Source: Lachnospiraceae bacterium (lineage in GTDB: Bacteria > Bacillota > Clostridia > Lachnospirales > Lachnospiraceae). Taken from it: a DNA stretch of 38,836 nucleotides. Under the pieces are notes generated by a model, which worked only from the letters and a program-made list of their open reading frames with translations, had not been told where the DNA came from and ran no database searches. Below, piece by piece: positions 1 through 38,836 of this stretch. The translations under genes were made by a program, and so were the position numbers. Location: the NCBI GenBank assembly GCA_017482485.1, contig JAFUMV010000072.1, positions 1-38,836 on the forward strand, in the 5' to 3' direction. How positions within the stretch are numbered: position 1 is the first letter of the stretch; every line of letters starts with the position of its first letter.

Positions 1-53
1 GCTATGCAAAGAGAAGAAATGCTGTTGATAAAATCAGTAAATACTTAAAGTAG
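1..53 (+). CDS. C-terminal tail of a probable AbiEi-type antitoxin (partial)
   Basis: The window opens inside a reading frame (codons from base 3) that ends with TAG at 51-53. The tail is short and basic, about 16 residues ending KYLK. It stops 13 bases before the AbiEii-like toxin gene, and the toxin's ribosome site AGAAGGAG overlaps its stop. AbiE type IV toxin-antitoxin operons place the antitoxin abiEi directly upstream of abiEii, so the call rests on position. The residues alone are too few to recognise a family. Confidence 0.45.
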   Translation, partial: YAKRRNAVDKISKYLK

Positions 54-66
54 AAGGAGAGAGAAT

Positions 67-1110
67 GTGCTAACGAGAGAAAATTTCAGCAGGGAACATA
101 TAGAAGAATTAAGACTTGATAGTGGTAATGATCCGGCACTACTGGAACGTGTTTTATATGCATTTGGTTTATTGGAAGCAATTACAAGGGTTGGGTTGCC
201 ATTCATATTTAAAGGTGGTACTTGCCTTATGCTTCTGTTGAAGCGACCAATGCGTCTGTCTACAGATATTGATATTATTGTGGAACCGGATACAGACATT
301 GATTCGTATATTAAAGAGGCGGGTAAGATTTTCCCATTTATTCAAGTAGATGAACATAAGAGAATTGGGAAAAATAATATTGAGAAAAGGCATTTTAAGT
401 TTATGTATCTTTCACCAATGTCAGGGCGAGAAGTAACCATTTTGTTGGATGTACTGTTTGAGGAAAATAATTATTCTTCCTTGGTAACCAGAAACATTGA
501 AAATGAGTTGCTTTTAGTAGAGAAGCCGGACATTACGGTTAAGATACCTAATATAAATTGCATTCTTGGAGACAAATTGACAGCGTTTGCACCACATACT
601 ACAGGAATACCATTTGGAATCTCTAAAGAACTTGAAATTATGAAGCAGATGTTTGATTGCATGACTCTGTTTAGAGAAATGGATAATTTTACAGAGGTAA
701 AAAGCACTTATGATAAGATTGTCAAAACGGAATTGGCATACAGGGGATTAGAGATAAGCAAGGATGAAGTATTAAAAGATACAATAGATGCCTGTGCGTG
801 TATTATAGGCAGAGGCAATATATTGGCAGACGATTATGTCTATTACAAAAAGGGATTAAGTGGAATAAGAGGACATATTTATAAGACAAAATATAACGGG
901 GAATATGCTGCACTTTATGCATGTGAGGTAATGTATCTTGCTGCAAGTGTATTGACTGAGCAGGAGGTATGTCCCATGATAACAAATCCCGAAAAATACA
1001 TAGATTCCAAGATTGCATTACAAGAATACAATAAGCTTACTTATATGAAAAAGGCAAAATTAGAAGCATATGGATATATTGTGGAGGCAGTAAATATGTT
1101 GGATAGATAG
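67..1110 (+). CDS. abiEii: AbiEii/AbiGii-family nucleotidyltransferase toxin
   Basis: This is a 347-residue protein starting with GTG at 67, behind a good AGAAGGAG site at 52-59; the overlapping ATG at 65 leads straight to a stop. Residues 49-52 (KGGT) followed by D67-I-D69 form the nucleotidyltransferase signature (GG[S/T] then DxD) of the DUF1814/AbiEii family. AbiEii proteins are the toxins of type IV toxin-antitoxin or abortive-infection systems; they are thought to transfer nucleotides to an RNA target such as tRNA, while AbiEi represses the operon. The length fits the family, and the upstream antitoxin tail fits the operon order. The gene is visibly more AT-rich than the genes after position 2000, which suggests horizontal acquisition. 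Family is confident; the cellular target cannot be read from sequence. Confidence 0.85.
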   Translation: MLTRENFSREHIEELRLDSGNDPALLERVLYAFGLLEAITRVGLPFIFKGGTCLMLLLKRPMRLSTDIDIIVEPDTDIDSYIKEAGKIFPFIQVDEHKRIGKNNIEKRHFKFMYLSPMSGREVTILLDVLFEENNYSSLVTRNIENELLLVEKPDITVKIPNINCILGDKLTAFAPHTTGIPFGISKELEIMKQMFDCMTLFREMDNFTEVKSTYDKIVKTELAYRGLEISKDEVLKDTIDACACIIGRGNILADDYVYYKKGLSGIRGHIYKTKYNGEYAALYACEVMYLAASVLTEQEVCPMITNPEKYIDSKIALQEYNKLTYMKKAKLEAYGYIVEAVNMLDR

Positions 1111-1121
1111 GAAGTGATTGC

Positions 1122-1331
1122 TTGAGATATTATATAGCAGATGTCCATGACACGCAGGATCAGAGATTATTGGAGCAGTTTAAGGAGATAACAAGGAATA
1201 CCAAGACAATAAATGCCAGAGGAGAGGAACAGAGCATTCCCTGCAATATGATTAACTGCTTTTGTATGTACTCTGATTATGAGCCGCTTACTTTGGATGA
1301 GTGGATTGAATTGTATCAAAACCGTAGATAA
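1122..1331 (+). CDS. Small hypothetical protein downstream of AbiEii
   Basis: A 69-residue frame starts with TTG at 1122, 11 bases after the AbiEii stop, with a weak GGAAGTG ribosome site at 1110-1116. It is polar and acidic in the second half, has two nearby cysteines (CFC) and ends in a basic NRR; no signal peptide or membrane segment is visible. I do not recognise the family. Its tight spacing and shared AT-rich composition suggest it belongs to the AbiE transcription unit, perhaps as an accessory or leftover cargo gene. An alternative is that it is not translated, because both the start codon and the ribosome site are weak. Confidence 0.5.
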   Translation: MRYYIADVHDTQDQRLLEQFKEITRNTKTINARGEEQSIPCNMINCFCMYSDYEPLTLDEWIELYQNRR

Positions 1332-1439
1332 ATTCACGTCAATAATGGTCAAAAAACCATCGACATCCGACCTCACACACGTTATAATATAAGTAATCTA
1401 ATAAGAAAAAATGTTATCATTACTGTAGGCAATTTGGAA

Positions 1440-1620
1440 TGGTAGCCAAATATGTTGTGAACTCGATGGAACGCAATGGTTGAACCCTCAGGGTGGCAAT
1501 GCCACCGGTTTGCCACCGAAAATCGATTTTCTCGGATGATTTCAAATTTTCTTATTTTGACTCAGAATGACAGGAAAGTCAGTAAAATCAATACTTTCCT
1601 TGACTTAGGTTTACATTCAC
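1440..1620. repeat. Non-coding stretch with clustered inverted repeats
   Basis: The gap 1332-1990 has no convincing gene. Its first half carries several inverted repeats: GGTGGCA/TGCCACC at 1492-1506 with a further TGCCACC at 1511-1517, a perfect 14-base palindrome GAAAATCGATTTTC at 1518-1531, and AGGAAAGT/ACTTTCCT at 1572-1579 and 1593-1600. Such density is typical of element ends (recombinase or excisionase sites) or of a structured RNA. I cannot decide between these from sequence alone. Confidence 0.4.
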
Positions 1621-1664
1621 TGCCAGGGGCTTTGACCACCGACCCGTGCTCCTAAGGGGCAGTT

Positions 1665-1689
1665 GAGGGTTCGATTCCCCCAGGGAACG
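1665..1689 (+). other. tRNA 3'-end-like sequence, possible attachment-site remnant
   Basis: These bases look like the T-arm and acceptor strand of a tRNA: a GGG stem, loop TTCGATT, then CCCCC and a short acceptor-like tail. The second T-stem pair would be A:C, and no matching 5' acceptor half (GTTCCCT-like) lies upstream, so this is not a complete tRNA. A terminator follows within ten bases, as after a real RNA gene. The simplest reading is the displaced 3' fragment of a tRNA at the right end (attR) of an integrated element carrying the AbiE genes. Confidence 0.4.
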
Positions 1690-1697
1690 TAGGGAAT

Positions 1698-1726
1698 GGA
1701 GATTCTTTTATGAGTCTCCTTTTTTT
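1698..1726 (+). terminator. Rho-independent terminator after the tRNA-like fragment
   Basis: GGAGA (1698-1702) pairs with TCTCC (1715-1719), extendable by TC/GA inside, and is followed directly by seven T. It would end transcripts reading rightward out of the accessory region or from the original tRNA-like gene. Confidence 0.7.
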
Positions 1727-1934
1727 ATGTAAAGAATTACAAATAATAGAGAATAATTACAGGAAATTATAAATCTTATTGTCAATGAAAAAATAAAATT
1801 GTATTAAATAAAGTTCAACATATTTTCCTGTTTTAAAAATAGGTTTATAATAGTAATATTTAACCAATAAAAAAATATTTCATCTTAAATAAAAGCGCTG
1901 ACCGGAAAACCGGAGGTTTTGAGTGATGTGATTG

Positions 1935-1979
1935 AAAAAACCTGTCAGGTCGTCTTATACAAGACCTGACAGGTTTTTT
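1935..1979. terminator. Bidirectional Rho-independent terminator
   Basis: A perfect 17-bp stem (1935-1951 with 1963-1979) begins with six A and ends with six T, so it can terminate in both directions. On the minus strand it lies 12 bases past the phosphoglucomutase stop. On the plus strand it would end any transcript from the AT-rich stretch 1740-1930, where promoter-like hexamers (TTGTCA at 1779) can be seen but no gene. Confidence 0.9.
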
Positions 1980-1990
1980 GGTTGAATGGT

Positions 1991-3673
1991 TTATGCCAAA
2001 ATCGGTTTTAATGCATCAGCCAGCACTTTCTTCTGAGCCTCTGCTTCAGCCAGATCCTTGCCGAGCGTGGTGAAGTAAGTTTTGATCTTAGGTTCTGTGC
2101 CGGAAGGACGAACCACAACGGCAGCGCCGCCTTCGAGAGCGTAGATTAAAACATTTGCTGCAGGAAGTCCTGTTTCCTCGGGCTTCTTGTAGTCCGTTAC
2201 CTTAACAACCTTGTAACCGCCGATTTCAGCAGGAGGATTGCTGCGTAAGCTTTCCATGATTCCTGCCATTTTGTCCATTCCGGAAAGGCCGGGGAACTCA
2301 TAGCTGTCAACCTTGTTCAAGTAACGGCCATACTCTGCATAGATTTCCTCGAGACGCTGTTTGATGGAAGAACCGATGCTTCTGTAGTAAGCAGCCATTT
2401 CGCAGATCAGCATGGAACCGATAACTGCATCCTTATCACGAACATAGGGGCCTGCCAGGTAACCGTAGCTTTCCTCAAAGCCGAAGATGAAACGGTCAAC
2501 TTCGCCTGCAGCTTCCAGATTTGCGATCTGATCGCCGATCCACTTAAAGCCAGTCAGCACATTGCGCATTTCTACACCGTAGTGAGCAGCAACTGCATCA
2601 GCCAAAGGCGTGGAAACGATGGACTTCACTGCAACTGCTTTCTCGGGCATGGTGCCTTTTTCAATGCGGCCTGCGCAGATGTAGTCAAGCAGAAGAACAC
2701 CCACTTCATTGCCGGAAACCAGTTCATATGTACCATCAGGACATTTGATTGCGATACCCACACGATCAGCATCGGGATCCGTTGCCAGCATCAGGTCAGC
2801 GCCGGTTTCTTTTGCCAGTTCAAGGCCGAGGCGAAGTGCTTCAAAAATTTCGGGGTTCGGATAAGGGCATGTAGGGAAATTGCCATCCGGATACTGCTGT
2901 TCGGGAACGATGGTAATGTCATCAATGCCGATATCATGAAGCACACGGGTTACGGGCACAAGACCGGAACCGTTAAGCGGAGAGTAAACAAGCTTTAAGC
3001 CTGCGGTCTTGCACAGACCGGGACGAACGCTGCGTGCCTTGATCGCATCGTAAAGAGCTTCCTTACAGTCATCGTCAACATATTCGATCAGACCGGCAGA
3101 GATGCCTTCTTCAAAGGACATTATCTTAGCACCGGTTAAAATATCCGTCTTCTGAATTTCTGCATAAACGATATCAGCGGCTTCGTCTGTCATCTGGCAG
3201 CCGTCGGGACCGTATGCCTTGTAACCGTTGTATTTGGCGGGGTTGTGAGATGCAGTTACCATAATGCCCGCATTAGCGCCATAGTAACGGGTAGCAAAGC
3301 TCAGGGCAGGAACAGGCATAAGTGCATCATAAATGCGAACCTTAATACCGTTTGCGGCCAGAACGCAAGCGGCGGTCTTAGCAAAAACATCACTCTTAAT
3401 ACGGCTGTCGTAGCTGATAGCAACCAGCTGATTGCCGCCCTGTGTCTTCACCCAGTTAGCCAGACCCTGTGTAGCCTGACGAACAACATAAATGTTCATA
3501 CGGTTGGAGCCTGCGCCGAGAACACCGCGCAGACCTGCTGTACCGAATTTAAGGGCAACAGCAAAACGATCTTTAATTTCTTCATCATTGCCGGCAATCG
3601 CTTTCAGTTCAGCCGTTAAATCGGCATCATCCAGATCAGCTGCAAGCCAGCGCTTGTAATCTTCCTGATACAT
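1991..3673 (-). CDS. pgcA: Phosphoglucomutase / phosphomannomutase (alpha-PGM family)
   Basis: This 560-residue enzyme interconverts glucose-1-phosphate and glucose-6-phosphate (or the mannose pair) through a phosphoserine, in the cytoplasm, feeding glycogen and cell-surface sugar synthesis. All four family signatures are present: the active-site loop TASHNP at 140-145 with catalytic Ser142, the Mg-binding loop DPDADR at 299-304, the sugar-binding loop FEESYGY near 399-405, and the phosphate-binding loop RPSGTEPK near the C-terminus. Length and loop spelling fit the PgcA-type clade of Firmicutes. The ATG at 3673 has AGGTGA upstream. It is monocistronic: a terminator follows, and the divergent oxidoreductase lies behind it. 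Whether glucose or mannose is the main substrate cannot be read. Confidence 0.93.
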   Translation of the reverse strand: MYQEDYKRWLAADLDDADLTAELKAIAGNDEEIKDRFAVALKFGTAGLRGVLGAGSNRMNIYVVRQATQGLANWVKTQGGNQLVAISYDSRIKSDVFAKTAACVLAANGIKVRIYDALMPVPALSFATRYYGANAGIMVTASHNPAKYNGYKAYGPDGCQMTDEAADIVYAEIQKTDILTGAKIMSFEEGISAGLIEYVDDDCKEALYDAIKARSVRPGLCKTAGLKLVYSPLNGSGLVPVTRVLHDIGIDDITIVPEQQYPDGNFPTCPYPNPEIFEALRLGLELAKETGADLMLATDPDADRVGIAIKCPDGTYELVSGNEVGVLLLDYICAGRIEKGTMPEKAVAVKSIVSTPLADAVAAHYGVEMRNVLTGFKWIGDQIANLEAAGEVDRFIFGFEESYGYLAGPYVRDKDAVIGSMLICEMAAYYRSIGSSIKQRLEEIYAEYGRYLNKVDSYEFPGLSGMDKMAGIMESLRSNPPAEIGGYKVVKVTDYKKPEETGLPAANVLIYALEGGAAVVVRPSGTEPKIKTYFTTLGKDLAEAEAQKKVLADALKPILA

Positions 3674-3754
3674 AAAACTTCACCTGTCCTTTTTCATATT
3701 TGGTTATAATACCATCAGACGTATGTGTTTTGTCCGTCCATAGTAACCCCCAAC

Positions 3755-3760
3755 TATAAT
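3755..3760 (+). promoter_or_regulatory. Possible -10 element upstream of the oxidoreductase operon
   Basis: A perfect TATAAT lies at 3755-3760, with a TTGTCC hexamer 19 bases upstream (3730-3735), reading toward the oxidoreductase genes. The spacing is longer than the ideal 17 and the leader would be about 165 bases long, so the call is tentative. Confidence 0.35.
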
Positions 3761-3820
3761 ATAAGCCCAGACAAAAAAGATCGTCAAGCCTGTATTATCA
3801 CAAAATTCAAGATTCAATAC

Positions 3821-3847
3821 GTTACTGTTTACCCCGTTCACAGTAAC
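3821..3847. promoter_or_regulatory. Inverted repeat, candidate operator
   Basis: GTTACTGT (3821-3828) and ACAGTAAC (3840-3847) form a perfect 8-bp inverted repeat with an 11-base centre, in the divergent gap between pgcA and the 2-oxoacid oxidoreductase. A related half-site, AGTAAC, lies at 3742-3747. Centre-to-centre spacing of about two helical turns suits a dimeric repressor. It lies between the putative -10 and the start codon, so a bound protein could block transcription. Confidence 0.45.
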
Positions 3848-3933
3848 TTCAATACCGTTCATATTCATGAGTAAAAAATAAGTTTTCAGGCAGAATATGT
3901 ATAAAAGAAACTGAAGTGAAAAGGGAGGACGAA

Positions 3934-4995
3934 ATGAACACGATTTTACCGGATACAGACATAAACGGTTATTATGAAATCAGGCTTGAGAGTATTGGCG
4001 GGCTGGGGGCAAATCTGGCAGGAAAGCTTTTGGGAGAACTGGGCGTTTTTTATATGGGGCTGAATGCCTCATCATTTTCCAGCTATGGTTCTGAAAAGAA
4101 GGGTTCTCCGGTGAGAGCTTTTGTAAGATACCGGGAACAGAAAGGTGAAATCCGAAATAATGCGCCGGTTTTAAAGCCGCATATATTGGGGATTTTTCAT
4201 GAGGCGATGGCGTATAATTATCCGGTTTTTGATGGAATAAAAAAGAATTCAAAAATTGTGCTCAATACAGCATTTTCGGCCGGAGAGGCAGCGCAGAAAT
4301 ATAACATAACAACAGGTCAGCTATATGTGATGAATGCAGGAGCTATTGCGAGAAAGTGCGGCTGCCGGCTGAACATGGTAATGCTGGGAGGTGTGATTGC
4401 CGCCAGCGGATTTTTATCTTTGGACGGAATGAAGTCTCTGTGCCGGGAAAACCTGGGGAAAAAGTATCCGGAAGCGATTTTGGGAAATTTAAAGGGAATC
4501 GAGCAGGGATATGAAATGGTGAGGACACAGGAAGGATATGTATGTGGAAAAGACAGCACAAATGTGGAAAATCTTGCCCAGTCACCGGCGGGCTGTGGAT
4601 TGGTAAGCATGAAAGAACCATGGTCGGGAAGATTTTCGGGATATCTGGGCGGAGTTAATCCTGCTGCGGGAAACAGCATGGAAAATGATCTGTCCGCAAG
4701 CAGAGAGGGATATGTTCCGGTTTTTCATCCTGAAAAATGCATCCACTGCGGTCTGTGCGATTCCACATGCCCGGACATGGTGTTCCGTTTTGAAAAGAAG
4801 ATGGTTGACGGAAAAGAAAACATTGTAAATCCGGGACCGGATTATCGGTACTGCAAAGGATGCCTGCGGTGCGTCAGCGTCTGTCCTGTGGCGGCTCTGA
4901 CGCGGGAAGAAGAGGAAAAGGCGCTGAAAGAAGGATGGCTTAAGAAATGGGAGAACCAAAACAAAGGCAAGGGTCATGAAAAGGAGGCAGGCTGA
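3934..4995 (+). CDS. 2-oxoacid:ferredoxin oxidoreductase, fused gamma and delta (ferredoxin) subunits
   Basis: The 353-residue protein has two parts. Residues 15-200 are the gamma domain, with the glycine-rich IGGLGANLAGK near 21-31 and the YGSEKKGSPVRAF motif near 51-63, which resembles pyruvate- and ketoisovalerate-type gamma subunits. Residues 255-325 form a two-cluster ferredoxin domain, CIHCGLCDSTCP at 269-280 and CKGCLRCVSVCP at 307-318, each able to hold a 4Fe-4S cluster. It should pass electrons from the catalytic subunit to ferredoxin. ATG 3934 is chosen because GGGAGG lies eight to ten bases upstream; an in-frame GTG at 3916 lacks a site. It is separated from the alpha-beta gene by one base. 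The substrate (pyruvate, branched-chain or another 2-oxoacid) is undetermined. Confidence 0.88.
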   Translation: MNTILPDTDINGYYEIRLESIGGLGANLAGKLLGELGVFYMGLNASSFSSYGSEKKGSPVRAFVRYREQKGEIRNNAPVLKPHILGIFHEAMAYNYPVFDGIKKNSKIVLNTAFSAGEAAQKYNITTGQLYVMNAGAIARKCGCRLNMVMLGGVIAASGFLSLDGMKSLCRENLGKKYPEAILGNLKGIEQGYEMVRTQEGYVCGKDSTNVENLAQSPAGCGLVSMKEPWSGRFSGYLGGVNPAAGNSMENDLSASREGYVPVFHPEKCIHCGLCDSTCPDMVFRFEKKMVDGKENIVNPGPDYRYCKGCLRCVSVCPVAALTREEEEKALKEGWLKKWENQNKGKGHEKEAG

Positions 4996-4996
4996 G

Positions 4997-7225
4997 ATGA
5001 AGAAGCAGCGTATTGTTTTTGCAAACGGTAATGAACTGGCGGCCATAGCTGCAAGGCAGATTCATTATCATGTGATGGGCTACTATCCAATCACGCCTTC
5101 CACACAGATTGCGGAAAATCTGGATATTTTCCGGGCGGACGGAAAAAGCGACATTCGGTTGATTGCGGCGGAGGGAGAACACAGCGCTGCGGGAATCTGT
5201 TATGGTGCAAGCGCTGCCGGCGGCCGGGTGTTCGCCGCAACCAGTGCAAACGGTCTTTTGTATGCCCTGGAACAGATGCCGGTACAGTCCGGAACCAGAA
5301 TGCCCATGGTGATGAATGTGGCATGCCGCTGCGTATCGGGACCGCTTTGCATTAAGGGGGACCACAGCGACATCATGTATCTGCTTAATGCGGGATGGAT
5401 TATTCTGTTTGCACCCCGTCCGCAGGCTGTTTATGACTTCAATCTGATGGCGCTGAAGCTGGCGGAAGAAGTGAGACTTCCTGTTGCGGTGGCATTTGAC
5501 GGATTTTTTACAAGTCATCAGAAGCGAAAATGCGAGGTCTTTGAGGATGAAACGGTGACCGCCTATGTGGGAGAAAAACCGGAATGGGAAAATGTGCTGG
5601 ACCTGGAAAATCCCCTCACAATCGGTTCCTATATGGGGGAAAAGGATATTCTGGAAAACAAATATGAGCTTTCGGAAGCCATGAAGCTGGCAGACCGGAG
5701 AATGTCTGAAATTTTTCGGAACTATGAAGAGCTGTCAGGCAGGATTTATCATAAAGTAGAGAATTATCGGACCGAGGATGCAAAATTTATTTTCGTGCTG
5801 CTGGGTTCCGCCTATGAAACTGCAAAAGAGGCGGTGGATGAAGTCAGGGAGAAGGGAATACCGACAGGTGCGGTCACAGTCTGTTCCCTTCGGCCTTTCC
5901 CGTATAAGGAGCTGGCGCAGCTGTGCCGCAACGCACAGATGCTCGTGGTAGGAGATAGGCAGGACAGCTATGGAGCCGGCGGCGGAAGTTTTTCGCTGGA
6001 GGTCAGAGCCGCCATGCAGCGTTTCGGATGGCGGGGAAAAATCATGAGCCGGGTTTACGGTTTGGGAGGAACCGATTTTTTCCGGGAAGATGCCATCAAT
6101 ATGTTTAAGGAGTGTATTGATAAGGATGCGGAGGATTTTGGATATTATGGTGTTCCTGACAAAACACAGACAGACGACGATTCTGCAATAAATTGCAATA
6201 AGCTTGATCCGAAAGACACGAAACTGCATCTGACAAGCTGCGCCTATGATATGGAAAAGAGGCAGATGGCAGTAAAGGGCGGCGGCTTAAAGGAAACCAC
6301 AATTCTTCCAAAGCGCATTGCGCCGGGGCATGGAGCCTGTCCGGGCTGCGGCATTCCGGTAAATCTGAATCTTCTGATGCGGGGCATCGAGGGAAATGTT
6401 GTATTTCTGTTTCATACAGGCTGCGGAATGGTGGTGACTACGGCATACCCGAAAACCTCCTTCCGTGTTCCTTATCTGCATAATCTTTTTCAGAACGGCG
6501 CAGCCACAATGGGAGGCATCATTGCCGTATTGGAGGAAAAGATAAGGAGAGGCGAACTGCCAAAAAAAGAGATCACTTTTGTGATGGTCAGCGGTGACGG
6601 CGGTATGGATATCGGTCTGGGGGCTGCGTTGGGAGCGGCCTGCAGAAATCAGAGAATGATTTTGTTTGAGTATGACAACGGCGGTTATATGAACACCGGT
6701 TATCAGCTTTCCTATTCCACACCCTACGGTGCCGGAAGCGCCACCTCTCACGTGGGAAAGGAGCAGTTCGGCAAATCCTTTTTTCAGAGAGACACCATGC
6801 AGATTATGGCAGCCTCAGGAATCCCCTATGTGGCCTCCGTGGCGGAAAGCAATCCTTCTGATTTTATTAAAAAAGCGGCGAAAGCGGCCTCTTATGCAAA
6901 GGAATTTGGTATGGCTTATGTGAAGGCTTTGTCGGCCTGTCCCCTGAACTGGAATGACAAGCCGGAAAATGAGAGAGAGGTGGTAAAAGCTGCCGTGGAC
7001 TGTTGCTTTTTCCCTCTCTACGAGGTGGAGCAGGGAATTACCAGTTTAAGCTACGATCCTGAAAAGACAGGAAAAAAGGTTCCTGTAGAGGAATGGCTGG
7101 GCAGAATGGGAAGAACGAAGCATCTGTTAAAAGAGCAGTACAGTGAGGTGACGGCAGCGCTGCAGCAGGAAATCGATAACAGATTCCGGCGGCTGAAAGC
7201 CAGGGCAGAAAATCCGCTGTTGTAA
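4997..7225 (+). CDS. 2-oxoacid:ferredoxin oxidoreductase, fused alpha and beta subunits
   Basis: The 742-residue protein is an alpha subunit joined to a beta subunit. Alpha (1-375) shows the substrate loop YPITPST at 30-36, EGEHSA at 59-64 and a PFOR-like GDHSD at 121-125. Beta (about 430-742) shows the iron-sulphur cysteines of CPGC (448-451), Cys476 and Cys648, and the thiamine-diphosphate signature GDGG (533-536) with DNGGYMNTG (560-568). It should decarboxylate a 2-oxoacid with CoA to an acyl-CoA, reducing ferredoxin through the upstream gamma-delta protein. ATG 4997 follows AAAGGAGG; an upstream in-frame ATG at 4976 overlaps the previous gene and is less likely. A 60-residue poorly conserved linker (375-435) joins the halves. 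The split into gamma-delta plus alpha-beta is unlike both the single-chain PFOR and the four-subunit form. Confidence 0.9.
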   Translation: MKKQRIVFANGNELAAIAARQIHYHVMGYYPITPSTQIAENLDIFRADGKSDIRLIAAEGEHSAAGICYGASAAGGRVFAATSANGLLYALEQMPVQSGTRMPMVMNVACRCVSGPLCIKGDHSDIMYLLNAGWIILFAPRPQAVYDFNLMALKLAEEVRLPVAVAFDGFFTSHQKRKCEVFEDETVTAYVGEKPEWENVLDLENPLTIGSYMGEKDILENKYELSEAMKLADRRMSEIFRNYEELSGRIYHKVENYRTEDAKFIFVLLGSAYETAKEAVDEVREKGIPTGAVTVCSLRPFPYKELAQLCRNAQMLVVGDRQDSYGAGGGSFSLEVRAAMQRFGWRGKIMSRVYGLGGTDFFREDAINMFKECIDKDAEDFGYYGVPDKTQTDDDSAINCNKLDPKDTKLHLTSCAYDMEKRQMAVKGGGLKETTILPKRIAPGHGACPGCGIPVNLNLLMRGIEGNVVFLFHTGCGMVVTTAYPKTSFRVPYLHNLFQNGAATMGGIIAVLEEKIRRGELPKKEITFVMVSGDGGMDIGLGAALGAACRNQRMILFEYDNGGYMNTGYQLSYSTPYGAGSATSHVGKEQFGKSFFQRDTMQIMAASGIPYVASVAESNPSDFIKKAAKAASYAKEFGMAYVKALSACPLNWNDKPENEREVVKAAVDCCFFPLYEVEQGITSLSYDPEKTGKKVPVEEWLGRMGRTKHLLKEQYSEVTAALQQEIDNRFRRLKARAENPLL

Positions 7226-7304
7226 GACTGCAAAGCGGGCTGACGGCACAGAGCGAGCAGGATAGCGGGGATGTTTGGCAAGAAAGCCGGTCTTCACAAT
7301 TACG

Positions 7305-7333
7305 TTGACGTATCAGGTGCTTTTGTGTAAACT
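7305..7333 (+). promoter_or_regulatory. Sigma-70/SigA-type promoter for the exonuclease gene
   Basis: TTGACG (7305-7310) and TAAACT (7328-7333) are separated by exactly 17 bases and sit about 37 bases before the exonuclease start codon. Confidence 0.6.
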
Positions 7334-7369
7334 GTTTCTATACAGAAGAACAGGAGATTGTACAGGCAG

Positions 7370-8323
7370 ATGGATTATATCGTGCTGGATCTGGAATGGA
7401 ATCAGGCTTCGGACAGCAATGACAGCCGCAGCAGAATGCTGACTTTTGAGATCATAGAAATCGGTGCCGTAAAACTGAATAGATGTATGGAAATCGTAGA
7501 TACCTTTCATGAGCTGATCAGGCCGCAGGTCTATGAGGAGATGCATAAGATTACGGAGAAGCTGATTCAGATTCACATGGACGAACTGACACAATGTCGT
7601 CTCTTTGAAGAGGTTATGCGGGACTTTTTATCCTGGTGCGGAGAGGATTATATGTTTGGCACCTGGGGACCTCTCGATTTAACGGAACTGCAGCGAAATA
7701 TGACTTTTTTTGGAATGGAACCGCTGGCAGGGGGACCTTTTAAGTTTTATGATATTCAGAAAATGTTCAGTATTGCTTTCGAGGATGGCAGAAGCAGAAG
7801 AAGTCTGGAATATGGGGTAGACTTTTTAAATATTACGAAGGACATTCCTTTTCACCGGGCACTCAGCGATGCCTGGTATACGGCCAGGGTGCTGCAGATG
7901 ATCAAAGATCCCATGGTTTTGCAGCGGATTTCCTTTGATACCTACAGTCTGCCGAAGGATCGCAGGAGCGAAATTCACGTTGTTTTTGATAATTATGCGA
8001 AATATATATCCAGGGCTTTTGCGGATAAGGAAGCGCTGATGACGGACAGAGAGGTAATTTCCACCAGATGCTATTTGTGCCATCGGAATCTGCGCCGCAA
8101 AATCAGATGGTTTTCTCCTAACGGAAAGCATTATTACAGCATATCCTGGTGTGATAAGCATGGCTATATGAAAGGAAAAATCCGTGTTAAGAAGGCGGAT
8201 AATGATATGGTCTATGCGGTGAAAACAACGAAGTTCATTTCAGAAAAGGAAATGGCTCAGATACAGATGAAAAAAGAACATACAAAACAATTGCGGAAAG
8301 AGCATCAAAGGCGCAGGTCGTAA
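7370..8323 (+). CDS. DEDDh-family 3'-5' exonuclease with C-terminal zinc-like motif
   Basis: The 317-residue protein starts YIVLDLEWN, giving the first exonuclease motif (Asp7, Glu9). Motif II is likely Asp103, and HRALSDA at 162-168 supplies the His162/Asp167 pair of the DEDDh (DnaQ/ERI-1/KapD-like) fold. These enzymes remove nucleotides from 3' ends of DNA or RNA with two metal ions. After the nuclease domain, a region near 230-265 carries CYLC and a later C-DKH, which could bind zinc. The basic tail (KKEHTKQLRKEHQRRRS) may bind nucleic acid. ATG 7370 is preferred over TTG 7358, which is only one base from AGGAGA. RNA or DNA preference is unknown. The gene ends inside its own terminator. 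Confidence 0.82.
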   Translation: MDYIVLDLEWNQASDSNDSRSRMLTFEIIEIGAVKLNRCMEIVDTFHELIRPQVYEEMHKITEKLIQIHMDELTQCRLFEEVMRDFLSWCGEDYMFGTWGPLDLTELQRNMTFFGMEPLAGGPFKFYDIQKMFSIAFEDGRSRRSLEYGVDFLNITKDIPFHRALSDAWYTARVLQMIKDPMVLQRISFDTYSLPKDRRSEIHVVFDNYAKYISRAFADKEALMTDREVISTRCYLCHRNLRRKIRWFSPNGKHYYSISWCDKHGYMKGKIRVKKADNDMVYAVKTTKFISEKEMAQIQMKKEHTKQLRKEHQRRRS

Positions 8324-8340
8324 GAACCTGCGCCTTTTTT
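8307..8340 (+). terminator. Rho-independent terminator overlapping the exonuclease stop
   Basis: AAAGGCGCAGGT pairs with ACCTGCGCCTTT and runs into six T. The left arm lies inside the last codons of the exonuclease gene. Confidence 0.85.
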
Positions 8341-8477
8341 GCTCTACAGGAATTTTCTCCGAAAATTCCTGTAGAGCAAAAATGCGCTTCGCGCAACGAT
8401 GCGTACTCGCTCGCGGTGAAATTGTCGCCTCGCGACCGCGCTCGACGCGGAGTGTGCGCTATTGCGCACACTTTTTT
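8336..8477. repeat. Highly structured intergenic element between convergent genes
   Basis: A perfect 22-bp stem (8336-8357 with 8361-8382) has a three-base TCC loop, making an exceptionally tight hairpin. It is followed by GC-rich short palindromes (GCGCTTCGCGC near 8384-8394, CGCCTCGCG near 8427-8435) and closes with GTGTGCGC-TATT-GCGCACAC and six T (8452-8477), which acts as a plus-strand terminator. The whole looks like a mobile or dispersed extragenic palindromic unit rather than an ordinary terminator. No other copy is visible in this window. Confidence 0.5.
8452..8477 (+). terminator. GC-rich hairpin with T-run
   Basis: An 8-bp perfect stem GTGTGCGC/GCGCACAC, four-base loop TATT and six T follow the structured element. 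It is a second, backup plus-strand terminator just before the end of the minus-strand carboxypeptidase gene. Confidence 0.75.
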
Positions 8478-8481
8478 GGGT

Positions 8482-10005
8482 TTACGGTCGGTCAATATAC
8501 CGGTCAAAATCGATGATTTCATTTTTTTTGCTTCTCCGGCGTTTCATAATTGCACGGCGGCGCCTGGAAAGTCTTCGGTTTTTAAGAATCGAAAAAATAA
8601 CTACTCCTAAAACGGCTGCAGCGGCGAGGATCCCCACGCCGATCAGAATTTTTTTTACATTTAAAAATACGATATTTTTGCTGTTGAGAACAGGTTTTGC
8701 GGCCTGCGCAGAAACAATGTCTGAATCAGAGCGTTCACTTTCTGATTCGGCAGTGCTTTCGGAGGAAGTCTCCGGCTCGGCATTAAAATCAAAGGTGGAA
8801 GTGTGCTCCGAAAAGAGAATGGCAGCGCTTCCGACGGACTGGTCCTGAAAGGAATAGTAAACCACGGCAGCCTGTCCTTCCATAAGGTCGGCGTAGCTAA
8901 GCCTGGAGGTAAGGTCTTCAAAAGCAGCATCTGCAGGAAGCACAATATAAGCATCCTCGTCAATGGATAAGATGGGATTGCTGTCACCGAAGATGTCACT
9001 TTCTGTCATGAAAAAATTATTGCTCCTGACATTATAGGTGGTGTCGTTCTGGGAAACATTTACCGCCTTGAAATTGCTGAAGCCGTAATTGAACAGGTCG
9101 ATGGTATCGGTGTACTGCATGGGGGCCTCGTCCTGCATGACCACACAGATCAGCTTAAGGCCGTCCTTTTCCGCGCAGGAAACCAGATTCTGTCTGGCGA
9201 TATCGGTATAACCTGTTTTGCTGCCCACCAGATATTGATATTCATATTTTCGTTCCGGCAAAAGCTGATTTTTACAGGTGGCGGTCAGTTCCTGGGAAAG
9301 TGTGGAGCTGGCCGGCAGAGTATAGCTTCGTTGGCTGGACATTTTACATAATAACTCGTCATCGAAAAAATGCTGTGCAATGAGGGCCATATCATGGGCA
9401 GAGGTATAATGCTGCTCGTCATGGATGCCGTTGGTCGTTACGAAATGGGAATCGGTACAGCCGATTTCGGATGCTGTCTGATTCATCAGCTCCACAAAGG
9501 CTTCCATGCTGCCGCTGATGTGCTCGCCAATTGCGTTGCCGCATTCGTTGGCGGAACCCACCAGAAGACTGTAGAGAGACTGCTCCATGGTGAGTGTCTC
9601 TCCGGCCTTGATGCCGATGTTGGAGTCTTCGAGCCAGTTGATGCTGTTCACGGCTTTGGAGGAATAAACAACCTCTTCCTCCAGTCCGCTTTTCTGCCGG
9701 GCGATATAAGCGGTTAAAATCTTCGTGATGCTGGCAGGATAAAGCTTTTCATGAATGTTCTTGGCATAAAGCACTGTGCCGGTGTTTGCCTCGATCAGAA
9801 TTGCGGATTTGGCGCTGACTGTGGGGCCCTGGGGCCATCCGGCTATATTGTTGCTTTCAACGGCCACCTGCTGATTGGCTTCCACACGGGCATCTTTTTC
9901 GCTGGGCTGTGCATAGGCTGTGCTGAAAGTGCCGAGAAAAAGGGAGGTACTGGAGAGTATTGTTATAAAAAAAGAAAAGAATTTTCTTTTCTGGAAGGAT
10001 TTCAT
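8482..10005 (-). CDS. D-alanyl-D-alanine carboxypeptidase, DacF/PBP5-like
   Basis: This 507-residue serine peptidase trims the terminal D-Ala from peptidoglycan pentapeptides outside the membrane, limiting crosslinking. The penicillin-binding motifs are all present: SITK at 92-95 (catalytic Ser92, Lys95), SAN at 151-153, and KTG at 263-265. Residues 1-31 are a signal peptide (basic start, hydrophobic core, AYA cleavage-like end). Unusually for PBP5 relatives, the C-terminus has a single membrane span near 455-475 (ILIGVGILAAAAVLG region) followed by a strongly basic cytoplasmic tail rich in RRR, instead of only an amphipathic anchor. A Ser/Glu-rich linker near 410-430 precedes it. ATG 10005 has AGGTGG upstream. 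Vegetative (DacA) or sporulation (DacF) role cannot be decided. Confidence 0.88.
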   Translation of the reverse strand: MKSFQKRKFFSFFITILSSTSLFLGTFSTAYAQPSEKDARVEANQQVAVESNNIAGWPQGPTVSAKSAILIEANTGTVLYAKNIHEKLYPASITKILTAYIARQKSGLEEEVVYSSKAVNSINWLEDSNIGIKAGETLTMEQSLYSLLVGSANECGNAIGEHISGSMEAFVELMNQTASEIGCTDSHFVTTNGIHDEQHYTSAHDMALIAQHFFDDELLCKMSSQRSYTLPASSTLSQELTATCKNQLLPERKYEYQYLVGSKTGYTDIARQNLVSCAEKDGLKLICVVMQDEAPMQYTDTIDLFNYGFSNFKAVNVSQNDTTYNVRSNNFFMTESDIFGDSNPILSIDEDAYIVLPADAAFEDLTSRLSYADLMEGQAAVVYYSFQDQSVGSAAILFSEHTSTFDFNAEPETSSESTAESESERSDSDIVSAQAAKPVLNSKNIVFLNVKKILIGVGILAAAAVLGVVIFSILKNRRLSRRRRAIMKRRRSKKNEIIDFDRYIDRP

Positions 10006-10042
10006 TTAAAAACCACCTTTTAACTGTTTTTTAACATCTTAC

Positions 10043-10048
10043 ACTATA
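10043..10048 (-). promoter_or_regulatory. Possible -10 element for the carboxypeptidase gene
   Basis: On the minus strand TATAGT (plus strand 10043-10048) lies about 38 bases before the start codon. The -35 region is A/T-rich and poorly defined, so this is weak. Confidence 0.3.
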
Positions 10049-10099
10049 ACGGGAAAAAAATTAAGTACGGAATCGAAAAATTCACAATTTCTTAAGGAC

Positions 10100-10128
10100 T
10101 TTTCATTTCCTGTCATTTGTTGTAAAAT
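10100..10128 (+). promoter_or_regulatory. Possible promoter for trmB and the antiporter operon
   Basis: TTTTCA (10100-10105) and TAAAAT (10123-10128) are 17 bases apart, 55 bases before trmB. A consensus TTGACA also lies at 10135-10140 but lacks a well-placed -10. This is the only intergenic gap from which the following co-directional run could start. Confidence 0.35.
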
Positions 10129-10182
10129 ATAAAATTGACAGATAAGCGTTTTACACTTTGAAAAATAGGAGAGAGGGGTCAA

Positions 10183-10821
10183 ATGAGATTAAGAAATATA
10201 ACAGGTTCCCGGGAAGTGATCGGAGAAAGCGTTTATGTGGTGCACGATCTGGAAACATCTGCGGGAAAATGGAAAGAAATCTTCGGAAATAAGAATCCCA
10301 TTTTTGCGGAAATCGGCATGGGAAAAGGGCGTTTTGTCATGGAAATGGCCAGACGAAATCCTGATATTAATTTTATCGGAATTGAAAAATATTCCAGCGT
10401 CCTGCTTCGGGCGATTCAGAAGATGGAAGAGGAGGAGCTGCCGAATGTGAAGTTCATCCGGATGGATGCGGAAGATATCGACAAGGTTTTTGCCAAAGGC
10501 GAGCTGGATCGTATCTATCTGAATTTTTCCGATCCCTGGCCCAAGGACAGACATGCCAAGAGAAGGCTTCCTTCCAGACAGTTTCTGGCAAGATATGATA
10601 AGATTTTAAAAAAGGACGGAGTCATTGAGTTTAAGACGGATAACCGCCCGCTTTTTGATTTTGCGGTGGAGGAGCTTGAGCCTGCCGGCTTTAAGATTAA
10701 GGAACTTACTTACGATCTGCATGCGGACGCACGCCTGTGCGAAGGGAACGTGATGACGGAATACGAAGAGAAGTTTTCTTCTCAGGGAAATCCGATCTGC
10801 AAATATATTATTTATAGATAA
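10183..10821 (+). CDS. trmB: tRNA (guanine-N7-)-methyltransferase
   Basis: The 212-residue enzyme methylates G46 in the variable loop of tRNAs using S-adenosylmethionine. The SAM-binding motif is EIGMGKG at 43-49, the acidic IGIEKY strand follows at 65-70, and the family signature SDPWPK at 116-121 is followed by HAKRRL at 124-129, which are the TrmB catalytic and tRNA-contact residues. Length is normal. ATG 10183 has an AGGAGAGAGG site. The stop lies only 15 bases before the first antiporter gene, with no terminator, so it is probably the first gene of that operon; the pairing looks like cotranscription rather than shared function. Confidence 0.95.
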   Translation: MRLRNITGSREVIGESVYVVHDLETSAGKWKEIFGNKNPIFAEIGMGKGRFVMEMARRNPDINFIGIEKYSSVLLRAIQKMEEEELPNVKFIRMDAEDIDKVFAKGELDRIYLNFSDPWPKDRHAKRRLPSRQFLARYDKILKKDGVIEFKTDNRPLFDFAVEELEPAGFKIKELTYDLHADARLCEGNVMTEYEEKFSSQGNPICKYIIYR

Positions 10822-10836
10822 TCAGGGGGGCGGGAT

Positions 10837-11307
10837 ATGTATTTTCTGTATTTTCTGGTCTGGATTATTTTCAACGGGCAGGTTACTTTGGAAATCGTGC
10901 TCTTCGGCCTTGTGATTGCAGCGGCGGTTTATTGGTTTAGCTGCAAGTTTATCGGCTGGAGCATTCAAAAGGATCTTTTTATTCTCAAAAAAAGCTGGCA
11001 GATTCTCAAATATGTGGGACTGCTTTTATGGGAAATCATCAAAGCGAATATGACGATGATCATGCTGATGATTTCTTACAAAAATGAACCTTCGCCGGTT
11101 CTGGTGCGGATTCATACAAACCTTCAGACAAAGACTGCCAGAGTGGTTCTGGCAAATTCCATCACGCTGACGCCGGGAACCATCACGGTTTTGCTGGAAG
11201 GGGATGAGCTGATGGTGCATTGTCTGGACAAGTCTCTTTCGCAGGGACTTGAAAACAGTTCCTTTGAACAGGCGCTGTTAAAGATAGAAGGAGGGGCAAA
11301 GGTATGA
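10837..11307 (+). CDS. mrpE: Mrp-type Na+/H+ antiporter subunit E (MnhE/MbhA-like)
   Basis: The 156-residue membrane protein has two N-terminal hydrophobic spans within residues 1-40, a third near 60-85, and a soluble C-terminal domain carrying NSITLTPGT near 108-116, the hallmark of MrpE. In Mrp complexes subunit E is a structural piece at the end of the membrane arm, needed for assembly of the cation antiporter. It opens the ten-gene cluster; GGGGGGCGGG precedes the ATG. Its stop overlaps mrpF by four bases (ATGA), a sign of translational coupling. In archaeal membrane-bound hydrogenases the equivalent, MbhA, is also first. Confidence 0.9.
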   Translation: MYFLYFLVWIIFNGQVTLEIVLFGLVIAAAVYWFSCKFIGWSIQKDLFILKKSWQILKYVGLLLWEIIKANMTMIMLMISYKNEPSPVLVRIHTNLQTKTARVVLANSITLTPGTITVLLEGDELMVHCLDKSLSQGLENSSFEQALLKIEGGAKV

Positions 11308-11615
11308 GTCCTGTTTTGGAAAATGCGTATCATGTAGTTTTTGTGGGCGCGCTGATTTTTCTTGCGGTGATGCTGATATTCTGTTTTATCCGTGCAGTGC
11401 GCGGCCCAAGAGTGGCGGACCGCATTGTAGCCGTTAACATGATCGGCACTATCGTCATGGTCATTATTACGATTCTTTCTTTATTATTGAAGGAAGGATA
11501 TCTGGCAGATATCTGTATCATTTATGCCATGATCAGTTTTTTGGCGGTAATCGTACTGACCAAGGTATATATGGGCGTTTATTTTGAAAAGAAGCAAAAG
11601 GGGGAGAAAAAATGA
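11304..11615 (+). CDS. mrpF: Mrp-type antiporter subunit F
   Basis: The 103-residue protein has three membrane spans (about 12-34, 42-63 and 68-90). RGPRVADRIVAVN, near 34-46, is the conserved MrpF/MbhB motif between spans one and two. It is a small structural subunit that helps carry cations across the Mrp complex, and its loss abolishes antiport in bacterial Mrp systems. It overlaps mrpE and mrpG by four bases each. The C-terminus is short and lysine-rich (KKQKGEKK). Placement E-F-G matches both Mrp and Mbh operons. Confidence 0.9.
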   Translation: MSPVLENAYHVVFVGALIFLAVMLIFCFIRAVRGPRVADRIVAVNMIGTIVMVIITILSLLLKEGYLADICIIYAMISFLAVIVLTKVYMGVYFEKKQKGEKK

Positions 11616-11947
11616 TTCTGGAATGGATTCGTTTTATTGTCGGAACGATAATTTTATGCTGCGGTCTTCTCATTTTTGCGCTGGAAGTTTTCGGCGTTTT
11701 CCGATTCGATTTTGTGCTGAACCGGATGCATGCGGCGGCGATGGGAGACACGCTGGGAATCGGCATTTCTCTGATCGGACTGATCATTTTTTCCGGATTT
11801 AACTTTACCAGCCTGAAAATGTTTCTCGTGGTAATTTTTCTGTGGTTTGCATCTCCTGTCTCTTCTCATCTGATCGGCAGGCTGGAAGTGACAACGGATG
11901 AAGAGCTGGAGAACTATTGTGAGATAGAGGATAACTGCCAACCGTGA
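11612..11947 (+). CDS. mrpG: Mrp-type antiporter subunit G
   Basis: The 111-residue protein has three predicted membrane spans (about 5-27, 45-62 and 66-85). The FDFVLNRMHAAAMGDTLG segment, near 33-50, matches the conserved subunit-G motif (R-x-H-A-A/x-x-x-x-T-L-G). It ends in an acidic cytoplasmic tail of about 20 residues. It starts inside the mrpF stop (ATGA) and is followed 16 bases later by the MbhD-like gene. Its family role is structural, within the cation-translocating core formed by E, F and G. Confidence 0.9.
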   Translation: MILEWIRFIVGTIILCCGLLIFALEVFGVFRFDFVLNRMHAAAMGDTLGIGISLIGLIIFSGFNFTSLKMFLVVIFLWFASPVSSHLIGRLEVTTDEELENYCEIEDNCQP

Positions 11948-11963
11948 TGATAGGGGAGTGACT

Positions 11964-12230
11964 ATGAACATATTTGCTTATATTTTAATGGGCTTTTTGA
12001 TCGTGTGTGCCATTTCTGTCACCTTTTCCAAAAAGCTGTTGAATTCCATTCTGATTTTCATGTCTTACAGCCTGATTATGTCAATCATCTGGATGCTTTT
12101 GGAATCGCCTGACCTGGCGATCACAGAAGCGGCGGTGGGTGCCGGCGTAACCAGCGTGCTGTTTTTTGTAACCCTGAAAAAAATCAACGCCATGATGGGG
12201 GAGGATGAACAGAATGAAAAGGAAGAATAA
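11964..12230 (+). CDS. MbhD-like subunit (MrpA C-terminal domain, DUF4040)
   Basis: The 88-residue, three-span membrane protein corresponds to the MbhD part found at the C-terminal end of bacterial MrpA, here as its own gene. The motif SPDLAITEAAVGAG, near residues 49-62, is diagnostic; its Asp and Glu sit in a membrane span and are thought to line the cation path. The acidic tail is cytoplasmic. ATG 11964 is preferred over the in-frame GTG 11958, since GGGGAG lies six to ten bases ahead. It overlaps the next gene by 17 bases. A free-standing MbhD is the archaeal Mbh/Mbs arrangement. Confidence 0.85.
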   Translation: MNIFAYILMGFLIVCAISVTFSKKLLNSILIFMSYSLIMSIIWMLLESPDLAITEAAVGAGVTSVLFFVTLKKINAMMGEDEQNEKEE

Positions 12231-13206
12231 TGCTTTTTTTCGCTGGTTTTTCGGAGAAGAGGACACGCTGATTGGAAAAGTGGAAATGAAGGCGCAGCCC
12301 GAATACGAACAGAAGGAGGGCGAAATTCGGGAGCTCATGGAGGAGCGGGCTCAGCTGAGGGAACAGATTTATGATGTCAGGGATAATACGAAGCTGAAGC
12401 TGTTTCATAAAATGTACAATATTGCGGCGGTGATTTTCTGTATCACGCTGATTTCCATTCTTTTGGTAAATGTTTCCTGGCTTCCGCATTACGGAGATGG
12501 TGATAATCCGGTGAACAATGAGGTTTCTGCCCGTTACATTGAGAGCGGACTGCAGGAAACCGGCGCGGTGAATATCGTGACGGGCATGATTCTGGACTAT
12601 CGTGCCTTTGATACCTTCGGGGAATCCAATGTGCTGTTTATCGCTACAGTGACCGTATTGATTTTAATGCGTCTGGATAAGGAAAAGAAGGCACCGGCAA
12701 AACCCGGTGTGGAGGTTTACAGCAAAGCGGAAGACGATATGACAATGACCATTGCAGAGGCACAGGCCAATGACCGGATTTATGAGCCCAAGAATGATGC
12801 TATTTTGCAGAAGGTTGCGGGATTTCTGGTGCCCATCATTTTTATTTTCGGTATTTATGTGGTGTTGAACGGACATCTTTCTCCGGGCGGAGGCTTCAGC
12901 GGCGGTGCCATTATCGGTGCAGGACTGATTCTGTATCTGAACGCTTTCGGATTTGAAAAGACAGAGCGGTTCTTTACAGAGAAAACCTACAAATGGATTT
13001 GCTTTGTAGCCCTGACTTTTTACTGTCTGGCAAAGAGCTATTCCTTTTTTACGGGTGCAAATCATCTGGAGAGCGGCATTCCGCTGGGAACGCCGGGGGC
13101 TATTGTGTCCAGCGGTCTGATTCTGCCCCTGAATATCTGCGTCGGCATGGTAGTTGCCTGTACGATGTACGCATTTTATGCGCTTTTCAGGAAAGGGGGA
13201 TTTTAA
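12214..13206 (+). CDS. MbhE-MrpB fusion subunit
   Basis: The 330-residue protein joins two subunits that are normally separate. After a hydrophilic, charged N-terminus (1-65, with a possible coiled coil in the QKEGEIRELMEERAQLREQ stretch), residues 65-155 are MbhE-like: one span, then a region with NEVSARYIESG and TGMILDYRAFDTFGES, and a second span. Residues 195-325 are an MrpB domain with four spans and the motif GHLSPGGGFSGG, near 224-235. MbhE corresponds to the extreme C-terminus of MrpA. ATG 12214 has GGGGGAGG at a proper distance; ATG 12205 abuts that site. The fused part may bridge the two arms of the complex. The long charged N-terminus is not typical of MbhE. Confidence 0.85.
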   Translation: MKRKNNAFFRWFFGEEDTLIGKVEMKAQPEYEQKEGEIRELMEERAQLREQIYDVRDNTKLKLFHKMYNIAAVIFCITLISILLVNVSWLPHYGDGDNPVNNEVSARYIESGLQETGAVNIVTGMILDYRAFDTFGESNVLFIATVTVLILMRLDKEKKAPAKPGVEVYSKAEDDMTMTIAEAQANDRIYEPKNDAILQKVAGFLVPIIFIFGIYVVLNGHLSPGGGFSGGAIIGAGLILYLNAFGFEKTERFFTEKTYKWICFVALTFYCLAKSYSFFTGANHLESGIPLGTPGAIVSSGLILPLNICVGMVVACTMYAFYALFRKGGF

Positions 13207-13584
13207 ATGTTCGGTCCCAATTTGTTTGCCAACTATGGAGAAGCCGTGGCGGTGATTTTGTTCGGCATCGGGTTTTCCAACCTGCTTTTACAGAAGAATC
13301 TGATTAAAAAAATTATCGGTCTTAATATCATGGATACCGCTATTTATCTGTATCTGGCGGAAAAAGGATATATTGCGGGGCGGGTGGCGCCCATCGTGGT
13401 GGACGGCGTTCAGGAGGTTTCCGCCTATATCAATCCAATTCCCAGCGGTCTGGTGCTGACAGGCATTGTGGTTTCCGTATCCGTAACGGCGATCATGCTT
13501 TCTTTGACCATTCGCTTATACCGCAGATATCATACGCTGGATCTGGATGAGATTTCCATGAGGCTTAAAAAGGAGGGAATGTGA
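13207..13584 (+). CDS. mrpC: Mrp-type antiporter subunit C (NuoK-like)
   Basis: This 125-residue protein has three membrane spans with the order of NuoK: residues 7-25, 31-52 and about 75-102. NLLLQKNLIKKIIGLNIMDT, near 20-39, is the conserved subunit-C segment. In complex I its counterpart NuoK joins the quinone module to the antiporter arm; in Mrp it sits between MrpA and MrpD. Start ATG 13207 follows AGGAAAGGGGG. Its stop shares one base with the mrpD start. Confidence 0.88.
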   Translation: MFGPNLFANYGEAVAVILFGIGFSNLLLQKNLIKKIIGLNIMDTAIYLYLAEKGYIAGRVAPIVVDGVQEVSAYINPIPSGLVLTGIVVSVSVTAIMLSLTIRLYRRYHTLDLDEISMRLKKEGM

Positions 13585-15077
13585 TGAACTTTATTCAGAA
13601 TTTTCCGTTCTTTTCCATCATTCTCTCAATGTTTTCAGGAATTGTCAGTTCCGTGCTGTGCCCTAAGGCAGCGAGGTGGGTGAACACTTTCCTGATCAGT
13701 GCAGTGGGAATTATGTCCGCCATTCTGCTGGGGTATCTGGCACAGACAGGAGAATCCTATACCTATATGATGGGACATTTTCCCGCACCCTGGGGAAACG
13801 AAATCAGAGCCGGTGTGCTGGAAGCCGGTATGGCATTGTTTTTCTGTGTGATTATGCTGCTGTCCATGCTGGGCGGTCATAAAAAGCTTTTAAGAGAAGT
13901 GGAGTACAGTAAGCATAACCTGTATTACATTCTGGTGGATCTGCTTTTAAGCTCGCTGCTTGCGCTGATTTATACCAACGACCTGTTCACAGCATATGTT
14001 TTTGTGGAAATCAACACGATTGCAGCCTGCGGTCTGATCATGATACGGCAGATCGGACGTACCATTGAAGCGGCTGTACGTTACATGATCATGAGCCTTC
14101 TGGGTTCCGGTCTGTTTTTGATGGGACTTTGTACGCTGTATGATCTGACGGGACATCTGCTGATGTCAAACATTAAGGAAAGCGTTGCCCAGCTGGCAAC
14201 ACAGCATGAATATACGATTCCGCTTCTGACTACCATCGGCCTGATCAGCGCGGGTCTTGCGATTAAGAGCGCGCTGTTTCCGTTCCATTCCTGGCTGCCG
14301 GATGCCTATGGATATTCGACGGTTTCCTCTGCGGCCATGCTGTCCAGTCTGGTTTCCAAGGGATATATTTTCCTGCTGATCAAAATTTTCTACCGTGTGA
14401 TCGGATTTGATATCATTGCGGACAGTAAGGTGATCAATGTGCTGTTCGTATTCGGTGTGCTGGGCATGATTTTCGGTTCTTTAAGCGCGATTCGAGAGAA
14501 CGATATCCGACGTATGATTTCTTTTTCAAGTGTAGCGCAGATCGGTTATATTTACATGGGATTTGGTCTTGGAACTCAAATTGGTATCGTTGCAAGTGTT
14601 TTCCATATTTTATCCCATGCGGCTACCAAATCACTTTTGTTTATCGCCGCCATCGGTCTGACGGATGTATCAAACGGAAGCCGTAAATTTCAGGATTTGA
14701 CCGGCGCCGGATACCGGAACAAAATTGCCGGTGTTGCCTTTACCGTGGGTTCTCTTTCCATGGTGGGCGTTCCCATATTTTCCGGCTTTGTGAGCAAACT
14801 TCTGTTTGCGGAAGCGGCTATTGGTGACAATATGAAAATGATGCCCGCAGTCATTGCCATGGCTGTCTCTGTCATATTGAATGCGATTTACTTCATGAAA
14901 ACCGTGATACGCATTTATGTGCCGGAACACAGAGAAGACTGTCAGGTTATCACAATGAAAAGCGAGAAGGTTTATGCGGTGACGCTGATCTGCTTTATTG
15001 TGCTGAACATATTTCTCGGCATGTGTTCCCAGCCGATTGTGAAATGGATTGAATCCGGACTTTCCATGTTCGGATAA
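13584..15077 (+). CDS. mrpD: Mrp antiporter subunit D (NuoM/NuoN-like), first of four antiporter-like subunits
   Basis: The 497-residue protein has about 14 membrane spans and the proton_antipo_M fold. The residues used for proton or sodium movement are present: Glu142 in TM5 (FVEIN), Lys228 in TM7 (AIKSALFPFHSWLPDA) and Lys259 in TM8 (SKGYIF). The HSWLPDAY signature matches MrpD/MbhH. ATG 13584 overlaps the previous TGA by one base; GTG 13581 just before it is the alternative. It is followed 15 bases later by a second antiporter-like gene. By position it equals MbhH, the D-subunit of membrane-bound hydrogenases. Confidence 0.9.
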   Translation: MNFIQNFPFFSIILSMFSGIVSSVLCPKAARWVNTFLISAVGIMSAILLGYLAQTGESYTYMMGHFPAPWGNEIRAGVLEAGMALFFCVIMLLSMLGGHKKLLREVEYSKHNLYYILVDLLLSSLLALIYTNDLFTAYVFVEINTIAACGLIMIRQIGRTIEAAVRYMIMSLLGSGLFLMGLCTLYDLTGHLLMSNIKESVAQLATQHEYTIPLLTTIGLISAGLAIKSALFPFHSWLPDAYGYSTVSSAAMLSSLVSKGYIFLLIKIFYRVIGFDIIADSKVINVLFVFGVLGMIFGSLSAIRENDIRRMISFSSVAQIGYIYMGFGLGTQIGIVASVFHILSHAATKSLLFIAAIGLTDVSNGSRKFQDLTGAGYRNKIAGVAFTVGSLSMVGVPIFSGFVSKLLFAEAAIGDNMKMMPAVIAMAVSVILNAIYFMKTVIRIYVPEHREDCQVITMKSEKVYAVTLICFIVLNIFLGMCSQPIVKWIESGLSMFG

Positions 15078-15092
15078 TAGAGGAGAGGAAAT

Positions 15093-16571
15093 ATGAATGA
15101 GTCTTTGAAGATTTTATTTCCCATATTTTTTCCGATTGTGATGGGCCTTTTGCTTCTGTGCGGACAGACACCTAAGCGCGGCCGGACGATGACTCTCTAT
15201 ACGGGATGTGTGCTGATTATTACAGCGCTTTCCGTGTTGGGGCTTGTGACAGGGCCGGAAGTATCCTTTACGCTGTTTTATCTGACAGGCAGGCTGCCCG
15301 TGTATTTTCATCTGGACAGTATGGGAAAAATATTTGCTGCGGTAGTTTCTGTAGTATGGGTATTGGCCGGCTTTTTTTCCTTTGAATATATGAAAAAAGG
15401 AAAAGAACAAAAGCGGTTTTTCGGATTTTATTTAATGGTGTACGGCATTTTGATGGCGCTTGACTTTGCCGGAAATCTGATCACCTTTTACATATTTTAC
15501 GAAATGATGACTCTGCTGAGCATGCCTCTGGTTTTGCATGAGCGCACAAAAGAGGCGATTATGGCAGGTCTGAAATATCTGTTTTATTCCTTCTGCGGCG
15601 CATATATGGTGCTGTTTGGCCTGTATTTTGTCTATCGATATGCAAATACGCTGACTTTTACCGCAAAAGGTGTTCTGGATATGACTCTGGTAGAAGGAAA
15701 AGAAGGACTGCTTTTAGTGGCAGCGTTTTTCATGCTGCTGGGTTTCTCCGTAAAGGCGGGCATGTTTCCGATGCACGGCTGGCTGCCCACCGCGCATCCG
15801 GTGGCACCGGCACCGGCATCCGCAGCGTTGTCGGGCATTATTGTAAAAAGCGGTGTGCTGGGAATTATCCGCGTGGCTTATTACATTTTCGGTGCGGATT
15901 TCCTAAAAGGAACCTGGGTGCAGATTACACTGATCACTTTGAGCCTTGTGACCGTGTTTATGGGATCGATGCTGGCCTATCTGGAAAAGGGCCTCAAGAA
16001 ACGCCTTGCCTATTCCACCGTCAGTCAGGTGTCCTATATTTTATTTGGTCTGTTTCTATTCGACCAGACCGCAATGACAGGTTCCGTGCTGCATGTGGTT
16101 TTTCACGCATTCATTAAGTGCTGCCTGTTTCTGTGCGCCGGCGCGATCATTTATCAGACCGGGAAGCACAATGTGGACGAGCTTAGAGGAATCGGTAAAC
16201 AAATGCCTGTCACCATGTGGTGCTATACCATCTGTTCGCTGGCGCTGATCGGTATTCCGCCCGCCAGCGGGTTTATCAGCAAGTGGTATCTGTGCATTGG
16301 TGCCCTGCACACAAAGATGCCTGTGATTTCCTGGCTGGGGCCCGTAATTTTACTGGTGAGTGCACTGCTGACGGCCGGATATCTGCTTCCCATCACAATC
16401 AACGGATTTTTCCCGGGAGCAGATTATGACTATGCTGCGCTGGAGAAGAAAGAGCCTGCAAAACAGATGGTGATTCCGATTCTGATTCTGGCAGGATTGG
16501 CATTGATTCTGGGCATTGCTCCCGAGCTTTTAATGAATGGATTTTCGGCAATTGCCGGTCAGCTGATATAA
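15093..16571 (+). CDS. Second antiporter-like subunit (complex I NuoL/M family)
   Basis: The 492-residue protein has about 14 membrane spans. Charged residues of the ion channel are kept: Glu137 (FYEMMTL), Lys221 (FSVKAGMFPMHGWLP) and Lys252 (VKSGVLG). The HPVAPAPASA motif after GWLPTA is typical of NuoL/HyfB/Mrp-A-like proteins rather than MrpD. AGGAGAGG precedes ATG 15093. A second antiporter-like subunit is found in Mbs and Mbh relatives, but here two more follow, all in one orientation. No C-terminal extension is present. Which subunit sits where in the complex cannot be read from sequence. Confidence 0.88.
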   Translation: MNESLKILFPIFFPIVMGLLLLCGQTPKRGRTMTLYTGCVLIITALSVLGLVTGPEVSFTLFYLTGRLPVYFHLDSMGKIFAAVVSVVWVLAGFFSFEYMKKGKEQKRFFGFYLMVYGILMALDFAGNLITFYIFYEMMTLLSMPLVLHERTKEAIMAGLKYLFYSFCGAYMVLFGLYFVYRYANTLTFTAKGVLDMTLVEGKEGLLLVAAFFMLLGFSVKAGMFPMHGWLPTAHPVAPAPASAALSGIIVKSGVLGIIRVAYYIFGADFLKGTWVQITLITLSLVTVFMGSMLAYLEKGLKKRLAYSTVSQVSYILFGLFLFDQTAMTGSVLHVVFHAFIKCCLFLCAGAIIYQTGKHNVDELRGIGKQMPVTMWCYTICSLALIGIPPASGFISKWYLCIGALHTKMPVISWLGPVILLVSALLTAGYLLPITINGFFPGADYDYAALEKKEPAKQMVIPILILAGLALILGIAPELLMNGFSAIAGQLI

Positions 16572-16586
16572 AAAGGGGGTGCAGAG

Positions 16587-18062
16587 ATGAATCCTGTTAT
16601 GATGGTGGCTGCCATTTTGATGCCGATTCTGGGAGGCAGCCTTGTAATGGTAATTCCTTTCAAAAAAAGAACGCATATGCTGGCATATCTTGAGACCATT
16701 GTGCTGATTACAAGCGTCCTGGTATGGAGCATCATTTCGGAAGGTCCCACAGAGGCCATTCCGGTGGTGAAGTTTGTGAATAATCTTTCCCTTTCCTTTA
16801 AGCTGGACGGCTGCGGCATGGTTTTCTCGGGGCTGGTGAGTGCCCTGTGGCCGCTGGCAATGCTGTATTCCTTTGAGTACATGAAAAAGGAGAGCAATGA
16901 AAAGGTATTTTTCATGTTTTATACCATGACTTATGGTGTAACACTGGGAATTTCGTTTGCGGAAGATATGCTGACCATGTATTTCTTCTATGAGCTTCTG
17001 ACGCTGGTGACGGTGCCGCTGGTACTTCACACGCTGTCAAGGGAAGCGATTCTGGCGTCCAGAAAATATTTGTATTATTCTCTGGGCGGCGCGGCTTTTT
17101 CCTTCATCGGTCTTGTATTTTTAATGATTTACGGCTCCACGGTGAACTTCACCTATGGCGGGGTGCTGGATATGGAGACACTGGGGGATAAGGCGGACAC
17201 GCTGCTGCTCATTTATGTAATCGCATTTTTGGGATTTGGTGTAAAAGCTGCGGTATTTCCTTTCAACTCCTGGCTGCCCCAGGCGGGCGTGGCCCCCACA
17301 CCGGTTACGGCGCTTTTGCATGCCGTGGCAGTGGTAAAGGCGGGTGCCTTTGCAATCATCCGTCTGACCTATTACAGTTTCGGCGCAGATTTTTTACAGG
17401 GAACATGGGCACAGAATGTGGTGATGGGAATTGTCATTTTCACAATTGTCTATGGCTGCAGCCGTGCGCTGAAGGAGACGCATATCAAGCGCAGACTTGC
17501 TTATTCCACAATCAGCAACCTGTCCTATATTCTGTTTGGTGTGACCATGATGTCACCTCTGGGACTGGTAGGCGCCTTTGCACACATGATTTTCCATGCG
17601 GTGATGAAAATCTGTTCTTTCTTCTGTGCGGGTGCGATCATGCACCAGACGGACAAGCATTATGTGCATGAACTGGACGGGCTGGGCAGAAAGATGCCCA
17701 AAGTATTCGGCATCTTTACGGTTTCAGCGTTGGCCCTCATGGGCGTACCGGGACTGTGCGGATTTATCAGTAAATGGCAGTTGGCGAATGCGGCGGTTAT
17801 GAGCGAAAATGTGCTTTCTTATGTGGGCGTCGGTGCGCTGCTGGTATCGGCTCTGCTGACGGCAGTTTATATGCTTTCGATCGTGATTCGGGCATTTTTC
17901 CCGCCGGAAGGGTTTGATATGGAAAAGATTGCCGGATATAAGGATCCCAACTGGCTCATGCTGTTTCCTTTGTTTGTGTTTGCGGTGTTTATTGTGATTT
18001 TCGGAGTCGGTTCGGAATCACTGATCCGGTTTTTTACGGATATAGCCAACGGGGTGATGTGA
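16587..18062 (+). CDS. Third antiporter-like subunit (complex I NuoL/M family)
   Basis: The 491-residue paralogue has the same span pattern as the gene before it. Ion-path residues Glu136 (FFYELLTL), Lys220 (FGVKAAVFPFNSWLP) and Lys251 (VVKAGAF) are kept, but the loop after SWLPQA reads GVAPTPVTALLHA rather than HPVAPAPASA, so it is a distinct paralogue and not a recent copy. The N-terminal 60 residues are also different. AAAGGGGGTG lies ahead of ATG 16587. It ends one base before the next gene's ATG, so the two are translationally coupled. Confidence 0.88.
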   Translation: MNPVMMVAAILMPILGGSLVMVIPFKKRTHMLAYLETIVLITSVLVWSIISEGPTEAIPVVKFVNNLSLSFKLDGCGMVFSGLVSALWPLAMLYSFEYMKKESNEKVFFMFYTMTYGVTLGISFAEDMLTMYFFYELLTLVTVPLVLHTLSREAILASRKYLYYSLGGAAFSFIGLVFLMIYGSTVNFTYGGVLDMETLGDKADTLLLIYVIAFLGFGVKAAVFPFNSWLPQAGVAPTPVTALLHAVAVVKAGAFAIIRLTYYSFGADFLQGTWAQNVVMGIVIFTIVYGCSRALKETHIKRRLAYSTISNLSYILFGVTMMSPLGLVGAFAHMIFHAVMKICSFFCAGAIMHQTDKHYVHELDGLGRKMPKVFGIFTVSALALMGVPGLCGFISKWQLANAAVMSENVLSYVGVGALLVSALLTAVYMLSIVIRAFFPPEGFDMEKIAGYKDPNWLMLFPLFVFAVFIVIFGVGSESLIRFFTDIANGVM

Positions 18063-18063
18063 T

Positions 18064-20223
18064 ATGGGAAAACATTATAGTTTACTGTTTTTGCTGCTCT
18101 GGCCCTTTGCGGGAGCTGCAGCTTCCTGGCTGATCGGCCGTAAGAGCAAAGAGAAGAGAAACCTGCTGGCACAGGCCGTGGCAGTGGTGGAATGCATTGC
18201 CTTTCTTGTGCTGTTTATCATTTTCTTTGCGGGAATTGACGGCGGATATCGGCAGATGTATTTGAAATGTCCGGGTTTTGGCATGGGATTGAAACTGTGC
18301 CTGGACGGATTCCGTTCTCTTTACTGTCTGGTAGCATCCTTTATGTGGATGATGACCACACTTTTTTCCGAAGAATATTTCGGACATTATCGGAACCGGA
18401 ACAGATATTATCTGTTTTTGCTTCTGACGCTGGGCGCAACGGTGGGTGTGTTCTTATCCGCTGATTTGTATACAACCTTTATTTTCTTTGAGATCATGTC
18501 CTTTACTTCTTATGTATGGGTGGCACATGATGAGACAAAATCGTCCCTGCGGGCGGCGGAGACATATCTTGCCGTAGCAGTGGTGGGCGGCCTGGTGATG
18601 CTGATGGGTCTGTTTTTGCTTTATGATATGTTCGGCACGCTGGAAATCAGTGAATTGGGCAGAAGAATTATCTCCCTGCGGGCGGCCTCCGCTGTGCCCG
18701 CTGTTTCGGGAGAAGAAGTTTTTGGAGCGTTGTCCTTTTCCAAAACAAGGCTGTATGTGGCAGGCGGTTGTCTTTTGTTTGGCTTCGGCGCAAAAGCGGG
18801 CGCATTTCCGCTGCATATCTGGCTGCCCAAGGCGCATCCGGTGGCACCTGCACCGGCCAGCGCACTTTTGTCCGGTATTTTGACAAAAGCAGGCATTTTC
18901 GGTATTGTGGCCGTAACCTCATCTTTGTTTTTATATGATGGAAAATGGGGCGCGTTTCTGCTTTTGATCGGCGTTTTAACCATGGTAGTGGGAGCTGTTT
19001 TGGCGGTATTTTCCATCGATTTAAAGCGCACGCTGGCATGTTCCTCCGTTTCTCAGATCGGATTTATTCTGACAGGCATCGGCATGATGGTGCTTTTGGG
19101 AACGGAAAACGGTCTGGCTGCGAGAGGAAGCCTTCTGCACATGGTGAACCACTCTCTGTTCAAGCTGATCCTGTTTATGACGGCCGGTGCGGTATTCATG
19201 AAAATCCATAAGCTGGACTTAAATGAAATCAAAGGTTTCGGCAGAGGAAAGTACTTTTTGCAGGCAGTATTTCTGGCAGGCGCGCTGGGAATTGCCGGCG
19301 TTCCGGGATTTTCCGGTTATGTCAGCAAGACGCTGATTCACGAATCCATCGTGGAGTACAGAAATATTGCAGCATCAGAAAGCCTGGTATGGGCGAACAA
19401 TGCTTTTACCGCATTTTTCACCTCTTCCGCCTGGCTGGGAATCGTTGAATGGCTGTTTTTGATCAGCGGCGGTCTTACCGCAGCATATATGCTTAAACTG
19501 TATGTTGTTCTTTTTGTAGAAAAAAATGACAGCACCCAGACGCAGCTCAAATATGACGCCATCCGCCCGAATTTTATGGGGATAAAGAGCAAAATTGCGC
19601 TGGGCGGCAGCGCGGTGCTGATTCCGATTCTCGGTCTTTTGCCCCATCAGCTGATGGACCACTTCGCAGAGCTTGGAGAAGGATTTTTCGGCAGCAGCGG
19701 TGTGACGGAGGAAATTTCCTATTTCAGCATTGAAAATCTGAAAGGCGCACTGATTTCTCTGGCAATCGGCGCACTGGTTTATTTCGGCTTTGTTCGTCCG
19801 GTTCTGACAAAGAAGGAAGGAGAAAAGCGGATCTATTTAAACAGATGGCCGCAGTGGCTGGATCTGGAAAACCTGGTTTACAGACCGCTTCTGTGTACGG
19901 TGCTGCCGCTGATTTTCGGCACAGCTTCCAGATTTCTGGATCGCCTTCTGGACAGCATCGTTGTTCTGCTTCGCAAAACCATTTATCGTGACAGCCCGAT
20001 ACCGCACGAACTGGATGAAGGCAACTGGCTGACCTATACGGCAGGAAGCTTTATCGATTCGGCAGAGACTGTGCTTCACAGGAAAACAGATTATAAGCAC
20101 AAGTTCGCGATGATTTATGAGGATTTGTCGGAAAACAGCATCATTATCGGAAGAAGCCTTTCCTTCGGTCTGTTCATGGCCTGTGTCGGACTGCTTTTGA
20201 CACTGTTGTATCTGTTGTTGTAA
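18064..20223 (+). CDS. Fourth antiporter-like subunit, long NuoL/HyfB-type with C-terminal extension
   Basis: The 719-residue protein has an N-terminal antiporter domain (1-480) with Glu143 (FFEIMSF), Lys244 (FGAKAGAFPLHIWLP) and Lys275 (LTKAG), then HPVAPAPASA at 258-267. Beyond 480 it has roughly 240 extra residues with three or more hydrophobic spans (near 505-525, 565-585 and 695-719) and amphipathic stretches, similar in position to the lateral helix of NuoL that braces the neighbouring antiporter subunits. It is the last gene of the antiporter cluster and stops with TAA at 20221-20223. Its length and end position suggest it is the distal clamp of the membrane arm; this is inference from NuoL. 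Confidence 0.85.
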   Translation: MGKHYSLLFLLLWPFAGAAASWLIGRKSKEKRNLLAQAVAVVECIAFLVLFIIFFAGIDGGYRQMYLKCPGFGMGLKLCLDGFRSLYCLVASFMWMMTTLFSEEYFGHYRNRNRYYLFLLLTLGATVGVFLSADLYTTFIFFEIMSFTSYVWVAHDETKSSLRAAETYLAVAVVGGLVMLMGLFLLYDMFGTLEISELGRRIISLRAASAVPAVSGEEVFGALSFSKTRLYVAGGCLLFGFGAKAGAFPLHIWLPKAHPVAPAPASALLSGILTKAGIFGIVAVTSSLFLYDGKWGAFLLLIGVLTMVVGAVLAVFSIDLKRTLACSSVSQIGFILTGIGMMVLLGTENGLAARGSLLHMVNHSLFKLILFMTAGAVFMKIHKLDLNEIKGFGRGKYFLQAVFLAGALGIAGVPGFSGYVSKTLIHESIVEYRNIAASESLVWANNAFTAFFTSSAWLGIVEWLFLISGGLTAAYMLKLYVVLFVEKNDSTQTQLKYDAIRPNFMGIKSKIALGGSAVLIPILGLLPHQLMDHFAELGEGFFGSSGVTEEISYFSIENLKGALISLAIGALVYFGFVRPVLTKKEGEKRIYLNRWPQWLDLENLVYRPLLCTVLPLIFGTASRFLDRLLDSIVVLLRKTIYRDSPIPHELDEGNWLTYTAGSFIDSAETVLHRKTDYKHKFAMIYEDLSENSIIIGRSLSFGLFMACVGLLLTLLYLLL

Positions 20224-20243
20224 AATAATATGGACCCCTTGTA

Positions 20244-20319
20244 CCCTGAGGGGACTGATGGAGAAGCGCCCTGCGAGTCAGAGGCGCTTCTGATGTTGAT
20301 GTGCCCGGCAGGCGCACAT
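20244..20319 (+). promoter_or_regulatory. Stacked hairpins between the antiporter operon and thpR
   Basis: The 112-base gap holds AGAAGCGCC (20262-20270) paired with GGCGCTTCT (20283-20291), and ATGTGC (20299-20304) paired with GCACAT (20314-20319). Neither is followed by a T-run, so they look like an mRNA processing or attenuation structure more than a terminator. No clear promoter is visible, which leaves thpR plausibly cotranscribed. Confidence 0.4.
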
Positions 20320-20335
20320 TCTGTGGAGGTGCAAA

Positions 20336-20884
20336 ATGAGACTTTTCATCGCATTGGGATTTTCGGAAGAGAACAAAGAACAGCTTTACAGTGTGACCAA
20401 GCAGCTGCGCGGGCAGGCGCTGCAGGGAAATACGACGAAAAAAGAAAACCTGCATCTGACGCTGGCATTTATCGGAGAGGTGCCGAATCCTGTCTATAAA
20501 AAGACCTGCGCTGTGATGGACGTGTTAACGGCGGAACCTTTTGAAATGGTATTTGACCGTTTCGGAAAGTTCAACCAGCAGGAGGGCACACTTTACTGGA
20601 TCGGCTCAGGCAAAAATCCGGCTCTTGAGAGCCTGCAGAAAAAACTGATAACTGCGCTGAAACAGAATCAGATTCCGGTGGATGAAAAAACCTTCAGGCC
20701 TCACATCACACTGGGCAGAAGAATGGTGATGGAAGATGGCTTTTCGGAAGCTGCATTTGGAGAAAAGCTTGTTCCCATCAGACAGAAGGTGACCTCGGTC
20801 AGTCTCATGAAGTCTGAGAGAATCGGCGGAAAGCTTGTGTATACAGAAGTTTATAAGAGGAAATTTCCTGTGACAATACGCTAG
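20336..20884 (+). CDS. thpR: RNA 2',3'-cyclic phosphodiesterase (2H/LigT family)
   Basis: The 182-residue protein has the two histidine motifs of the 2H phosphoesterase fold: HLTLAF near residue 39 and HITLGR near residue 124. LigT/ThpR enzymes open 2',3'-cyclic phosphates at RNA ends to 2'-phosphates and can reversibly form 2'-5' linkages in tRNA halves. The MRLFIALGF start is typical, and GGAGGTG lies six bases before ATG 20336. Length is normal. It closes the run that began with trmB and ends before a strong terminator. No link to the antiporter is apparent. Confidence 0.92.
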   Translation: MRLFIALGFSEENKEQLYSVTKQLRGQALQGNTTKKENLHLTLAFIGEVPNPVYKKTCAVMDVLTAEPFEMVFDRFGKFNQQEGTLYWIGSGKNPALESLQKKLITALKQNQIPVDEKTFRPHITLGRRMVMEDGFSEAAFGEKLVPIRQKVTSVSLMKSERIGGKLVYTEVYKRKFPVTIR

Positions 20885-20916
20885 GAATTTATTGATTCGA
20901 CATAAATTCGATGAGA

Positions 20917-20954
20917 GGGCATACAGAAATAAAATTTTCTGTATGTCCCTTTTT
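20917..20954 (+). terminator. Rho-independent terminator after thpR
   Basis: GGGCATACAGAAA pairs with TTTCTGTATGTCCC (one slipped base) and is followed by five T. It closes the trmB-Mrp-thpR transcription unit. Confidence 0.88.
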
Positions 20955-20982
20955 GTTTTCCTGGAGCAAAATCAGTTGATTT

Positions 20983-21011
20983 TTGACAATTTATTCCAAA
21001 AAAGGTAAAAT
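20983..21011 (+). promoter_or_regulatory. Near-consensus promoter for the ibrA-ibrB pair
   Basis: TTGACA (20983-20988) and TAAAAT (21006-21011) are exactly 17 bases apart, ending 37 bases before the ibrA start. The -35 is perfect and the -10 differs at one position, which suggests strong, constitutive expression. The spacer and flanks are A/T-rich. Confidence 0.75.
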
Positions 21012-21048
21012 AAGGTAATACGCTTTGGGGGAAAACAGGAGTCGGAAA

Positions 21049-22368
21049 ATGGAGAAAAAGTATCTGGACATCAATGTATATGAAGCGCTGCAGCAGCGGT
21101 TTGATTTTATTTTTCGGGAATTTGATAATATTTATGTTTCCTTCAGCGGCGGTAAGGACAGCGGACTTCTGGTACATCTCATCATGGATTACATGAAGCA
21201 GAATAAGATCCGGAAGAGAATCGGGATTTTTCATCAGGATTTTGAGGCGCAGTACCACTTCACAACAGAATATGTGGAGCAGGTATTTGATATGTATGAG
21301 TCGAGAGTGGAGCCTTACTGGGTATGTCTGCCGATGACGGTGCGCAGCGCGATGAGCAATTTTCAGACATACTGGTATCCCTGGGACGATACGAAGAAAG
21401 AAATCTGGGTCCGGCCCCTGCCGAACAGGCCATATGTAATTCATATGGGGAAAAATCCGTTCAGTCTGTATAAATACAGAATGCTGGAGGAAGACCTGGC
21501 AAAGCAGTTCGGACGATGGTATAAGCAGATTCATGCCAACAAAAAGACAATTTGTCTTTTGGGAATGCGGGCGGATGAGTCTCTGCAGCGTTACAGCGGT
21601 TTTTTAAACAAGAAAAACGGATACGGAGGGCAGTGCTGGATTTCTCAGCAGTTCAAGGACGTATGGACGGGCTCTCCGCTGTATGACTGGTCCACCTCCG
21701 ATGTGTGGACGGCCTATTTTAAATTCGGATATCCTTATAACAAGTTATACGACCTGTATTATAAAGCGGGAGTGAAGCCCTCTCAGATGCGCGTTGCTTC
21801 TCCGTTTAACGACTGGGCCAAGGAGGCGCTGAATCTGTACCGGGTGCTGGAGCCGGAAACCTGGACCAGGCTGGTGGGCAGGGTGCAGGGCGCAAATTTC
21901 ACCTCTATTTATGCAAAAACAAAGGCCATGGGGTACCGTAACATCACCCTGCCGGAGGGACATACATGGAAATCCTATACGCTGTTTTTGCTGGACACAT
22001 TGCCGGTAAGACTGCGCAATAACTATATTAAGAAATTCCAGACTTCCATTGAATTCTGGCACAATACGGGCGGCGGACTTTCCGTGGAAACCATTAAGGA
22101 GCTGCAGGAAAAGGGCTATAAGATTGCGCTGAACGGAGTTTCAAACTACACGCTGGATAAAAAGTCGCGGGTGGTTTTTATGCAGCCCATTCCCGATCAT
22201 ACGGATGATATCAAATCGACCAGGGATGTGCCGTCCTGGAAGAGAATGTGTTATTGCATTCTGAAAAATGACCATCTGTGCCGTTTCATGGGGTTTGGCC
22301 TTTTGAGGGAAGATAAAAAAAGAGTTGAATTGATCAAAGAAAAGTACGGAAAACTGGAGGGAATCTGA
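21049..22368 (+). CDS. ibrA: IbrA-like protein: PAPS-reductase/ATP-pyrophosphatase (DUF3440)
   Basis: The 439-residue cytoplasmic protein has a PP-loop SGGKDS at 33-38, which binds ATP and activates a substrate by adenylation, as in PAPS reductases, sulphur-transfer enzymes and DndC. The rest follows the IbrA/YbdN (DUF3440) plan, with LLGMRADES and the WTAYFKFG segment in the middle. It overlaps ibrB by one base (TGATG), as ibrA/ibrB do in Escherichia coli, where the pair influences expression of immunoglobulin-binding prophage proteins by an unknown mechanism. ATG 21049 is chosen for the AGGAG eight bases upstream; a TTG at 21025 has no site. The reaction and substrate are unknown; DNA or nucleotide modification is a reasonable guess from the ParB-like partner. 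Confidence 0.85.
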   Translation: MEKKYLDINVYEALQQRFDFIFREFDNIYVSFSGGKDSGLLVHLIMDYMKQNKIRKRIGIFHQDFEAQYHFTTEYVEQVFDMYESRVEPYWVCLPMTVRSAMSNFQTYWYPWDDTKKEIWVRPLPNRPYVIHMGKNPFSLYKYRMLEEDLAKQFGRWYKQIHANKKTICLLGMRADESLQRYSGFLNKKNGYGGQCWISQQFKDVWTGSPLYDWSTSDVWTAYFKFGYPYNKLYDLYYKAGVKPSQMRVASPFNDWAKEALNLYRVLEPETWTRLVGRVQGANFTSIYAKTKAMGYRNITLPEGHTWKSYTLFLLDTLPVRLRNNYIKKFQTSIEFWHNTGGGLSVETIKELQEKGYKIALNGVSNYTLDKKSRVVFMQPIPDHTDDIKSTRDVPSWKRMCYCILKNDHLCRFMGFGLLREDKKRVELIKEKYGKLEGI

Positions 22369-22961
22369 TGAAATTCGTAAGCCCTGTATACAACATCGTT
22401 CGTGTACCTATTGAAAAAATCGAACCTAACAGCTATAATCCCAATGCCGTTGCACCGCCGGAAATGCGCCTTTTATATGACAGTATCAAAGAGGACGGCT
22501 ATACGATGCCCATTGTCTGTTATTATAACAGCAAAAAGGATACATATATCATTGTGGACGGCTTTCATCGTTACAGAATCATGCTGGATTATCCCGATAT
22601 TTATGAAAGGGAGGAAGGAAAGCTGCCCGTCTCTGTGATCAACAAGCCTCTTGATCAGCGGATGGCCAGCACAATCCGTCATAACCGGGCCCGCGGTTCT
22701 CATGATGTGGAGCTGATGAGCAACATTGTAAAGGAACTCCACGAAATCGGCAGAAGCGATGCCTGGATTTCCAGGCATTTGGGCATGGATCGGGATGAAA
22801 TTCTGCGTTTAAAGCAGCTCACAGGTCTGACAGAGCTGTTTAGAGAAACGGATTTCGGAAAGTCCTGGGTGCCGATGACAAAAGAAGATGTGGAAAAGCT
22901 GGACAGTCTGGAGAATCCGGAGACTCCAGGGAAAAAGGAGCAGCAATTTGCAGTTTTGTAA
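22368..22961 (+). CDS. ibrB: IbrB-like ParB-domain protein
   Basis: The 197-residue protein has an N-terminal ParB/Srx fold (about 10-105) with the IEPNSYNPN entry strand near 18-26 and the DGFHRYR core at 64-70, the nucleotide-binding box of the family. Residues 125-153 form a helix-turn-helix-like segment (AWISRHLGMDRDEILRL), so it may bind DNA. ParB folds hydrolyse or bind CTP/ATP or act as nucleases, and in this family they always travel with an IbrA-type PP-loop enzyme. Start ATG shares one base with the ibrA stop, so the two are made together. Function is unresolved: regulator, nucleotide-dependent switch and modification enzyme remain open. Confidence 0.82.
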   Translation: MKFVSPVYNIVRVPIEKIEPNSYNPNAVAPPEMRLLYDSIKEDGYTMPIVCYYNSKKDTYIIVDGFHRYRIMLDYPDIYEREEGKLPVSVINKPLDQRMASTIRHNRARGSHDVELMSNIVKELHEIGRSDAWISRHLGMDRDEILRLKQLTGLTELFRETDFGKSWVPMTKEDVEKLDSLENPETPGKKEQQFAVL

Positions 22962-23039
22962 ACTACTTTCAAAAATAAGCCTTTAAATTGAAAATGAATC
23001 GAAAAAAAGCAGGATAAAGTAGTGCATTTTGCGCAAAAT
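22961..23039. promoter_or_regulatory. Nested palindromes upstream of the DUF4127 gene
   Basis: ACTACTTT (22961-22968) is mirrored by AAAGTAGT (23016-23023), and the latter is followed at once by a perfect 14-base palindrome ATTTTGCGCAAAAT (23026-23039), 33 bases ahead of the -35. The 14-mer has the A/T-arm, GCGC-centre look of a repressor or activator operator. Confidence 0.5.
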
Positions 23040-23071
23040 CCGAATCTGGATTCTAAAGGATTGCGGAATGG

Positions 23072-23100
23072 TTGTGAAGCAACGGGCGGCAGTTTATAAT
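23072..23100 (+). promoter_or_regulatory. Promoter of the DUF4127-glycosidase unit
   Basis: TTGTGA (23072-23077) and a perfect TATAAT (23095-23100) are 17 bases apart and end 32 bases before the start codon. The 14-base palindrome upstream would suit an activator site. Confidence 0.7.
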
Positions 23101-23132
23101 CAATCTGGACAGAGATCCCGGAGGTAAATGAG

Positions 23133-24680
23133 ATGACGAAGATATTATATGTCCCGCTGGATGACAGAGACTGCAATTATGAATTCCCCTATAGACTTTC
23201 TTTGATGACAGAAGATATGGAGCTTCTGCGGCCGCCTTATGAATGGATGGGCTTTTTAAAGCAGCCCGCAGATCAGGATAAGATATGGGAATGGCTGTTT
23301 AAAAATGCGCAGGAATGTGAGTATGCCATATTATCAGTTGACACACTGGTTTACGGCAATATTATCGGATCAAGAATCCATCATAACAGCATGGAGCGGT
23401 GTGCAGAGTATATGGAAGGATTCCGCAGGCTCAAGCTGGAAAATCCGAGGCTGCACATTCACGCGTTTAATCTGGCAGCCCGTGTGGCGGCATACAATGA
23501 CGCTCATGAGGATCCGGATTACTGGGAAGATTACGGGAGAGATATCTGGAAATATACCTGGCTGACGGATAAGAAAAACAGAGCCGGCATTACGGAGGAA
23601 GAGCAAAAAGAAGCCGTTTTGCTGAAAGAAAGGATACCGGAAAATATTTTGAAAGATTTTCTGGACAGAAGAGAGATCGATCGGTTTGTGAATCTGACTT
23701 CTGTGGATCTGGTAAAGGAAGGCGTATTCGACATTCTGACTGTTCCCAAGGATGACACGGCAGAATTTGGTTATGCGGCCATGGATCAGCTCGCAATAGC
23801 TCAAAAAGTGGAGCGGGAGAATGTGATGAGCCGGGTATACTGCTACCCGGGCGCAGATGAAGCGGGAAGCGTGCTGTTTTCAAGGGTATTTTGTCTGTGT
23901 CATGACTACCACCCGGCGATTTATGTGCGTTATTCTTCCCTGTCGGGCAGCAGCGTGGTTCCTCTGTTTGAGGACAGACCGTTGGGAGAAAGCATTAAAT
24001 GGCAGATCATTTCAGCCGGCGGCATCTGTACCGAAACACCTGTGGATTCCAATGCCATGCTGGCGGTGAATGCGCCGGGAAAACGTCAGATTCAGTGCGC
24101 TGATCAGAAAAACGGAAGGGATTTTGCTTCCGACAACTGCACTAATACCGAAGAAATGCTGCGTTATATTGAATATTACCGGGATGTTTATAATAAAGCG
24201 GTGGGAATTTCCGATGTCACCATGGCAAATGGCTGTGACAACGCATTTATGGCCCGTGCGCAGTCCCATCATATTTTTGACCGGATACAGGCTTTCGGCG
24301 GATGGAATACTGCCGAAAATACCAATGGTGTGGTAATCGCCATGCTGATCATCGCAAGCTACTATGATTGCTGGAAGCAAACCCCGGATCTGGGCAGAAA
24401 TGCGGATTCTTTTCTCGGAAGGGCTCTTATAGCGGACTGGCTGTGCCAGGCAAATGTGCTGAGAATGTTTCTGGATTCCTATGCGAAGCAGGAGAAGATA
24501 GACCCTTATTTCCTGAAGGAGAAGGAAGAAAAAACAAGACAGTTCTTCCTGGAAAAACTGTCGGAGTTAATAGAAGAAAAAATGGGCGGAACATTAAAGA
24601 ACCGCAGATTGATTTTGCAAAATATCCGTTTTAACTGGAACGGGGCATTTTACTTTGCGATAGATGCAAAGGTAGAGTAA
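23133..24680 (+). CDS. DUF4127 family protein
   Basis: The 515-residue soluble protein begins KILYVPLDDRDCNYEFP, the characteristic opening of DUF4127, and has an SVDTLVYGNIIGSR segment near 68-81 and DVTMANGCDNAF in the last third. There is no signal peptide or membrane span. The family is common in Firmicutes near sugar-use genes, but its activity is unknown to me; conserved Asp/Glu/His patches (DDRD, YNDAHED) suggest a metal-dependent or carbohydrate-binding enzyme. GGAGG lies at 23119-23123 before ATG 23133. It is 65 bases ahead of a GH78-like glycosidase, with no terminator between, so the two likely act on one glycan or its products. Confidence 0.8.
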   Translation: MTKILYVPLDDRDCNYEFPYRLSLMTEDMELLRPPYEWMGFLKQPADQDKIWEWLFKNAQECEYAILSVDTLVYGNIIGSRIHHNSMERCAEYMEGFRRLKLENPRLHIHAFNLAARVAAYNDAHEDPDYWEDYGRDIWKYTWLTDKKNRAGITEEEQKEAVLLKERIPENILKDFLDRREIDRFVNLTSVDLVKEGVFDILTVPKDDTAEFGYAAMDQLAIAQKVERENVMSRVYCYPGADEAGSVLFSRVFCLCHDYHPAIYVRYSSLSGSSVVPLFEDRPLGESIKWQIISAGGICTETPVDSNAMLAVNAPGKRQIQCADQKNGRDFASDNCTNTEEMLRYIEYYRDVYNKAVGISDVTMANGCDNAFMARAQSHHIFDRIQAFGGWNTAENTNGVVIAMLIIASYYDCWKQTPDLGRNADSFLGRALIADWLCQANVLRMFLDSYAKQEKIDPYFLKEKEEKTRQFFLEKLSELIEEKMGGTLKNRRLILQNIRFNWNGAFYFAIDAKVE

Positions 24681-24745
24681 AAAGATCAAAGCTTGTATAA
24701 GGAAAATCAGCAGTCATCAAATGCATAGGGAATGGAGGGGGTATA

Positions 24746-26887
24746 ATGCGTCCGGTTGAACAATGGATCTGGCTTCCGAAGGAAGCTTATCCCGAATATC
24801 AGACCAACTGTTTTAGTCTTGAGGTGCCGGGATCAAATGAGTTTAAGGAATACGCAGTCGTTGCGCTGACAGGAGAATATCATTTTTTAAAACCGATAGA
24901 ATCTGTTTCTTTGCGGTTCTCCGGGGATACCGCTTTTGCATTATACTGTAACAGCAAACATATTGCCAGTGGTCCGGCCACCGGAGGCGGAGATTTTTGT
25001 GAGCTGTATCGGGAGGAGGCATTGCCGCAATACTATGCCACAAAGCTGGAGCTTACACAGGAAGAACAACCGGAGTTTGCAGAAGGAGAAATAAGTTTTT
25101 ATGCCCAGGTACGGATGGCACCGGTCAGAATGTTTGATTATTCCAGGGGGCACGGAGGTTTTTTCCTGACTGCGCACATCCGTTTCACAGACGGAACAAA
25201 GAAAATGGTGTTTACGGACGAGAGCTGGAAAGCCCAGCGCCTGTCCGCTTATGTCGCTCCGAATCGTTTCGACAACAGTATTGCAAAGGAGCTGCCGGTT
25301 GCAGCAGAAAAAGTATTCAATATCTGGCACTGCGAGGATTCCCCGATCCCTTCCTGCGTGGAGTGGGAGCTTAAACCGCAGGGCAGCAGGCTTGTGATTC
25401 CGGCAGGAGAGAAAGCGACAGCGATCATGCCTTTTGATATGGTTTATGCCGGTTACCTCACAGCGACTGCCGTCACACAGAGCCGGCTGGATGTAAAGGT
25501 ATACTTTCGGGAGAGAGAGGAAGAGGGTACGCTGGAAGAGCTGACTTTTGTAAAAGATGGTTATTATCGAGGTCTTGGACTGCAGAGTGCAGGATGCTTT
25601 TATGTGGAAGCTCAAAATTCGGGAAATGAGGAGGCAGAAGTGTCCCTGGCACTGATTGTGACTCATTATCCGGTCGGGGAATGTGCAGTGACTAAAACCT
25701 CCGATGTAGAATTGAATCAGGTGCTTAAGGTTTGTATGCACACTGTAAAAATGTGCAGGCAGACCATTCATCTGGACAGCCCCCGCCACTGTGAGCCTCT
25801 GGCCTGTGCCGGCGATTATTATGTGCAGACCATGATGACAGCGATGACTTTCGGAGATTTGCGCCTGTCCTCTTTTGATATCCGCAGAATTGCGGAAATG
25901 CTGCGTTACCGTGACGGCAGAATGTTCCACTCCAATTATATGATGATCTGGGTGGAAATGCTCTGGGATGTATATCGTTTTACCGGCGAAAAAGAACTTC
26001 TGAACGATTGTGAGGATGCGCTGACAGTAGTGCTGGATAAATTTGCCACCTATCTGGGAGATAACGGAATTTTGGAAACTCCGCCTAACTTCATGTTTGT
26101 GGACTGGCTGTCCCCGGACGGCATTTCCCTGCATCGCCCTCCAAAGGCTCTGGGGCAGACCTGTCTGAATATGTTCTATTATGGTGCGCTTATGACATCA
26201 CAGAAAATTTATGAAACCCTGGAAGAGCCGGCAATGGCTGCAATGCGCAGGCGGCAGGCTGAGACGCTGCATGATGCAATTCTTGAAAATCTTTATGACA
26301 GCGAAAGAAAGCTCTTTTTTGAAGGACTCAATACGCCCACACCGGAAAAACTGGTATACTTTTACATGCCTCAGAACGTGGAAAAACGTTATTACCGCAA
26401 ACATGCCAACATCCTGGCTGCTTATTTTGGTTTCTTTGATAAAGAAACCTGCCGCGATCTGCTAAGCCGCATTATTGAGGATGATGAACTGGGACCGGTG
26501 CAGATTTATTTTGCCCATTTTCTTTTGGAAGCGGTCTACAGAAACGGTCTGTGTGAAGAATATACACGCCGGATTCTCGAGCAGTGGAAAGAGCCTGTCC
26601 GGGAATTTGCAAAGGGGCTGCCGGAAGGTTTCTATCTGCCGGATGAAACCTACACCTTCGATTACAGTCACGGTTGGGGAGGAGCTCCGGCATATGCGCT
26701 GCCGCTGGCACTGTCCGGTCTGGAAATTGTGGAGCCGGGATATAAAAAGATCCGATTACATCCCACTCTGCTTGGACTGGAGTATGCGGATGTTCAGATA
26801 CCGACACCTTTTGGAATGATTGAACTGAATCTGCGGGCTGGAAAAGAGCCGAAAGTCACGCTGCCTGAGGGCGTAACGTTAGTATAA
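24746..26887 (+). CDS. Family GH78-like glycosidase (alpha-L-rhamnosidase-type)
   Basis: The 713-residue protein has a beta-sandwich N-terminal half (1-320) with a GH78-type fold: a lectin-like jelly roll carrying HGGFFLTAHIRF near 136-147 and TDESWK near 157-162. The (alpha/alpha)6 barrel follows from about 325, starting with DSPRHCEPLACAGDYY at 344-359, the equivalent of the GH78 signature where acidic residues lie in the active site. FVDW (near 450) and YSHGWGGAPAY follow, and the C-terminal beta-domain ends PTPFGMIELNL. There is no signal peptide, so it probably acts in the cytoplasm on imported oligosaccharides. GGAGGGGG precedes ATG 24746. Rhamnose is the family default; the altered loop (CEPLACAGDY) makes the true substrate uncertain. 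Confidence 0.82.
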   Translation: MRPVEQWIWLPKEAYPEYQTNCFSLEVPGSNEFKEYAVVALTGEYHFLKPIESVSLRFSGDTAFALYCNSKHIASGPATGGGDFCELYREEALPQYYATKLELTQEEQPEFAEGEISFYAQVRMAPVRMFDYSRGHGGFFLTAHIRFTDGTKKMVFTDESWKAQRLSAYVAPNRFDNSIAKELPVAAEKVFNIWHCEDSPIPSCVEWELKPQGSRLVIPAGEKATAIMPFDMVYAGYLTATAVTQSRLDVKVYFREREEEGTLEELTFVKDGYYRGLGLQSAGCFYVEAQNSGNEEAEVSLALIVTHYPVGECAVTKTSDVELNQVLKVCMHTVKMCRQTIHLDSPRHCEPLACAGDYYVQTMMTAMTFGDLRLSSFDIRRIAEMLRYRDGRMFHSNYMMIWVEMLWDVYRFTGEKELLNDCEDALTVVLDKFATYLGDNGILETPPNFMFVDWLSPDGISLHRPPKALGQTCLNMFYYGALMTSQKIYETLEEPAMAAMRRRQAETLHDAILENLYDSERKLFFEGLNTPTPEKLVYFYMPQNVEKRYYRKHANILAAYFGFFDKETCRDLLSRIIEDDELGPVQIYFAHFLLEAVYRNGLCEEYTRRILEQWKEPVREFAKGLPEGFYLPDETYTFDYSHGWGGAPAYALPLALSGLEIVEPGYKKIRLHPTLLGLEYADVQIPTPFGMIELNLRAGKEPKVTLPEGVTLV

Positions 26888-26929
26888 ATGACAGGGAGGG
26901 CCACTGTGTTGCCATCTGTACACCGTAGC

Positions 26930-26954
26930 ATTCTCAGGAATATTTCCTGAGAAT
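26930..26954. terminator. Hairpin downstream of the glycosidase gene
   Basis: ATTCTCAGGAA and TTCCTGAGAAT form a perfect 11-bp stem with a TAT loop. It lies 43 bases past the glycosidase stop, but no T-run follows on the plus strand, so terminator strength is doubtful. Confidence 0.45.
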
Positions 26955-26964
26955 ATTCAATAAT

Positions 26965-27003
26965 AAAAAACCGCTAAAACCTTATAAAATAAGGCTTTAG
27001 CGG
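26965..27003 (-). terminator. Terminator of the tRNA-Pro transcript
   Basis: On the minus strand CCGCTAAAGCCTTAT pairs with ATAAGGTTTTAGCGG (one G:U-type wobble) and runs into six T. It starts three bases past the mature tRNA end. Confidence 0.85.
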
Positions 27004-27006
27004 AAG

Positions 27007-27080
27007 TCGAAGCGACGTGATTTGAACACGCGACCTCTGCGTCCCGAACGCAGCGCTCTACCAAACTGAGCCACGCTTCG
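27007..27080 (-). tRNA. tRNA-Pro (anticodon CGG)
   Basis: Read on the minus strand, the 74-base RNA has acceptor arms CGAAGCG and CGCTTCG, D-arm GCTC-AGTTTGGTA-GAGC, anticodon arm CTGCG-TTCGGGA-CGCAG with CGG at positions 34-36, and T-arm CGTG-GTTCAAATC-style loop. The discriminator is A and no CCA is encoded, so CCA is added later. CGG reads the CCG codon. A good promoter and terminator flank it, making a single-gene unit. Confidence 0.95.
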
Positions 27081-27091
27081 ATAGCTCTATT

Positions 27092-27120
27092 ATCTTACAC
27101 AATTTTGCTTAAAAAGTCAA
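27092..27120 (-). promoter_or_regulatory. Promoter of tRNA-Pro
   Basis: On the minus strand TTGACT (27115-27120) and TAAGAT (27092-27097) are 17 bases apart, ending 11 bases before the mature tRNA 5' end. Confidence 0.8.
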
Positions 27121-27364
27121 TGGTAAATTTAAAAAAAATTCGGCAAAAAATTCAGTGTATAGCCTTGATTTGGGATAATAATTCAGCTATGGTATATAAC
27201 CACGCCCTGCTTTCTATCTCTGGGCTGCAGTGTCTGAATGAGGTAAGAACAACAAAATTACTGGTGGCTGCCGGAGCAAATTACTATAAATCGTAGAAAT
27301 TAGCAGTAGCCATTTACTGTTCCTGACGTTATAATAGATAAAAACCCAAAAGTGAGTACAAAAG

Positions 27365-28018
27365 ATGAACTGGTTAAAAAACTATGTAAAAAAGCTGTCC
27401 CTGCGGGACTGGATTGTGAATGTGATTTTATATCTGATCGGAATTGCGATTATGCCTTTGGGAGTGGTGCTGACGGTGAATTCTCATCTGGGCGCTGGCG
27501 GCTATGACGCGCTGAACTTTGCGTTGGGGGATCTTTTGGGAATCAACACTTCCTATGCGATTTATATGACGGCTTTTATCGCAGTCATTCTTGCGGCTGT
27601 GATCAGAAAGAAGATGCTGCGTCTCACCACATTTATTTCCTCTTTTTTTCTGGGGATTTTTACGGATCTGTGGAAAATTGTGCTGGCAGGAGTGGAAGGA
27701 AAAGGATGTCTTGATTCTGTCTTGATTTTTGTGATTGGTATGGTGATAATTGCATTTGCAGTGGCGGCATATGTATTGTGTGTATTTCCTTCCAACCCCA
27801 CGGATGATCTTGTTTCGGCGATGAAAGAGCGCGGTGTGCGAATCGGTATTGCCAAGATCAGTCTGGATGTGGTGTGTGTTGTGCTTGCCTTTCTGATGGG
27901 CGGCGAAATCGGCGTAGGAACCATCGTGTGCACGTTGGGCCTGGGTCCTGTGGTGGATATTTTTTATGGTCTGCTGAAAAAAATGACAGACCGCATGGGC
28001 GTGAAGGTGGAATTCTGA
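27365..28018 (+). CDS. YczE/YitT-like integral membrane protein
   Basis: The 217-residue protein has about five to six membrane spans (near 15-37, 52-72, 78-98, 113-137, 160-177 and 183-205). The signatures are IGIAIMPLGVVLTVNSHLGAG split across residues 26-46 and PSNPTDDLV near 138-146, typical of the YczE/YyaS family, relatives of YitT. Transport of a small solute or a regulatory role has been proposed for such proteins, but no substrate is known. A TATAAT box lies at 27333-27338 without a good -35. No usual ribosome site is seen before ATG 27365, where AAAAG is present, so its expression may be low. A terminator follows at 28079. Confidence 0.78.
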   Translation: MNWLKNYVKKLSLRDWIVNVILYLIGIAIMPLGVVLTVNSHLGAGGYDALNFALGDLLGINTSYAIYMTAFIAVILAAVIRKKMLRLTTFISSFFLGIFTDLWKIVLAGVEGKGCLDSVLIFVIGMVIIAFAVAAYVLCVFPSNPTDDLVSAMKERGVRIGIAKISLDVVCVVLAFLMGGEIGVGTIVCTLGLGPVVDIFYGLLKKMTDRMGVKVEF

Positions 28019-28078
28019 TTCATCAAAAGTAAGAAATTTGCGCAGCAGGCTTTCCGGATAATAAAAGAGTTATAAAAT

Positions 28079-28137
28079 AAAAAGAACCGACAGCCGAATT
28101 TGAAAAAGAGATTACGGCTGACAGGTTCTTTTTTTAT
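28079..28137 (+). terminator. Terminator with a long loop
   Basis: AAAAAGAACC-GA-CAGCCG pairs with CGGCTG-AC-AGGTTCTTTTT, giving a two-part stem, and ends in seven T. The 18-base loop (about AATTTGAAAAAGAGATTA) is unusually large. It sits directly ahead of the ABC-transporter remnant. Confidence 0.8.
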
Positions 28138-28154
28138 ACGGCGTACCGGTTCAG

Positions 28155-28373
28155 CCATGGGCGTTTTGCGAGGAAAAAGACCGGCTTTTGGAGGAATATG
28201 CATTGTTGAAAATCAGAGAAGACGATCTGGAGGCAATTGATCCGGCGGCAGTGATTGCGAAGAAAAGCACCGGTTACGGTGCAGAGGTTCTGGTGCATAA
28301 AGACATGATACCGGATGGTTTTGTGACGGAAAAGGTGAGTGCTGAAAGTATCATGGTAGCGATGGCAAAGTAG
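28155..28373 (+). pseudogene. Remnant of an ABC transporter ATP-binding protein (C-terminal tail only)
   Basis: The reading frame is open from about 28134 to the TAG at 28371. From near 28170 it reads EEKDRLLEEYALLK then REDD, with PAAVIAKK and YGAEVLVHKD further on, which matches the C-terminal substrate-loop region of ABC-2-type exporter ATPases of Clostridia. The nucleotide-binding domain (Walker A, signature, Walker B) is entirely absent, and the terminator of the gene before abuts the break. It is therefore a 5'-deleted fragment. A nominal 61-codon frame from TTG 28188 could still be translated, but no function is expected. The matching truncated permease follows nine bases later. Confidence 0.7.
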
Positions 28374-28381
28374 GGAAAAGG

Positions 28382-28588
28382 ATGAAAGGACTTTTGCTCA
28401 AAGACTGGTATATGATTGTGAAATACGGGAGATTTTTTCTTCTGTTCTATATCATGTATGCGATGTTCAGCGTATATTCGGAGGATTCTGTATTTTTTAT
28501 CTTGATGAATGTGATTTTGAATAGTATGATTGTAAAAACGCTTATGGCATACGAGGAGCAGAGCAGATGGGACAGTTTTGCGGTAAAT
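28382..28588 (+). pseudogene. Remnant of an ABC-2 type permease (N-terminal part only)
   Basis: From ATG 28382, residues 1-69 look like the start of an ABC-2 transporter permease: MKGLLLKDWY, one span at 17-30, another at 36-53, and YEEQSRWDSFAVN, near 57-69, a motif common in these families. The homology then stops: the frame continues to 28732 with non-family residues and overlaps the next gene by 74 bases. Normal permeases of this type are about 200 residues or more. An internal deletion has removed the rest. Together with the ATPase fragment this is the scar of a two-gene exporter. Confidence 0.68.
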
Positions 28589-28658
28589 GATGCAGCTGGT
28601 GCTGTTTTCAGCCTGATATTGCGGGCTGCATACTATAAAAGATGGAAGGGAAAGTGTC

Positions 28659-29252
28659 ATGTCGGTAAATGGTTTAAATCAGGAAAAATTATCCGGCTCC
28701 TGGCTGGAAGAGATCGGAAGGCAGGTTTTTAGTGCAGCAGAAGAATTTTTTGAAGTATCCAAAATGAAGAAGGGACAGCTGGTGGTTGTGGGGTGTTCAT
28801 CCAGCGAAATCGCAAATTCCCGGATCGGCTCCTATTCCAGCAAAGAGATCGGAGAGGTTGTTTATCGGGCTCTGGCGACTGAATGTGAAAAGCGCGGCAT
28901 TTATCTGGCGGCGCAGTGCTGCGAGCACTTAAATCGAGCGTTGATCATTGAGGAAGAGGCAGCAGAGCGGTTTGGTTATGAGCCAATCAATGTGATTCCC
29001 CAGTTAAAAGCCGGCGGTTCCTTTGCAACGGCAGCCTGGGCAGGAATGAAATCTCCTGTTGCGGTGGAAAGAATTGCGGCAAACGGAGGAATAGATATCG
29101 GAGATACACTGATTGGCATGCACTTAAAGGCCGTGGCCGTTCCGGTGCGGATTCCCACCATGCAGATCGGCGGCGCCCATGTGGTGTGCGCGAGAGTGAG
29201 ACCGAAATTTGTGGGCGGCGGACGTGCTGTTTATGATGAAAAGTTGATGTGA
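28659..29252 (+). CDS. UPF0340 / YwlG-like protein (TIGR01440 family)
   Basis: The 197-residue soluble protein contains VVVGCSSSEIAN near 41-52, QCCEHLNRALIIE near 86-98, and LKAGGSFATAAW near 117-128, which together define the TIGR01440/UPF0340 family. It is widely conserved in Firmicutes, usually near glyA, upp or ribose-phosphate genes; function is unknown. The Cys-Ser-rich and GG loops suggest a nucleotide or phosphosugar binding site, which is inference. GGAAGGGAAA precedes ATG 28659. The gene is intact although its upstream neighbourhood was deleted, which may have removed its usual promoter. Confidence 0.88.
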   Translation: MSVNGLNQEKLSGSWLEEIGRQVFSAAEEFFEVSKMKKGQLVVVGCSSSEIANSRIGSYSSKEIGEVVYRALATECEKRGIYLAAQCCEHLNRALIIEEEAAERFGYEPINVIPQLKAGGSFATAAWAGMKSPVAVERIAANGGIDIGDTLIGMHLKAVAVPVRIPTMQIGGAHVVCARVRPKFVGGGRAVYDEKLM

Positions 29253-29279
29253 AGAGGTAGTGCCGGAAAGGAGAATCCC

Positions 29280-30152
29280 ATGAGTTACCCTGAAATTTCC
29301 CGTTTGAAATGCAATCCCAATCTGGAGGACCAGTTCCTGCTGCGGCAGAACGTGATCTATACCGACCGGGAGGGCGAACCTCAGAAGCTGACCCTGATTC
29401 TGCCCTGGAGCGTGGATGTGTCAAATCTGCCGGATGAAAAGCTTCCGCTTCTGGTTTTCGTGCAGGGCAGCGGATGGACTACACCAAATTTTGATTTTGA
29501 GATACCGCAGCTGGCTCAGTTTGCCCATGCAGGATATGTGGTTGCAACGGTGGGACACAGAGATCATTCGAAGGGAAATCCTTTCCCAGCCTACCTTCAG
29601 GATGTGAAATGTGCGATCCGGTATCTGCGCAAAAACGCGGAAAACTATCATCTGGATCCGGAGCGCGTGGTGATCTGGGGAACTTCCTCCGGCGGAAATA
29701 CCGCGCTTTTGGTCGCTTTGACCGCCGATGATCCCCGTTATGAGACGCCCGAATACGCTGGATTTTCAGACAAAGTCAACGCAGCGGTGAGCTGCTTTGG
29801 TCCCACGGATATGGAGGCGCTGGCAGAACCTTTAAAACACCTGCCGGAATACGCCATGATGGCGGTGTCCCTGAGCGGTTCTGCGGATCTGGCGACATGT
29901 GAAGCGGTATTAAAGGAAATGAGCCCCATCAACCATGTTGAGGAGGGAAAAGAATATCCCCCCATTCTGCTGCTCAACGGCACCGCTGATGAAACAGTGC
30001 GGGAGGATCAGCTGGTGAGCATGTATCACCGCCTTTTAGACTGCGGTGCAAAAGCCGAAGCTTATCTGGTAGAAGGTGCGGTGCATGAAGGAAACTTCTG
30101 GAGCAGAGAGGTTCGCGAGATCATTCTGGAGTTTTTGAAGAGAAATCAATAA
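29280..30152 (+). CDS. Alpha/beta hydrolase, esterase (BD-FAE/Axe-like)
   Basis: The 290-residue enzyme has the hydrolase fold: oxyanion strand VFVQGSGW near 60-67, nucleophile GTSSGG at about 138-143 (G-x-S-x-G with Ser140), Asp in NGTADETV near 237-244, and His in VHEGNFW near 265-271. This is the arrangement of BD-FAE-type carbohydrate acetyl- or feruloyl-esterases and short lipase-like enzymes. No signal peptide is visible, so it acts in the cytoplasm, perhaps removing acyl groups from imported sugars. AAAGGAG lies seven bases before ATG 29280. It follows the UPF0340 gene by 27 bases and may be cotranscribed. Confidence 0.82.
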   Translation: MSYPEISRLKCNPNLEDQFLLRQNVIYTDREGEPQKLTLILPWSVDVSNLPDEKLPLLVFVQGSGWTTPNFDFEIPQLAQFAHAGYVVATVGHRDHSKGNPFPAYLQDVKCAIRYLRKNAENYHLDPERVVIWGTSSGGNTALLVALTADDPRYETPEYAGFSDKVNAAVSCFGPTDMEALAEPLKHLPEYAMMAVSLSGSADLATCEAVLKEMSPINHVEEGKEYPPILLLNGTADETVREDQLVSMYHRLLDCGAKAEAYLVEGAVHEGNFWSREVREIILEFLKRNQ

Positions 30153-30244
30153 ATAAAGAAATATGATTGCTTCCCACAGCGGTTATTATAATGCATCATA
30201 AGAGCCTGGGACAGAAAGCTTTTTTTGTGTGCAACTATTTACTC

Positions 30245-30273
30245 TTGACGGTGGTGGAAGTATTATGTATGCT
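30245..30273 (+). promoter_or_regulatory. Promoter for the PHP phosphatase gene
   Basis: TTGACG (30245-30250) and TATGCT (30268-30273) are separated by 17 bases, giving a leader of about 75 bases before the start codon. The 200-base gap 30153-30355 otherwise holds no convincing gene. Confidence 0.6.
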
Positions 30274-30355
30274 TCCTTTTATCCATTTACTTGCAGCTCC
30301 TTTCAGCGGGAACACAGCTGTTTCCTGGGGACACTGCTTTTTAGGAGTATGTAAA

Positions 30356-31174
30356 ATGAGTTACTTGCAGAATCTGCACACCCACAGCACTTTTTGTGAC
30401 GGGAAAGATACGCCGGAAGAGATGATTCTTGCGGCGATGAAAAAAGGATTTGATTCCATTGGATTTTCGGGACATTCTTATACTTATTTCAGACCCGGAA
30501 AAAGCATGACGCCCGAAAAAACTGAGTGTTATAAAAAAGAAGTCCGCCGGCTGAAAGAAAAATACAGAGGACAGATCGATATTTTCTGTGGCATCGAGCT
30601 GGAGATGTATTCCCAAATTGATCTTGCCGGCTATGATTACGTGATCGGCGGGCTTCATAATCTGAAAATCGGTGATGAATATGTGGCGTTCGTCCGCCCC
30701 GCCGATACGGTCCGCAATGTGATCAATCAGCATTTTGGGGGAGATGGCATGAAATTTGCCAGAGCTTATTATGAGCAGATTGTGAAGCTTACGGAATGCA
30801 GCGCGATTGATATCGTCGGGCATTTTGATCAGGTGGCAACCCACGCCGATTCTGCCGGCCTGTTTGATACCGGTTCAGGGGAATATCAGAATTATGCATT
30901 GGAAGCGTTGGCGGCGGTGTCGGAAAAAATCCGGCTGTTTGAAGTCAATATCAAATCTCTTTCACAGGGGAGAAGCGCAATTCCACAGCCTGCCCCCTTT
31001 CTTTTAAAAGAGCTGAACAGGCGAGGATGCAAGGTACTGATCACCTGGGACTGCCATGATTCAAGATTTCTGGGAGTTGGCCTGAAACAGACGAAAGATT
31101 TGCTCATGGTCTGTGGATTTCGGGAAAGCTATGTGCTGACCCTAGAGGGCTATCGAGGGATAAAACTTGATTGA
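30356..31174 (+). CDS. PHP-domain phosphatase, histidinol-phosphatase-like
   Basis: The 272-residue enzyme begins MSYLQNLHTHSTFCDG: His8, His10 and Asp15 are the PHP metal-binding motif. Later, IELEMYSQ, IVGHFD and TWDCHDSRFLG supply the remaining His/Asp/Glu metal ligands. HisJ/HisK-type PHP enzymes remove phosphate from histidinol phosphate in the penultimate step of histidine synthesis, and no other his genes are near, so a general phosphoesterase role is possible. ATG 30356 is chosen: AGGAG lies eight bases upstream and the motif begins at residue 8. A longer in-frame version from TTG 30167 would add a hydrophobic 63-residue leader without family support. Confidence 0.85.
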   Translation: MSYLQNLHTHSTFCDGKDTPEEMILAAMKKGFDSIGFSGHSYTYFRPGKSMTPEKTECYKKEVRRLKEKYRGQIDIFCGIELEMYSQIDLAGYDYVIGGLHNLKIGDEYVAFVRPADTVRNVINQHFGGDGMKFARAYYEQIVKLTECSAIDIVGHFDQVATHADSAGLFDTGSGEYQNYALEALAAVSEKIRLFEVNIKSLSQGRSAIPQPAPFLLKELNRRGCKVLITWDCHDSRFLGVGLKQTKDLLMVCGFRESYVLTLEGYRGIKLD

Positions 31175-31329
31175 AGCTCCCTCGTGGAGCGCAGAAAGTC
31201 AAGAAGCGGAGCGCCCAGGATTTGAAAGTCCCGGCTGTTTTTCCAGGGTGTATAAATACGAAACCGGAATCAATCCGTCCGCATATAAAAATTTGAGCCA
31301 AAAGTGCAGATAATGTAGCCATTTGCGTA

Positions 31330-31358
31330 TGGACTACCACATTTCTTTCTATTATATT
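31330..31358 (+). promoter_or_regulatory. Promoter for the Gfo/Idh/MocA gene
   Basis: TGGACT (31330-31335) and TATATT (31353-31358) are 17 bases apart and lie about 57 bases before the start codon. Confidence 0.55.
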
Positions 31359-31414
31359 GTAAGAGAAACAGGATAACCGTCCTTCTAATGAAGCAAATGT
31401 AAAAAGGAGTCATT

Positions 31415-32698
31415 ATGGAAAAGACACTTACTGCAATACTGATCGGTGCCGGCAACCGCGGCATGGGTTACACCGATATCATGTCTCAATTGGGAGAAAA
31501 ATATAGAGTCGTAGCTGTGGCGGAACCCATTGACAGCCGCTGCAACTACATAAAGGAAAAGCATCATCTTCCCGACAATATGTGTTTTACGGACTATAAG
31601 CCTCTTCTGGCACTGGGAAAAATTGCTGATTTTGCGATAATTTCTACCATGGATCAGCTTCACTTTGAACCGGCCATGATGGCCATTTCGCTAAAATACG
31701 ATCTTCTTTTGGAAAAACCGGTATCCAATGATCCGGAAGAGTGCTTGAAAATTGCATTGCATGCAGAAGAAATGGGCGTAAATGTTTTAGTCTGTCATGT
31801 ACTCCGCTACAGCAGCCTGTTTATCACGTTGAAAAAGCTGATTCTGGATGGGGCTATAGGGGATATTGTGTCCATCAATCATGAGGAATGTGTAGGCAAT
31901 GTACATCAGAGCCATAGTTTTGTCAGAGGCAACTGGGGCAATTCCGGGCGCAGCTCCTGCATGCTGCTCCAGAAATCCTGCCATGATATGGATATTCTGC
32001 AGTGGCTGATCGGAAAGAAATGTAAAAAAGTGCAGTCCTTCGGAAGTCTTACCTATTTTAAGCGAGAAAATGCGCCCGAAGGTTCACCGGAACGTTGTAT
32101 TGACGGATGCCCTGTGGCTGGTACCTGTCCGTATAATGCGGTGAAGCTCTATCTGGATGATAAAAAGAATGACTGGTTCAGAAGCACCTGTGCAAGACAG
32201 GTAGATCCCACAGATGAACAGGTGGAACATGCGCTCCGCACGACCCAGTACGGCAAATGTGTCTTCAAATGTGATAACGATGTTGTGGATCACCAGACCG
32301 TCAACATGCTTTTTGAAGGTGATGTTACGGTTACTTTTACCATGAATGCATTCAATAAAGGCGGCCGGTTCATTCACATCATGGGAACAAAAGGTGAGAT
32401 CCGCGCGGCGATTGACGGAAAAACGCCGATCACGATCTTTGATTTTGAAAGCAGAAAAATTCGTGAGCAGGAACTGATCACCAGCGATGGTATCAATGGA
32501 GGCCATGGCGGCGGTGATTATGGCATTATTTCCACGCTTTATGATTATCTGTGCGGAACCTATGATGGCTTCTCTGTTTCCGGTATTAAGACCTCTGTTG
32601 ATAACCATCTGATTGTTTTTGCTGCCGAAGAATCAAGAGCCACTGACAGAGTCATTGATCTGGAAGAGTTTGAAGCCGGTCTTAAGAACAAAGTGTGA
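31415..32698 (+). CDS. Gfo/Idh/MocA-family NAD(P)-dependent oxidoreductase
   Basis: The 427-residue protein has an N-terminal Rossmann fold with GAGNRGMGY at 11-19 and the EKPVS motif near 95-99, whose Lys is the usual catalytic residue. In the C-terminal domain, CHDMDIL near 190-196 supplies the His/Asp pair that acts on sugar hydroxyls. A cysteine-rich insert follows (C-x3-CPVAGTCPYNA, near 228-240). Family members oxidise or epimerise sugars, inositols and glycosides. AAAGGAG lies seven bases before ATG 31415. It stands alone between promoter and convergent nuclease gene. Substrate cannot be read. Confidence 0.87.
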   Translation: MEKTLTAILIGAGNRGMGYTDIMSQLGEKYRVVAVAEPIDSRCNYIKEKHHLPDNMCFTDYKPLLALGKIADFAIISTMDQLHFEPAMMAISLKYDLLLEKPVSNDPEECLKIALHAEEMGVNVLVCHVLRYSSLFITLKKLILDGAIGDIVSINHEECVGNVHQSHSFVRGNWGNSGRSSCMLLQKSCHDMDILQWLIGKKCKKVQSFGSLTYFKRENAPEGSPERCIDGCPVAGTCPYNAVKLYLDDKKNDWFRSTCARQVDPTDEQVEHALRTTQYGKCVFKCDNDVVDHQTVNMLFEGDVTVTFTMNAFNKGGRFIHIMGTKGEIRAAIDGKTPITIFDFESRKIREQELITSDGINGGHGGGDYGIISTLYDYLCGTYDGFSVSGIKTSVDNHLIVFAAEESRATDRVIDLEEFEAGLKNKV

Positions 32699-32762
32699 TT
32701 TTTATACAGAATGAGAAAAACCTCTCAAGCAAAAGAGATAGGTGCCGTTGCCGGAGCAGAGC

Positions 32763-33707
32763 TTAAATATTGTCCATCTGGTGGATGAAATCCTCCACAG
32801 AAGCTGATTTCAGGGCGATCTGGAACCAGGCGTTCAAGCGGGATGCATCCTTTTCTTCTGTTATGCGGGTGCGAAGACTGTCACCGACTGTGCCGTAGCT
32901 GGACAGCAGGAGAAGAAGACATTCGGCATTTCCGTTCGCACGCCCTTCTGCGCGTCCTTCTGCACGTCCTTCTGCACGTCCGCCTTCACGTTCCGCCTGG
33001 AGAAACTTCTTACGTTCCAGTTCTTCATTATATTCAAAAATTGACATCGCAATTACCTCCGCTCTCTGAGATCTTAAAATATCCGAGAGAATCCCCTCTT
33101 CGATGCATTCTGTCACAGCGAGATCTACTGCCTTTGCGATTGGCATGTTGTTTGTCTTTTCCCGGACTCTTGCGACAAAAGTGCTGTATTCTCTTAAGGG
33201 CCTGCACTTTTCCTGCAATTCTCTGTTATGTCCCAGGTTGATATTGAGCATTGTTACTTTTAATTCAAGTTCCGGATCAGCAACCTTTTTATGAAAAGCA
33301 TCCGACAGCTTCAGAATCCTCTTTTCCGGCTCATTCGGTGTTCCATTGTAAAACACAACGAATCTCGGAACCGGAATCCGCACGAGCGTGGAGGAGTAAA
33401 GTGAGGCTCCCACTATATACTTTTCCAACTGCCTCGTAATATACATCAGATCCCGCAACGGCATATTCGGATTGAATGTGGACTGCTGTTCATACAGGCT
33501 CAATTCGGAATCCAAAATGAAGGAAACATCATTCTTGATACCCATATAAAGCACCTTCTCCAGCGTGTAGATTTCCAGCTCTTCGGGGTTGTCATAATCC
33601 GTTCCGTTCAGAGCGTTGTAGAGCTCCAATAACTTTGCCCGGTCCCTGAAAATAAAACGAAACAATGTGTCCTTGTACGTTCGTACAATCTGTACCTGAT
33701 CTTCCAT
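32763..33707 (-). CDS. Rpn-family recombination-promoting nuclease / PD-(D/E)XK transposase-like protein
   Basis: The 314-residue protein matches the Lachnospiraceae Rpn group: DTLFRFIFRDRAKLLELYNAL at the N-terminus (14-34), YMGIKNDVSFILD near 55-67 and YEQQSTFNPNMPLRDL near 73-88, where the Asp and the E-Q-Q motif form the nuclease core. RpnA-type proteins nick or cut DNA and stimulate recA-independent recombination. Near residues 245-264 there are four to five copies of GRAE or its variants. ATG 33707 is used because GAAAGGAG lies seven bases upstream; the frame extends 35 codons further without support. Such genes occur in many paralogous copies per genome. Confidence 0.85.
   Translation of the reverse strand: MEDQVQIVRTYKDTLFRFIFRDRAKLLELYNALNGTDYDNPEELEIYTLEKVLYMGIKNDVSFILDSELSLYEQQSTFNPNMPLRDLMYITRQLEKYIVGASLYSSTLVRIPVPRFVVFYNGTPNEPEKRILKLSDAFHKKVADPELELKVTMLNINLGHNRELQEKCRPLREYSTFVARVREKTNNMPIAKAVDLAVTECIEEGILSDILRSQRAEVIAMSIFEYNEELERKKFLQAEREGGRAEGRAEGRAEGRANGNAECLLLLLSSYGTVGDSLRTRITEEKDASRLNAWFQIALKSASVEDFIHQMDNI
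32938..32990 (-). repeat. 12-base tandem repeat coding for GRAE units
   Basis: On the plus strand CGTCCTTCTGCA-type 12-mers repeat four to five times with small changes, translating on the minus strand as GRAE, GRAE, GRAE, GRAN, GNAE. Repeats like this change length by slippage without shifting frame. Confidence 0.75.
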
Positions 33708-33978
33708 GAGATCGCTCCTTTCTGTGACGAAGCGCGTCACACGCATGGCACGGCAAAACACATGTGGTGGGTTTTGTTCGCGCAAATATTCAGGAGCATC
33801 GTTTCTTTTCATGGCTCCTGCAGTTTTAGGTGAATCGTAAGCATGAAGTCTGTGAAAAGAAAGATAGAATATCAGATATCGGATTCATAGAAATTATGCT
33901 CATAAGTATTTTAGCATAGGGAGCTTTTGCGGGCAAGAGCCATTTGTTTTTTCCTGGATCAGAATTTGAATTGTGGTA

Positions 33979-34011
33979 CACAGGGCGTAGGAGCGCTTCC
34001 TGCGCCCTGTG
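33979..34011. other. Hairpin in the gap between two minus-strand genes
   Basis: CACAGGGCG (33979-33987) pairs with CGCCCTGTG (34003-34011), with AGGA/TCCT pairing inside, so the stem is about 13 bp. No T-run follows on either strand, which argues against a standard terminator for the ABC-F gene. The remaining gap 33708-34096 has no gene. Confidence 0.5.
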
Positions 34012-34096
34012 GTGTTTTGGAGCCTGGTGAGCAGTGCAGCTGCCGGTGGACAGAAGGTTTGACTGTGCCTGCACTGTATGAATTTGTCAAAAAATA

Positions 34097-35653
34097 TTAC
34101 ACCGTTCTCGTGGTCCATTTCGTGCAGTCCCACACATCGGTGGCGAGCCCTTCATAGAACTCGGGCTCATGGCAGACCATGATAATGCTTCCTTTATAGG
34201 CCTGCAGTGCGCGTTTCAGCTCCGCCTTCGCGTCCACGTCCAGATGATTGGTGGGCTCGTCCAGAACCAGCACATTGGATGCTTTGTTGATGAGTTTGCA
34301 CAGGCGTACCTTTGCCTGCTCGCCGCCGGAGAGCACTTTCACAAGGCTTTCGATGTGCTTGGTGGTCAGGCCGCATTTCGCCAGTGCGGAACGCACTTCA
34401 TACTGACTGTAGGAAGGAAATTCCTTCCAGATTTCCTCAATGCAGGTAGTGGAAATACTCTGGTCCATTTCCTGTTCAAAATAGCCGATTTCCAGATAAT
34501 CGCCCTGTTCCACACTGCCGGAGATCGGCTCGATCAGGCCCAGAATGCTTTTTAAAAGAGTGGTTTTACCGATTCCGTTGGCACCGGTGAGGACGATTTT
34601 TTCATTGCGCTCCATTTCCAGATTCAAAGGAGAAGACAGCGGCTCATCGTAGCCGATCACCAGATCCTTTGTCTGGAAAATGTAGCGGCCGGGAGTCCGG
34701 GCTTCTTTAAAATTGAATTCCGGCTTCGGTTTTTCGGCTGCCAGCTCGATCACATCCATCTTATCCAGTTTTTTCTGACGGGACATGGCCATATTACGGG
34801 TAGCAACGCGGGCTTTGTTTCGTGCCACGAAATCCTTCAGATCGGCAATTTCCTTCTGCTGCTTGTTATAGGCGGCTTCCAGCTGTGCTTTTTTCATTGC
34901 ATATACTTCCTGGAACTTATCGTAGTCGCCTACATAGCGGTTCAGTTCCTGATTGTCCATATGATAAATCAGATTCACCACGCTGTTTAAGAAAGGAATA
35001 TCGTGGGAAATTAAAATAAATGCATTTTCATATTCGTTCAGATATCGTTTCAGCCATTCGATATGCTCTTTGTCCAGATAGTTAGTGGGCTCATCCAAAA
35101 GCAGAATGTCAGGTTTTTCCAATAAAAGTTTGCCCAGAAGCACTTTGGTACGCTGACCGCCGGAAAGCTCGGAAACATCCTTGTCCAGACCGATGTCGAC
35201 AAGACCCAGGGCCCGGCCCACTTCTTCCACCTTGGAGTCAATCATGTAAAAATCGTGCATGGTCAGGAGATCCTGCAGGGTGCCGGATTCCTCCATCAGC
35301 TGATTTAAGGTTTCTTCGTCCGCTTCCCCCATTTTGTCATAAATTGCATTCAGTTCCTGCTCCATTTCGAGAAGAAAATCAAATGCAGAGGTCAGAACAT
35401 CGCGGATGGTCATTCCTTTCTGCAGAACAGTGTGCTGATCCAGATAGCCGACGCGGACTTTTTTGGACCATTCGATTTTGCCTTCGTCGGGCTGCAGCTT
35501 GCCGGTGATAATGTTCATGAAAGTGGATTTACCCTCGCCGTTTGCGCCAATCAGGCCAATGTGCTCGCCCTTTAACAGGCGGAAGGATACGTTGTTAAAA
35601 ATTGCTCTGTCACCGAAGCCATGGGACAGATTTTCTACATTGAGTATGCTCAT
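34097..35653 (-). CDS. ABC-F family ATPase (ribosome-associated)
   Basis: The 518-residue protein has two ABC domains and no membrane span. Domain 1: Walker A GANGEGKST at 36-44, LSGGQ near 163-167, Walker B LLLDEPTNYLD near 184-194. A linker of about 80 residues (near 250-320), charged and partly helical, follows. Domain 2: GANGIGKTT near 359-367, LSGGEQ near 440-445, VLDEPTNHLD near 461-470. ABC-F proteins bind the ribosomal E-site and rescue stalled or antibiotic-bound ribosomes. The short interdomain linker suggests a housekeeping (EttA/YbiT-like) member rather than a resistance factor. GGAG precedes ATG 35653. A promoter lies about 85 bases upstream. Confidence 0.9.
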   Translation of the reverse strand: MSILNVENLSHGFGDRAIFNNVSFRLLKGEHIGLIGANGEGKSTFMNIITGKLQPDEGKIEWSKKVRVGYLDQHTVLQKGMTIRDVLTSAFDFLLEMEQELNAIYDKMGEADEETLNQLMEESGTLQDLLTMHDFYMIDSKVEEVGRALGLVDIGLDKDVSELSGGQRTKVLLGKLLLEKPDILLLDEPTNYLDKEHIEWLKRYLNEYENAFILISHDIPFLNSVVNLIYHMDNQELNRYVGDYDKFQEVYAMKKAQLEAAYNKQQKEIADLKDFVARNKARVATRNMAMSRQKKLDKMDVIELAAEKPKPEFNFKEARTPGRYIFQTKDLVIGYDEPLSSPLNLEMERNEKIVLTGANGIGKTTLLKSILGLIEPISGSVEQGDYLEIGYFEQEMDQSISTTCIEEIWKEFPSYSQYEVRSALAKCGLTTKHIESLVKVLSGGEQAKVRLCKLINKASNVLVLDEPTNHLDVDAKAELKRALQAYKGSIIMVCHEPEFYEGLATDVWDCTKWTTRTV

Positions 35654-35735
35654 AAAATTCTCCGTTTTGTTTCTTGCGGAAAAGCGGATATCTAAAAAGC
35701 TTGTACCGCAATTTTCTGTTTTTTACACTAAGGAG

Positions 35736-35764
35736 AGTATAACGGGAATTTGAAGGTTTGACAA
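35736..35764 (-). promoter_or_regulatory. Promoter of the ABC-F gene
   Basis: On the minus strand TTGTCA (35759-35764) and TATACT (35736-35741) are exactly 17 bases apart, 82 bases before the start codon. The leader of about 75 bases is T-rich; ABC-F leaders often carry attenuators, but I see no clear one here. Confidence 0.75.
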
Positions 35765-36020
35765 GGGATGTCCCTGTTAACAGAAGAGAATATCTTTTAT
35801 TCTGGGGCGCTGAAAGCCATCTTTTTCCATTCGCCCAAACCTGTTTGATTAAAGCTTCCTGCTATTGCCGCGCACCGAAGTGTGTGTTACACTTTCCATA
35901 TGCAAACGACCTGCGGCAGCGGCGATGCTCCCCCTATCAAAAAGACGAAAATTGTGTTCCGGGGAAAAAACAGGAAAATATACGGATAGATTGTGTGGTT
36001 GCTATCGGAAAGGAAGAACA

Positions 36021-36524
36021 ATGATCAAAACACCTCACATACATGAAAGTGCGTTCATCGCACCGGGAGTGGCAGTTTATGGCGATGTTACGGTCGGCGC
36101 AGACTGCAGCATCTGGTTCAACGCCACGGTGCGGGCAGAGGGTGCGTCCATCAGCGTTGGAGAGGGCAGTAATATTCAGGACAACTGCGTTGTGCACGTA
36201 GATCCCGGTCATGCTGTAGAACTTGGCAGGAACGTGACCATCGGACACGGCGCTATCCTTCATGGCTGCAGGATCGGAGACAACACCCTCGTTGGCATGG
36301 GTGCAATTATTTTGAATGATGCTGTGATTGGAAAAAACTGTATTATCGGTGCCGGCGCACTGGTGACGCAGAACACGATAGTGCAGGATAACTGTCTGCT
36401 GATTGGAAGTCCGGCTAAAGTAAAACGAAAAGTGACGGAGCAGGAAGTTTTACACAATTTGAAAAACGCACAGCATTATATAGAGGAAGGAAAAGAATAT
36501 GCCGCCTATTTTGCAGAAAAATAA
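36021..36524 (+). CDS. Gamma-class carbonic anhydrase-like protein (left-handed beta-helix)
   Basis: The 167-residue protein is built of hexapeptide repeats forming a left-handed beta-helix, as in Cam, YrdA and PaaY. Metal ligands are His59 (VVHVD), His76 and His81 (IGHGAILHG). Arg38 (VRAE), Gln53 and Asp61 match other conserved active-site positions. Such proteins bind zinc or iron and may hydrate CO2 or act as acyl hydrolases. ATG 36021 is chosen because AAGGAAG precedes it; the longer frame upstream lacks a start with a ribosome site. The 256-base gap upstream (35765-36020) shows no gene and no strong promoter. Confidence 0.88.
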   Translation: MIKTPHIHESAFIAPGVAVYGDVTVGADCSIWFNATVRAEGASISVGEGSNIQDNCVVHVDPGHAVELGRNVTIGHGAILHGCRIGDNTLVGMGAIILNDAVIGKNCIIGAGALVTQNTIVQDNCLLIGSPAKVKRKVTEQEVLHNLKNAQHYIEEGKEYAAYFAEK

Positions 36525-37470
36525 GGTGACCGGCAATGCAGAGCGCTGTACAGCAGAGGAATGCGCCGATGCAAAAAGGTATTGCGCAGAGAGCCAACGC
36601 CTGGCAGATATCCGCAGAGAAACGCAAAAACCGGCAGACATCCACAGCAAACTGCAAAATCTGGCAGATATCCACGGTAAGCTGCAAAACCTGGCCGAGC
36701 CGGAATACGCGAAGTTTTCGGCCTCTCTGCTGCGTAAACCCGGAGAAGAGGCATTGGGCGGCAGCGCGGCAAACGTGATGGGCGTGCGGCTGCCGGCCTT
36801 GCATAAGCTGGCCAAGAAGCTTTCAAAACAGGACTGGAAAGAATATCTGGAGGCTTTTGAAGCAGCTGCGCAGGCAGCTTGGGTAAGCGTGCCGAACGGG
36901 CAGCAGGAAGGTTTGACCAGTTGCGCCGGCCTTTGCTTTGAGGAACGCATGCTTTGGGGATTTCTGATCGGAGAAGTAACCGCTGCCCAGGGCCGAAAGG
37001 ATACGGCGCAATGTTTGGAAATGTCGGACAAACTACGTCTTATTGAGAATTTTCTGCCTCAGATCGATAACTGGTCCATCTGCGACAGCTTTTGTGCCGG
37101 CTTAAAATTTGCACGCCTGTACCCGGCACAGATATGGAAATTTATCCAGCCGCTTTTCCGCGCAAAAACCACATATGTGGTCAGATTTGCGGTGGTAATG
37201 TGTATAAACTATTTTATTTCGGAAGAATATGTGGAAAAGCTGTTTCCTATTTTTGATGAAATTGCGCATGAGGATTATTATGTGAAAATGGCGGTGGCCT
37301 GGGCTGTTTCGGTCTGTTACGTGAAATTTCCGGAGAAAACGTTAGAATATCTGGAGCACAGCCAGCTCGATATATTTACTCATAATAAGGCGCTGCAGAA
37401 AATTGTGGAGTCGCGATGTGTGCCAACGGAGACAAAGGTACAGATTCGGAAAATGAAAAGAAGAGAATAA
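36499..37470 (+). CDS. AlkD-like DNA alkylation repair protein with expanded N-terminus
   Basis: The 323-residue protein is a HEAT-like alpha-helical DNA glycosylase. AEPEYAKFSASLL (66-78) is the normal start of the family, followed by MGVRLPALHKLAKK (94-107). Trp192 and Asp196 in NWSICDSFC fit the WxxxD pair of AlkD that excises alkylated purines. Two unusual features stand out: a 65-residue N-terminal extension with three 10-residue repeats, and insertions near 121-146 and 163-176 rich in Ala and Gln. ATG 36499 overlaps the preceding gene by 26 bases and has AGGAAGG eight bases upstream. Normal relatives are about 230-240 residues. The rest of the fold is intact, so the protein is probably active. 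Confidence 0.85.
   Translation: MPPILQKNKVTGNAERCTAEECADAKRYCAESQRLADIRRETQKPADIHSKLQNLADIHGKLQNLAEPEYAKFSASLLRKPGEEALGGSAANVMGVRLPALHKLAKKLSKQDWKEYLEAFEAAAQAAWVSVPNGQQEGLTSCAGLCFEERMLWGFLIGEVTAAQGRKDTAQCLEMSDKLRLIENFLPQIDNWSICDSFCAGLKFARLYPAQIWKFIQPLFRAKTTYVVRFAVVMCINYFISEEYVEKLFPIFDEIAHEDYYVKMAVAWAVSVCYVKFPEKTLEYLEHSQLDIFTHNKALQKIVESRCVPTETKVQIRKMKRRE
36604..36693 (+). repeat. Three 30-base tandem repeats in the AlkD-like gene
   Basis: Three imperfect 10-residue units (ADIRRETQKP, ADIHSKLQNL, ADIHGKLQNL) precede the native start AEPEYAKF. The last two are nearly identical in DNA, pointing to recent in-frame duplication. Confidence 0.8.
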
Positions 37471-37534
37471 AAGAAGAAATTGTGCCCACGCTGCAAAAGG
37501 CGGCTTGAACGTCCAAAAAAGAAATCTGTGAACA

Positions 37535-37563
37535 TTTACAGAGAAAATCAGCCGTGTTACTAT
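37535..37563 (+). promoter_or_regulatory. Promoter for the terminal gene
   Basis: TTTACA (37535-37540) and TACTAT (37558-37563) are separated by 17 bases. Transcription would start near 37570, leaving a leader of about 85 bases with two small hairpins. Confidence 0.6.
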
Positions 37564-37586
37564 TTTAAAATAAAGGACATGCAAAT

Positions 37587-37609
37587 CTTAAGCCGGGCAA
37601 CTGCTTAAG
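37587..37609 (+). promoter_or_regulatory. Small hairpin in the leader of the terminal gene
   Basis: CTTAAGC (37587-37593) pairs with GCTTAAG (37603-37609). A second pair TGCAGG/CCTGCA follows at about 37614-37632, close to the ribosome site GGGAGG at 37647. It could be an operator or an mRNA structure. Confidence 0.4.
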
Positions 37610-37655
37610 TGGCTGCAGGAATGTACCCTGCATGAGACATGATTTGGGAGGACAT

Positions 37656-38836
37656 ATGAAAAACAGTATATTCAATATCGGTCTGGATCCTGCGACAGGC
37701 GGTCTGGATTCCATTCGGATTAATGCAGACAGCTATGGGATGAACTGGATTGATCAGGGAAAGCTCTGGGGACTGATCCAATGCAAAAATTATGATGGGA
37801 TCTGGGGAGATTATGAAGCGCGATGCAGGAATATGGAGCTGGTATCTTTTTCCGAAAAGGATACGGAGGCCGTGAGCAGATACACAAACGGCATTCTTGA
37901 TGTGACTGTGGAACGTACCTTCACTCCTTCCGGTAATTTTCGTGAACGCTATACCCTGAAAAATACAGGGCAGTCGGATCTGTTTCTGGGGCAGGACAGC
38001 TTCGGGATCACGGTACCCTTCAGTGACCGCTATACCGATGCCCAGGACTGCATGGTGAACCGATGCAGCACGCATCTGTGGTGCGGACACCATACTACCT
38101 ATATCAACGCAGTCAAAATGGGTTGCAGTGACACCAATCTGGGACTGGTGCTTTTGCGTGGTGCGATCGACAGTTACAGTGTTCTGAATAAGAAGGAGGA
38201 TGGCTATCGGGGCGTGTTTTTAATGAATCTGGCCCATACGGAGCTGCTGCCTGGCGAAGAATATGTGCTGGAATGGGAGCTTTTCGTCTGCGCTGACGGG
38301 TCAGCTTTTTATGACAGGCTGCGGGAATATGATTCCTTCCTCGATATTTGGGCAAAGCATTTTACCGTATTTCTGAATGAAAAAGTGGAACCCGAAATCA
38401 GGCTGCCCAAAGCGGCAAAGCTGATAAGTGCCCGAATAGAAGACACAGAGCTTAAGCTGTCTGCTGACGGTGATATTTTCAGAACAGCGTATCAGCCGAA
38501 AAGAACCGGAAAACACCGATTATGGGTGGAAACCGACCGCGGAGAGACCTTTGCGGATTTTAACGTTGTACCGTCCATGGATGAACTGGTGGAAAAAAGG
38601 CTTTCTTTTATCGTGGATAAGCAACAGTACAGACGGACAGAAAGCGCGCTGGACGGCGCTTTTCTGATTTATGATAACGAGGAGAAACATCCGGTTTTTG
38701 ACGATACAATCCCCGATCATAACGCCTGCAGGGAAAGAATCGGCATGGCCCTTCTGCTGATCAGCTATCTGCAAGAGAAGGATAATGTCAAATGGAAAAA
38801 AGCCCTTGATCGTTACATGAAATTTGTTTACCGGGA
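37656..38836 (+). CDS. Probable carbohydrate-active protein, C-terminally cut by the window edge
   Basis: From ATG 37656 the frame is open to the last base (393 complete codons and no stop). GGGAGG lies three to nine bases upstream. The first 270 residues look like all-beta sandwich domains (alternating GLDSIRINADSYG, VTVERTFTPSGNFRERY, TELLPGEEYVLEWEL), and from about 340 the residues turn helical (RERIGMALLLISYLQ, KWKKALDRYMKFVY), as at the start of an (alpha/alpha)6 barrel. This beta-then-helical plan is that of several glycoside hydrolase and lyase families, including GH78-like ones. I do not recognise the exact family. There is no signal peptide, so a cytoplasmic enzyme is likely. Confidence 0.72.
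   Translation, partial: MKNSIFNIGLDPATGGLDSIRINADSYGMNWIDQGKLWGLIQCKNYDGIWGDYEARCRNMELVSFSEKDTEAVSRYTNGILDVTVERTFTPSGNFRERYTLKNTGQSDLFLGQDSFGITVPFSDRYTDAQDCMVNRCSTHLWCGHHTTYINAVKMGCSDTNLGLVLLRGAIDSYSVLNKKEDGYRGVFLMNLAHTELLPGEEYVLEWELFVCADGSAFYDRLREYDSFLDIWAKHFTVFLNEKVEPEIRLPKAAKLISARIEDTELKLSADGDIFRTAYQPKRTGKHRLWVETDRGETFADFNVVPSMDELVEKRLSFIVDKQQYRRTESALDGAFLIYDNEEKHPVFDDTIPDHNACRERIGMALLLISYLQEKDNVKWKKALDRYMKFVYR

What the first reader, a model, noticed from the sequence alone, without database searches (positions are those of the whole stretch)
10837..20223. Hydrogenase-less Mbh-order Mrp complex with four antiporter-like subunits
Seen in sequence: ten co-directional genes run E, F, G, MbhD, MbhE+B, C, D, then three more NuoL/M-type proteins, all four of the latter with intact channel Glu and Lys residues (E142/K228/K259; E137/K221/K252; E136/K220/K251; E143/K244/K275). 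Established: archaeal Mbh and Mbs operons have exactly this A-H order, followed by NiFe-hydrogenase or sulfane-reductase subunits (MbhJ-N); bacterial Mrp is ordered A-G with one MrpA and one MrpD. Inference: here the redox module is missing from its place and replaced by three more ion-pumping subunits. This may be a large stand-alone cation antiporter, or an antiporter arm that docks on a redox partner encoded elsewhere.
Basis: partly seen in the sequence, partly recalled or inferred. Interest (0 to 1): 0.78.

Follow-up and report, generated by a model that had tools for sequence, protein, structure and literature searches.

The report
Four-pump Mrp antiporter of gut anaerobes
A gut bacterium carries a ten-gene operon for a membrane ion exchanger of the Mrp kind, built with four proton-channel subunits instead of the usual one or two and with no attached enzyme; the same set recurs across its bacterial family, which offers a natural test of what each extra channel subunit does.

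Summary
Ten tightly packed co-directional genes (10837-20223) encode E, F, G, MbhD, an MbhE-MnhB fusion, C and four NuoL/M-type subunits, each with intact TM5 Glu and TM7, TM8 and TM12 Lys. No hydrogenase or complex-I anchor lies in the operon, nor was one found in the genome. In the Lachnospiraceae-dominated set of loci from public genomes, 67 of 67 with enough upstream sequence carry all four antiporter subunits and all six small ones. Of 150 family genomes 26 have the operon; 25 of those 26 show no NuoH-like protein. It is best read as a stand-alone group 3 Mrp cation/proton antiporter, not an Mbh that lost its hydrogenase. A tree shows fixed ends and a growing middle: D2 and D3 are duplicates of the single middle subunit of three-antiporter relatives. 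The MrpF aspartate of the Na+ path is Asn in this lineage, but Asp in 3 of 3 hydrogenase-linked relatives and 5 of 5 solved structures. In 10 of 20 distant loci such an Mrp block sits beside Rnf genes, in none of 132 closer ones. Activity, ion and stoichiometry are untested. New variant of a known kind.

The parts
10837..11307 (+). MrpE/MbhA-like subunit (156 aa), 15 bp after the preceding co-directional ORF (10183-10821; TrmB-like by recall), behind a G-rich ribosome-binding-like stretch
   Evidence: PF01899 MNHE E 5e-30; sequence
11304..11615 (+). MrpF/MbhB-like subunit (103 aa); Asn45 where the solved MrpF/MbhB chains have Asp (A. flavithermus D35, B. pseudofirmus D38); Asp39 (the Asp of the DR pair) kept
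   Evidence: PF04066; PDB alignments; family columns
11612..11947 (+). MrpG/MbhC-like subunit (111 aa)
   Evidence: PF03334 E 3e-20
11958..12230 (+). MbhD-like subunit (90 aa; MrpA C-terminal part); Glu57 aligns with MBH E69, the counterpart of A. flavithermus MrpA E706
   Evidence: PF13244; best PDB hit 6u8y_D, then 6cfw_D
12205..13206 (+). MbhE + MnhB fusion (333 aa), fused as in MbsE, with a ~65-aa hydrophilic N-terminal extension that is partly conserved; Asp136 and Glu140 in the motif of the proposed Na+ exit site
   Evidence: PF20501 + PF04039; 6u8y_E; conservation
13207..13584 (+). MrpC/MbhG/NuoK-like subunit (125 aa); Asp43 as in MBH, Tyr47 in place of the MBH/Mrp His
   Evidence: PF00420; 6u8y_G, 6cfw_G; columns
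13581..15077 (+). D1, first (by inference proximal) antiporter-like subunit (498 aa), closest solved chain 6u8y_H (MBS)
   Evidence: PF00361; E 3e-50; D1 clade UFBoot 100
15093..16571 (+). D2, middle antiporter-like subunit (492 aa)
   Evidence: PF00361; 6cfw_H; paralogue of D3, UFBoot 100
16587..18062 (+). D3, middle antiporter-like subunit (491 aa)
   Evidence: PF00361; 6cfw_H; paralogue of D2
18064..20223 (+). D4, last antiporter-like subunit (719 aa) with a C-terminal extension: hydrophobic segment ~558-582, a long amphipathic/hydrophilic stretch, last hydrophobic segment 692-719 (lateral-helix-like layout, inferred)
   Evidence: PF00361; A1 alignment; hydropathy; D4 clade UFBoot 100

Best explanation
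The operon encodes one stand-alone, redox-free Mrp-type (CPA3, group 3) cation/proton antiporter. Inferred layout: the cation module (E, F, G, MnhB) joins the NuoJ/K-like unit (MbhD, MbhE, C), which contacts D1; D2 and D3 follow, and D4 caps the row and braces it with a C-terminal lateral helix. Each antiporter subunit is expected to carry a pair of proton half-channels, all coupled electrostatically to a single cation path. The complex would then exchange one Na+ (or K+) for several H+, linking the Na+ economy of the cell (Rnf, and an ATP synthase whose c subunit looks Na+-type, both in the genome) to pH and proton-motive force. Shown: genes, order, conservation, key residues, origin of D2/D3, absence of a detectable redox anchor. 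Inferred: single complex, linear order, direction, ion, stoichiometry.
For: Gene content and order. Four antiporter genes in 67 of 67 and 21 of 21 scored loci; all six small subunits in 67 of 67 and 19 of 21. No complex-I-type redox anchor in the own genome nor in 25 of 26 operon-bearing family genomes. All four antiporter subunits keep the charged axis. Coupling and exit residues are kept: MbhD Glu57 in 63 of 63 rows, Asp136 and Glu140 of the fusion in 71 of 71, MrpB-type Phe231 in 71 of 71, matching residues used in the mechanisms of PMC7419157 and PMC9568556 (passages). Tree: first and last subunits each one clade (UFBoot 100), D2+D3 a duplication of the middle subunit (100). Rnf in the genome; c subunit with a Gln and an AETT stretch (its reading as a Na+ motif is recalled). 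Functional precedent: for the P. furiosus stand-alone group 3 Mrp, Na+/H+ exchange was inferred from deletion strains (PMC8415708, passages).
Against: No activity data. The MrpF Asp on the proposed Na+ entry route, called invariably conserved in PMC7419157, is Asn in all 58 rows of the named set, and the MrpC histidines are replaced by Thr/Ser and Tyr, so the cation path differs from the solved ones. Lateral-helix length did not clearly track the number of antiporter subunits. Two of 21 family loci have the array without E, F, G beside it. No structure prediction could be completed.
Confidence: 0.62

Rival explanations
1. The complex is an ion-pumping arm that works with Rnf: it binds Rnf, or shares its ion currency so closely that the two act as one respiratory unit, with Rnf as the redox input.
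For: In 10 of 20 loci from more distant Bacillota at least three Rnf genes lie in the same 20-kb stretch; in 8 of these an apbE gene lies on the other side of the Mrp block. In L239 Pfam matched RnfC, RnfD, the FMN_bind (RnfG-like), two Rnf-Nqr and an Fe-S (RnfB-like) protein, then after the Mrp block ApbE and NusG_II, with 94 bp between rnfB and mrpE. Rnf is present in the own genome.
Against: 0 of 25, 0 of 80 and 0 of 27 closer loci have Rnf adjacent. In the family Rnf is about as common without the operon (110 of 124) as with it (24 of 26; of the two without, G006 is only 67% complete but G114 is 98%). Rnf pumps ions on its own by established knowledge. The 20 distant loci were picked mainly from the top of a ranked list, not at random.
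Confidence: 0.15
2. It is an antiporter for another cation, such as K+, or with relaxed selectivity, because the Na+ entry Asp is Asn and the MrpC His pair is lost.
For: Asn in 58 of 58 rows of the named set, window included, and in 19 of 21 fetched family, 19 of 21 class and 15 of 16 phylum loci with a scored F gene; the exceptions are three hydrogenase-linked clusters (L063, L203, L204: Asp), L065 (Ser, one scored antiporter gene) and L235 (Thr). Asp in 5 of 5 solved chains. MrpC Tyr47 in 65 of 65 rows of the named set.
Against: The coupling Glu, the exit Asp/Glu and MrpC Asp43 are kept. In the class set MrpC position 47 varies (Phe 15, Tyr 5, Asn 2, Ile 1 of 23 rows). In B. subtilis, Asn at this MrpF position had only mild effects in the native host (as reported in PMC7419157).
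Confidence: 0.2
3. The four antiporter subunits are alternatives, so that more than one complex with one or two of them is assembled from the operon.
For: Other Bacillota run comparable operons with two or three; the duplicates D2 and D3 are close paralogues.
Against: All four genes are kept together in 67 of 67 and 21 of 21 scored family loci (86 distinct loci), in fixed order with fixed first and last members, which fits a linear stack better than exchangeable parts.
Confidence: 0.15
4. A decayed or split Mbh/MBS respiratory complex whose redox arm is encoded elsewhere or was lost recently.
For: Order and closest solved chains are of MBS/MBH type for the eight subunits searched (D1-D4, F, MbhD, the fusion and C).
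Against: No NuoH (PF00146) or 49-kDa (PF00346) homologue in the genome; 25 of 26 operon genomes lack PF00146; real Mbh clusters in these lineages belong to another antiporter branch in the tree.
Confidence: 0.04

Closest known systems
Stand-alone group 3 Mrp of Pyrococcus furiosus (mrpEFGBB'CD; PMC8415708, passages read)
   Same: Same gene order, MbhD/E-type part outside MrpA, no MrpA, no redox module; a Na+/H+ exchange role in pH adaptation was inferred from deletion strains.
   Different: One antiporter subunit (MrpD) against four. There the MbhD and MbhE parts are joined in one MrpB, here MbhE is joined to MnhB. Its residues were not aligned here.
MBS membrane arm (PDB 6u8y; PMC7684303, passages read)
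   Same: Closest solved chains for MbhD, the MbhE-MnhB fusion (also a fusion there), C and D1; a lateral helix on the last antiporter subunit (in D4 inferred).
   Different: MBS has two antiporter subunits and a redox arm anchored by MbsM; both redox arm and anchor are absent here.
Bacillus-type Mrp (PDB 7qru, 6z16; PMC9568556, PMC7419157, passages read)
   Same: Redox-free cation/H+ antiporter with the same small subunits and charged axis.
   Different: MrpA carries the MbhD/E part and an antiporter unit in one protein; two antiporter units in all; Asp at the MrpF site.
Complex I with extra pumps: Nitrospira 2M, rhizobial green complex I, Manganitrophaceae Complex_I_3 (PMC9040806, passages read; the original 2M paper is not held)
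   Same: Pumping subunits added to the membrane arm, four or five in all; an extension of the lateral helix was proposed to fit them.
   Different: Those are complex I homologues with a redox arm; here there is no redox input.
Anaerobe Mrp clusters such as Unc8 MrpEFGBBBCD + MrpDD (PMC6305446, passages read)
   Same: EFG-BBB-C-D order and extra MrpD genes already annotated.
   Different: No tree or residue test of these subunits in the passages read.

Membership tests
Mrp/CPA3 antiporter, group 3 | Subunits E, F, G, B, C and D-type, with MbhD/E-type parts | tested here: met
Mrp/CPA3 antiporter, group 3 | No MrpA gene, one or more MrpD-type genes (definition from PMC8415708) | tested here: met
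   The MbhD and MbhE parts lie in other genes; in D4 Pfam shows only Proton_antipo_M
Mrp/CPA3 antiporter, group 3 | Charged axis (TM5 Glu, TM7/TM8/TM12 Lys) in the antiporter subunits | tested here: met
   Invariant in D1, D2, D4; one exception among 25 D3 rows
Mrp/CPA3 antiporter, group 3 | Cation-path residues of solved Mrp (a mechanistic trait, not part of the group definition) | tested here: inconclusive
   Coupling and exit acids kept; MrpF Asp is Asn, MrpC His pair replaced
Mrp/CPA3 antiporter, group 3 | Cation/H+ antiport activity | not testable with these tools
   Needs vesicle assays
Energy-converting hydrogenase Mbh / MBS | Redox arm and NuoH-like anchor in the operon or genome | tested here: not met
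Respiratory complex I | NuoH and NuoB/C/D/I core | tested here: not met
   PF00146 and PF00346 absent from the genome; NuoB-type proteins were only sought within relatives' loci, NuoI- and NuoC-type not at all
Complex with several antiporter subunits braced by a lateral helix | Lateral helix length fits the number of antiporter subunits | tested here: inconclusive
   structure prediction not available

The most novel reading that the evidence does not exclude
A redox-free antiporter whose H+-to-cation ratio is set by the number of antiporter subunits: evolution lengthens the row from the middle (one, two, three, four) between fixed ends, so the Lachnospiraceae version exchanges about four or more H+ per cation and can build a steep Na+ gradient from a weak proton-motive force, with an altered cation entry route (MrpF Asp to Asn). 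In relatives it is wired to Rnf.
Probability: 0.27. Interest if true: 0.82.

Novelty: new variant of a known kind. Interest (0 to 1): 0.57.

Why it matters
Whether every antiporter-like subunit of complex I and its relatives moves a proton per cycle, and how they are coupled, is still debated. Here the same redox-free machine occurs in nature with differing numbers of antiporter subunits, so the H+/cation ratio can be measured against subunit number without electron transfer in the way. It also points to a widespread, apparently unstudied ion exchanger in gut Lachnospiraceae and to a genetic link between Mrp and Rnf in other Bacillota for which my searches found no description.

Tried and rejected
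Redox partner elsewhere in the genome: searched with PF00146 and PF00346, nothing found; co-occurrence in 150 family genomes argued against it. Rnf co-occurrence in the family: hardly any enrichment. A phylum-wide Rnf search (213 of 398 genomes) gave a match list cut before its end, so I did not use it for an adjacency count.

Lateral-helix length as a count of antiporter subunits: the TM15-TM16 segment measured on an alignment had medians of 148 (60 loci of the named set scored as four), 135.5 (14 class loci scored as three, range 60-180) and 172 (6 class loci scored as four). A hydropathy rule gave the opposite order (64.5 for 78 family loci, 112 for 9 three-antiporter loci), probably because the amphipathic helix itself passes the threshold in many family members. 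I drop this test as inconclusive.

Sigma-54 control of the window operon: a sigma-54 activator lies right upstream of eight relatives (phmmer; Pfam for L189), with a strict -24/-12 match (recalled consensus) upstream of E in 4 of 23 class loci but 1 of 69 loci of the named set; no such activator was found in the family loci, so it does not apply to the window. A first motif regex for MrpF failed on all 21 loci and was replaced by an alignment.

Greedy ORF choice hid short or overlapping genes in some loci; antiporter counts here use the raw hits.

Literature: the terms Mrp antiporter and Lachnospiraceae together gave 0 papers; Rnf, Mrp, antiporter, rnfB, operon gave one archaeal review (listing only); terms for extra MrpD led to the complex I cases cited. 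So 'not found described' rests in an open-licence library only.
Full report
What is there. The window holds ten co-directional genes at 10837-20223 with overlaps of 4-26 bp or gaps of 0-15 bp, starting 15 bp behind an ORF that looks like TrmB (recalled). Pfam assigns MrpE, F, G, MbhD, an MbhE-MnhB fusion, C (NuoK-like) and four Proton_antipo_M proteins. No NCBIfam match shown reaches its curated cut-off (for D1-D4 the 25 best of 71-75 are shown); the best are Mrp, hydrogenase-4 and complex I models.

Genome. The assembly has 3.48 Mb in 153 contigs and is about 90% complete. Its Proton_antipo_M hits are these four genes plus two on contig C130. C130 is 99.96% identical to window 10093-15642 over its whole 5550 bases (2 mismatches) and so looks like assembly redundancy. 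No NuoH-like or 49-kDa-like protein was found; the control rang in 11 of 14 named genomes in both. RnfD is on C4, amid ORFs of the sizes and order of RnfC-D-G-E-A-B. The single ATP-synt_C hit lies next to ORFs that look by eye like F-type a, b and delta subunits; the c subunit has the Gln and the AETT stretch that I recall as a Na+-type signature (the one search for a source, listed nothing on point).

Conservation. Of 150 family genomes 46 match D4 at E <= 0.001; 26 of them (window included) match at E <= 1e-130, which I take as orthologues. I fetched stretches for 24 of the other 25 (25 loci; G128 was left out) and scanned them. The nearest is an uncultured Eisenbergiella at 68% identity. 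Among loci with at least 8 kb upstream of D4, D1-D2-D3-D4 occur in 67 of 67 (two with a split or doubled ORF) and 21 of 21. All six small subunits occur in 67 of 67 and 19 of 21: L059 and L060 lack E, F, G nearby, L059 also MbhD. Thirteen of 80 and 4 of 25 loci were too short or had no scored D4 and were not counted. Two loci are common to both sets (L040/L138, L046/L150), so 86 are distinct. No NuoH, NuoB, NuoD or sigma-54 activator was found in these 105 stretches; three other fetched family loci (L063, L067, L068) do carry redox genes and are other systems.

Redox co-occurrence. In the same 150 genomes 18 have PF00146; of the 26 operon genomes only G010 does, on another contig. PF03116 (RnfD) is in 134 of 150: 24 of 26 with the operon, 110 of 124 without. 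Some of these genomes are far from complete (G006 67%, G128 69%). The operon thus follows neither a hydrogenase nor, clearly, Rnf within the family.

Residues. The charged axis is conserved in all four subunits. The cation module is mixed. The acids at the coupling and exit sites, as named in PMC7419157 and PMC9568556 (passages), are conserved: MbhD Glu57 in 63 of 63 rows, fusion Asp136 and Glu140 in 71 of 71 (rows include the window). Asp131 of the fusion is not (42 Asp, 23 Thr, 6 others of 71). MrpF Asn45 stands where five of five solved chains have Asp. It is Asn in 58 of 58 rows of the named set, in 19 of 21 class loci and 19 of 21 fetched family loci. The four exceptions are three hydrogenase-linked clusters (L063, L203, L204, all Asp) and L065 (Ser), a locus with one scored antiporter gene. 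Among the 16 phylum loci scored, 15 are Asn and L235 is Thr. Steiner and Sazanov call this Asp invariably conserved and find Leu there inactive; they also cite mild effects of Asn in B. subtilis. So Asn is a clean lineage marker and may signal a changed entry route, but need not abolish transport.

Evolution. I fetched 27 loci from the class search (41 of 391 genomes at E <= 1e-60; the 27 are the strongest and a few weaker ones). By raw hits 12 have three antiporter genes and L187 three with the first split; L181, L182, L183, L185, L186 and L199 have four and L197 four with a split gene; L184 is the window's family (four); L203 and L204 have one and are hydrogenase clusters; L188, L205, L206 and L207 are truncated or other systems. 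Outside the redox-bearing L203-L205 no NuoH, NuoB or NuoD homologue was found in these stretches. MbhE and MnhB are separate in most three-antiporter loci and fused in L181, L182 and L184-L186. So four is not confined to the window's family.

A tree of 80 antiporter proteins puts the first subunits of the sampled Mrp-type operons in one clade (19 sequences, UFBoot 100) and the last subunits in one clade. D2 and D3 of the window lineage (with L182 and L229) are sister groups, nested with the single middle subunit of three-antiporter operons. A second route to four is seen in L231 and L199, whose extra middle subunit groups with the Rnf-linked type. The deeper grouping of all middle subunits is weaker, and one internal grouping has 68. 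At least one sequence, the 420-aa middle gene of L197, fell under the length cut; L181, L185, L186 and L242 were not in the tree. The picture is a row with fixed ends and a growing middle.

Rnf link in distant relatives. Of 398 phylum genomes 128 match the D4 profile at E <= 1e-60, many of them probably other Mrp or complex I types. I fetched 20 stretches, mainly from the top of that list (19 genomes). In 10 of 20 at least three Rnf genes lie in the stretch, and in 8 of those apbE lies on the far side of the Mrp block. The Mrp blocks there have two (L235-L237), three (L238-L241, L244, L247) or four (L242) antiporter genes. In L239 Pfam supports the series RnfC-D-G-E-A-B, Mrp block, a MOSC/MoCF protein, ApbE, NusG_II. 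None of 25 + 80 family and 27 class loci shows this. I saw no description of it in the passages read or in searches. In Methanosarcina acetivorans a role of Mrp in balancing Na+ and H+ beside Rnf is discussed (PMC6703419, passages). This makes coupling to Rnf plausible for the distant forms and possible, not shown, for the window.

Mechanism. The most economical reading is a group 3 Mrp antiporter with four proton modules coupled to one cation path. For the two-module Mrp a stoichiometry of 2 H+ per Na+ is supported by the model of PMC9568556. [quoted passage not shown] If each added module carries one H+, four modules would favour Na+ export driven by a small proton-motive force, useful to a fermenter with a Na+-linked ATP synthase. 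The reverse mode (Na+ in, H+ out), inferred for the one-module P. furiosus Mrp at low pH (PMC8415708), would be harder to drive with a high ratio. Direction and ratio are inference.

Novelty. The hydrogenase-less Mbh order is known (P. furiosus; anaerobe clusters in PMC5703873 and PMC6305446). Four or five pumps are known in complex I (PMC9040806). What I did not find described is a redox-free Mrp with four antiporter subunits kept across a family, its middle-duplication history, the Asn marker and the Rnf-flanked relatives. I file it as a new variant of a known kind.

Noticed in passing
L235-L242, L244, L247 (phylum-level relatives): Mrp operons with two to four antiporter genes close behind Rnf genes, in 8 of 10 cases with apbE on the other side; L236 has only two antiporter genes behind Rnf and no small Mrp subunits.
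   Followed up: partly
window 12205-~12400 (N-terminus of the MbhE-MnhB fusion): A partly conserved hydrophilic extension of about 65 aa (consensus with FFRW, G.kDPY, VEM.PQ and VYD) of unknown role, facing the cytoplasm by inference.
   Followed up: partly
L187, L189, L190, L194, L195, L196, L199, L231: A sigma-54 activator of about 660-685 aa right upstream of mrpE (phmmer; Pfam for L189). Strict -24/-12 sites upstream of E in L187, L189, L190 and L196.
   Followed up: partly
L059 and L060: Four-antiporter array with C and MbhE-MnhB, but no E, F, G beside it.
   Followed up: no
L233 and L245: Longer arrays: seven antiporter genes around split sets of small Mrp subunits in L233, five antiporter genes in L245.
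   Followed up: no
window 10093-15642 against contig C130 of the same assembly: 5550 bases 99.96% identical, likely assembly redundancy or a near-identical strain.
   Followed up: yes
L063: A member of the same family with a separate Mbh-type cluster: Mrp small subunits, one 657-aa antiporter, NuoH-, NuoB- and 49-kDa/NiFe-like proteins.
   Followed up: partly
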